DNA of 64,000 nucleotides from Loxodes magnus (Eukaryota; Ciliophora; Karyorelictea; Loxodida; Loxodidae), in assembly GCA_946699065.1 (NCBI GenBank), contig CAMPDV010000916.1:96553-160552 (forward strand), given 5' to 3'. The notes under the pieces were generated by a model. That model made no database searches, was not told the DNA's origin, and saw only the letters and a list, made by a program, of their open reading frames with translations. A program made the position numbers and the translations under genes. The first letter of the stretch is position 1. Each line of letters opens with the position of its first letter. Of the stretch, positions 1 through 64,000 are shown one piece after another.

Positions 1-195
1 TTGTGGTTCGGCTTCTGATGCAGCTTGCTGCCAATAAATTCGAAAATCTAATCTTCACCTTCAGGTTCCTGTTTAACTTCGTTTTTTCCCTTTAAGCCTA
101 ACTTATAACCTCTATTAATTTATACTCTGAATAAATCCTAAATGATTTAGGTTTGATATTTAAAGGATTAGATGATATGAAATGATTGGAAGTGG
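1..195 (-). CDS. Possible coding region cut by the left window edge
   Basis: Read on the minus strand with TAA/TAG as Gln, one frame stays open from about base 195 to base 1. Its last 40 codons, in the most GC-rich 110 bases of the first 5 kb, encode a charged, protein-like stretch (NRGYKLGLKGKNEVKQEPEG, then EDQIFEFIGSKLHQKPNH). The local GC jump at an open frame is the main support. No domain is recognisable, no start is defined, and the upstream part is ordinary AT-rich DNA. It could be the 5' or an internal part of a gene lying to the left. I do not know its function. Confidence 0.3.
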
Positions 196-3100
196 AATGG
201 GGTTGGCTAGTGATAGTTATAGTTATAGTTTGGAGATGTAGAATTTAGAATATCTGAATTAAATGTAGTGACAGTTTGTTATATTATTGGTAATTATGAT
301 TATCTACATTTGCACCCAATCTAGTGGCTAGCTTAAATGAAGATTTTATATTGCAAGCTTTAGTTGTAGCTTGGTTTTTAAGGTTATTTTGGTTTTTAAA
401 GGATTGGCTAAAAAGTTGAAACTAGAATTGAAGTTTGAAGATATTAAAGATATGATGATATAGTAGCATGAATGAGTATGATGGATATGGTTATGAAAAT
501 GAGCAGATGACTGATAAGGAGTATGTTAAACTGAAGCGAGAATAAGGAGTGGTATGATGATTGATGAGTTAAGGTGATGATGATTAAAGAGATAATATTG
601 GTATAGGAAGACTATGTATTATTTAGTTAGGAATGAATATAATAGTTTAGAATATTGAGTTATTAAAAAGGAGAATTGAAGGCAATAAGATTAGATAATG
701 ATATCTATATAACTAGTTGATGTTGATTAAAAAAGAGAAATGAATTAGTATAGTGTAAGCCTTAGATTAAAATTAGTGTTTTAATAATCTTAAGCTTAAT
801 TATGAGCAATTATGTTAATTTTTTGAATGACTATTAAATTAAAGCGTCTCTACTAGGACTTTTGAAATGTATGGGATTGATTTTGATAAATAGTTGTACT
901 TACTACTAAATAATGGTTTTTTGTTTGTGTTTTAGTTGTGTTATCTTAACTACTTATGTAGTGTTAATTGAAATAATGAATTAGTTTTAGCTTTTATGGA
1001 TTTGATTAAGGTTATTATGATTTTGTATCTATGTTAGCCATAGGTATATTTCATAAATGATAATTTATTCCTATATATTTCATAAGTATAATAGTAGGGA
1101 AAATTGTTGCATTTTATTTTTTGAATTTAAAAGTAAAAACTTAGAAGGCCATAAGATTGTGGATAGGTTTATGGAAGATATGGTATAATAAGTTAGCTCT
1201 GTAGTTGATGTGTAGCAAGCATAATTACTAAAAGAGCTATTTATACATTAGAATAATAAACTTAAACTTATATGAAAATAAAGGTTTTAGTTAAATTGTC
1301 TAGTAGTTAATTCTAAATTAAATATACCATTCTAAAACACCATATAGCATCATATCAATAATCAGGCTTAATCATATACAAACCTAAAGTACTAATCATC
1401 AATACATACTTACTATCTATCTAAATCCTAACTATTTATTCAATCAGATTTACCTTACAACAAACCTTTAAGTCAACATACAAATTAAGTCTAATTTCTT
1501 CTAAACAGACTCAAACTTACAGCTGAAAAACTAAAATGCTCAATTACAGAACAACAACTTTAAATCTTATTTAAGAAATTAAGCTACACAAGATTAAGCA
1601 GATTAGAGCCAAATATTTAAATTATAGAATTCAGAGAGATTAATTTAAAGAGAGAAAGGAATATCAACCCTTTATTAAGTAGTTATTTATTAATTTAACT
1701 AAACCATCTTTATTATTATACCTCTCTGCTTCTTATTCAAATAACACTAATCAATCATCATTCAAACCTTATTAAAATACCTAAGTGCTACCTTAAATCT
1801 AAATTAATAACTAATAATTACCAAAGAATAAAATACAAAAAGATAAGATATTATTTAAATCAATAGAGTAGCTTTAAGTTAATTACTATATTTCATCATT
1901 CTAATCTAATTTCAAATATTACCATTATCTTACCAGCCATACCAAAATATTTCCCTTTTTTACATTTTGCTAAACATATAATAGTTTATGATTCAAATCT
2001 ATTTCAAAATTATCATCTTAAAAATTATATAGAGAGAAGATAAATCTTTACTAATAACATCTTTAAATTTCAAATTATTAACATAAGTCTAAACTAAAAA
2101 ATACATTTTTATTCAGTTATCATACAACTATTCAACTCTTTATTCTAAACCTTTAGTCTTTAACTATCAAATTGCATTTGCTAAACATTTATATCCATAA
2201 ACTATTGATGTTTTCATTGAGTCTAATCTTTTTTGGATGAACTTCTTAATAATTACATCCTTAAACTTTTATAATTTTCTTTATCTTTTATAAAGCAGGT
2301 TTATATAAGGTGCTAGTCCATTTATATTCTTTTAAGATATTAATGCAAATAACCCTTTTTTTTACTTAGTCTTTCTTCTAATTTTGTTCTTTAGCTCTAA
2401 ATCATCTGGGTGATTCAAGCTTCTAAATCCATTTTTCTTAAAAGTATTTTTGTTAGAAGCTATAAAACTACAGCTAGACCTTATTTTCAGTCCCTTCTAA
2501 AATAAATGTTAGAGTATTTCCTGTCAATATAGCCACATTCTATATTATTAGAATATCCAATTGGCACAAGCAAATTATCTTTTCTTTATAAGCTAACTGT
2601 TTTAAAGTGGTGGGGGTAATTCTTCTATATCTGCTTCTGTTAAGAATAGTATTCTAGTTTATCTTCTGAAGAGAATCCATATTATCGCTAAGTTGAATGT
2701 TCCTTCAAACTCTCTTTTTTATAGGATTGGAATGCAAACTCAATTGAGAGACTAGTGAGCTACTATAGATTGCTACCCTATAAATCTAAAATAATTATTA
2801 CTAGCTATATAATCGAACAACTTTATGATAAAAGTACTTTGATGATTGTTGCTTTTTTAAGTTTCTTAGGATTAATAATATTTAAATTTAAAGCTAATGG
2901 AGTCGGTAAGACTATTAACTTTGAAATGTTACTTCTTGATAATTTATCGCTATAAGTCTTCCTTATCTATCCCCTTGTGCTGCTTTTCTAAATATTACTG
3001 AAATTAATTACTTGGTGAGATTTTACCTCTATTAGATACTAATCTTCGTCATTGAAAAGATCTCAGTAAATTATTAGTTGTAGCACGTTTCTAGAAGTTA

Positions 3101-3750
3101 AGAAACAGATATAGTAATAATCAAAGTTTGTTGTAGAGTATTCAAATTTAGTGATGTAGTTTTTTTATACAGTTTGCTAACGATAAGTCCTAAGATCTCA
3201 TTTTCTACCCTAAGCTTTACAATATTAACTCCACTTTTACATTTCCAGTGTCAGCTAATTCCCTTTTAATTCACCTCTCAATCTAGATTAGCCCTCTATT
3301 AAGCTTTACTTTATCTTTACCTTTCATATAATTATAGTCTAAATCTCCAGATTTAACTAATAGAAAATTTTATCAATTACCAGCGTTGCTTGGGTAAAAT
3401 CTACAAACTTTAAGTTTAAATTTACCAAATACGATGATATGATTAGTTTAGCTACCCGAATCCTAAGCCGAAGCAGCATTTTAATCTATAATATTTCTCA
3501 ACTAAGTTAAATCAAAATCTAGCTCAGTTTCTTATTTAATCAGACACATTTCCTAGTTATCATTATCCACTTGCGCTTATCCAAACCCAATCTAATACTA
3601 GTTTATTCAGCTTCTTGCTGGCTTTACAAGATTGCTTTTCTTTATACTATTTTAGCTCCTTCATCGTTCTATCTTCTATGCCGATAGACCTTTAATCCAG
3701 TTGCTATATCTTAAGAACTTTTTATTACAAGATTTGACTAACAAACGTTT
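196..3750. other. AT-rich stretch without a supported gene
   Basis: Degenerate A+T sequence with strong local strand asymmetry (purine-rich around 400-1300, pyrimidine-rich around 2100-3700). Short frames exist in every direction because TAR is sense, but none shows a motif or a base-composition jump. I see no RNA gene. Confidence 0.5.
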
Positions 3751-3754
3751 AATT

Positions 3755-3935
3755 AATTAATATCACTTTAAGATATTAAAGATATCATAGATATAAATAA
3801 AGAAAAATGATTGAGCATGATAGATAACTTTATCTATTGCTAGTATGTAACTAGGATATAAATAGAATCAGATGACTGGCAGAGAAATATCTGTTTTAGA
3901 TGAAAAAACAACACTAATAAGAGTAATAAAATATT
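3755..3935 (+). repeat. Dispersed repeat R, copy 1
   Basis: Contains the marker AAGATATTAAAGATA followed by a region rich in TAGATAT, AAGCA and CAGA words. The same order of words is seen at about 10,480, 53,785 and 59,745. This copy is among the more diverged. It is probably part of a larger old element whose best copies are the 8.5-12 kb and 57.2-60.6 kb direct repeats. Confidence 0.5.
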
Positions 3936-4984
3936 TAAAGGAATTAGATTTATACCTCAAACAGATTATATTATTAGTAGATAAAAAGCAAACTTTAACA
4001 ATAATATATCATATAACTACAACAGCATTATCACAGTTAAAGTTTTAGTTTAAAACAATTTAGATAAGACTAATAATATTAATTAGCTTAAGAGAATTAA
4101 AGATAATAGAAGTATAGTATCTAATATATAAGTAGTAACTAGTTATTGCTAATAAAGACAATTTAATAGTTATTATATAATCCTTTATTAAAAATAGTCT
4201 CTTTATTACCCTAAGCTTTATTATCTACTATCTTCTTTATTCTTTATATCTTACTAATTAAGGTTAAGTTTTGATATCATTATTATAGCTATTCCTATAT
4301 GTTTCTTAGGAGAAAGCAAATAAAACATTAAAGCTCTGAGTTTCTAAGAGAAGTCTAACTATATTAGTACAGTCTAAGATATGCATTGAGACTGGAACTT
4401 TAAATGTGTCTAGAAGTTATAATAGAATGTTCTATACCTTGTGATTAAGTATTTGCAGCTAGGATTTTTAAAGTGGCTTAGTCACTACAATTTAGTAAGG
4501 TATCATAAGAATGTGGTAGGTATTACTTTGATTAAAAGCAGCTAAGTTACTTAAGGTTTAAGGATTAATTATTGAGGAAATGTTGCTGAAACCTAAAATT
4601 GGGAATATATATGCAGTTTGAAGAGATTTAGATTATAGAAGAGTAAAGTAATAAATAGCAATTCTGTAAGGAAAGAAAAAGAAATAACTAACAAATCAGC
4701 ATTTATAGTCTTAAAATTTTGCTTCTAGAGGAAAATTCTTCTCAGCAGGAGAAGTTAGAGATAGTCTGGAATTCTTCGGCAGATAAAGTTAAGAACTACA
4801 GAAAACATTGATTTGATAATTGAATAATAGTGGTGAATCGAGTGTTAAAATAATGAGTGAGTGTAAAATGATGCATAACTGAATAATAGTGTTTTGAGCA
4901 TTATGAGTGATTGAAAATAATAATGGTAATGATTTAAAAAGGATTAGTGTTATTATATTTGATTGGTTGAAATAGTAGTAATAA
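3936..4984. other. AT-rich stretch without a supported gene
   Basis: No frame, RNA or repeat that I can support. The last 200 bases are rich in TGA and TAAT words and run into the 18S-like fragment. Confidence 0.5.
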
Positions 4985-5395
4985 ATTGGGTAGTTCATTA
5001 CACTATAGATAATTATAAAAAGGATAATTAATTTAAAGATATAAAACATTCAAAATATTTATTAGATATCGTCCGTGTGGAAATTTTAATACACGAGAAC
5101 CACGCTGGAGAGTATGGCAGGCCATTCAATTTTCTGTCCTATCAGCTTTCTATTGTAGTGTATTGGATTACCATGGCAGTGACAGATAACAGAAAATTAG
5201 GGTTCAATTCCGGAGAGGAAGTCTGAGAGACGGTTACCACATCACAACATCAAGGAAGGCAGTAGGCACACAAATTACCCAATCCTGACTGAGAGAGATA
5301 GTGACAAGAAATAACGACAACGGGTTTCGTCTCGGTGATTGGAATGATCACAACGTAAAAGCGTTACCGAGAGCCCACTGGAGAGTAAGTCCTCC
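4985..5395 (+). pseudogene. 18S rRNA 5'-region fragment, copy 1 (decayed)
   Basis: This is a GC-rich patch in AT-rich DNA that reads as small-subunit rRNA. It holds, in order, conserved blocks of the 5' domain: TTATTAGATAT, CCTATCAGCTTTC, GTGTATTGGATTACCATGGC, GGGTTCAATTCCGGAGAGG, GGAAGGCAGTAGGC, AAATTACCCAATCCTGAC, GTGACAAGAAATAACGA, TGATTGGAATGA and CTGGAGAGTAAGTC. It corresponds roughly to nucleotides 80-500 of an 18S rRNA. The match fades before about 4,985 and stops abruptly after the TAAGTC block, before the universally conserved core of the molecule, so it cannot be a working rRNA. Many C-to-T and G-to-A type differences from the eukaryotic consensus indicate age. A second copy lies at 18,849-19,294 in the opposite orientation. 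Confidence 0.9.
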
Positions 5396-6019
5396 AATTT
5401 TGTTCTAGAGGTCTTTAAAAATATAGTATACATGAATTAAGGTTGGTTTTAACCGAAATCCCATCATAAATTTAAGGAAAAAAGCTGAAGTGAGCCTAGA
5501 TTTTGAAATAGAATAGTTAGCTTGTATATGAAATGTAATGAGTTGCTTATTTGGATGATTTGTTGCTAAAGCGTCTAATTTGGGGCAGAAAATGGTTAAT
5601 ATAGCAAAAGTTGAAAAAGTGTTCATGATAAGCAGATAAAGTGATTTGCTTTTGATAGTTAAAACTTTAAGAACAATGCTGTCAAAGATCTTATCTTTCG
5701 ATTGATTTGACACCTTGAACTAAATAGATCTAACAAATTATCATCTTAAAGACTAAATTTTTGCTTCCGTGCTTAAATAGTTAATTTATTAGTAGCAGTT
5801 ATATCCTGCATGTTCAATCGCTTAAAATTTTGTCTTATTTAATTCTAAGGAGAAAATCTAAAATATGCTAGGCTAATTTAAGATTAATAGTAGATAACTA
5901 CGATTAGATAAAAGCAGCAATTAATAGATTCTTATTTTCCTTCTGTAATATTTTAATTTTTTCCAATGTTAGCTCAAATTAATGATTGTGATTAGTTATA
6001 TATATAGTAAACTAAAAGT
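5396..6019. other. No supported gene; one short reverse frame
   Basis: A minus-strand frame of about 100 codons (5,405-5,713) is open even in the standard code, with two hydrophobic stretches, but it has no recognisable motif. The rRNA match does not continue here. Nothing else is supported. Confidence 0.4.
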
Positions 6020-6125
6020 AATTAAAGTTTAGCGTTCCCTGGATTTTCAACCAGGTTTTTGCTACCATTTTTTTAGCGTGGATGGATACCACGCCATTTT
6101 TTTTTGTGAATGGAACCACTGAGAA
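6020..6125 (-). other. Three tandem TGG/CCA hairpins at the 3' end of copy A1
   Basis: In the element's sense direction three stem-loops follow one another: a weak GTG/CAC stem (6,106-6,119), GCGTGG/CCACGC with a 7-base loop (6,076-6,094), and CCTGG/CCAGG with an 8-base loop (6,038-6,055). The same three occur in the same order at 40,307-40,390 with changed loops. They overlap the end of the reading frame. A role as a 3' recognition structure for reverse transcription is inference. Confidence 0.6.
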
Positions 6126-6817
6126 TCTTCTGTCTTTTATACGAATATCTTCTTCTTGTAAATTCCCGTTTCGGTGATTCAGAGTCTGCTAAGCATTCTT
6201 AACGTTCTTTGTTGTTCTTTCATCTAAATTTATCTTCACTGATCGCAATTTTGTAATAGGTGTCACTTTGATTTGCAATAATAGCAATTTTTGATTGGTC
6301 TTTTCTTGAATCTCTTCAGAAATACTTTTTCTTCAAGTTAATCGATTCTTTGGAGTAATTCTATATTAATCTTTTCGTCATTCTATTTTTCTTGGATGTT
6401 TGTTTATGTAGAAACTTTTTCAATAATCATATTTTGTTCTTGCTTAAAATTCGATTGAGATTATTCATATAGTTACTATTCCGTGACTAAATTATTTTAA
6501 ATTAATTGTCGTCTTATTATTAGTAGCTCGTTGTTTTAATCTTCGATAGTATTCATTAGTTCTCTTATTTTTTCCCCTTGATTGTAAATTGTTTCCTAAT
6601 AATTTTGTATTATTGTTTTCATTTAATCAATTTATATTTAGATTTCTGATTATTTTTGTACTTTTACTGGATTCGTCTCTATTGTTCCAATTATAACTTT
6701 TCCTTCAGATGAGGAACTTGATTTATCTTCTTCTTGTTATTGTTTCTGCATTAGTTTCGCAGCTTTCCTTTTTGCGTTCTTAATTTGGTTTTTGGAAAGG
6801 CGAATAGATTATTCCAT
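6047..6817 (-). CDS. Coiled-coil/zinc-knuckle element protein (gag or ORF1-like), copy A1
   Basis: The ATG at 6,817 opens a frame of 256 codons, using TAA/TAG as Gln, ending at a TGA at 6,047-6,049. The N-terminus is basic (MEQSIRLSKNQ), followed by a Ser/Glu-rich patch near residues 35-42. A Gln/Glu-rich segment that should form coiled coil spans about residues 55-165. A CX2CX4HX4C zinc knuckle (CYYC...H...C) lies at about residues 178-191. This architecture fits the nucleic-acid-binding ORF1 or gag protein of a retroelement. Three in-frame TGAs (6,263-6,265, 6,236-6,238, 6,179-6,181) interrupt it if TGA is stop. The first sits inside the knuckle and the other two coincide exactly with TGAs in the diverged relative at 39,607, so I infer that TGA is sense (Trp). 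With TGA as stop the protein would end inside the knuckle after 184 residues. Confidence 0.7.
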
Positions 6818-6829
6818 TTTTTTAAATTA

Positions 6830-8464
6830 CTTAAAAGTATATTGTGATTAGTTATTAAGCAGGTTTTATATATAAGTTAATTATCTTTAGAACATATTAA
6901 TTACAATACTATTTGATGCTCTTAACACAAGTTATAAATTTTAGTTTTAATAGTTTTTAGTTAATGTACAAGTTTAGTTTATTTTAACTTAACATCAAGA
7001 CAGAATATAACATTATTCCTCTTATACATTGCATTTAAACATCACTACCTATACATTACCACTTAGACAATTAATCTCATTAAACCCGTCATCACATATC
7101 ACACAAATGCTTGCATTTTAAACATTTTTAATCACTAAATTAATTATAAGAAAATAAATAGCTTTAATTATATCCTTATAATATAGATAATCCATAGACA
7201 AGCAATTTATTAAGAGTTTAAATATTATTAAAGAGAATGCTTAATTAAATAATATTTATGACTCTATCATAACGTATTCTATATGCTTTTTGTGGATAAC
7301 TTTAATCTTTTATGATAGTTTTATTAATATTCAATTAATTTAAAATTCAATTCACAAATTACAAATTAATATCTAATAGAGAAAGCTGCTAGCGTTATCT
7401 CTGCCAAATGGCATTTTTAGTTTTAGTTCTTATTTCTTATTTAACAATTTCCCTTTTAGATTTCATGCCTTTTATCTAACTAATTTAATTCCAGAGGTTC
7501 AATATTTTACTATTTATCTACTTCTTAAATTTATCTTTATCATTCAAATACTCTTTTCTTTTACTCGCCCAGCCTTTTTTCTTATTTTATTATTAAAAAT
7601 TAGCTTGCTGAAATGAGATTTTAACACCCTAGATAGCCTTGTTAAACTTAAGTAACTTTTAATGTAGTAATTAACTAACCAAGATCGCATAGTTAGAAGA
7701 TCCTCCAGTTTGCATATTTTCTATCTTTTATTCCATTTCTGAAAGCAATCTTCTATTTTCATTGATATAATTAGCATTCTTATTACACCTTCTAATTACT
7801 AGATATCCAGCAAAAAAATTCTTAGAATAAAATCTATTTAATAAATACTATAAAAGGCCTATTTTAGCTTTCTTTAGTATTTGATTTTAATTAAATTTTA
7901 GGAATTTATTCAATAATTGAACGTAAAAGTTTAAAAAATAAAACAGTATTTTATAATATATAAATACCGCCCAAATTTGTTTGACTCTATTTAAAGGTTA
8001 AAATCTTTATTTATCCGCCTTTTTCTTGATTTCTCAAGTTAGTTTTGCTTCATAGGTTATAATCCTTTAAAGTACATCAAGATCTTTCTACTATCTAATC
8101 TAATCGACATCATTTAAAACCTTGATCTATTAGCTCTAAAATATCTTACAGCCCCAGTTTTGAGTTTATCATGAGAATTTATCGAAATTCAGCTTTATTT
8201 TTTTAATTATCTCCCTTCTAAATATAGATCTGTGAATTTTTCATTAGCATTTAAGATCCCTCCCATGTCTTACATGTTTATTGAAGCAAGCAGCTTAAAT
8301 TTATCTTCCTGCATTAAATTTTGAAAGCACTATTATAATTCTCGATGTTTTTCTTAATATTAATAATAAAATCATTTTTCTACTGAGAAATTGCTTACCC
8401 ACCAAATTACTATTTCTTCAATTACTCATTTTACAGCCTCAAAAAGAGCAATTTTAAGCTAAAA
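6830..8464. other. AT-rich stretch without a supported gene
   Basis: Upstream of element A1. No gene, RNA or repeat that I can support. Confidence 0.45.
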
Positions 8465-8479
8465 GTATCATTGATACTT

Positions 8480-8835
8480 GATGCTTTTTTAATTAATTAG
8501 TATATATAAAAAATGAACTGAAACCTAATTAAGTTAAGGAATGTTTTCCTTTGAATAGTGCTTCTCTAAATATCTTTTTTAGCTTTTCACTTTTGCTATT
8601 TATCAGCTTTTAACTTTAGTCTTCAGGTTGGTTTCTTAATTATAAATTTACATCCAATAAGTTTAAGATCTCGTAAATTTCTCATCATTCCATTTTTACT
8701 TCGCTTTTTAAGATTTATCTTATATTTCCCTTAAAACTTAATCTCTTTTGGATCTTGACTCTCAATCTTGATATTCTTTGCCTTTCTTAATCTAGATTCT
8801 GGTTATACTTATTAGGCCTCTTTATATACTTCTTC
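8480..8835 (-). pseudogene. Conserved minus-strand coding remnant inside the direct repeat, copy 1
   Basis: In the minus-strand frame with TAR as Gln, the block encodes a basic, probably coiled-coil stretch (RLRVKIQ, SEVKME, RNQPED, LFKGK, TQLGFSSFFIYT) that is also found in frame in the other repeat copy at 57,240-57,600. Amino-acid order is better kept than a neutral alignment would suggest, but both copies have frame damage or TGAs (a TGA-TGA pair here after KME). I do not recognise a family. It is best read as the remains of an element protein. Confidence 0.4.
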
Positions 8836-10439
8836 TTTAAGAAACATAGCAGATTCTAGTATTTATGTATGGCTTAATGTTAAACCTCGTTACAAAACTT
8901 CTTAGACTCTTAGATATCACCAGCTTAAATTACGTTCTTATATTATACCTTTCCTATTTAAATTACCAAAATATTGTAAAGAAGTATTTTAAGAATCCAA
9001 TAGTACTTTTGGTGCTAAATATCCTGAGGAATAGTTTTTCTAAAGTAGGAAGAACTGGTTATTCTAACCTATTCTAATTTGGTTACATATTCTACTTTCA
9101 ATAGTTGATGTATCGCTAGCAATTTAGCTTGCAAATCTGAGACAAAAGTAGTCAAACGTCTTTAAATATTGGTTCTGTTAATATTTTCTTATACTGAAAC
9201 AGTTCTTTAAATAAGCACATTTATTAAATTACCTAGACTAAATCTTATTACAACCTCTTAAATAATCTGTCATAATAACTAGTTAGAGATATCTTAGATA
9301 TTAAAGTATTTCTAAAATAAATAATATCTCTTATGAATAATTAAACTTATAATGTATTTTGCTACTTCTCTTTTATTAGATTTAGATTTACTATTACTTA
9401 GCTTTCTTCTTTATTGGATCTATATTTTATTTTACCCTCCAAATATTTTTTGTTCTAATACTTGAATTGCTTATAATTATCTACCTTATGTATGTTAAAT
9501 TTCTATATTTAAGGATAATTAAAGTATTTTCTACTTATTGGATATTAACAGTCTAATCCTCATTATTTATTTTCCTTTTCATTTAATCCTTTTTTAATTT
9601 CCTTCATTTAAAAACAATATAATTAATTTATAGTTTTAGCTTAATTAAGAAGACAAATCTAAGTATCTAGTTTAGTAAGATAGTTAGATATAAAAGGGTA
9701 ACCATAAGAATAATAAAGAAAAGTGATTTAATAAAATATACTATCAATGATACTTTACTGTAGCATATCAAATGCTAAGCAGTTTATATCTTTAGTTTAT
9801 ATTTGATAGAAATGAAGCTACCCAATATTTAAATATCAAAATATAATTAAAAATAATAACAAAAAGAGATATAGGAGCATGCATTAGACTATAGAGTCTA
9901 ACTACAAGTCATCCACTCATTAATTAAAACTAAGAAAAGATAAAGTAGAAAAATTAGATTTAAATACAGAAACTTATTCTTATGGAAGCCTTAAGAATAG
10001 AAGGTCTGTTAAGCTAAACAACACTATAGAAGAAGTTTCTAAACATATTTCCTAAGCAATTTTCATTCTAATATTCGAAATATAAAGCGGCATTAACTTT
10101 ATTTCTCTGTAGCTAGCTAGTTAGGAAGTAGAAAGATTATCTTAATTAGTTACTTATTTTAGAGACTGAACTATCAGTCAGCATATACGTTAGCAGTAAT
10201 TTAAATTTGCACAAGGATACATAATTAGTCCAGCATCTTCTGATAAGCTTTACTTTGAGTCTTTAAGGTTAGTTTTAGTTACTTACATTTAATATTTGGA
10301 AAATGCTTTGGTAATAAAGCAGTTATTATTATAATTAAGATAAACTTTACTTTATTCAGCTTTAAAGCTGCTTAGTCTAGTCCCTAGTTCCTTAATTTTC
10401 TTTTAATATCCCAATCATTTTATCATATTGCTAAGTTAG

Positions 10440-10640
10440 ATCTTTTCATTAGTAAGTAAACTGGCAGATTTTTTATTAGCAAAAGTCTTAAGATATTAAA
10501 GATACCAAGAAGAATAATTAGTAATAAGATCAAGCAGCTAACATAGTCTGCTATAGCTTAAACCAAGGATCTTATTTATAGATATAAAGCAGATAGCTCA
10601 GAAGGAAGATTTATAAAAGGACTAAAAAGAATAATGAAAT
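10440..10640 (+). repeat. Dispersed repeat R, copy 2
   Basis: Lies inside direct-repeat copy 1. The words CTTTTCATTAGTAAGTAAACT, ATATTAAAGATACCAA, AACATAGTCTG and CAGATAGCTCAGAAGGA also occur in order at 59,700-59,890, and more diverged versions at 3,755 and 53,775. Confidence 0.65.
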
Positions 10641-11960
10641 TATATATTAAAGAAGCATTATGAAATCCATATTCAGCTAAGAATTTGATTAAACATAATA
10701 AGAGAGAAAGGCAGATTCATCTTAACATTGCAAGATTTGACGTTCATTAGAGAAAAATCTACCTTTATATTATTTAAGTTCAGCTACTAAGAGAAAGAAT
10801 ATAATAAAATAGTAAATTATAAAGAAGAAAATTAGATATTAAGAAGTAGAATGATTTGCGTTAATAACTAAGTATTAGTTTTAGTATTATAATATTGTAA
10901 AATTAATACTCTTATAAAAATAGATTTAAGCAAAGAATTATTTAAAGATATCAATTTAATTTAATGTTTATAAAGTTATTAAATTACTGTTTTGCTAAAA
11001 TTAATTTTAACATCTAAGAGATTACATTAAGTCTTAGCTTTAAAATTAATTATGAGTTATAGCAAAAACCTTTTTCAAAACTGTTTATTTTACCAGCTTT
11101 CTTATTTCTACTTTTAATTACCATATAATAGTAGGATCCATGAATAATAGATACCCATTCTCTTCTTTTTTACTTCAAATGATGCTTCATGAATAAATTT
11201 TGGTCACTATCTAATTACCAACTGAGTAGGTTGTTTTTATTGCTACTTCATTTGAATGTATTAGAATTAACTTTCTTCTATAATTTTAAATAACCCTATC
11301 TTCAATTCTTCATAGTTTAATCTTACTATCTTATTTAGATTCTTTAGCTAGACAACTTTCAATAGCATTCATTTATTCTTTTATTTCCTTTATAGCGAAG
11401 TTATTATATGCAACAATTAACTTAACCTAAATAGGATTTAGAAATATATTCTAATCATTCTGAATTTAATATTGCATCTCTTAAACTTACTCTAAACTGC
11501 TGAGATTGTACAATATTAACCTTAATTCTTTAAATTTTTCCCCTAATTCTGCTTAATTTAGTTTCTATCAGATTAACTTTTTGGTGCTCATCTTGTTTCT
11601 TACAACTCCTAGTCTAGATATCTCTTATCATGATTGTATCTTTGTCCTATATAATATCTGGAACAGCACTGGAAGTTATTTACCACACTTAATTAACCTA
11701 AAGCAATTTTTAAAACTTATTTACGCATATCCTATTTCTCCTTTCCTAAAATCTCAATTATAATTTTTAGCCAGAATATACCGCCTGAAGCTTAAATCTA
11801 ACAGCAAGTCAAAAAATGTAATGAAAGCTAAGGTAAAAATGAAATAATAAGTTTTATTACTTTAAATTTAAGATTGAGATTAGAAAGGTAAGTAAAATAG
11901 CCATTAATAGTAGATAGGATAAACATATGAGTGACTGCTAAGAGAAGATATATATGATTT

Positions 11961-14900
11961 AGCTTCTTAAATATCTTTATAATATCAACTTTAAATTAAA
12001 AATCAAGAGCAACACTATAGAAGAAAAAGTAGAATCAATAACAGGCTTTTCTTATTATAAGCCTTATAAAGTGTCAAGCAAATATTTTATAATTAAATAT
12101 AGTTAAATTAAATAGACTTAAACAAGGCTAAAATAGAAATTATTTTTAATATCATAGAAGATATTAAAAGAAGAGTGCTGATCTAATAAAGGTGATAAGT
12201 AAGTTTGAAGCTACTCTGTTTCGATTTTACTTGAAAGAGAAAAAGAAATTATCTTAACCTAATATAAACTGCATGAAAAGAGAAAGGGTAAGCAAATTGA
12301 AGGAAGATTAATGGATAAGCCTTAATCCAGAGACAAATAAATTAGCAGCTTAAGATTAAAATTAAATTCAAAGAATTTAAGAAAAACTAACAGACCTAAG
12401 AGGGTAAGTTTTCTTATTTAGGATTATTTTTTAAACCAAACATCTAGAATTATCTTCTGTCTAGATTAGAACTAAGATCAGCTTGTTAAAATTAATAAAA
12501 TAAAATCATAGAAAATAAATAAGTTCGCTAGGTGAACACTGAATCAGCTTTCAAAATGTTTTACTATAGAAGTGAAATGAAGAATAAATAATAAATAAAT
12601 ATAGTATCTTATATTAGTTAGATTTTACTCTATTATTACATAGATACCTAATATTTGTTTTTTGCTAAATATGCTTTTAATATAAAAGGTTTTTGAAAAC
12701 TTCTATGAATCATTATTAATGTTTTTTATACCAACATCATAAATTATATGCTACTTACTTTTTCTTCTACTAAAGAATTTGGAGAAAGGATTATTTGCTT
12801 GCTATCATGATTATTAAAAAAGCATACTTTTATAAATAAAGAAGTTTAAGATTATATGTTACCAATCTAAATAGCCAAGATTTTATGCCTTGTTACTTTT
12901 TTCTTTTTAGATATATTAACTTCTTAGAAAAGGCTTCATATCTCTGGCTTCTGTCTTTTTTATTTGCATTTTTAAAGTTTTAAAGGCAATTTCCTTTTAT
13001 TTTAGAATTAAAGCTCTCCTTTATAAAAATCTTGGTTGAATTAAGCAGTATTATTAATTAAGGAAAGGGAATGATGATTAGGTATTAATCAATATAATAA
13101 TAGGAATATGACTTACTAGAATCTAAATAATAATAAGAATATTTATTTGAAATGCTAGTTAAAGATAACTAGATTAATTAAGATTATTAAAGCTTCTAAA
13201 TAAAATAGTAGAAATATTAATTAGATTAACTAAAATCATATTCTAATTGTATCATCTTTCTTTAACTTTATTTTAAATCTCTAGTTTTAACTTTTCATTA
13301 CTAAATAAAACAGGCTGCTTTTTATATCTTTTAACCATCTATTTACATTTTATTTACTTTAAGAATGTAAATTTACCCACTACTATCCTTTTCATTATGC
13401 CTTTTAATTCTATTGGTAAATATTATTAAAGACTTTCACACTAAAACCAGTATCTTTAAGATCTTCTTTTTTGCAAGGATAAAAGTTAATTTTTGGCACT
13501 TTCTTAGATTTATTTAAAATCTACTTGGATTTTGTAATACTTTTGTTTATAAGTTTTACATTTTTCCCCTATAAATAAAAAATACAAAATTTCTTTAGAT
13601 AGCATTAGATTAATTATCTAATTCTGCTTTATTTATATCTTCGCTTTTTTTTCATTTTCGCCTTTACTTTTTTGCTTCTCTCACAAATAACTTTTTCTAT
13701 ATTTTTCCAGTTATAGGAAAACCTACTTTAAGGTTTTGCAATTGAATTTTTGTTTTTCTTTATTTGCTTATAGCATCTTAAAATTTATTGAACAAATCCA
13801 AAAGAATTTTCTTAAGTTTTTTGCTTTCCTCTAATAAAAATACAAAATGATATAAGAACTATCTTTAATTTATCCCTAATTGCTTTGTCTGGCTTGTTTC
13901 TGAATATTGTATGTCTAATATATCTATGAAAGTTGATATGGTTTAGACTAAATTGATTTGATTAGTGTTGTGTAAGTTTTGTATTTGTAAATAGTATTTT
14001 TGATTAGTGAATTTAAAGTGAAATAAGTAAGTTTGACTAATGATAATGAATATATTGAATTAGTAGTTACTATAGCATTATTAAGGATTACTAAAGAATT
14101 AAAGCTTTTTTAATTAAATAGCCTTCTACTATTGATTATTATGCTTTAGTTCTAATTTTTTAATAGATCTCTTTAATTAAAGGTTAGCCTCATTATTTAT
14201 GTTTCTTAATTACATTTAACTATTACATTATTAAAGAAACTAACTTTTGCTTCTTAATTTTAATATTATACTGTTGTTAGTTACTAAAAGAGAGATATAG
14301 AAACATATGATAATCTTCTGAGTTAATTAAAATATTATAAAATAGAGCTTCCTATAAGAGTTTAAAGGAATAGATTTACTAATTTAACTAAATAGATAGC
14401 CAACATTGTTTCTTCTTTTATATCTTTCCAACCTTTTTATTTTACTACCTCTATTCATTATTTCAAGCTTGATAGATCTGAAGTTTTACTTATGAAAGTT
14501 TCTGGAATTTAAATTTAAATTTCCAGTTACTGCCACAAAGAATTTGAATGGTTTGAGATGTTTTGTATGAATCTAAGTTGTAACTTGATTATATTTTGCT
14601 CTAATTAATTAGTGGATGCTAAACAATATAAATATAAAAGGAGTTAACTTGAGGCTTGCTATTAATAAACTCCTGTTTCTTATAAGTGCAAAGGTTAAAG
14701 ATTTGAAGTTACTAAGGTTTTACTCATTCTTAATTTTGTTCTTTATAAATAAAAATCTAAAAATTTGATATCTTAATCTTTAGCTTCAAGCAATATTTAA
14801 AATTCTGTTAATTTTTCTTTTAGATTCTTTTCCTCTTAGTGTCTAAAGAGAGCAGGCTAATTAAGCTATTTTCTATTTTCCATATTCTATACATTTTGAA

Positions 14901-17900
14901 AGCTATAATAAAAATATCAAAACTAGCTCTAATTGTTTCTATTTGTTCATAAGGGTTCTCTCTATTTAAATATCTTTTATTCCTTTAAATCTGTTTTTTT
15001 CTAAATGGCTTTTAACTTATTAATTGACCTCTCATTATTAAAATAACTTATGAAGTCTTCTGTTATAAGTTACTTCTTCATCATTTTACATATTTCCTTT
15101 CTTAATCTTAAGTAAAATCCTTTCTATCTTATTAATGCCTTTTATTCTTTAAGATTATTAAGTTTAACAATAAACCTTATTTTTCTACTGAGTCTTTTAT
15201 ATTCTAAGCTATTTTCTCTAAAATGCTACTAGCTCCTCTAATAATTTTCCTTTTATTATTTCTCAAGATTTACTTCTTTGTCACCCTGATTTAATAAGCT
15301 CTGTCTACTAATAAATGCTTTCTATTATTTATTTTTTGTTAATTTTAGCTTTAAAATTAAGATTAAGCTTCAAGAAATGCCTAAAATATATATAAAACTA
15401 AATGAACTAGCCCTCTGATTCAATTAATTACTTAGCAAAACTAACTTAGCACTCAAATTAAGAACTCAACTAGCGTCTCTCATAAGCCATGCTCTACTAT
15501 TACCTCAGTACCCTGCATTCCATATTATATAGCATTATCTTTAATCATTTTACTTTACTACCATACTTCAAAGGCTGCATTTTAGCAAAGCAGGTTTATT
15601 CTGCATTTAGTAAGTAAAAGACATTTGACATCACTTAGACTGCTTTCCTATAAGGGTTAGTTCCTTTTTAAAAAAGCTTATTATTATAGCCTAAAAGACA
15701 AGAACGATGCTAAATTCTTATATTGGTCTAAGAAGAAACAGCTTAGACAATATAGCATAAACATAAGTCTTAATAGACAGAAATTTGAAAGGTTAAGCAA
15801 GCTTATTTATTAATGGTTAGATTAATATATAGGTAAAAGCATTTAAAAAGAGACTAGTAACAGCATTATATAACGCTTTCATCAATATAAATAAGCATTA
15901 AGGTTGCGTACACTATTCAGGTTGCTAGAGCAATTAAAGCTAGATTAAGTAAATTGAAGGGTCAGCTTAAGCTATTATATTAGAAACAAAGCAGCTGATA
16001 ATTAAGCAAATCTTTAATAATTAGCTTAAATAATTTTAGCATAGTAATTAAATGCAAAACTAGAGCGAGGGATACAAGCTAGAGTAGCAAGCAGATTAAG
16101 AAAAAAACATCTTATATGTAAAGAAGATAATTTGAAAGATTGTAGGAGAAAAGGAATAAATAAATAAGAATTTTAATTTTAGCATTCAATAGAAGTTTAG
16201 CTAAATAGTACCAAGAACACAAACAAGTACTTGATTTTTATATTTAGTTTGAGTAAAAAGATACAGAATTAAATTATAAAATGAAGATATCCTTTTATAA
16301 GTTGCTAAATTCAAAAATATCTTTAAATGATACATAAATAGTTTTAAGAATGTTGATTCATGATAAAACTTATTTATCTTTTCTTACCTTATCAAATCAA
16401 CTTAATACAAAAACTTCATTCTTTTGAGACTCCCTTTAATACATTTTAACATTTCTGTTTCTAATTTTGTATACAGTTTCCTTTTTCTAAATAGCTTCTC
16501 TTTCATCTGCTTTATAAGTAATAGTATATTAAATAGCCTCAAATATGCCATAATTCCGTTTGGAAGCTCCTCTTTTATATATTTTTCTTGGAGGGTTTAT
16601 TACCCAACAATATTTAAAGATATTAATTAACTTAATATCAAAAAACCAGTTTAGTTTATCTGTTATAACCTTAGCATTAAAAATTTTATTTCATTTCTTA
16701 GATACAAATTAGAAAATCAATTTTTTGCTCTTAGGTAGTAATTTATAGCTTATTTAGCAAAGAATCCTAAAGACTCTTTGTATTTAATTTATTTATTATA
16801 GCCAAGCATTAACGACTCTTAATTAAACTCTATTGATATATGCCTAATTTTAGAAGTTAAGCTAATTAAACTATTATTTCAGCCATTCTATTTAACTTTT
16901 AAAATTAAACTTGTTTATTTTAAACACTAAGGATAGTAAGCTTTATCTAGTAGCTTTTTCTAATTTTAATTCCCTGCTACTTGATTTAGGATTGATAATA
17001 ATTCTGCTTATTGTTTTAGAGATTTAATAATCTTTAGTTTAATATCTTTAGTAAATTATCTCTTAAGATCTTTCAGGCCAGATTAGATATTTCTTAGTTT
17101 ATGATTTTGCTTATATGTTATGTTTATTTAGTTTAAGAGATACCAATCTTAGAGAGTTCTAACTTAGTTCAGGAATAGTATTTAAATCTTTTATTTCTGC
17201 ATTTTATATTTTCTACACGAGGTATAATCTCCAGCTATTGCACAGAAACACAAAGTATTCTGAGATTGCTTGTATTATTGCTAAGTTTAGCTTAGTATAA
17301 TTTTGTCTTTGTTATTATATAGCTAATTATTATTTTTGCTTATAACTTCATGCTATTCAATGTATTAAATGTATTCACTTAGAATTAAGAAAGCTTTTCT
17401 TAGTTATAAGCCTCACGTTCTTATTAATTTCTAATATTCTCTAATAGCTTTACTAGAGTAAATATTTACTCTTGAGTATTTAGTTGCAAGTCTAAGATAA
17501 TAGCTGTATTGATTAGCTTAGACTTGTAGTTTGGCTATTTTAGTAGATGTTGATGATAATCTTATTTAAAACTTGATTACAAGACTCTATTGGCTCTCTT
17601 TCTTATTCATATATTGCAGAAGTTTGTTGCTAGAATAAGCCTTGTTAGTAATGAACTAAAGCTGTATTGTAGCAATAATACCCCTTATGAATTAAGAGTA
17701 TATTTGAATTATAAGGTAAAGTAGGATAAGAGTGATTAGATTAATAAGAGTATTTCTAGTAGACTGTTATTTAAACTAGGCTATTATAGTTATTTATCAT
17801 TTAAATATCTATATCTATTATTCTTCTCTTTATCTTCTATCTTTAATATTCTCTATCTATAACTATCTATACTCTACTAAACTGTCACTGTTATTAAAAA

Positions 17901-18848
17901 GCTAAGCTTCTATATATAATTCTATAGTCTATTGCTGTCTATTAAATATAGCTAGTAAAAAGACCTGTATGTACTAAATAGTAGCTTTCAATTCTAAAAA
18001 CTAATATAAAAGTATACTTTATTTATACCAACAGATCATAAATACAATTAGCCGCTTCTTTTAAAATCCATACCTTAGACTTAAGCTTAGTTTCCTACAA
18101 AATACCAATCAACCAAATTTTAAGTTAAGATATTAATAAAGATTAAAAAAATGACTGTGCTAAGTAATGCTAATCACTAAAATAAACCTAATTGACTTTA
18201 ATAAAACATAATCATAAGGAGCTAGTAACTAAGCAAGAAGAAAATAAGTATTAGTTAATTAAAATCTAAATTATTAGAATGCTCTTATCTAAGGGTTACT
18301 AATAATACTATACCATATAATAGCTACTTAAGAGTTTATGCTTCATACTTATAGATAGTAGTATAGATCTTAAGAATAAGATTAAGTCATAAGTAATAAG
18401 AGTCAGTTTAATAATACAATCAGTAGTTAATAATCATCATATACAAATTATTATTATTATAATCTAGTATACCTAAATACTTCTATCAATGTAGCTAATA
18501 ATAAGATATAATCTTAATCATAAGTAATCTTACCAACAGAATTAACAGTAATCAACAATACAAATTACTCAAATCATACCAAATTTAATAATACAACATC
18601 AAACACTTAATACTACTATTATTATTCCAACTAACTACTTCTATATTATTTATATTCACTAACTATAATCCATTCTGTCCATCAAAAACTTTATCACTTT
18701 TAACCAACTTATGGAATATATCAAACAAAAACCAAAGTAAATAGAGATAAAGACTAGAAAATCCAGAAAATATCCAAAATACATGTTGCAATACCAAATA
18801 ATTACTAGAGAAAGAAATAAAGAAATATCAATTTAAAATAAATTTAAT
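11961..18848. other. Long AT-rich stretch without a supported gene
   Basis: Nearly 7 kb with strand-asymmetric AT-rich sequence (pyrimidine-rich at 13.2-15.4 kb, purine-rich at 15.6-16.2 kb). Frames open in the ciliate code are short or have no recognisable motif. I see no RNA gene. Confidence 0.45.
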
Positions 18849-19294
18849 CTCCGAGACTAACTCAGTGTCACTTTTTCTTGTCACTATCTCACGCAGTCAT
18901 GATTGGGTAATTTTTACGCCTGCTGTCTTCTTTAGATGTGGTTATCGTCTTTCAAGCTTCTTCTCCGAATTGAACCCTAATTCTCCGTTACTCGTTACTG
19001 CTCTGATAATCTAATATTTTACCATTGAAAGTTGATAGTGTAGAAACTTAATGATCTGTCATACTTCTTAGCATAGTCCTTGTGTATTATAATTCCATTT
19101 TTAAGATATCTAATAAACATCTTTTAGTTATTTGTTCATTCTAGTGTTACTATGATTACGTATCTAGCATACCATTAAATAAACTATCACTGGTTAATGA
19201 TCTATTCGCAGTTCCACAATTCAATACTAGCATTTATACAGAATGGCTTAGACTAAGAGATAAGAATCCATCTACATGTAGGATCAACCAGATT
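18849..19294 (-). pseudogene. 18S rRNA 5'-end fragment, copy 2 (decayed)
   Basis: On the minus strand this starts at the true 5' end of small-subunit rRNA (ATCTGGTTGATCCT, compare the universal ACCTGGTTGATCCTG). It continues through GTCTAAGCCATTCTGTATAA, GGAACTGCGAATAGATCATTA, GATAGTTTATTTAATGGTA, TTTATTAGATATC, AGAATTAGGGTTCAATTC, AAATTACCCAATCATGACTG and TAGTGACAAGAAA. It ends abruptly near CTCGGAG. It therefore covers about the first 410 nucleotides, overlaps copy 1 (4,985-5,395), and is more diverged than that copy. It is antisense relative to copy 1 and lacks the rest of the rRNA, so it is a non-functional insertion. Confidence 0.9.
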
Positions 19295-21091
19295 TATTTC
19301 CTTCTTTCATTCTTTCCTTTTGATCTTATTTTTCTTTATACTTTTTTCCAGTTTTTTGTTATAAGTATTTTGACTATCTATTCTCTTTTCTAGCCTTTGA
19401 CCTAAATGAATTTTAAAGATGATATAAAAGTTTGATAGACAAAAGCAAGGTAAATGATTTAGAGGTAAAAAATGAAAGTGTTATTAAATAATCTAAGCAA
19501 TTAAGATCTATTTTATTATTCTTCTTAAATAATTAAATTAAATACTTTCATTTTTACAGAATTGCTCAAAACTAAAGACTGTTGACTTAAAAATCTTTTA
19601 ATTTATAGTAAATATTAGATAGAAGTAGAAAGATAAATATTATAACTTAGTCTCTTATAAAGGCAATAAAGTCCATTAAATATCATTAAGCTTAAAGTTA
19701 AAAGGTAATTCTTATTAAAGTTCACAGTAGAATATTTTATGCTTTTAATTACTATAAGATGTATCCCATTAAATAACTTAGTAGAAGAGGTTTTGCTAAT
19801 AACCATGTACCCTATAACTTTTAATATAGCTTGGTTTTATAACTCCTTTTACAAATCTCCAAGGCTTTATTATTTACTGCTACTAATTTATTACACTATC
19901 TCAAGCTAACATTTTAGAAACTTAATATTTTACACTTCTTAAACTTTTGTATCTCATTTGGAAGTTTTTGAATGACTTTTTGTAATTAAAAAGGGTCTGG
20001 GTTTATAAGGATCGATTAAAAGAATAGATTTGGTAATTTGATTAATAATGATGTAAACTTAATCTTCTTATTTAGGTTTTTATGAAAAATATAATTGCCT
20101 TGATTATTTAATTTAATCTTTGAATATGAAATTCTAGCTCCTTATTTAATTAAAAAGCCTCATATTAAGATTCTTAATAATTGCACTTTTATATCTATAC
20201 CTACTAACTATTTCTTAACTTCTTCTGATTAAAACAAGTTATTAAAGTTTTATCATCTGAAAATAATTAGTTTTATGGTAAAACATTTAGATACTATAAT
20301 TTCACTATAGATTGAGAGAATCGTTATTAAATCATATGTAGTAAGCTTTGTAGTATTTCAGATTAATTATGATAATGATAGATTTATCTGAAATTTAGTT
20401 AAGGAAGATAGTTATGAGTATAAGTGATTATATATTACAGTTGGTTGATATAATCTAATAGAAAACTTTTATTTTGAAAGATCATTTTAACTTAAAATTG
20501 TCCGAACTAGAAATTATTTATCAAATAGGAGAGAATAAAAATGTTTGAGATGTGGCTTAAAGATTGTGTGATTTTAATATTTTTCCAATTAAATCGGTAG
20601 AAGTTTATAAATGCTTGGTCTGATATTAAAATTTATAATGATATGATTAAAGATATTTAAATTCAGGTAGGATCTCAGATATTTAAAATATGATCATTTA
20701 TGCAATGAAATAACCTTCATAAATATAACCAAATAATTCAAAAGCCTAATATTCTTAATCAATTAACCTATTCTTGTGAAAATATTTAGCATGAAACAAG
20801 AGTCTTTTTTATTCAAAGCAGGTAATTAGATTTTTGAACCATAAAAAATGAAATACATATTACGATTAAGAGGTATATAATATTAACTAAATTATTAGGA
20901 ATAAAATTATTAAGCAACTGTATGTTATAGATCATGCTAAAATATCTGATTCAAGTTACTTCTACTTTCTTATGTAATTTAAAGTATTTATTTTCTAGAT
21001 TAGTTAGTTTAAAAGATATAAGCTAATCTCTTTAGTTTAATATATCCGAAATAGTTAATATCTAAAATACTTAACATGTCTTACCTATCTA
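19295..21091. other. AT-rich stretch without a supported gene
   Basis: No supported gene or RNA. A 63-codon reverse frame near 19.7 kb has no motif and is not credible on its own. Confidence 0.45.
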
Positions 21092-23257
21092 ATGCAAATG
21101 TAATTCTGCTTTTTTATTAGACTACTTCTAATTCTACTTGTGGACATTAAATATCTAAACATTCCCTTTTTTAATTAATACAAAAAAGAAGCCTCTAAAA
21201 ATGTAAGAAACTGCAAAAAATCTAATTTGTTTATCCATAAAGTTCGATAAGCTAAAAAATTTAATAAATTGAAAGCTTAAAAGAATAAGAAAAGGTTCAA
21301 ATAGATGAAAGCAAAAAAGAAATATCCTTAGAGGAACAAGTAAAACAAAAAGAAAGTTTAGATTTTTCTTACAAATTAAAAAAATAATTTAGAATTAGAG
21401 GAAGGAACTTCAATCGCATAATTGAAGCAAAAATAGAAAATAAGGAAGGACTTAATCCTGATTTTAACGAACTTAAATATAAGAAGAAGCAAAAGAGTTA
21501 GTAAGCTGTAAGTAAAGTAGAGGATTAAAGAGAATTTTAATGCTTTTTATATAAAATAAATGTAAGTTGAATTAAGTTAAAGGAGATGAGAATAAATATT
21601 ATTATAGTAGGTAAAAAATAAAATAAGAAGGTAATGTATAAAGTAATCAGTTTTTTAGAAAATGATGAAATAATATGGTTTTAAAGTAACTATGGAGTAT
21701 ATAGCTCATAATTAATAGAATGTAATTAACTATAAAATTTGAAGAAAGAGCATAAATTTAAGGAAAGAAAGTAAAAATTAATTATAAAGAATTTAAAATT
21801 TAAAAAACTTGTAATAAGCTAAGCAAAATATGTAATAAATTAAGCTAGGAAGTACGAACTAGTTATTTTTAATTTACAAATATAAAAAAAGCAGCAACAT
21901 CTCTATATTCAAATCAAATTTTTTATATTATAAATATCAGCCAAATAAATTAAATGAAAATGTATATAAGATAATTATTGAAATTTCATAATCGTTATGA
22001 CAGGTAATCAATATAACTAAAAAAATGGGAATAAAAATGATAGTGAACTTTTGATGAAGTTAGGAGTGTTATAGTAAAAATTTAGAATAATTTAAATATA
22101 ATGTGAATTAATTGACTAATAATAAAGATAATCTTTAAGACATAATTATGAGATCATTTTGCTAACTCAAGAATAGTTCTAAGATTACAAACAAAAATAA
22201 ACTAAAGAGGAAGTCTATACAAGAAGCCTTTATAATATAAGGACTATTATCCAATGTGTATGCTTAATATAATTTTCTCCATATAAATAAAAAATATCTT
22301 AAGCTTGAGGAAAATTTTATAAAAAGGCATAGAGAAAAAGAAGGAAAACTTTTCTTATTATTTGCTAAAAAAGCTCTTAATCAGCGGAGAGAAAGATAAT
22401 TTATTAATGTTGAGTCATTTTTAACTTTAACAGTTGTTTTCCTAAATTATTTCAGCAAACTATACTTTTTTAATAACCAAACTTTTCTTTAAGGTGTAGG
22501 ATTTTGAAAAGCTAGGTAGCTCTCTTGTTAACAAAACTTAGAGGCATTTAGAAAATAATAGAGTTTTCTAATAAATTTCAGATGAAAGTATAAATTATTT
22601 AAATTTAAAAAGCAAATTTGAAGAAGAGATAGAGTTTTAAAGCTTAGTTATAAAGATAAATCCAAGCAAACCTTCCATCTATAAAAAAAAAAACTTGTTC
22701 TGAACAAAGCAGATAGTAAAGATAGCAATAGCATAAATGATTAGTATAATTTAATTATCTTTAATAAATAACATATAAGATACCTTAATAGTTGTCTCGA
22801 TTTGGATAAATAGGTTTATGTTTTTCTGAATATATGGATTGCTTTATAAATTAAGTTTTAGATAGATTGTATCAAATAGATAATATTGTAAATGGATTTT
22901 GATTAAAAAGTAACTTTTTAATTGTTGTTGATATTCGTTATTAGAGATAATATTTTCTATTAGTAGTTAGATAAACTAAAAGAATTGTTTTAGTTTAATT
23001 AAAGCATATAGCTAAATTGTTTCTTATAAAGTATTTTAAGATCACTTGATAAATTTTATTTTAGTTATTAATTTCAAGCTTTTGTAGATCAATAAGAATT
23101 TATCTAATTTAATCATCATTTAGGACTTTAATATGAGTTATAGCTTATTTCTTATTTAGGACTTTAAGAATAGAACAGCGTGATTTTCTCTCTCTTGTAG
23201 CATTTAAATTTTTTGAGGCATTTGATATAAAAAATGAAGAATAAACTAACTTTAAAG
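21092..23257 (+). pseudogene. Long candidate reading frame, family unknown
   Basis: From the ATG at 21,092 one frame can be followed for about 720 codons with TAR as Gln. About eight TGAs interrupt it, roughly half what I would expect by chance at this composition, and none fall in the last 210 codons. The predicted protein has a hydrophobic N-terminus (MQMQFCFFIRLLLILLV), a long Lys/Gln-rich middle, and a less biased C-terminal part. I recognise no domain. A-rich DNA gives Lys-rich frames by chance, so this is a weak call: either a decaying element protein or an artefact. If TGA is Trp here, it could be nearly intact. Confidence 0.25.
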
Positions 23258-26200
23258 GATTGATCTGATTTATACTAGGGTTGTTGAGTTCTAATAATTC
23301 TATATAAGCTATATAGGTTATAGTCACATAATTGAATTAAAAATGATTAACTTGTCCATAATAATCCTTATTTAGTAAGTTTTAACTTTAAATTACTAAT
23401 TATCACTTTTATAACTTTATTAAAATAACCCATTTCTTCGCTAAATTTTAATAGTCTTTTGATTTGCTTAAACTTTCCTTCTTAGACTTATATAAAATTC
23501 CCTTCTCTTACTTAAAAAAATCTAATTATGAGAAACTACAAATTGCACTAAAGGTTATCCCACAACTTAGATATTGTTTGAGTGTGCTACATTATCTACT
23601 ACTATAGAAAAGCTATGACACTATTAATTTCATTTAAATAGATATTAAGCAGTAAATTCTACTTAGTTTTAGAGTTAAGAGATTAAAAGTCTTAGCTTGC
23701 TAACATTAGCTTAAATAAAATCCAATAAAGGAAATAGGTAAGTTAATGGTTAATAAGAAGAGAAAGTAGAAGTGTTAGAGGCATAATATTAGTAAGCATT
23801 TTCTAACTATGTAATTATCATTAAATTATGAATGCTTGATAGTTATCATCTAATTTGTAATTTCATTAAAACAACTAGATTTATAATACCTAATATTTAA
23901 TTACAAATTAGTCTTTTATTGATTCTATTTTTATATTTATAGGCTAGTAAAAAGAGCGGGAAATTTAATTTTAATAGTTTAAGATCAAATTTAAAATTAA
24001 TAAAGGAATCCAAAATGTAGAGTTTAATTCTATTAAGCGATTTTTAATAAGTATAATGCAGCTATATAGTTATAATTATTAATATAATATTATCTATAAT
24101 ATATCAAATAGTATTATTAAGATTTTAATATGATCTGTTAGTTACCAATAAGTAACTTAGCTATTTAAAATTAATTAAGTCAATATTTTTATTAATATTC
24201 TTCATTATTAATTCTAACCATTTATTTTCCTCATTATTTCTTATTTTCTAATCTATCAAGCCACTCTTCAGCTCAATTATTTATCATTCTTCTAACCTTT
24301 CTTTATCAACTTTTCCTAATTCATTTTATCTGCTTTTACCTAATAAATCCAATAGTGCTAGTACAATTTTCACTAATACTCAAATATCTTTCAATTTTAA
24401 TTCTATTTCAAAATTCACTTCAACAAGATACGTCAACTGAATTAAAGATTCGTAACTCAGACGTACAACACAAAGTACTATATACTGAGATTTATTATGT
24501 TACGCTCTGATATGTATAAAGAATGTAGAGCATAGTCAAAGTAATTCTTTCTAGTAGCAGCATTTTCAAGACTTAACCTACACATTTTTGAAATATAATA
24601 TTTATTTTGGTCTTTTAATTTTTGGATTATATTATAGTTACTATAGTACTACTAGCACCTTTAATCTTCTAAATTTTTGCTCCCAAAGTAAAATAATTAC
24701 TTATAGACTTTATTTTTATAGAAGGTTTTTCATATAATCACATATATACTTTCTATATAGATTTTTGTTCTTAATTGATTGATTGATTTGATAGGTGCTA
24801 AAGCCTTAGCAATAAATGAATCTCTAAGTATCTTTATTTATTAAGCTGAATCTTTCTCTAGAATGTCTCTAACTAATCTATTAATATCTCTTAGCTTTCT
24901 GCTCAGCAATAGCCTCTTAATTTCAATAACCTATTATATCATCTTAATTAATAATAGTTAGCTTATCTTTATTATGCTCCTTTTTAGTTTAATTTTAAGT
25001 TTTATTATTTAAAAGTGTCTTCTAAGTTTCATACTAAGCAAGTGTAAAAGCAAAGTGGAATTATATTAAAAAGATAGCTAAAAAAGAAGCTTAAAATTAA
25101 GAAGCAGATTAAGTAAAAAAGAAAAACAAGTCTATAATTAAGATTTTATAACTAGTTATGAAGTTACCATACTAAACACCAGTCAGAAAAGATATCTTAA
25201 ACATAAGAAAATCCTTACCATAAGTTAGTGAATGCAAAACATAGTACTTCATGTCTAAAAGTACTCTTTACCAATAATTACCTTCTTATAGTATAAATTA
25301 TCTAAACACTACTTAATCCAACCAATCCATTTTTACCATTTATTACTAAATCATACTATAATACCCTAAAAATACCCAAGTAGTACAACCATGGTTTAAG
25401 TTTAAAATCAAACCATTTTTCTTTCAGATAAACCTTATTAATTCAGTATTCAGTGGTTTGAAGGCTTGAAGCATAAAAAGATTATTTTATTAATGGAATT
25501 GCATATTGGCTATGATTTTCAATTAATCAAAGAGTTTTAGAAGAATAGGAGATAACTTGCTATGAGTTTTCTTAGATACAATAAATGTAAAACTGGTGCG
25601 GAGAAAATAATTTATATCCTATCAGTTAAAAATTCGAGTAGGCAAAATGAAGAATAAGTTTAAATTACCATATTAGACAGTGACCAGCAGACTGCTATGA
25701 AGAGACTTAATTAGAATAGCCAGTTCTTATAAAATTGATCCAAAGCACGCTGAATATAATTAATAATATGCAAGAGTAGCCTATTGGCTTTAATAGGGCT
25801 ATATTTATTTTTAATGTAGTTCACTGCTAATCTACAATAAAAGCTTTTATATTTGATATCAGAAAAATAGAAAATCTCTAAAATAAAACCTATTTGGTAG
25901 TTTAAAATAAGTTAGGCTAGTAGTTTAAGTTATTAGTGCCTATATAGTGATATGTAAGCTCAGAGTTATTAAGAAAGCTTTAACAAATTTTATATTTGAA
26001 GGCTAATTTAATGATATAGATTTTACTTTTATTAATATAAAGCAGATTTTAAGAACTTAGTATTTTAGACCTTTATTTGAAATAAATAATTAAAATAATA
26101 AAATTCCTTTATTTAAATTGTAGGCAGAAATACGGCTTTAGCTATTAATCCATTATAGTCAACTATTATTTCAACCTAAAAATATCTAACTCAAAGTTAA

Positions 26201-28379
26201 TTATCTTACCTTCTAAGAAAACAACCATTTTGGTCTTTTTGAAGAATAGCTGCTTTATATGTTTAAAGCACAATTGAGTTTATAAAGTTAGAGTAAACTG
26301 TAGTGGGTAAATAAGCAAATATAGAATATTTCTGATTAAAGTACTTTGTAATAAATTATTTGGTAATGATAGGCATCTTAAATTTGAGGATTATACTTTC
26401 TTAAATAAATTTAATGCTTTGATAGTAAGAGTGAGTTATTAAACCACTTAGTTATTTGCCCATCTGAATCTAAAAGTTACAGATTAAAAAATTTTAACTA
26501 CATTGTTATAACTTAAGATACAAGCTAAATGAAACTCTAATCGTTTTTATTGAAATGTCGGATCTAAATTACTACTTCTAACTCTAAGTTATTAAGATAT
26601 GATTCATAATGAAATGTATCTAAAGCAAATTAAAATAATAATTATAAAGAAATATTATTCAAATTAGAAGAATTTGCTTAATTTTCTATATGCTAGTATT
26701 TAGTTGTTTAGTAAGATATCTTTATTTTCTTCTTTATTTACCAATGCTTTTTCTTTCTGCTGAACTTAGTTCTTTGTTGGAAGGATTCTTTCAAATGTAT
26801 TTAAACTGGATATTTTTCAGCGTTATTTGTATAATAATTAGAATTTTTTAATGATCAAGTTAATTTTTCCTTCTCTAAATAAATATAGTTCAGTTTAAGA
26901 TGGCAACATGGTAAATTCAGTTATTACGTTGTTTAAGGTTTTATTTGATGTGTTTCTTTTAAAATGTTTAAGCTTTTTAAGAAATTCTCTTATTTGCTTG
27001 GAAAAATAAGAATTAACAGTTAAATTTAGTTTAGAATGATTTAATTGTTTCAGCTCTTCTTCAATGCTTGTTGAATTATGGTTGAAGTTTGATTTGGCTA
27101 TTAAATATTAGGAATTTTGAAGACTGAAGTCTTAAATTTAGAGATGAGATTCTTATTTGGATGCTAATAAAAGTATTATTGAAATTAAATGAAATATCGT
27201 TCACCTAATGGCTTCTTAATTTATTAAATAGTTTCATTCTTTTAATTTATGTAATTCCTTTTAAAATTAAAGGTTGGCAAGTTTGAATAACTAGGTAAAT
27301 TTATGGATCTTGACTGATATAAATTAGCTGAAAAATGAAGATAATGATTCTTAATTTTGATAAATAAAAAGTAGCATAAGCGAGAATAAAATAATGTCTT
27401 GTATAATTACTGGTAATTTACTTATAACTGATAGGTCTAATTTGGTAATATCTTAGTAGTGCCTGTATATGTTGAATGTTAAAGTGATTTACTATTATAT
27501 AGCATTTATATTGGTAATTTATAATTATAGCTTTAAATATCCTCCTAATTAAGTAAATTTAATTATAAAGCCTTTATCTTTAATAACTTTGGTTTAAAAC
27601 TGAATTTAGTTGGAGATTCAAATAAAGCTTTAAGCTTGTAATGACTTATTATATATATCTAACTATTTTAATTAGTAGAAAGCTACTCTAATTTAAATAG
27701 AATGCTTTTTATAGCTCTTTTGCTTAGATATGGGAAGTGTTATTCTAGCAATAAAGTATTAAATTAATGATTGTCCATACTTAAAGTAATAGATTATATA
27801 TAAAGAAGATATTAAGATTAGTTTGATAATATAAGAGAAACGATTATTATTATTAAACTAATTTTAGTTAAAGAGAGTAGCTATAAGAGTATTTAAAGAG
27901 CATTAAAGTGATATAGAAATAATTATTATTAAATAATATAGCTTTATATAGTGGGAAGATAAGTAATTAATAACATTTCTAATGTAAACTTTAAAATAGT
28001 CAGTTAAACTTAGCTTAGTCAACTATAATATAAATAAAACAGACTAATTATTTTAATCATATGGAACATAAGACACTATATTTTTATACAATATTTATTA
28101 TAATGCTAAGTATAATTAAGATAACCAAGTGTGTTACAATCATATAATCATAGTGCTTAGTAAATGCATTGCTTAAGATTATATCAAATTATTCATTTAC
28201 ATTTATTATCATAGCTATTAACATAGATTTACACTTAAGGATCATGCTAAATTCTTTTCATTACCTAGATTTCTTAAGTTTAATCATTACTATTTTATAA
28301 GATCATTAGGATACAACCAAAACCAATACAGCCATTTAAAACTGATTAACTACTTTAAAAAGTTATACAAACCTTAGAA
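23258..28379. other. Long AT-rich stretch without a supported gene
   Basis: About 5 kb with no recognised gene. A slightly more GC-rich spot at 24,420-24,560 resembles no RNA that I can name. No tandem repeat stands out. Confidence 0.45.
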
Positions 28380-29230
28380 AATTAGTTAATATTATATGCC
28401 CTCAAATAATCCTATATTTTTCTGTTTGAACTTGCCAAACTTTCGGAATGATACTGTTATTAATATAATTCAAAGGATTTAGGCAAATACATCATTTATG
28501 CTGCTTTTATTTAGTATACTACCGGGATCTAGGCTCCCTTATTTTAGAGAATTAACTGTTCTATCTGGCCTTTCATCTGTAGCCCAGCTTATTTTACCAT
28601 CAATTTGTAAGTGAAAACTAATTTTGAAAGTTCAAATAATAATCTGAATTCCAGCTTGTTAACAGTCATTTATTGTATGTTTTTCAAATATAACGAAATT
28701 TTATCTTAAATATTAAGGAGTTAAGCATTAAATGTAGTTTCTTAGTCATCTATTTAGTCTCTGACCACGTTTCAACCCAATCCTTTGATAAGATGGTAAA
28801 AGTTTCATAGATAATAATAGACTTTTGGGCTATTTAGATGCCTTAGCAATATATAACTTGATGTAAGTAGAAATCTAATATATCCCCTGCTAAGAGATAC
28901 TCTTTCCACATTATATGATTCTATTTGGCTCAGTTATTCTTTATTATCGTTTATATCTAAAGAGTGTTCATGCTTACAATAGGTTTAGCAAGCTTTATCA
29001 AGTTTTTAAATATTATGTTAAACTCCATAAACACACATCTAAGCCCTTTCTTTTAGACTGCTAACTAAATACTTTTGATTAGTGTTTACAGTTGATTAAA
29101 GTGAATGTGTATAATCTTGAATTAGAATAGAAGTTTCTGATAGTGTTATGCTCTAATAGGAAAAGAGCATTAAATAGAAGTTAGTTGAATGTTAATAGTG
29201 TTTGAGATTATATATATGAGATACTATTAT
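28380..29230 (-). CDS. Candidate gene remnant with a Cys/His cluster, family unknown
   Basis: A minus-strand frame of about 285 codons carries only three TGAs (28,746-28,748, 28,632-28,634, 28,470-28,472), all in register. The sequence is less AT-rich than its surroundings and the predicted protein is varied rather than Lys/Asn-rich. Near the middle is a possible metal-binding cluster, CVYGVQH followed 10 residues later by CQTYCKHEH. Further on come a basic stretch (RIGLKRGQRLNR) and a Trp/Asp/Arg-rich patch (GKISWATDERPDRTV). I cannot assign a family. A transposase or integrase remnant is possible, but I see no DDE triad. No start codon is secure. Confidence 0.35.
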
Positions 29231-30599
29231 TAAATAATATAAGTTTAATTCCAACTACCTAATACTATATTTACTAATATACAGCTTATAACTAACCTAC
29301 TAATAGATACTATATTTTATTGCTTTATATCACTTATCACCTAATCTACATTTATATACCAACTATCATTAAAGCTTAACTAATACTACAACATATTAAT
29401 ATTTCATAAGTTACGAACAAAATAGATCTATTTACAAGCTTAGCTTTTTGTCAAATTAGTTAATACTCTTTCATTAATCTCTTAACTTTTCTCGTTAGCT
29501 TGTTGTTTAACTTTGCTAGGCTTAGTGAGATTGTAAGTTTTGTTTAGTTTATTTAATTTATATCAATATAATATCTTGCTTTGTATCTCTATTTTTTAAT
29601 TTTAAGCCCCTTCAATCATATTTATATAATTTGAGTAGTTAGAAATTAATATTTAGCATAAACTGTTTAGAATCTATGCAGTTTATTGATTCTATTTATT
29701 ATATTTCTTTTGTTTATTATCAAATCTCTTTCCGTGCCCTTTAATAGGGTATTTCATTTTTAGTTTCAACTTTCTAGATAGATTGACATTCTTTATTACT
29801 TAGCTGACTAGCTATACCATTTCATATGACAAATAAATTAGAGACTGATAAGTCAGAAAAGCACTAGTCGCTCTACCTAAACATAAAATAAAACTGATTA
29901 AGGAGTAAAATCTGAGCAATAAGTTAAAGGTTGTTAAATATATAAAATAAAGAAGTAATAAAAGAACATAGATAAATTAGATGATAAAAGTAGCACAATA
30001 GTAAAGTTAATTTAAAAGCTAAATAGAACTACTCTTTAGTTATTAAAATCAATCATTTCTTATTAAATCTAGTTCCTATTATTTACTTCCTTTACTAATA
30101 TTTATTCTTATATATACTAATCAATTAACTCATTTAACCCATATTTTATTCTTTACCAAACTTATAATTTAGATCCCCATTTTTAAATTTGCCCCTCTTT
30201 TTTCCTGCCAAATTAATATCAAAAATAATGTATAAAATGTTAATATCAAATATTATATTTATATAAAGAGGTCTAGAAACAAGTAATAAAATGGCAAACT
30301 AGCTGTCATTAAATATATTTTTAAAATAATTATGATGTAGAAGTGTCTTTACATGTTTCTTATTCATATTCCTTTATTAGCTTATTCTATTTGGTTACTA
30401 ATAAATATTATTTCCTACAAAATTAAATACTACTAGCTTACTTTTTTCAGTTTTATATTTATTTTATATTTAAATTTACTAAAAATCTCTATACTATATT
30501 ATTTACAGTAATATCAAAAGTTTTCATTTTTACCTCTCTCAACTTTTCTACTCTTGTATTCAATTTTATTCTAAATCTTTACAGTTAATGTGTTTATTT
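29231..30599. other. AT-rich stretch without a supported gene
   Basis: Lies between the candidate gene remnant and the 3' end of the LINE. The exact LINE end is not defined, so the last 100-200 bases may belong to it. Confidence 0.4.
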
Positions 30600-33500
30600 A
30601 ATTTCCCTTTTTTTAAATAGAACTTCTTTTTCAAACTAATCTTTTTACTCAATTATTTCTATTCTTCTTCTGAGCAGTTTTTTATGAAAAATCTTGATTC
30701 TAAGGTCAATTTTCTTGAGCTACTGAATACTTGTAAAGTTCTCATTTAAATATTTTTGGTTATAGGTTAAGAGCTTTAGTAAATCATAATTTTTTAAGTC
30801 TTTAAATTCTTCAATTAACTCTTTCAAGATCTCACATGTTAGAATATGTTTAAAAATATCAAGTTCTCCGCAAGAACATGTTTCAGAGCTTTAAATGTTA
30901 TAATACCTTTACAGCAAATCATATTAGAAGTTATAGAAAAATGTTCTATGCTTATAAATCGATACAATTTCTCTTACCATATGTTTGTTAAGATTAAAGT
31001 AATTTTAGATTGGGAATTATGAGGTGTTATTGTCAATTTCATCTACATATAAGTATGCTATAGGCATTAAGTTCATTCTTATTATTGAATCTAAATAAAA
31101 TTTTTGTCTTATTTTATTTTAAACTAATCGTAGGAATTCTTTGCCTTCTTTAACATCCAAATGATCAATTTAAAAATGCTAAGATAGTTTCTATAATTTC
31201 TTAAAATATTAAGATTACTGATTTTTTGTTTTATTATAGAGGTAAACTATATCAGATTTAGGATTTGTTTCACTTTCTAATAGCATTTTGAGATAGAATT
31301 TAAAATATCTCATAGATATATAATATTCAAATGGAAGTAAATTCAAATCTATGAAGCAAAATTCGTTAAAGGAGGAATTAGGACTCTTAAATGCATATCT
31401 TGATACTTTTCTCTGACTAATATTTATATCTTTTTTTATTTTCTTCATTCCTTTTAGAATAGCTCATGGTATTATTTCTGATCCATATTCAACTTTCGAT
31501 AATATAAAAGATTGAAAGATTTATTTAAAATTTTATGGTGAAATATTTCTATATTCTGCAAGTTATAGCAAAGTTCCATTCACACACTTCCTATACTTTC
31601 GGCAAATATCATAAAAATGAATTTTGTAATTTTAAAGTGCATTAAAATTAAATCCTAAATATGTAACATTTTTAACTTTTGATAATGTTATTATTCAAAG
31701 TAATATTAAAATTGTAATCATTCTATTTTTAATTCTTCTTAAGAAAACATATATATTCACATTTTTCTGTATTAATTGATAGTTTTACTCAACTAAACAA
31801 TTTTCAAACAGCTTTTATTAAAGAATTCATATTATCTTCATTTTAAATCAATAACAAATCTTCAGCTCATGCTTTAGTTACAAAATAACGGTTCAAAATT
31901 TTAAATATAAGTTATTTCTGATAATTTTCAAGGTACCAAGGTATCTAATAACAATATGCTAGAAAATTATAGCAAATACTGGTTCATGTGAACTTCCTTA
32001 TAATACACCATTGTTATATTATAACATTCTTTATAAAATGATTTTATACTATTTATTAGTGCTAAAGGTATTTTAATTCTTCTTAAATGATCAAAAAATA
32101 GACATCTATCAATACTATCAAACATCTTTTCAATATCAATAAGAGTAGAGAGCAAATGTTTCTTCTTTCCTCATCTTCTATACAAATCATTAATTTATTA
32201 TAAGGCTCATATTTAGTGCATAGTTTATATTTTCTTCAGAAATACTTAATGTGAAGGTTGTATAATCTTTCATTCAATATATTCATATAACCTTTAAGTA
32301 AGCTTTTTATCATATATTTTAAGGATGAAGTTTATAAGTGAAATAGGTCTCCAATTTATTCAATCAATTTTGATCCCTTTTTGTAAATAGGAAGGATTAT
32401 TATTTACTTAAGTTAATTTGGATTATTTTGATTTCTTAACATGTTATTTATAAATTTTAAAAGCACAAGATGAAACTCTTTATTAGCATATTTAATCATT
32501 TCTGCTTTTATGCCATCAGCTCCACCCGATTTGTTATTTCCTAATTTCTTTATAATTGCTTAAATTTCATTTAAATGAAATAGATCGAACTCTTGTCTAT
32601 ATATAGGTACCTGCTCTTATACGAAATCACAATTTCTATAAGAATTATCAATTTTTTAATTACACTTTCTTATTTCTTCCTCATCAATGTCTTTGTGCTC
32701 ATTAAAAACATTATTTTGCTAATTAATTATGAAATTTGAAAACCCTTCAGAATCCAAATACATATTATTTCTCTTTCTTAGATTTAAAAACTTTTTTGTT
32801 TACTTAAACATTTTAGTAGGAGATTCATTCATTTATATTCTATTTTTGTTGGCTTATTTTTACTTGTATTTCCAGTAATTACTTTTATATCTATTATATT
32901 TTTTATCTTTAATAAGCCAACTTCAAAAATATCTAGTTTACCCTTTCTTATTATTCTAAAGCTTGCTAGTAAGCTATTTGTGCTTATTTTGCTGCGTTAA
33001 AACTCTTAATAATATTTATTGGAAGTAAATTAAAGTTATTATTCTATGGAACTGATCCTAAGATTTAATCTGCATTATTAATGAGTAAATGTCTTATAAA
33101 ATAGTATTATTAATCTAGATTATTTTAATCAATTATATCAAAATTAATCAAGCATCATTCAAATAAGGCTTTATATTCAGATCTAATTTCTAAATTTTAA
33201 AGTTTATTAATCTTAAAATTTATTCTAGGAGTGAGAATTGGTACGTTTCTATTAATATTTTAGATAAGTAAGTTAAACAGTATAGGAAAGTGATCTGCAA
33301 CAAGTCAAGTGTTATGTAAAACTTAAAATAGTGTAATCTAATCAATGTTGATATGATAATTGACTATAACATAATTGTTGCAATAAGTTTAAGGTTAACC
33401 CTACTTCTAAAAGTATCAAATCTTGTATTATTAGCTATTTATAAATCATATTCTTTTATAAAATTATTTAATCTTAAAGCGTTATTTTATTAATTATATG

Positions 33501-34406
33501 AATTATTACTCCCATACTCTTACAAAAGAGCATTAAAGTCTCCCAATAGCATAAGGGTTTAATCTCCTACTTCATTAAGGATAAGTTCTAAGTTTTAATA
33601 TGATTAGTCTTTGATAGATAGAAGTTTTTCCTCTGTTGGCATATAATATGTTGCAAAATAAATGTTATCAACTTTAATTACTAAGAAATGACTATTTTAA
33701 TCGCCAAAGTCAATTTCAATTTGTCTCGAATCAAGTTCTTCTTTGACAATAAAGCAAACACCACCTGATCTTTAGGATTATTCACAATTTTTAAAATATG
33801 TTCTATATCCTTAAATTTATATTGGAATGAAGTCTTAATATTATCAAGTTTCATTAATTGAATAAATATATATTCCTTATTATCGAGTAAATTATTGAAT
33901 ACTTAATTATTTTGATTATATTTAATTCATATTGCAAAGAGCTATTTTTAATTAATTTGCTTCCGCTCCTCCTTTAAGTCCTGGGTCGTAAAAGTAAAGA
34001 ACTTTTTAATTATTGCGAATTTAAATGTGGAGTAATTTTGGAGTTTAAATTATTGAATTTCTATAGCAATTAATAATAAATAAAGTTAATGCATCATATT
34101 GCTATGTTAGTTTTTAATCTATTTTAATTGTTACTTAATTACTTTCAATTGTGGCCTAATTTAATTTATTAGATAATGTAATAAATCTATTTTCAACTTA
34201 AGCAAAGAGATTTTAATTTTGTCATTTTTTCGTGCTTATAAATTAAATAAAGTTTTCACTTCTAAAGTTATTTCTTTTAATTATTTCTTCAACATCAACT
34301 TCAAATAATTGGTTATGTTACATAAATTTCAATTTACTTTTACTTAATTATGCATCTCACTAAATTCTTTAACCATTTATATTGATTCTACTGAATTTGA
34401 ATCCAT
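30600..34406 (-). pseudogene. LINE ORF2: endonuclease and reverse transcriptase, frameshifted
   Basis: Starts near the ATG at 34,406. Endonuclease: NET followed by TGA (33,844-33,846) where the family has NETW, then SGGVCFIVKEEL, YFATYYMPTEEKL, LLGDFNA (about 33,550) and ADHFPI (about 33,280) standing for the SDH motif. Reverse transcriptase: NNKSGGADGIKAEMIKY (about 32,540), IILPIYKKGSK (32,385), NWRPISLINFILKIYDKKL after a frameshift, the palm motif LIDIEKMFDSIDR (about 32,120) and, after another shift, a degenerate YADD box as (TGA)AEDLLLI (about 31,870), then LSINTEKCEYI. C-terminus: FEYYISMRYFKFYLKMLLES (about 31,300) and a CSCGE...H...C motif (about 30,860). The catalytic Asp pair reads Glu-Asp, so this copy is probably inactive. 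Confidence 0.88.
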
Positions 34407-34865
34407 AATGAGATTTAATTATTTTTTGTTACAAAATTTGAAATGTCTACACTGAGCTTTGTTTTTTTTCATAAAATTCACTAAATTGAACCATCTAAGT
34501 AGCAGTGTCTTATTTTAAAGATTTTTATATTAATTAAATCTTTGATTTTGCTTTGTCTTTCTATACCTATGATATCTCTGCATAAGCATCTAGTTTTAGT
34601 TCTCATTAATGTTCATAATATTTTACTAATTAAATATGCTAAGTATTCAAAATATTATAAACTTCTTATAATTACTGATTATGCTGCTTCGCTTACTCAA
34701 AATCCTTGTAAAAAAACATTTAGATGATAGTCAGTAATTTCTGTCATTATTCCGCAATCCAATGTATTAAAACTGTTTAAAGTTTAGTTTGATTTATTAT
34801 TTTATCAATTATCTTGACTACAATCATTAAAGCTTCTCTTTTTATTTTTATTTTTATTGGTTAAT
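34400..34865 (-). pseudogene. LINE ORF1 (basic protein), decayed
   Basis: A frame of about 150 codons ends over the start of ORF2. It begins Lys-rich, then reads as a helical, Gln-rich protein (KIIDKIINQTKLQTVLIHWI; DAYAEISQVQKDKAKSKIQL) with two TGAs. There is no complete zinc knuckle; a partial Cys/His motif (AQCRHFKFCNK) appears in the neighbouring frame just before ORF2, which may mean a frameshift. ORF1 proteins of LINEs bind their RNA; that role is inferred from position. Confidence 0.45.
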
Positions 34866-34870
34866 ATTTA

Positions 34871-35828
34871 TTAATTTATTTGCTTTATTTTTGTTTGCAA
34901 CTTTTTATTTATTTTTCGAAATTTTATTATGCTCTATTTACTTCTAGTCCAATTAATTCTTATCATATTATGAATTTTACTAAATAACTATTGTAATCTT
35001 AACTATTATTTGTTTTTTATTTTATATAAAAAACTTTCTTTAGATTCGATCTATCGTGATTATTTATTTAACTGTAAATCTATTGTAATGAGTGAAATCT
35101 TTTGATATTGATATTCAAATTAAATACAATAATAAATTTCATTAAGCTATGCTTAAGTTTGTTTGATATTAAATTTGCTTGTTTCTTTATATGTTTAAGT
35201 TTGAATATCAGAATATTCTTTAAAAGTCTCTGCTAATTATTTTGCATAGAAATTTGCTATATTTTAGATATAATTTTCTTTCTATGTTAATGTATTTTAA
35301 ATTTGTTTTCTAGTATTTATTCTTAGCAAATAGTAATTAAATGATGTTTCTTCTGTATTTAAGCATCAAATTCTTATCTCATTTCTTAAATTTAATTTTT
35401 ATATTAGCAACAGTGAAAAAGAATGTTAAACAAAAATAATTTATTAATACTCAGATTTATGTTAAAGCTAAGTGGATTAAACTAAAAATATATAAAATTG
35501 GAAAATACTGTAAAATATAAAAAAAGTAATATTTAAATAGATTTAATATAAAATACAAAGAGTAACACTAGTTACATTATGCCATATTAAATTTTATTTT
35601 TTAGTTTTCTTTTAATTTAATTTAATTAATAATTTTAGCTTATAAATATAGTTATCATATATTTTTTTAATAACACTAAATTTTAAATATATCTTCTTTA
35701 TTTATTTTTTCTATTTTTATTCTTATTTACTATTCTAATAGAAATAATAGTATAAAGAATTAAAATTAAATCATAGAAATTAGATACTTTTAGTTAATAT
35801 TTTTTATTATATAAGAAAAGAGAAAAAA
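34871..35828. other. AT-rich spacer between two head-to-head elements
   Basis: Separates the minus-strand LINE from the plus-strand element at 35,829. T-rich at its left end and A-rich at its right end. No gene seen. Confidence 0.45.
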
Positions 35829-36440
35829 ATGGAACATTTCTTGTCATCAGTCTTTTCTTAAAAGGTTTCATCTTAATCAAGAAACGAATATTAAAAAATA
35901 CTTTAAGAACTCAGAGTCATGCAACAAAAAAATTTAAACTTATTAAGACAAGTATAAGAGCTAGAAAAGAAAACCGAATTTCTGATGATCAATGTGTAAG
36001 ATAAAAAAATTGGAAATAAATAAGAAGAAAATGTTAAAATAGAATAATCAGAAACTAAATTCAATCAATTCGCAGAATTGACGGGAAGCATACTCCTATC
36101 AAAGCTTTCGATGAATGATCCAATGGACGTAGAATAGCATATCCCAATAACTTATATTCCCTAACGGAAAATTATGAGAATCTACTGCAATTTTGAAGGA
36201 AAACTTTATAGAAGAAAATACTCCAACTAAATAGAGAAGCTCCGCATATTTAACATGCATTTTATGAGTTCAATAAGAAATGAATGGGAATAGACCTATC
36301 GGAAACCATTAGAAAAAATAAATTGAAATCATGAGGACTTATGTTAGACTTGACCCAGACAAATCGAAATTTCTTTTTATTAACAAAAAACTATTAATTC
36401 GTGGAAAACCAAATAAAGGTGATTCCACGTTAATCAATTT
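35829..36440 (+). CDS. ORF1-like element protein with a GKPNKG C-terminus
   Basis: The ATG at 35,829, directly after an A-run, opens 165 codons up to a TGA at 36,324. The N-terminal 80 residues contain a probable coiled coil (VMQQKNLNLLRQVQELEKKT); a middle basic part follows (IMRIYCNFEGKLYRRKYSNQ). Just past the TGA, in the neighbouring frame (36,331 onwards), a segment ends in LLIRGKPNKGDSTL. The same C-terminal motif is seen at the ends of the frames at 43,132 and 44,372, so a frameshift near 36,320 has probably split this copy. An ATT-rich tail follows at about 36,438-36,462. It fits the ORF1 of the LINE-like remnant that follows at 36.86 kb. Confidence 0.5.
36400..36429 (+). other. CGTGG/CCACG hairpin at the end of the ORF1-like frame
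   Basis: CGTGG at 36,400-36,404 pairs with CCACG at 36,425-36,429 across a 20-base loop that contains AAATAAAGGTGA. The flanking ATTAA on both sides can extend the stem. The same CGTGG/CCACG pair is found in the 3' hairpins of the family A elements. Confidence 0.5.
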
Positions 36441-36854
36441 TTATTATTATATTATTATAAAATTTTACTTTAGTAAAATGAAAAAATGGAAAATTAGTTG
36501 TATTATTAAAGCAAAATTGATGAAATTTATTTATCAAATAAATAAAAAATTACACATATTATATTTATCATCATGTAAAATTATTTATTTAATATTCATT
36601 TAGATTAAAAATCTTCAGGCTATATAAAAGAAGTTTAATCTATTTTTAATCTAATAATGTTATAGATTAAGCAATACTCAAAGATATAATTAAGAGACTA
36701 AATGATTTATCATTTCTATGACATATATTTAGTTTTATCTTTAATATTTAAAGCAAAAAAAATTGTAAAACATGACAAATTTACATAAATTCAAGTATAT
36801 ATGAAAAAAAATACTTGCTCGGTCGTAAAAATTATCATAAAGAAATAGCTTAAA

Positions 36855-37660
36855 TCAGATTAGGATTGGGTATGCCAATATAAATGGAATAGCAAATAAA
36901 TTTATTTAATTGAAGTATTTATAAGAGAAAATAGTTTTGGCATTTTTCAATCATCAAAACTTGTTTAAAACAATTTCTCTTAATTCTAATATAAGATTAT
37001 TGACTGATCAGATACCAATTATGGTAAATTTTCTTTTTAACATAATCCTCTATTAGGTATAATTATCTAAAGAAATATAAAATTAATAAGCGATTAATAG
37101 ATATTTCTTTCCAAATAATCTTAAATAAATCTAATTTAATATCAATTTTAATATATTTGGAAATAATATTTAATTACATAGAGAATAGATTATTATTAAG
37201 TTAACTGTGAAGAATTAAATTACCTTTGGGATTGATATAAACATTTTAATCATACTAAAAAAACCTTAGTTCATTATTTATTTAGAATTCTAGTCAATTT
37301 TAATATAAAAATGGAATTAAGCAGAGAAGCTCACATTAACATATGATAGCCCCCTTTGCATATGAGTAGATTATGATACTTTCGACCGTATAATGGAATT
37401 TAATTAGTAATTAGATATAAGGAAATGACTATAATATAAAATTAAGAGTTTTTAAATAAAAAAATTGATTCTTAATGATCGAGTCTATATAAACGTATTT
37501 CCTAGAAGTTAAGAAATATAGGTAGAATTACAAATAAAAATGTTTCACAGATTAATACTTGATGGATAAATGAAACTATTTAAAAAAGATATTAATGAAT
37601 AATCAGAAGATGTTTAGATAAGAAATGCTAACGAAGAGGAAGTGATATGACGAAACTTTT
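36855..37660 (+). pseudogene. Second LINE-like ORF2 remnant (endonuclease start and possible RT palm motif)
   Basis: The frame begins RIGYANINGIANKFIQLKYL at about 36,862, which matches the usual beginning of a LINE AP-endonuclease domain (first conserved Asn, then a helix leading to the Glu motif). About 160 residues on is VDYDTFDRIMEFNQQLDIRK (about 37,368), which resembles palm motif A of a reverse transcriptase. The distance between the two is far shorter than in a complete ORF2, so much of the middle is missing, or the second motif is a coincidence. A TGA precedes VDYDTFDRI. With the ORF1-like frame upstream this looks like an internally deleted LINE on the plus strand, head to head with the minus-strand LINE. 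Confidence 0.5.
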
Positions 37661-38430
37661 TAAATTTTAATGTCTTTAATTGAAAGAAAAATTCTGATAA
37701 TTAAGGATATCTAAAAATATTTTAAGTTTAAATTTAAATTATTTAATAGCAATACACATAATCTGAAAGATAAACTATTAAAACGATGGAGATTAATTTT
37801 AGACCTTTTTTAAAAAATGTATTATTATAATTTAAAAACATTGAAAAATATATATTAAGTAGCTAGGATAATTGTAAATATTAAATATATTATAATTATT
37901 GGAAAGAAATAAAACACATAAATTCATATCAATTATAAAAATTAAAAAAAAGCGAATTAGCAAAAATATTATTTTACTATATTAAAAAATTAAATAAAGA
38001 GCTATTTAATTAATTATTTATTTTTAGAGTTTGAGGGCTACTGACTTTAGCCGTACTGTGTTTTCTGAACGACTTTAACAAAGAAGGAAAAATAAAAATA
38101 AAAAAATGTTTGCTTTGACTAAATATTGATAAAATTATAGGCTTAAAATAGCTATCTGTAATTACAAAATTTAATTTCTAAAATCTGGTTTCTTTCCGAA
38201 AATATTCTATCAATACTAAGATTTCAAACATAAATAAACTTTAAATGTTTGTAAGATATAAACTATACCTCATTGAAATTAAAAGAAATTAAATAATTTT
38301 AAAAAACTATTTAATTTATAAAAACAAAAATAATAAATTTTTTTTAATTTACTATTAGAAATGTAAAAGAATGAAAGTAAATGTTTAACTTATATATAGT
38401 AAATTATTTAATTTTTAAATCAAATAATTG
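37661..38430. other. AT-rich stretch without a supported gene
   Basis: A-rich sequence, possibly the tail of the plus-strand LINE remnant. No motif seen. Confidence 0.4.
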
Positions 38431-38431
38431 A

Positions 38432-38722
38432 AAAGATGGTGGGAGCTGAGAATGACCTTCGTGACAACACTTTCTGGTTTTATGGCTAGGAGCAAGTTCC
38501 TTTCCTGTCGCTGAGAAAGTCCCTGGTCAGAGTCATTTTCTGAAGGGAACACTGTCTTTGAGATTATCCGCTCTTGGTAGGGGCTTGAAGCCTGGCTGCT
38601 CATAGCGATGGAGCTCCCTAGCAGCTGTGCCTGGAGCATAACAGGATATCCCCGTTATTCCATAAAAGAGAGCGTCGGGTCGTGCAATCGGAAAGGAGTT
38701 TCCGGTCCAAAAACTTTTTAGT
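38432..38722. other. Isolated GC-rich island, possible structured RNA or foreign insert
   Basis: About 290 bases near 50% GC with sharp edges inside DNA of about 20% GC. Short perfect hairpins follow one another: GGCTT-G-AAGCC (about 38,581), TGCTC/GAGCA (about 38,598-38,637), ATAAC/GTTAT (about 38,638-38,658) and CGGAAA-GGAG-TTTCCG (about 38,688-38,703). In AT-rich genomes such islands are often structured RNAs. On the minus strand 74 codons are open in the standard code with CAG as the Gln codon (38,415-38,639), unlike every other gene here, so a fragment of foreign coding DNA is the rival reading. I could not match it to rRNA, tRNA, SRP, RNase P, telomerase RNA or spliceosomal RNAs from memory. 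Sixteen bases recur at 39,486. Confidence 0.5.
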
Positions 38723-39485
38723 TGAAATTAATTAAGAAAACTTTAGCTTAGTTTAAATTAGGCAATTGGATAAACTAGTGTTAAGTTTAAAGAGATTAGT
38801 ATTTACTTTAAATCTTTAATTAATTATTTATAAAAGTATTATTTATATCTTTCATAAATATTTAAGAATTTGTAATAATAATCTAAATTAAATGGTAAAA
38901 AATATTAATAACTATAAATGGTTGTAAGCTTATTTATATTTATAATGTATTTGTATATTTGCTTATTTTTAGTTTTTCTTTTAGCTACAAAATAATTATT
39001 AATGTAACTATTATTCCATTTTAAAATGTTTGAAGATTCTATAATTTTAACAGATTTAAGATTATCATAAATAGTAAAAGGATAATACTAAAATTAATAT
39101 GCTTAATTTTTGAATATAATATATGGAAGCAAATTTTTCTGACAACTTTACTTTTATAAAAAATAATTAATTGCTTTTTGTTCAGTTAAAAAATTATTAG
39201 AATAATTATGTTTTAAAATCTTAACCAAAAATAAATTTTTGTCTAATAGTTATAATAAAAAAACAAACATATGCAAAATAAAATAATTTAAGTTAAAATA
39301 AATAACTAAACATTTTTATTTTGCTATTTAATTTTTACAATATTAACTATAAATTATAATCAGAAATAGAAATTTGAAAAGAATATTATTATTGGAATTA
39401 GGAAATAACATATGAAAAGTAAAGATAAAAATTATTTCAAGATTTAAATTAAAAAAAATTAAAAAACTCACAATCAGTTTATTTT

Positions 39486-39501
39486 TTATCCGCTCTTGGT
39501 A
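39486..39501 (+). repeat. 16-base word shared with the GC-rich island
   Basis: TTATCCGCTCTTGGTA occurs here and at 38,564-38,579, followed in both by an AGG after 0-2 bases. It lies about 105 bases upstream of the ATG of the element protein at 39,607. A GC-rich word of this length is very unlikely to recur by chance in such AT-rich DNA. Confidence 0.6.
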
Positions 39502-39606
39502 TAGGTGAAAAAGTGCTCTTTTCTATAAAGATCAATAAAGTAATAAAAATGCTTTATTTTATGAAGAAAATAATTAAAACATAAGAAATCATATTAAGAA
39601 AAAAAA

Positions 39607-40461
39607 ATGGATTAATCTCTTCGACTCTCAAAAAATTAACTTAGAAATCTAAAGAGAAAAGCGGCAAAAGAAATTTAGAAAAAATAATAACAATAGGAGG
39701 AGTCAAGCTCTTCTTCAGAAGGTAAAGTTATGGTAGGATAAATAGAGATAAGTTAACCTAAAAACGAAACTAATCAAAAACTTTAAATTTAATTAGACCA
39801 AATGTAAAAAGTAATCTCAAATTATGAAGAAACAACTTACAACTTAGGCGAAAAAATACGGGAACTAATGAGTAACATAGAAGATTAGAACAACGAATTA
39901 CTAATACTTAGAAGATAACTTATTTGTAGCAAATTAATAACGGAAGAATAACTCTGAACTTAATCATAATAAAATTTTAAATACGACACAAAAATGGAAA
40001 TAGAAAAAATACCAATAGAATTAAAAACAGAATTGAATCCAGAAAAAGAAATGATTGCTACAAGTTTCATTAAAAGATTAGAAAATATAGAAAATAAATT
40101 ATCATAAAAAAGAACGAAATAAAGACAATAATACAAACTTTGTTGATGTTGCAAATCAAATCAACATATTTTAAAAAACTGTTGATAATGAAAGAAAATA
40201 AACGAATAAGAGCAGAAAAGAACATAGAGACAACTCAATAAACTATGAATAACTCCAACAGGGATCTACAAATAAAAGCTTTTTGCAAGACCACTTGAAC
40301 GGTTACAGTGGTAACCTTCCACTTAATAAAAAGGTCGTGGATCACACCCACGTTAAAAAAATTGTCCGCAGGAACTGGTTGCAATTCCAGAGAATGCAAA
40401 ACTCTACTAACTTTAAGTATATTATTATTATTATTAAGAAATCATATTACAAAAAAAATGA
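39607..40461 (+). CDS. Coiled-coil/zinc-knuckle element protein, diverged relative (copy B)
   Basis: The ATG at 39,607 follows an A-run. The frame runs 284 codons to a TGA at 40,459-40,461. It aligns end to end with the 6,817 protein: MDQSLRLSKNQ at the start, the Ser/Glu patch, YNLGEKIRELMSNIEDQNNE in the coiled coil, KRLENIENKL, and a CX2CX4HX4C knuckle at about residues 178-192. Internal TGAs are at 39,955, 40,144, 40,183, 40,189 and 40,246. Those at 40,189 and 40,246 fall on exactly the TGA columns of copy A; those at 39,955 and 40,144 align with Tyr in copy A. This pattern argues for TGA as Trp. Identity to A is roughly half at the protein level. The sequence ends in three hairpins and an ATT-rich tail. 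Confidence 0.65.
40303..40395 (+). other. Three tandem TGG/CCA hairpins at the 3' end of copy B
   Basis: AGTGG/CCACT (40,307-40,323), CGTGG/CCACG (40,336-40,352) and CTGG/CCAG (40,375-40,390), each with a 7-8 base loop. They match the order and spacing of the hairpins at 6,020-6,125 although loops and surrounding bases have changed. The first could alternatively pair as GGTTAC/GTAACC. Confidence 0.6.
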
Positions 40462-42040
40462 CTTAAATAATAAAATCAATAAAAATTGTCTTTTTATAAA
40501 AAAAATACGAAAAAATAATTTGCCTGAACTTTTTTATTTGTAACTCTTATCGTTTTTCTCCAAAAAAAAATGTTTTTTTGATTCTATAACAAAAGATTTA
40601 AGACAGATTTTACCAATTTTTATACGAAAACATTTAAGATTAAAGAAATAGAATTAATAAAAACCTTATTTAGCTTAATTTATAATTTTTGTAATAAAGA
40701 AAAAAATTGCCAATAGTTATTCTTTACTAAAAATGTCAGCTCAAATAATTAATTTAGTAAAGCAAAAACTTAAGAAAAATTAAAAAATTAAAAAAACGAT
40801 GATGGGATTCAAATTTATAAAAAATAGATTAAAAATCATATAAACAAAATGAGATTATCTTACTTATAAACATTTTTTCATTCTTCTTTATTTAAAATTT
40901 CGTAAAAACTTCTATTTAATCTTCTCAAATTCAATTACTCTTTCAGACTCAAACTTCCTTTATTACTCAAATTCTCACAAGTTTTTTTTATCAAATTTTC
41001 TTCATAAAAATTTTTTTTTCATATTAAATTTTTTTGTTTTATTTCATTTTTTTGATGTCGTTATTTTTATCTATATTTTTTTTAGTTTGATTTTTTTTTA
41101 CTTTCTTTTCTTTTAATTTTTTTTAGCAATTCTTTTTCATCTAATATTTTACGAGTTTTATCATATCTTAACATCTCTCAAGCTTTCTGCATTTACAAAA
41201 TAATTTTTTTTTCTTCTTCACGTTGCTTTTTTTTAGGCTACAAAGAATTTTTTTTTTCAAAGTTAAAATTTATCAATACCTGCTATTTGTGAAGACCTTC
41301 TGGTTTTTTTTAACTAATCTAAGTGATTAGTTAAATGGTTATATTTCAAAAGTTTTAAGCATTTAATTTTATTCTTTTTTTAATTTAATTTTCTTTTTTT
41401 TAAGGTGATGTTTTTCTCTAGTCATTTTTCCTTAATTTGTGATGTTTTCTTCATTACAGTTTTTTTGTTTTTAAATCCATTTCGGATCAGTTTAGAAGTT
41501 TCACTTTTGTTTCGCCTTGCTTTTTTGACTTTTTTATCTGATGTTACACGAATCTTACTTATAATTCGTTATTAACATCTCTCAAAGTATTTTTCATTAA
41601 ATTCGTACATCATATTTTTAATGAAAATTCCTTACTATTTACTAAGATAAAAAAAGATTTGAAATCTTTTTTCGAATGTTGTATTTTTCAATATTATTGG
41701 TTTTTCCTCTTAACTCTTCTTTACATCTTTTTTCATACTGAATCAACAGAAATTTTATTAATAAGGTAATTATTTTTAATTTTAAAAATTTATAAAAGAA
41801 AGAAATATCAACAACGAGACAAGGTAAAGCTAGAACTTACTAGATTTTATAAAGAATTAAAAAAAATTTAAATAAAAGGAGATAAAAAAGGTAAATTTTC
41901 GTGACTTCAGATAATTAGATTATAGTATTTTTTAAATATTTAGGTTTGCTTTTCAAATTAAGATTTATTTTAAGAAAAAATAAATATGAAAAGAAGATAT
42001 AAAAGAAAAAATTGAGAAAAGTAGTAAGAGTATAGAGTTC
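40462..42040. other. Strongly strand-biased AT-rich stretch
   Basis: The plus strand is T-rich with long T runs. On the minus strand two different frames both look like Lys-rich protein over the same bases, which shows that composition alone can mimic coding here. It may be the 3' part of the minus-strand element that begins at 43,132, but I cannot choose a frame. Confidence 0.4.
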
Positions 42041-42049
42041 ATAGAAAAT

Positions 42050-43132
42050 GTTTAATTATGTTTCTTAAGCTGAGAAATAATTATTTCCTTACGTTTTTAA
42101 CGCAAGTGCTACTTACCAGTTTAAATTTCTTTGTAGATTTCATATATGATATATAAAATATCATTATCAATTAAATACTTTTTTTGTATTATTTCCTTTT
42201 GTATGAATTTACCTCTTGTTACTTTAATTAACTAAATTATTTGTTAAAATTTTCAGTTATTTTCTAAATTCTTTTGTAATAATACTTTCATATTTAATTA
42301 GATTGTTCTAGTCTTAGATTCAAATGTTATAAATCTTCATTTTATCAAAATCAAACTTATGATATTTCTTTATTCTAATATATTATTATAGCATAACACT
42401 ATTATTTCTGGTCTCACCTTTATTTGGTTTACCACTTATTAGTTTGTTAATTTATTGTTTAAAAATAATTTATCACTTTAAATTTGCTTGTATCTTCATT
42501 ATCATGTTTCTTGATATTTTTAAGATTTTTTCCATGATTTTTTAGATAGGCCTAATGCTATCATTTTCATTGAAATAGTTTACTGCCTTTTAGATATAAG
42601 GAGCTTTTTTGCTTAGTTTGAGTTTTTTTCAGATTAAGTAAACATTCACTTGTCTTGCTTATTTTAAGCATATCTTATCATTTGAATTATTAATCTCTTT
42701 TATTTTTATTAAAATTGGAAGCAATTTCTTACTTTATATAATGAAAGCTTGCAATGTCAACATATCATTATTTTCCGATAGGGAATATATTTTGTTGCAG
42801 TTTATTATTCTATTTCCAATGAATCATTTTCTTTAAGTTTTTCTGGTTTAGTATTTTTAAATTTTAAATTTCTATTGCTATTTGTTCTGTCTGTAAAATT
42901 CCACATTAAATTTGTTGCAAGTGCGGGTTTAGAGCAATTCCTATCGTAGTGTTGAATTTTCCTATTTTACAATTTATATAGAATTTTACAATTCATTAGT
43001 TAGTTTATAAAGATCTTTAATTACTTTTGTTATTTCTTAATTCTCTATCTAAAGATGGCAGAGATCATTGACTACATCCTACTAAGTTTTATAAGGTTTT
43101 GCTGGTGAAGTCTGTTATTTCTTAGGTACCAT
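42050..43132 (-). CDS. ORF1-like element protein with GKPNKG motif
   Basis: The ATG at 43,132 starts MVPKKQQTSPAKPYK, clearly related to MASKKQQNSPTKSNN of the neighbour at 44,372. A coiled-coil-like region follows (residues about 18-75: DLCHLQIENQEITKVI, QIVKQENSTLRQELLQ), then a basic region and the motif INKLISGKPNKGET near residue 230. The frame remains open well beyond that, to about 42,050, with several TGAs, three of them in the first 230 codons (before FIGN, KKLK and QIIF). Whether the true end is just after the GKPNKG motif or further down is unclear. An RNA-binding ORF1 role is inferred from the family pattern. Confidence 0.5.
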
Positions 43133-43559
43133 TTTATTTTTATATAATATATCTAAGAAATGTTTTTAAATAGTATACAAGCAGTACAGCTGATATGCTC
43201 TATGCAGATGAAGTGCATCCTTTTATTTTTCTTTGTATATTCTATATAATTTATTTAAATTATCTCTTCTATTTATTTAAAATCCATTATATGATGTTTC
43301 AATCTATCTTATTATCTTTTCTATTTTTTAAATTGAAGAGTTAAAAGATTATTTTTTTTCAGCTTCTTTTCATCGCTTCTATTTCATAAAGATATCTTTT
43401 TAATGATTAATTTTTTTTTATTTTTTTTTTATTTTTAATTTAGCTAATGTTAAATACTTTTGTCTTTGCAATTTTTTTCATTTTAAATTACTTCTTGTCC
43501 TCTTACATTTCTCTTATTCTCTTTTACTCTTAAACTCCTTAAAAATCCTATTATTCTTT

Positions 43560-44372
43560 TCACATTACACTTTAATTTACGTTTACTTCGTTGTCTTTCA
43601 AATTTTTATGTTCATTTTTTTATTTTAAATTAATATAATAATATAATAATGTGACATCACCTTTATTTAGCTTGCCATAAATTAGAGTTTTGTAGTAATT
43701 AATAGGTCTCGAGATCGTATTATACTTTATTTTTTTAATCGTAAATTCTTATAACATTTTTATTTTCTCCTCTTGCTAATTCTTGTAAGTCAAATTCAGA
43801 TTGTATCTCTCAATGCCTTTTAGATTTTTGAAGTTTCTAAGAATGGTTAAAATATTTTTTCTTGAAAGTCTTCTAGTTGTCAAGCATAAGATCTTAAATA
43901 AATTTTAGATTTCTCTTTCAGTTACTTAAGATTGTTTCTTCTTAAATCGTTAACACTAATTAACCTTATGTCCATACTTATAGCAATATCAGCATTTAAT
44001 TTTTCTTTTCTAATAAAATAAGTTTAGTTCGGATTCTCTTCTCTTTATGATTCTGAATTTGATAATTAATTGAGCTTGATATGCTCCAGTTATCTGATCC
44101 TCTGGTAAAAATTTTATCTTAAATTTCATTCTATTTGACCAATTTACCTTTCTATCTATTTCTAAGGAAATAGTCTACTATTTAATTTCTTGCTTAGAGT
44201 CCTATTAATTTACCAATTAGTTAATGTTAGCATGAGAGATTAAATTATTTATTTAAAGTCTTAAACTTTTTTACTAACTTCTAATTATCCAATTGAAACA
44301 ATAGAAATAGTTAGCAAAGTCTGGTTAATTATTAGATTTTGTTGGAGAATTCTATTATTTCTTAGATGCCAT
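43560..44372 (-). CDS. Zinc-knuckle element protein with one internal TGA
   Basis: The ATG at 44,372 opens 270 codons to a TGA at 43,560-43,562, with no frameshift. The start is MASKKQQNSPTKSNN. A Gln-rich helical region follows (about residues 45-75), then a segment with a plausible fold (INWSNRM-like basic/aromatic mix, LPEDQITGAYQAQLIIKFR). The zinc knuckle is at residues 127-140: Cys-TGA-Tyr-Cys-YKYG-His-KVNQ-Cys. The end is ISRPINYYKTLIYGKLNKGD followed by an ATT-rich tail. The only internal TGA (43,989-43,991) is the residue after the first knuckle Cys, where an aromatic residue is common. It lies about 0.43 kb upstream of the related frame at 43,132, in tandem. Confidence 0.65.
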
Positions 44373-44815
44373 TTTATATTAAATTATATTATATAATAAT
44401 TTATTATTATTTTTTAATCAAGTAAAAACCAAAACATCCAAGATTAGTCCATTTTTAAAATTCTTCTATAGTGTGAATCTCCAAAAATAACTCTACACTT
44501 TTCCTTTCTCTCTTAATTATATTTCTTTTTTGGTTTCTTTTACTTATTTAGTTAGTTATCTCTTTTCATCATTATCTATCCTTATATTCAAATTATTTAT
44601 ACTTCTAACAATAGTTTATAAGATAATTCTTCTTTAACTTAGTTTTTCTTATCGATAAGTCTAAATAATTAAATTTATAAATATTTTAATCTTTTTATTA
44701 TATCGGAACTTACTTTATTCTATTTTCTAAATTATTTTTTCATTATTCATGATTCTATTATTTTTTTATTTAATATACTTACGTTTTACCCCTTTTCCTT
44801 AATTTTTCAAAATCT
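44373..44815. other. AT-rich stretch without a supported gene
   Basis: Upstream of the 44,372 element. No motif seen; leads into the satellite cluster. Confidence 0.45.
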
Positions 44816-44876
44816 TTTAGTCCGTTCCAAAATTTTTTAGTCCGTTCCAAAATTTTTAGTCCGTTCCAAAATTTTT
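44816..44876 (+). repeat. Minisatellite, three units of about 19-20 bases
   Basis: Three successive units of TTAGTCCGTTCCAAAATTTT, starting at about 44,816, 44,836 and 44,855, with T-run length differences. The next unit changes after AGTCC into the longer repeat that follows. Confidence 0.9.
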
Positions 44877-44932
44877 AGTCCATCAAAAAAAATCTTTTGC
44901 AGTGTAAAACGCTGAGCAAAAAAAGGCTTTCA
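44877..44932 (+). repeat. 56-base direct repeat, copy 1
   Basis: AGTCCATCAAAAAAAATCT, then TTGCAGTGTAAAACGCTGAG and an A-run before GGCTTT. The second copy is at 45,311-45,366 with only a few changes. The AAACGCTGAG core is unusually GC-rich for this area. Confidence 0.85.
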
Positions 44933-45310
44933 CCATTTTTCCCTTTATAACACTTCTCATTTTCTAAAAAAAAATTCCCCTCTAACATCCGACTCATCCC
45001 AAAAACACTCCATTTATTTTTCATTTCACCTTCTCTTACTCTTATCACCAAATTACTTTTTACTCATTTTCAAAAATCCAAAAAAATTTCGATTCCTTTC
45101 ACACAAAAAAAAATTTATTCTCGCTCATTCACAAAATTTTTTAGGAAAATAAATTTATAATTTTTTATTCCTAACTCCATTTTCATTTAACCAAAAAATT
45201 TGTCCCTTTCTTAAATTTTTTACCTTTTTTCAAAAAATATCCTATACAATTATTTTTTTTACCATTATTCATTATTCCCTCCCACACCCTATCCACTTTA
45301 ACCCTCCTCT

Positions 45311-45366
45311 AGTCCATCAAAAAAAATCTCTTGTAGTGTAAAACGCTGAGCAAAAAAAGACTTTTC
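45311..45366 (+). repeat. 56-base direct repeat, copy 2
   Basis: Second copy of the 44,877 repeat, about 430 bases downstream. The DNA between them is pyrimidine-rich with scattered A runs and holds no gene that I can see. A role is unknown. Confidence 0.85.
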
Positions 45367-45605
45367 CATTTTTCATGAATTTACAACCACTTCTACACAC
45401 TTCCTTGCACCTCTTTATACTTCTAATCTACTTACTTTAACTCCACTATCTCTTTCTACACACTCATTTATTTTACACTCCTTCTCCCTTCTTTCAAATT
45501 TTTTATTCTCTTAAATTTCACCTCTTTGTTACCTTTTCTTCTTTACTTCAAAATTTTTCCCCTTTCTTACTTGCATTTTTTTCTCTTACAAAAAAAAATT
45601 ATTTT

Positions 45606-45851
45606 TTTATTCTTTTTTATTCTTTTCTTTCTTTCTTTCTTTCTTTCATTCTTTCTTTCTTTCTTTCTTTCTTACTTACTTTCTTTCATTCTTTCTTTCT
45701 TTCATTCTTTCTTTTCTTTTCTTTCTTTCATTCTTTCTTTCTTTCATTCTTTCTTTCTTTCTTTCTTTCTTTCATTCTTTCTTTCTTTTCTTTTCTTTTC
45801 TTTCTTTCATTCTTACTTTCTTTCATTCTTTCTTTCTTTCATTCTTTCTTT

Positions 45852-45883
<32 letters not shown>

Positions 45884-46135
45884 TCATTCTTTCTTTCTTT
45901 TCTTTTCTTTCTTTCATTCTTACTTTCTTTCATTCTTTCTTTCTTTCATTCTTTCTTTTCTTTCTTTCTTTCTTTCTTTCATTCTTTTTTCTTTCTTTCA
46001 TTCTTTCTTTTCTTTCTTTCTTTCTTTCTTTCATTCTTTTTTCTTTCTTTCTTTCTTTCTTTCTTTCATTCTTTCTTTCTTTCATTCTTTCTTTTCATTC
46101 TTTCTTTTCTTTCTTTCATTCTTTCTTTCTTTCAT

Positions 46136-46167
<32 letters not shown>

Positions 46168-46682
46168 TCATTCTTTCTTTTCTTTCTTTCTTTCTTTCTT
46201 TCATTCTTTTTTCTTTCTTTCATTCTTTCTTTCTTTCTTTCTTTCATTCTTTCTTTTCTTTTCTTTTCTTTCTTTCATTCTTACTTTCTTTCATTCTTTC
46301 TTTCTTTCATTCTTTCTTTTCTTTCTTTCTTTCTTTCTTTTCTTTTCTTTCTTTCATTCTTTCTTTCTTACTTTCTTTCATTCTTACTTTCTTTCATTCT
46401 TTCTTTCATTCTTTCTTTTCTTTCTTTCTTTCTTTCTTTCATTCTTTTTTCTTTCTTTCATTCTTTCTTTTCTTTCTTTCTTTCTTTCATTCTTACTTTC
46501 TTTCATTCTTTCTTTCTTTCATTCTTTCTTTTCTTTCTTTCTTTCTTTCTTTTCTTTTCTTTCTTTCATTCTTTCTTTCTTACTTTCTTTCATTCTTACT
46601 TTCTTTCATTCTTTCTTTCATTCTTTCTTTTCTTTCTTTCTTTCTTTCTTTCATTCTTTTTTCTTTCTTTCATTCTTTCTTT

Positions 46683-46714
<32 letters not shown>

Positions 46715-46725
46715 TCATTCTTTTT

Positions 46726-46757
<32 letters not shown>

Positions 46758-47048
46758 TCATTCTTTCTTTCTTTCATTCTTTCTTTTCATTCTTTCTTTT
46801 CTTTCTTTCATTCTTTCTTTCTTTCATTCTTTCTTTCTTTCTTTCTTTCTTTCATTCTTTCTTTTCTTTCTTTCTTTCTTTCTTTCATTCTTTCTTTCTT
46901 TCATTCTTTCTTTCATTCTTTCTTTCTTTCTTTCTTTCTTTCATTCTTTCTTTTCTTTCTTTCTTTCTTTCATTCTTTCTTTCTTTCATTCTTTCTTTCT
47001 TTTCTTTCTTTCATTCTTTCTTTTCTTTTCTTCTTTTCTTTCTTATCT
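45606..47048 (+). repeat. 1.4 kb CTTT microsatellite with regular ATTC and TTTTC interruptions
   Basis: An almost pure pyrimidine strand of TTTC units in which ATTC replaces a unit every 3-8 units, with occasional TTTTC and TTAC variants. Larger blocks of about 150-220 bases recur inside it, so it has a higher-order structure. The long open frame through it (Phe, Leu and Ser only) is a by-product of the 4-base unit and is not a gene. Confidence 0.97.
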
Positions 47049-47079
47049 TATTTCATTTAATTCACTCGCCTCATACACT

Positions 47080-47412
47080 CTTCACTTACTCTTCACTTAC
47101 TCTATTCATACTCTATTCATACTCGAAGTATATTCTATACATACTCTATTCATACTCTATACATACTCTATATCTACTCTAAGTTTATTCTATTCATACT
47201 CTATTTATAAACTCTATTTATATAATATATATACCATCTAATTATATACATAATTTATATTATATACTTTATAATACTCTAATATACTTTTTACTTTTAA
47301 TACTTTATAATACTCTATATACTTTAAATATACTTTATAATACTCTAATACTTTTAATACTTTAAATACTTTAAATATGCTTTAATAACTTAATAACTTA
47401 ATAACTTATAAT
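47080..47412 (+). repeat. Two short tandem arrays: TACTCTATTCA type and TACTTTAATA type
   Basis: At 47,080-47,220 degenerate 11-12 base units of TACTCTATTCA/TACTCTATACA. At 47,262-47,412 degenerate 9-15 base units built from TACTTTAATAC and AACTTAATAA. They separate the CTTT array from the 3' end of the Kelch gene. Confidence 0.85.
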
Positions 47413-47449
47413 ATAGTTACTTATAACTGTCCTCATTAAGAAAGAAAAC

Positions 47450-49807
47450 TCACTCACTCAGTTGCATAGACTTCCACTCTCTATCCTTCAAAGAACCAAC
47501 TTTTATGTCGTAATAATATATCACATTTGCCTATGACTTATCACTACTCCACATCCATATTACATTATTCACATATTGACCATTGTATCAGAAATTAGAT
47601 GATTAATATGGATATTAACTACCATCCCTTATCATTGACCTAGTGTCAAACACACAAGTTTACTAAAGATGATTACCATTGTCCCAAATATAAGCACACT
47701 CAGTCTCATTCACTCACACACTTGCCAAACCAAATGCCGGCTTAGGTAACTACATTCCATACTACTAATACACACTCAACATCACGTCATATGATGATAC
47801 CAAACTTGATCTATGGAAATTATTAGATAAATCTGAACTTTATATTCGACCACCCACTATCCATACTCTCTCATGTGATACCCATATTCCATTAAAAGCG
47901 ATACAATCCTTATTACTCAACAATGACACAGACTTATTCAAAACCATGTCGTACACCTCCAATGAATTGTAGTAATTACAATAATCATGAGATGATGGAA
48001 AATAAGATTACGGATCCTTTCCTCCTAATATATACAACAATCTGTCATTGTCATATCCCATTTAAGAAATAGTTCTTGGCTAGATCAAAGAAGCTGAGGC
48101 TTTTATCACTGAATCACTACCTACAGTTATTTATAAGATCTTATCCAGATGTGATTTAGTTGAGTTACCACCCACCTAGATTAGTAGCTCATCAGAGATC
48201 TAATGTGTCGAGGATCAATTAGTATATATTGGAGTCATTTTTGATACCACATTGTAAACACAGGAGCCATTGATACTGTCCAACTAAAAAGATTATATCT
48301 TATTGGTATCATAGAATACTCTCCTGTATACTTTTATCTATCTAGTCTAAGATTTAGACTATTCCAAAGCCAATGGTAAGTCTTTTAATTATTGTTCTTT
48401 TTACCTTAGCAATTCAGAATGGACTTTATTATCAGCTTCCAATTAAATAAATGCAGACTTTAAAACCTCTTACTCCTTCAATAAGATCTTTGTCTACTCT
48501 TAGTAATTCAAGTTCTCTTATTATAATTTAGATAATTAGTTTTATAACTAAGTGATGGCTTATCTACTAAGAGTTAATTCCTATTGAAGAACAGTTTTTT
48601 GCTGTTGAAACTATTAAATCTCTTAAGCATATTATAGTTATTAGGTCTAACGTTAGTTGTCCTTATTCTTCAACTAAAGCTGATACTCATATGCATTTTG
48701 CTAGAGGACTTAAAAAGATTCTTATTTCGTTCTTGCTAGCTAATCAGTTAAATCCTAAATTGTCCTATTCTATCCGATGACTTATTGACTTAAACCATTA
48801 ACTTGACTAAAATAATAGGAAACCTATTGCTCTAGGGAGGTGATTTGATTGCGATATACTTATTCTTTATTTTAGTATTAGAAGTGCTATTTCTGAATGT
48901 CTTGATACAAACGCTTTATGGCTAACTATAGTTGCTTGATCTAGCTTGCTTAGGCTTTCTAACTCTAGTAAACTTGGTTAGGCTAAAGCTACTGCATTAG
49001 ATAAGAAATGATAAAATTCTAGAGACCCTATTGACTTAAATTCTCTCGACATATAACAGAGGATGATTAGGAGATACTCTAGAACCTATCCTAGATTGTT
49101 AACTCAAATTGATTCAACTAGTTCCTTTTATTCTCACACTGATTGATATTATCCTAAGAACTATTTGAGATAGCTTCGACCTAACTTCCTATCACCTGAT
49201 AGTAATCAGATGTTTCTTTAATAAACTAAATTTGCTTCTTTATTTAGTATTATTAGTTATTCACCATCTTCTACCATGCCTACTTGATACTTTAATTGAT
49301 CGATTGCTTTACCTAAACCATATTAGCCATTCTGGATATCTACAATTAACTTATCTGACTATACCATTAATACAATGTAGATATATATTAGATTAGTCTC
49401 TACTTGATAGCTCTATAGGTAGATTCCAAGTAACTCTTTAAATGCTAGATTGCATCCTACGTAGCGATACATCTATGTCCTTAATGCGATATCTAATAAC
49501 ATTGTACACAGATTCTTATGCTATCCTATACGCAATATAGAGTTAAGGAATACTATCTATGAATAGGGCAGATGTCCTACGGATTGATAAGGTTCTATGC
49601 CTATTGCCTTACTAGATCTAGGATTTGTAGTTACTCAATTGGTCTTTCAGTTATGACGTTGTGAGTTTCACATCTAAACTTTTTATTAATCTTATAAATG
49701 CCTTTCAAGCATTTCTCACAGAGAATACATCCACAGTCCAACTACCTAGGCTTTTTAAGCTCTTAGTTGAAATCTTCTTCACATAATTCACACTTGGCTG
49801 CTGACAT
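47450..49807 (-). CDS. RING/B-box/coiled-coil/Kelch-repeat protein (TRIM-like architecture)
   Basis: The ATG at 49,807 opens 785 codons in a single frame with TAR as Gln. RING-type finger: C6, C9, C25, C27, C30, C33, C46, H49. B-box 2: C80-x2-H83-x8-C92-x7-C100-x2-C103-x4-H108-x2-H111. Residues about 120-500 are Gln-rich coiled coil. From about residue 510 there are Kelch-type blades (LLIQVGGNS, LLYILGGKDP, VWIVGGRIQ, AYIWDNGN). RING/B-box proteins of this kind are often ubiquitin ligases, and a Kelch propeller would bind the substrate; that is inference from architecture. TGAs interrupt the frame at 48,215-48,217, 47,714-47,716 and 47,588-47,590, all in the Kelch half; the last TGA (47,450-47,452) is taken as stop. 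With TGA as the only stop, a 530-residue RING/B-box/coiled-coil protein would remain. Eight Trp codons are TGG. It is richer in GC than its surroundings, so it looks like a host gene or a young pseudogene. Confidence 0.8.
48200..48247 (-). other. Candidate 48-base intron in the Kelch gene
   Basis: On the minus strand this begins GTATCA and ends CATTAG, contains a TACTAAT branch-like word, has a length divisible by three, and includes the first internal TGA. Removing it would join VYNV to ISDELLIQVGG in frame, just before the first Kelch blade. The two later TGAs have no such explanation. Confidence 0.35.
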
Positions 49808-50470
49808 TTTAATTTTTTATTGAGTAAAAAATAAAAATGCTACTTAATATTTGATTGGATAGAAATTACTTAAGAAAATAATTTAAATTAAAGTAATTGA
49901 ATGAAAATAGTTATGAAATTAAATAGAAGAATTAACTACTTTTAAAATTATTACATAAAATGGAAGAAAATAACCTCTAAAAGGAATAAATTACTTATAA
50001 AACTAAATACTTAGAAATAGATGAAACTAATAAAAAGATCAAACAGAAAAGAAACAGTAGATGCTTTTAAAATTAGTAATAACTAAATTATTCTAATTTT
50101 ATTAAGAAACAAAATATAAACTAAATATAGATATAAATAGGTATCTAACCAAACTCATATAAAATTTATTTAATGAAAAGCTTTTTCAAATTGTAGTAAA
50201 CACATATAGCAAATGTGCTATTTTTAGATAAAAAGATAAAATAGATTATGAATTATAATTTTAATTAATGCAGAAGAGAAAGTAAAGCTGAATTAAATAA
50301 TAAACAATTATTAATATTTCTAAATAAACTAAGGATAACAGTAAAGATATAATGGAGTAATTTAACACATAGAGATTTTATTTAAATGGGAGAAATATCT
50401 TCTAAAAGCAAGTACCTTGATGATCTTAAGATTAATTCTTTTTACCTGAATAATCATATAAAATTTGAAC
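49808..50470. other. Upstream region of the Kelch gene
   Basis: A-rich on the plus strand. It should contain the Kelch gene promoter, but I see no defined signal. Confidence 0.4.
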
Positions 50471-51300
50471 TATATTACTTACTTAATCTCTTCTAAATTA
50501 CTTAGCCTTTCTACAAGATAAATAAAATATATTAGACATTATAAAACTTTTTAACAGGAGCTAGATAAAGTAATTTCTAAATTATGCTATTAATTAGAAC
50601 TAAATTAGCCAAGAATAATTCCTATTGATTAATTTTTACATGTTTCATGTCTAAGATGAAGGAGAAATATCAGCAAAATAAAGAAAAGTAAGAAAGTAAA
50701 AGGACTTTTAGGGAGAATAATTCAACTAAAGGCAAGTTCAATTAACTGATGGAAAGCATGGAATAATTAGAAAAGAAATAACTAAAATAACAAGCTGAAA
50801 TTTTAATACTTTGCATTTAATCAGAGTAAAAGCAGAAATGCTTAGTTATCGAAAATCTTAAAAAATAGAAGACTATATTCAGCTGAAAAATTTTTTATGC
50901 CATATCGTTATAAAAAGCTAGTAGTAGTATTTAGAAAGGTATCCTGAAGTTAGTTAAATAAAATTCATAGCCCTAATTACTAAATTACAAACATTGGGAC
51001 CTGAAAGAATATGTGAAGATGAGAAAAACCTAAGACTAGACTATCTGGTTTCCATTCCTTAAATAATTAACCTAAGATCTATACAAGAACTAATCAAAGT
51101 ATAGTATTAAGAGAAAAGGAGAAAATGCTTATCCAGCTGAGCTAAAGCAAAAATAGAAAGAAAGAAAAACAATTAAGACGTAATTCTATAAAAGATAGGG
51201 AAAATTCTTCCATTTTATGTTTAAAAGGAAGAAGCAACTTAAAAATAATAAATCTAGTAGTTAATTCAGTTCAAGGCTTACTAATTTAACAACTATCTCA
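50471..51300 (+). CDS. Candidate reading frame, family unknown
   Basis: Open from just after a TGA at 50,468 with only two internal TGAs in about 260 codons (one after KITS, one after CLSS). An internal ATG lies at about 50,639. The predicted protein is mixed in composition: LLNYLAFLQDKQNILDIIKL near the start, then YLERYPEVSQIKFIALITKL and RICEDEKNLRLDYLVSIPQI. I recognise no family. It is divergent from the Kelch gene next to it, on the opposite strand. Frames of this length are not rare at this composition, so the call is tentative. Confidence 0.3.
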
Positions 51301-52064
51301 AAATATTTTTTTAAGATCTATTTAAAATTGAACTAAGAAAGTATCTTCTATTATGTAAGATGCAAGATTACTTATTTACGATATTCATTAATATTAGAAT
51401 ATTTTATCTATTTAACTAAAACTAAGGTTTATACTCAAATGATTAATTAATTGTTTAGAAATTTAAGATTTGTTTTTTATTTCACTAATGATCTCCTAAA
51501 TTTACAAATCTTAATTTGAAAATTCATTATCATTATTTAAATGAGTTTTGTATATTTCTTCAGCTTTGTAGCTTTGCTTTCGTATTAGATATTTATCAAT
51601 TCTTAATAATTGAAAATCAAGTTATTCTGACATCTAAGTTGTCTCCTTTCCTTTTTACTATTTTTTTAATATTAACTCTAAATATCACTACAATCCAAGC
51701 TGTAGATTCAGATTTCTGAAAGTTTATAATCAGGAGTGGTTGAAATTTAAAGTTCTATTTTTTTTTCTCTTCCTTCTTAATAAAGACTATTGAATATTTT
51801 CCTATTTGCTTCTCAGTAACTTACAGATTCCAAATAGCTTCATCTCTTAATTAATCATAACAGTTTATTTTAATTTAGTTTTCAACTTTATTATCTTTTT
51901 ACTTCGATTCTTACATTTATGCCTCATTATATGTTTCTTAGTTACTTTACAAATAAAAATTTTAATTCTTTTGCAACTTAACGTAGTATTTTCTTACGAA
52001 CTTCATAGATAATTAATTGGCTTCAGCTTATTTTATATCCTTCTATTATATTTACAATATTTAA
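51301..52064. other. AT-rich stretch without a supported gene
   Basis: A 67-codon hydrophobic frame at 51,516-51,719 is open in the standard code but shows no motif. Nothing else supported. Confidence 0.4.
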
Positions 52065-52370
52065 GTGCCAAATTATAGTACAGAGGAAGTTTAGGATATC
52101 ATTAGTGCTTACAAAGTTAAATATTCTTAGAGTTATTATAATGATTGCAGGAAATGCTGATTGCTCGAACTTGATCCAGTCTTTGCTATTTATTGCTCTT
52201 CTATTATTGATAATATTTTTTAACCTTTAACTATTAAGCTTAGGTAGTAAATTTTCCAATACTTTAAAAAGGATAGTCCTATTGACAGTTTGTTTAACTT
52301 AAATAGCGCTTAGAATTAAAGTAATCTTCGATTTATTAGAAACTTAGTCTAGCTATAACCTCTTATATGA
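52065..52370 (+). CDS. Candidate coding fragment, family unknown
   Basis: About 100 codons with one internal TGA. The product is protein-like rather than Lys-rich (STEEVQDIISAYKVKYS; DPVFAIYCSSIIDNIFQPL; KKDSPIDSLFNLNSAQNQSN). The TGA follows DCRKC. No start or domain can be given. It may be a remnant of the same unit as the 50,471 frame. Confidence 0.3.
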
Positions 52371-55300
52371 TCTGATACTTTTCTAATAAGTATCATCTTC
52401 ATATATTAATATTGCTTATATATCAAACAATCTTCTAATCTAGATGCTTTCTAGAGTTATATCTTACAATTTCTCTTCTATAAATTTAAACTTTAATATT
52501 TTCCTACTTTTATTCCTTTTTAATTGTATCTTTTATTTACCTATCATCACTAATTTCTTCTTATTCTTCAAATGGTTAAATAATAGTCATCTTATGTACG
52601 TCCTTCTCTATTATAAATGAGCCTTCAATCTTTGTCACTCGTAAAAAGCTAAAAGTCTAATTTGATTGAATTCCTAGGTTTCTCTTTTAAATTCCTTCTT
52701 TTAAATTTTGCAATTAAATAAATAGTAAAAGTAAGTTTTTAAAAGTAGCAGATCTTAATTATGATAGTACCTCTTAAGTCATATAATTAGCAATAAGATT
52801 ATAAATAAAATAAACTATAAGGTTAGATAATTAAAAACTAGCTCTTTCAATTTCATCATCAATATTAACGAAAGATAGAAAGAAAAGGGTGAAAAATATA
52901 GAATTCAAAGGTTTAGGATAAGAATAAAATCAATTTTCGCTTAATTTCAATTTTATTATAACTAATACTTACTTTAGTCAGATATAAGTAACATTATTTA
53001 AACATTTAAGAATATAAAAAGACAGGTGATTGAAGAGTTTCTGATCATTTTAATACTGCAATACAATAAAAAGTAACAAAATTAATATGTTTAAAGATAT
53101 CTCTATATTAAAGTGAATGATTAATCTCTATCTAAGATTAAATATTTGTGAATCTTAACTATATTGGATAATTGAAGCTATTAATACTATTTTGTCTAAG
53201 TAAAGAGACTAAAAAAGGAATTGATAGGTCAATAAACTATAAACATTTACTTTCTGAAGAAAAACTCAAATAAATCTAAACTTTCACAACACAATTTGAT
53301 CATTACAATAAAGTGTTAACCTTAGTTTTGTATTTAATCCTTGTGTTCTAATAAACAGATATTTCAAAAATTAATTTTACTGGTTTAAAACAACTAAGTT
53401 CTCACTTTATATAAACTCAGAACGGTGTCTTATTGTATAGAGGTAGGATGATTTGCCGATTTTCTTCTTCAAACAGAGATTACTATGTTATGAATGCTTG
53501 CTTGATAGTCAAATATTTCAAAAACCTACCTAAATAGAATAATTATTTGAAAATTTTCCTTTTAGAACTTGAATCCAGCTAGAGGCTTCTCTAAGTTATT
53601 AGATATAGTCAGATAATTAAAAGTTTTGCTTTTGTCATTCTTTAGATTAGATATTTTAAAAAATATGATTCTTTATCAATAAGCAAATCATTTAGCTTAT
53701 ATTAGGTAGAAACTAAGTGATTCATTAATTAAATAAATACAAAAAGAGATACTAGCGATATACTCACTTTCATTAGCAAATATCTAAGATATTAAAGATA
53801 CCATAGAAGTATAATCATATTTTAAAGTTAAGTATGATGGATAATATAATCTACTAATAGCAAACGAGTAACATCTAATAACTAATATAGAAACAGATAG
53901 CTTAGAAGAAAGATTATTTTAAAATTAATATTTAGAGTTAAAGATATTACTATGTATAGGAAGGAGTAGACTGACGCTAAAGAGTATCAAGCATCTTACG
54001 ATTATTGATGCTCTTTAAATTGGGAATTAGAAAATTACATTTTTAATATTTTGCACATAGATAAAAAGTATAGTAAATAGCTATTGAGAACTGGTACTAT
54101 ATCCATAATACTTAAATGGCTTTATCATTATAACTAATAGGAAAGAATGATAATAACTAGTATTTTAGTTTAAGATTATTAAAGATGAAAAATTCTTAGT
54201 AATTTCACTCTTATTGAAATAATACCAATCTCTTGCATTTAAAGAATAGACAATTTCTTTTATTTCTTAGCATAAAAATAATAGGTACTATTTGAGTTTT
54301 AGTAAGCTAATACTGTATTAATGTTGGTTCTCTTGCTTTTTGATATAATAAGCATATAGCTATAGTTAGTTATGCTAAAGTTTGATATGATTATATAGAG
54401 TATTTTGATAGTAAGATAAGCAGTGTAACTTATATTTGCTTAGATTTAAGTTCTTAGGTAAAAATAAGCTTAAATGATAGTATAATAAACCCTATGCAAG
54501 ATTCTTAAAGTAAGTATGCTAAATGAGAGCATTAATTTACTTGTTGCTCTGTAATCATACACATAATTCATATTGTTGGTCTTATAAAGAGAGTAATAGA
54601 AAGAAAAATCAGCTTAGAGTTAAATATATTTCTCAACAGTAGAATGGCTTTGATTTTGATCATATGAGTAGCTTGTAAGAGTTATATTGTTCTTTAGAAG
54701 GGCTAGAGAAGTAAGATTCATAAGCTGTAGTATTTTTAAGTTTTAAATTACTTTCTTCTTTAGAAATTGGATTCAAAACTCGAAATCTCTCAGCTTTTTA
54801 GATTTTATAGCAAAAAACAGAAATAAATCTAAGAGGCTAGGTTGACTTAGAAAAACTAGGATTTTACTGGATTGAGAAAGGAGTAAAAGCAGTACTTTAT
54901 AAAAATAAAGATAAGAACAGAGGAGTAAGGATTTTAGATTTATAAAAGGAGCTCAGTAAATTTAGGCGGTATTAGTGTAATATACAAATTTAAACTCTGA
55001 AATAATAAATCCTCTAATAACTAAAATACCTTAAATTAAAAATTATAATACTAAAGTTTAAAAATCTTAGTATTAATAAAGACTTTAAATAAGTAAGAAA
55101 GTATCTAACTATCAAAAGATACTAATTATATCTTAGTTTAATAGTAATGCTTAAAAAGTAAATTAAAGATATTTATTTAATTAATTTAGTTATTAATAAA
55201 GATAAGACTTTTAGTCAATATCTATTATTCAAATCATTATGCCTAAACATAAAAAACTATTAACATTTCAAATTCACAATACAATTCAAGTCTTACCCAA

Positions 55301-57214
55301 ATGGAGGATAAGTTAAGTCTGCTGACTTATTTTTTAATCAAACTTCTTAAATTACTTAGTTTTAAAATAGACTCTCAAACAAAAATAATTCATTACTGTA
55401 GCTAGATTGTTTTAAGCAAACAACGCTTCTAAAAAATGCAACAGCTAGAAGGAAAAAACCATGTTTACAAAATATTAATTTAAGAAGAAGAGAAAAAATG
55501 AAAAATTCTAACTCTTTCATAAAATTAATTAACTGAAGGTTATTAAGTGAAGGTTAAAGAAATAGCTAAGAAGGAAAGAAATTACCAAAGTTAATAAAAT
55601 TATAGAGGAATCAGGTATTAATGAAAGTTGATTCAAGATTTAATAATTTTGCTACACAAGCATATTATTACAATTTAGTTATAATACAGCTAAAAGGAAC
55701 AAATAAAAAAGATCAAAAAGAATCTTAAAAAAATAACAAATCTAATTATTCAAAGCCTAATTTTGTTTTTAGATAATAAAATTAATTTAATAAAAGTGAC
55801 AGAAACCTAAACTGGAAGAGAAAAAGTCTGTATATTATTTCAAGGTAGAAAAGATGAGCAAACTATAAGAAAGACTAAATGATAAACCTTATTATCAAAC
55901 GAAATAAAAAATAGACTAAGAATAAGAGTAGAGGGCTAAATATTTTTAGAAGAGAAACTGGTATGAAAGTAAAAATCTAAAATTTGATTATTATTTTAGT
56001 AAGTAAGCACAGCAAATTTAAGTGACTCATAGTTAATTAAAAATGAATTTGGTAAAAAGAGACCGAAATCTAATAAATTTTAGAAGATACTAATTGGCTT
56101 AAAAAAAGTTAGTCAATTCCAGAAAATTTTACTTAGGAAGTTTTATTAACTTAAAAACTAAATTTTTAACTGATGTTACAAGGGAAATGAAGTCAAGATA
56201 GCAATATACTTAATCTATAATAAAATTAATCATATAGTTAAATCTCATACCTAGTTGAGGAAACAATAGTAACAAAATGATACTGTAGAAAGATTAAGAA
56301 GGAAGTAGAAAAAGCTTAAGTTTGCAATCTTCATAACTCTAAATCGGCTGAGTTGTTCATGAGCTTAAATCAATTGAAATTAAAATAGAACTTGTGTAAA
56401 GAACATCAGCTTTAATTATCTATCATATGTACTTGAGATAATTAACTTGCATGTAATACTTGCCTAATATCAACCCACAATCATTAAAATATACTTATAT
56501 AGGAAAAAATTAGGGTCCTATAGGAGTAGAATAAAAAAGCAGTTATTATTAAATTAAACTATGCATTTATAAGATAAAATAGCTATTTTTAGTAAAGCTT
56601 AATAACAGATAAAACTAATCAAATCTTGCTACTAGAAATACCATACTAGAAGCAAGTGAGCTAATAAGTTTCCCTAGGTTATTCATATTTGCTAATAGTA
56701 CTTTAATTAAATTTTAAGTTAATTAGATAGATCAAAAGATAAGATTAATTCTAACTTATCGAAAGTACATAATTAATTGTAGCAAATAAAATGACTATGT
56801 CTAACTCGAAGAGATTATTATAGATAAATGTGAGTTAAAACAAACAGAAAATTGTTAGTTTATATTACAGTTACTTAACTAGTAAACTAAATTAGCAGGA
56901 TTGAAATATTAAGATTAAGTAGGTTAATATATCTATTATAATGGTTTATAAAAGATATATGGATGCAAGTTATTCAAGAATAAAAAGAAAAAATAGATAA
57001 CTAAAGAAAAAACATAGAGGACTAACTATCAAATCTAAATATAATATTAACTGACTAAGATCAATAATTATTAAAATAAAAGAGTAAAGAGAAAATTAAA
57101 AATAGCAAATAGAATATAATAGATAAAATAGAATAACCTATTAATTAATAAGCTTCTTTATTTTAAGAACAGAATAAACAACTTTGAAAAGAATAATTTT
57201 AAACTAAAAGTAAC
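52371..57214. other. AT-rich stretch without a supported gene
   Basis: Contains repeat R copy 3 (53,775-53,930). Around 55.4-56.0 kb a Lys/Asn-rich plus-strand frame can be followed for 180 codons, but neighbouring frames look similar, so I do not call it. No RNA gene seen. Confidence 0.4.
53775..53930 (+). repeat. Dispersed repeat R, copy 3
   Basis: Carries AGATATTAAAGATACCATAG, TATGATGGATAATATA and AACAGATAGCTTAGAAG in the same order as copies 1, 2 and 4. Confidence 0.55.
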
Positions 57215-57239
57215 TTTGATACTTTATGCTTTTTAAATT

Positions 57240-57600
57240 CTTAAGTATATATAAAGAATAAACTGAAAGCTAATTAAGTTATAAGGAAGCAATTTCCTTT
57301 GAATAGCTACTTCTTTAAATATCTTCTTAATCTAATCACTTGTGCTACTTATCAACTTTTAAATTTGTCTTCAGTTTGGTTTCTTAAATATAAAATTAGT
57401 CTTCCACCAAGTTCAAGATCTCGTATCTTCATTCTCAGCTATTCCATTTTTACTTCACTTTTTCTTTTTTTAAATTTAGCTTACATTTCCCTTAAAACTT
57501 AATCTCTTTGAATCTTGACTCTCAGTCTTGATATACTTTGCCTTTCTTAATCTAGATTCTGGTTATACTTATTAAGCATCTTTTGCATACTTCTTTCTTA
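57240..57600 (-). pseudogene. Conserved minus-strand coding remnant inside the direct repeat, copy 2
   Basis: Encodes the same basic coiled-coil-like stretch as the block at 8,480-8,835 (RLRVKIQ, SEVKMEQLRMKIRDLELGG, RNQTED, LFKGN, TQLAFSLFFIYT). This copy reads better: the TGA pair of copy 1 is Gln-Leu here. One TGA follows KFKS. Function unknown. Confidence 0.4.
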
Positions 57601-59699
57601 TTAAATAAAACAAATTCTAGGATTTATGTATGACTTAATATAAAACCTTGCTACGAAACTTCTTAGACTCTTAGATATCACCAGCTTAAATTACGTTCTT
57701 ATATTATTCTTTTCCTATTTAAGTTACTGAAATATTGTAAAGAAGTAGTTAAGAATCCAATAGTATTTTTGATGCTAAATATTTTGAGGAATAGTTTTTC
57801 TATAGTAGGAAACACTGGTTATTCTAACCTATTCTAATTTTGTTACATATTCTACTTTCAATAGTAATGTATTGTTTGAATTTTAGCTTGCAAATTTGAG
57901 ACAAAAGTTGTCAAACGTCATTAAATATAGTTTCTGCTAATTGTTTCTTATACTGAAGTGTTCTTTAAGCAAACATATTTATCAACTACCAAGACTAAAT
58001 CTTATTACAACCTCTTATATAATCTAACACAATTGCTAGTTAGCATTATCTTAGACATTAAAGTATTTCTGAAATAAATAATCTCTCTTATCATTAAACT
58101 AGCTAATAATGCATTTTGTTATTTCTCTTTTGTTAGATTTTAATTTATTAATTCTACGTATTCTTTCTTATAGGATCGATCTGTTACCTCCAAATTTTTT
58201 TGCTTCTAATAATTAAAATACCTATATTTATCAACCTTATCCATATCCTATTCCTATAATTAAGGATTATTCACGCATTTTCTACTTATAGATCATTAGC
58301 ACTCAGACTCTCTTGATTTTATTTCCTTCTCTTTTAATCTCTTTTCTTTTTATTGTCTCTCATTTAAAATGAATATGATTAATTAATAATTTTAGCTTAA
58401 TTAAGAAGAAATCTAGTATCTAGTTATACAAGGTAGTTAAATAGAAAAGGGTAAGCATTAGTATAGTAGCAAAAGACAAGCTATTATAAAAAATTAGGTA
58501 TGAATGATACTAAAGCTGTAGCATATAAAATGCTAACTATAGTAAGATTTAAGTAACTTACTATTTTACAAGTTTAAAGGTAAAAGATAAAATAGATAGG
58601 GATTTAAAGCTTTCTAGTTATTAAGAGAAGAACTTTAGACTAATCAAGTAATAGAGATATATCATTAAGCATGCTTCTATAAAAGAGTAATATTGAATCC
58701 CCTATATTTCTAGTTTAGCTAATAGGGTAATATAAGTATCAAGCTAAGAGCTGTATTATTGAAGAGCTAACTATCTAAATGATAAGCATCTTAAGTATTA
58801 ACATGACATTATCAAAGTTAGAATAATTTAAGTAACTAAAATAAAGAATGCTAAAAAATCAAAAGATATCTATATTTATTTAATACATTCACTAAGTTAT
58901 TAGGTCTATTACTTTTTGTTTTAAATGCTAAAAGAACTTAAGTTTCCTTGTGATGTTAAAGACCTTTGATAAATATCTAGTCAATTATATGTACTAATGT
59001 TAAACATCTCTAAGTATTGAATAATGTTTCAACTAGTGTATTCTTAAACTTATATTTGGGCAGAAATGAAACTATCGAATATTCTAATATCATAATATAA
59101 TTAAAAATAAAAAAAAGAGATATAGGAACATTCATTAGACTATAGAGTCAAGCTATGAGTATCCAATTTATTAACTTAAACTAGGAAATTATCAAGAAAA
59201 ATAATTAGATTTAAATAGAAAATACTGAGAAACTTAATCTTATAAAAGTCTTAAAAGTAAAAGGACTATAAAGTTCAACAACATTATAGAAGTAGTTATC
59301 ATTTGATATTTCCTAAACAATTTTTATTAAAATAGTCGTAATATATAGCAATATTAACCTGATTTCTCTTTAACTAGCTAATAAATAAGTAGAAATATTA
59401 TCTTAATTAAATTATTATTTTAGAGACTTTAACTATCAGTCAGCATATACGATAACAGTACTTTAAGTTTGCACTAGTATATATATTTAGTTCAGTATCT
59501 TCTCATAAGCTTCACTTTATATCTCTAAGCTTAATTTCAGTTATTTAAATTTAATATCTGGAAAATAGTTTAGGTAAATTGGGTAATTATGATTAGCATG
59601 AAACAAATAGTTTACTTGACTCTATTTTTAATCTGGTTGGTCTAGTTCTTTTCTTAATCTTATTTTAGTTATTTTAACTATTTTATCATATGGTTAAGT

Positions 59700-59890
59700 T
59701 AGATCTTTTCATTAATAAGTAAACTAGTAAATGTTTATTAGTAAAAGTCTTAGATATTAAAGATACCAAAGAAGTATAATTAGTAATTAGACTAAGCAGC
59801 CAACATAGTCTGTTATAGCATAAGCCAAGGATGTTATTAATAGATATGAAGCAGATAGCTCAGAAGGAAAGATAATAAAAGAGAAAGGCA
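59700..59890 (+). repeat. Dispersed repeat R, copy 4
   Basis: Inside direct-repeat copy 2 and closest to R copy 2 (10,440-10,640). Confidence 0.65.
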
Positions 59891-60600
59891 TATTTATGGT
59901 AGCATTGACTGGATGTTGATTGTAAAAGATGAATGTTATAGAAGCTGAGGTAGTAAGAGAAAGAATATAGATAGGAAATAATAATGAGATAGTAGTAAAT
60001 AGATTTTGGTAAATAACTGAATACTAGTATTATAATATAATTGAATAGTGTTGTAAAAATAGATTTAAAGAATGATTTAAAGAAATGAGTTTAATCTTTA
60101 GTTTATAAGTTATATACTTACTGGTTTGCTAAAATTAATAATTATTATCTAAGAGATTACTTTATATCTTAGCTTTTAAATTAATTATGAGTCATAGCAA
60201 AGCCTTTTTCAGAACAGTTTATTAAATCTAGTATCTTACTTCTACCTTTTATTGTTATAGAATAATATGATTTATGAATAATAGATAGCATTACAAGTTT
60301 GCTCTATATAGCATTTCGAACACCACTGGAAGATAATTACCAAGTTTAACTAACCTAAAGCTAATTTTTATTCCAAGTATTAGTTATTTCTCCTTTCCTA
60401 ATACCTGCTATTATAGCTATAAACTAAAGTATAATTGTTGGAACTTAAATCTAATAGTAACTAAAAAAAGGATATTAAAGCTAAGCTGAAAATAAGAAAT
60501 AAAAAACTCTATATTGCAGTTTGGAGAATAAACTTAGAAAGTAAAGTTAAATCACTAGTTATAGCAGATAGGCTAAACTCTATATGTTAAGACAAAACTT

Positions 60601-63395
60601 GCCTATCTATATTTAGAAAAGAGACAAAGTATGAAATAGGGTTTTCAGGCTTATTACACTTCAGACGATAAACTTACTTAGCAAATTAATTAAAAACTGG
60701 GAGCGTCCAAATAAACTTTAGAATTTATAATAATAAACTAGAGATAAAGGATAATTAGGTGAATTTTAAAATAAAAGGGTTTAGATTAACTTGGAAAGGA
60801 AAAATACCTATTAGAATAATATAACCTTGAAAAGATAAGAAAAAAGCAGAAGATTTGAATTTAATACTTATAAAAAAGAACTAGCAAATTAAGACTGTAG
60901 CCAATAAAAATACAGCTAAACTCTCTAAATTCTTAAGTTTAAAAAATGAATAAAAGAAGATTTATCAAGAACTAAAACTCTTAGTATTAAAAAAGCTATA
61001 AATGAATAAGAGCTAGTCTAACATGACAAAAGATATCTATTCACATTAGAGTGAAGCTAAAAGGAATTTTAATAACTAATTTATGTGATGATTGTGAGTA
61101 AGAAGGTATAAAGATTAATAATATCTAAGATAAAACAGATTTATAATTATTGAAGTGTAATAGATTTAGGAATTAGATACTAAACAATAAATTAAGTTTC
61201 CTATTTTCCCTTTTTAAAATTTTACTCTCCAAATTTCTTCGCTTAGACCTAGATACTCTGTGATGCTAAAGTTCTAACTGAAACTACCTAAATTTTAGAC
61301 TAAAAAGAAAATTAATTAAAAGTTGAGAGAGTAGAAGAAAAGAGAAGCTGCTGATACAGCTTATTTAGAAGACTAACAGAGTTAAACTTTTAAACTTTTA
61401 AACTAGTATCAGTTAGCTGAAATATATGTCAATGAGAAAGTTTATTTAGTAACTCATAGAGATAGAAGTCACTGAGACTAACGATAAAAGAATAACACTA
61501 TTTCGGAAAAAAGAACGAAGATTTATATAAATTAACTTTATAATTATGTTGCTATGATAAATTTCATTATGTAAAAGACCAAAATAACACTATAAAAAGC
61601 AAAGCAATAATAGACTAAAATTAATTTATTTTAAGAACTTAAGAGAGATTATAAGAAGAATGATAAACTATAAAAGTGAAAAATATAATTAAAGCTATCA
61701 TTTACAGAGTTTAATTGAAAGAGATTAAAAATAATTGCTTAGCCTAATATTAAAATGTATGATAAAAGAAAAAGAGATATTTAAACTAAAGGAGATTGGT
61801 AAATAATAGAGGCAAGTAAAATGGAAATAAAAGTAGGAAATTATCAAAATTGAAGTTCGTAGAAGGGAAGTAGTAGGATATAACTCAAAGAAAGTATCTA
61901 GATAAGATGGCTGTTTGATATACAAAAAAAGTGAATATAGAGGATTTGGCTAATTAGGGAAATTGTTAGATCATAAAAGGGATATAGTAAGATTTGAGGT
62001 TAAAATAAATTGACTGATAAACTTAGTTAAAAACGGTATTTCAATTAAGAAAAATGGTAATAGAGTAAAGTTTTTTAAAGGATTGAAATTTGAAGGTTAA
62101 TTACTTAAGGGAAATGAATATTATCGCTGAGAAAAGATTGATAATTAGCAAGCCTGTTATTAAGTTAGGAGCACTTCCTACAATAATTTAAAGATATTAA
62201 GCCTTTATTGGTACTAATGGTATGTTGAGTTTGTTTTGTACTTGAATTGGTATGTTAAATAGAGTAAATATAATAGAAGCCTGTAACTTAAGCTGAACTT
62301 AACTAACTATCTATAAAGCTGTGTAAGAAAGTATTAAGTTAAATGCTAGTTTAAAGTATTATTTGTAAAGTATTGAAGAAGGAAACATTTAAAGTCGCAT
62401 AAAAGGAAAGAATTAGAATAAAAAGATATTAAAGTCAGACATTAAATCAAAATAGACTGTTAATTAAGAGATTAAGCTATTTGGTATCTGTAAGCTACTA
62501 TTGAAAGGGAAAAAGTTAAGAAAAAATGAAAATGCTGAGACTTGAAAAATGAATTGTTAAGGTGATAATTTCTAAATAGTTTTAAGAAAACATAAGGCAA
62601 ACTTGGGTAAGAATAAGTTTGTTAAAGATAAAAGTAAAGCAAAGATACTTTTAGCTAATAATGATATTATAAAATTACCACTTCTAACACTATAAGCTTA
62701 GCTATTAAATAGATATCTCAAGAAGATATTATTTTATATTAATCTGAAACAATCAAGAGTTATTGAAAAGTTGTTCTTAAAGATAAATAAAGAAACTTGT
62801 TAGCAGTAAGATATGATAAATTGCGAGTGACTCTAAATACTAAGAAAAAGCCCATAGATCTTTATTAAGAAAAGAGAAACAATAAAATAGAGTTGTAGCT
62901 TTAACTACTCAGACGATAAACTTACTGAGAAAATTGAATCAAAGGCTTGGATCTTGCAGATATTTAAGATTACTAATAGAATAATAGATAAAATGAAAGG
63001 AAATTACTTATACTAAAGAATATCTATATTTTCATATGAAATGGAAAGGATAAAAATGAAATGTAAAAGCATTACTAAAGAAATACAACAAATTTTAATA
63101 ATTAAGAATTTTAAATTTTGAAATAAAAGATTAGCAAATTTAGGAGTTCATTCAAATTATAAAAAACATAAGCTAAACATCTAAGCATTTAAATAATAAT
63201 TTAAGTATAAACCTTATCTTATTTAAAATATCATACTGAAGAATTTTAAAAGTCTTAAATCTTATAAACTTCATAAATTAGTAAGAATATATCTTACATA
63301 TCAGAAGATACTTTCTTCTTTTATTTAAAGTCAATCTTTAAGGACTTAAACATACTAATCAAACATGATATCATATTAATATCTAAGTTTTACAT
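60601..63395. other. AT-rich stretch without a supported gene
   Basis: The word CAGACGATAAACTTACT occurs twice (60,663 and 62,911), followed by loosely similar sequence, which suggests another diverged repeat. No gene or RNA seen. Confidence 0.4.
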
Positions 63396-64000
63396 AAAAA
63401 AAAATGGAATAATCTATTCGCCTTTCCAAAAACCAAATTAAGAACGCAAAAAGGAAAGCTGCGAAACTAATGCAGAAACAATAACAAGAAGAAGATAAAT
63501 CAAGTTCCTCATCTGAAGGAAAAGTTATAATTGGAACAATAGAGACGAATCCAGTAAAAGTACAAAAATAATCAGAAATCTAAATATAAATTGACTAAAT
63601 GAAAACAATAATACAAAATTATTAGGAAACAATTTACAATCAAGGGGAAAAAATAAGAGAACTAATGAATACTATCGAAGATTAAAACAACGAGCTACTA
63701 ATAATAAGACGACAATTAATTTAAAATAATTTAGTCACGGAATAGTAACTATATGAATAATCTCAATCGAATTTTAAGCAAGAACAAAATATGATTATTG
63801 AAAAAGTTTCTACATAAACAAACATCCAATAAAAATAGAATGACGAAAAGATTAATATAGAATTACTCAAAAGAATCGATTAACTTGAAAAAAAAGTATT
63901 TCTGAAGAGATTCAAGAAAAGACCAATCAAAAATTGCTATTATTGCAAATCAAAGTGACACCTATTACAAAATTGCGATCAGTGAAGATAAATTTAGATG
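63396..64000 (+). mobile_element. Small ORF1-only element, family A, copy A2 (cut by the right edge)
   Basis: Begins with an A-run before the ATG, like copy A1 at 6.0-6.8 kb, and is about 99% identical to it over all 597 bases in the window. It is in the opposite orientation, about 57 kb away. The 3' hairpins would lie beyond the window. Confidence 0.75.
63404..64000 (+). CDS. Coiled-coil/zinc-knuckle element protein, copy A2 (partial)
   Basis: The first 199 codons of the family A protein, in frame to the window end. It differs from copy A1 at only a few bases, and at least one difference (a CTA versus TTA-type change in the coiled coil) is conservative. The TGA inside the zinc knuckle (63,956-63,958) and the next one are the same as in A1. 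So the TGAs were present in the source copy and were no bar to recent duplication. Same inferred role and same caveat about the code as for A1. Confidence 0.7.

Follow-up and report, generated by a model that had tools for sequence, protein, structure and literature searches.

The zinc-knuckle ORF that begins at 39,607 on the forward strand of a Loxodes magnus window (the whole 64,000-nucleotide stretch analysed here, C916:96553-160552 of an assembly of 705,730,643 bases in 7843 contigs) poses a question about the genetic code, since the interval 39,955-40,248 is bounded by the first and last of its in-frame TGAs. Does UGA only terminate translation here, or does it also specify an amino acid? 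An earlier sequence-only reading of this DNA had proposed that UGA is tryptophan, on top of TAA and TAG for glutamine, a proposal that host genes and tRNA-Trp genes have now borne out. We conclude that in this presumably nuclear window UAA and UAG almost certainly encode glutamine and internal UGA tryptophan, with UGA near the mRNA 3′ end acting as the stop; the assignment of UGA to tryptophan is supported by actin, by tubulin, by a Kelch family, by the divergence of the zinc-knuckle ORFs and by the tRNA-Trp genes. That reading had also pointed to karyorelicts as precedent, rightly: the source organism is itself a karyorelict, a group assigned NCBI table 27, with UAA/UAG = Gln and UGA = Trp or stop (available portions of PMC11441545). 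The code of Loxodes and its relatives is thus already published and our result is a rediscovery; what it offers is an independent comparative confirmation of that stop/sense code, drawn from host genes and from recently spread elements. Features of the window are collected in Table 1.

Table 1. Coding features of the window, in window coordinates
Feature	Coordinates	Strand	In-frame TGAs and remarks
Retroposon, ~0.82 kb	6003..6817	-	ORF from 6817; TGAs at codons 185, 194, 213; fourth at codon 257 (6049-6047)
Retroposon as at 6003..6817, second copy	63404..64000	+	truncated at window end; 603 bases aligned at 99.3% DNA identity
Reverse-transcriptase stretch, same frameshifted LINE as below	32018..32356	-	RVT_1 match with three in-frame TGAs inside
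LINE endonuclease frame	33340..34059	-	NET-TGA at 33846
Diverged zinc-knuckle ORF	39607..40287	+	five: 39955, 40144, 40183, 40189, 40246
Second zinc-knuckle protein frame	43560..44372	-	single TGA, codon 128, adjoining first knuckle Cys
B-box / RING-like / weak Kelch-like protein, 785 codons	47450..49807	-	sense TGAs 48217, 47716, 47590; terminal TGA 47452

In conserved host proteins, Trp columns carry TGA, swapping with TGG. Six actin genes (picked from 96 matches) and six tubulin genes (from 150) were selected to include both TGA-bearing and TGA-free genes, so that these samples show TGA positions and not TGA frequency. Five of the eight in-frame TGAs in actin fall in canonical Trp columns where paralogues carry TGG, an enrichment with P = 5e-9 if cells are assumed independent, which paralogues are not. 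The columns are 77 (TGG 3, TGA 3), 84 (TGG 4, TGA 1, TTT 1) and 342 (TGG 3, TGA 1, Leu 1, Phe 1), which we take to be Trp79, Trp86 and Trp340; a further column, presumably Trp356, has TGG in four genes and no TGA. In tubulin, seven of nine in-frame TGAs occupy two Trp columns: Trp21 (TGG 3, TGA 3) and, in beta-tubulin, Trp101 of NNWAKGHYTEG (TGA 4, TGG 1, with Phe in L065). In the beta-tubulin motif GQCGNQIG, some genes use TAA/TAG where another has CAA/CAG. Counting against a uniform tryptophan reading, of the 17 TGAs found across the two proteins five lie off Trp columns, where the alternatives are Q/P, G/R, F/Y/H, G/N and R; all are in the paralogues L059, L063, L067 and L068. Host genes free of TGA at conserved Trp columns, with TGA only at their ends, would have refuted the sequence-only reading, and the actin and tubulin genes are not of that kind. 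UGA as tryptophan is a property of the genome, mobile elements not being its sole carriers. Many matches with equal or almost equal scores crowd single contigs, both for actin (C266, C524, C707, C711, C1162) and for tubulin (C64, C441).

Within the window, the Kelch frame had been said to pass three TGAs, and the frame read from 49,807 on the reverse strand does cross three before it reaches a fourth. The Kelch label reflects weak matches (Kelch_4, 16 bits, E 0.012, under cut-off); a B-box scores above its cut-off in Pfam (33.5 bits) and a RING/U-box under its own (19.1 against 25.2 bits). A phmmer search with the Kelch part found no match in the PDB, no relatives of the protein were confirmed in viral_contigs, and a structure predicted for that part from single sequence (pLDDT 37.4) was set aside. 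The gene contains 42 TAA and 52 TAG codons, and over its length the coding frame holds three in-frame TGAs, while each of the other five frames holds 13 to 27. We scored codon usage with a model trained solely upstream of the first TGA, taking same-frame windows as background: the 254 codons past the first TGA, including those at 47716 and 47590, score above all 3696 background windows, and the 90 codons past the fourth are unremarkable (440 of 3760 windows as high or higher). Taken alone, the piece between the second and third TGAs is equalled or outscored by 42 of 3778 windows, and that between the third and fourth by 40. The coding signal crosses three TGAs and fades beyond 47452, where GC falls from 32.4% in the coding sequence to 20% in the next 60 nt; the last in-frame TGA lies 46 codons, and the last TAA 51 codons, ahead of this stop. 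A 1.4-kb TTTC tandem repeat (45624-47049) is found downstream of the gene.

Could the Kelch TGAs instead be sitting in tiny introns? The introns of L. magnus are indeed short (mean 19.3 bp, 93% of them no longer than 25 bp; PMC11441545), and three GT..AG stretches of 15-30 nt, each a multiple of three long, span the TGA at 47716, while one of 48 nt spans 48217. However, neither 48217 nor 47590 has a candidate of 30 nt or less, such a stretch spans 288 of 700 control codons by chance, introns of 3n length are relatively depleted in L. magnus (same portions of PMC11441545), and the TGAs in the Trp columns of actin and tubulin are flanked by gap-free alignment. A tiny intron may still cover the TGA at 47716, but as a general account of the Kelch TGAs tiny introns are unlikely overall, and we give them very little chance.

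The reading of internal UGA as tryptophan can also be followed through relatives of the Kelch gene elsewhere in the assembly, where a search listed 59 matches (best 40 of 605 candidates scored); we compared 28 near-full-length copies, the window copy being counted once. Measured against the window copy, 20 of the 27 others have indels in multiples of three only, and seven have single-base indels. All 28 copies carry TGA at codons 698 and 740. At codon 751, 22 copies have TGG and six have TGA, and codon 148 is TGG in 20, GGG in five, CGG in two and TGA in one; at codon 398, TAA (24 copies) exchanges with CAA (one) and TGA (three). There is evidence on the other side too: at codon 531, 21 copies have TGA, five TTT and two ACT; codons 65, 398, 528, 610, 666, 693 and 784 have TGA in one to four copies and other residues in most; and past the first TGA only two of six pairs show a third-position excess at p < 0.05. 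At eight loci with flanks, the window's included, the terminal TGA is at the same place in six and one codon later in one, the eighth having no anchor.

Euplotes, in which UGA is cysteine, counts towards the possibility that UGA means some other amino acid here (Cys, Arg or selenocysteine). Selenocysteine at UGA in Condylostoma magnum and Parduczia (sections of PMC4967479) counts the same way, but in actin, in tubulin and in the Kelch family it is TGG with which TGA alternates at Trp columns, which contradicts the idea for most TGAs examined and leaves it barely credible, although a few selenocysteine codons may exist.

Tryptophan at UGA also makes sense of the zinc-knuckle ORFs from which the question arose. 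As had been claimed, the 39,607+ and 6,817- ORFs align without gaps after the last knuckle Cys, and both have TGA at the 3rd and 22nd codons beyond it (P = 0.0012 for two shared columns under random placement), and the identity there, put at about 60%, is 20 of 35 residues (57%) by hand count. The 227 codons compared hold all three sense TGAs listed for the 6,817- ORF. Two other TGAs of the 39,607 ORF had been placed opposite Tyr, and TAT stands opposite them at columns 117 and 180; one more faces Asp (column 193), and in the 6,817 ORF there is a TGA that faces CAA, for Gln (column 186), in its relative. Past the first shared TGA the two ORFs differ 9/8/21 times at codon positions 1/2/3 (32 codons, p = 2.7e-4), and past the first TGA of the 6,817 ORF 13/9/27 times (41 codons, p = 3.6e-5); columns 118-185 show a weak third-position excess (29/21/34 over 67 codons, p = 0.048). 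The 44,372- frame likewise has a single TGA in 270 codons, at the residue after the first knuckle Cys, just as described. A G+C-rich island (38301-38950) shares, by eye, ATCCGCTCTTGGTA with sequence upstream of the 39,607 ORF; an Rfam scan of 38200-40500, which covers the island, found no match, and a MORN_DRC7 match at 38202-39002 (+) (E 0.0015, 18.8 bits) is under its cut-off of 26.8.

The LINE, too, carries NET-TGA in its endonuclease frame, as had been noticed. CR1-like endonucleases have an ETW motif, and five PDB alignments of this frame show ETK or ETH at the ETW position. This copy is frameshifted, so that its TGAs alone prove little, and we regard NET-TGA as only suggestive. No relatives of the endonuclease were confirmed in viral_contigs, and Pfam, run on 30 selected frames of the window, yielded nothing above cut-off beyond the reverse transcriptase and the weak Kelch matches. 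The rival that the sequence-only reading had itself raised, that UGA is a stop only and that elements were copied along with inherited nonsense codons, could draw on the frameshifted LINE and on the knuckle TGAs opposite Asp and Gln, but it is rejected, with next to no probability left to it, by the TGAs at canonical Trp columns of host actin and tubulin, by a Kelch family with TGA in every copy at two columns and a TGG/TGA swap at another, and by a knuckle ORF divergence that stays third-position-biased beyond the TGAs. With internal UGA as tryptophan, the mobile elements would simply follow the host code.

One such element is the 6,817- retroposon, a ~0.82 kb single-ORF zinc-knuckle element that looks young and very recently active, because a search of the assembly with its ORF gave 2341 first-look candidates and all of the best 40, which were scored, have 100% identity as rounded. 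Thirty were taken as loci (L029-L058). TGA is present at codons 185, 194 and 213 in 26/26 copies with an exact start anchor; with a second anchor, by which 29 of the 30 loci are readable (L055 lacks it), TGA is found at these codons and at codon 257 in 27 copies, and at the first three only in the other two. All 29 have an A-run upstream of the ATG, and 27 have a constant 3′ end at base 814-815, a TA-rich tail usually coming next. The longest strings common to both flanks measure 12-19 bp and may be target-site duplications. By eye there are ~18 different flanks among the 29 copies, which are therefore not all separate insertions; over 770 nt they comprise 11 distinct sequences. The fourth TGA, at codon 257, ends ~44 nt short of the constant 3′ end, a position that would fit a stop selected by nearness to that end.

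How UGA could serve both purposes is suggested by the wider comparison. UAA and UAG would be decoded as glutamine and UGA as tryptophan inside coding sequence, and UGA would terminate where it is close to the mRNA 3′ end (cf. NCBI table 27). In L. magnus, available portions of PMC11441545 give a GC content of 33.5% for CDS and 18.6% for 3′-UTRs, a median 3′-UTR of 41 bp and a depletion of UGA and UAA over the ~20 codons preceding the stop. Our data agree in UAR = Gln, in UGA as Trp within genes and as their stop, in coding and downstream GC, in the presence of a LINE-like element, and in a Kelch stop preceded by 45 codons without in-frame TGA or TAA; no difference from table 27 was seen in the features tested. 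UAA/UAG as glutamine is found in the Kelch gene, its family and beta-tubulin, and internal UGA as tryptophan in the Kelch family, actin and tubulin, while a UGA stop near the 3′ end, with UGA/UAA depletion before it, is found in the Kelch gene family only. Ciliate table 6, with UGA as stop only and none within genes, does not describe the Kelch family, actin or tubulin. Position-dependent UGA, as Trp and stop, occurs in Condylostoma and Parduczia (sections of PMC4967479); the code of Condylostoma magnum (table 28; same sections) is alike in its sense use of UAR for Gln and UGA for Trp, but UAA/UAG are also able to stop there (in part from sections of PMC4967479); the one gene end studied closely here, that of the Kelch gene, has TGA. 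In practice the window needs translation with table 27, and under another table its genes look broken.

The sequence-only reading had proposed to check its idea by looking for a tRNA-Trp with a UCA or modified CCA anticodon. The assembly does contain tandem genes for a tRNA-Trp(CCA) whose anticodon stem has 4 bp, a form published as reading UGA. One exact pattern match located a tRNA-Trp(CCA) with a 5-bp stem on contig C110; among the best 40 of 131 candidate relatives, which were scored, there are at least two further 5-bp copies on C110 (L072-L074 region) and a tandem array on C148 of at least 37 matches, most ~241 bp apart. In a 3-kb part of C148 (L075), 13/13 genes have T.C atop the anticodon stem, which leaves 4 bp. 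According to PMC13092985 and PMC12005148, in the portions available, such a 4-bp tRNA-Trp(CCA) decodes UGA in Blastocrithidia and Condylostoma, and Loxodes has one as well. The genes found here are like those of Blastocrithidia, Condylostoma, Blepharisma and Loxodes in these portions, in the CCA anticodon and the unpaired top stem pair, and unlike them in the tandem array and the three 5-bp C110 copies. We infer from this literature that UGA is probably read by tRNA-Trp(CCA) with its anticodon stem cut to 4 bp, encoded by the tandem genes. ARAGORN found no tRNA in the 64-kb window itself. A tRNA-Met(CAU) at L073:726-798 has a body that is, outside the anticodon arm, nearly identical to that of a nearby tRNA-Trp, as if one had been remoulded from the other.

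It is possible, though we hold it as the more doubtful side of the question, that gene dosage drives UGA decoding, several dozen tandem 4-bp tRNA-Trp(CCA) genes serving UGA and a few dispersed 5-bp copies serving UGG; the young, short knuckle retroposon would be locked to this code, with three sense UGAs and a last UGA that stops since it lies ~44 nt from the 3′ end. With the tRNA array and so minimal a retroposon, both the division of labour between UGA- and UGG-reading tRNAs and the choice of stop by 3′-end distance become testable.

Elsewhere in the window lie two diverged fragments of the small-subunit rRNA 5′ domain, at 4933-5398 (+) and 18796-19291 (-); both end near model position 595-605, they are 74% alike over 289 bases, and they are perhaps an rRNA-derived repeat.
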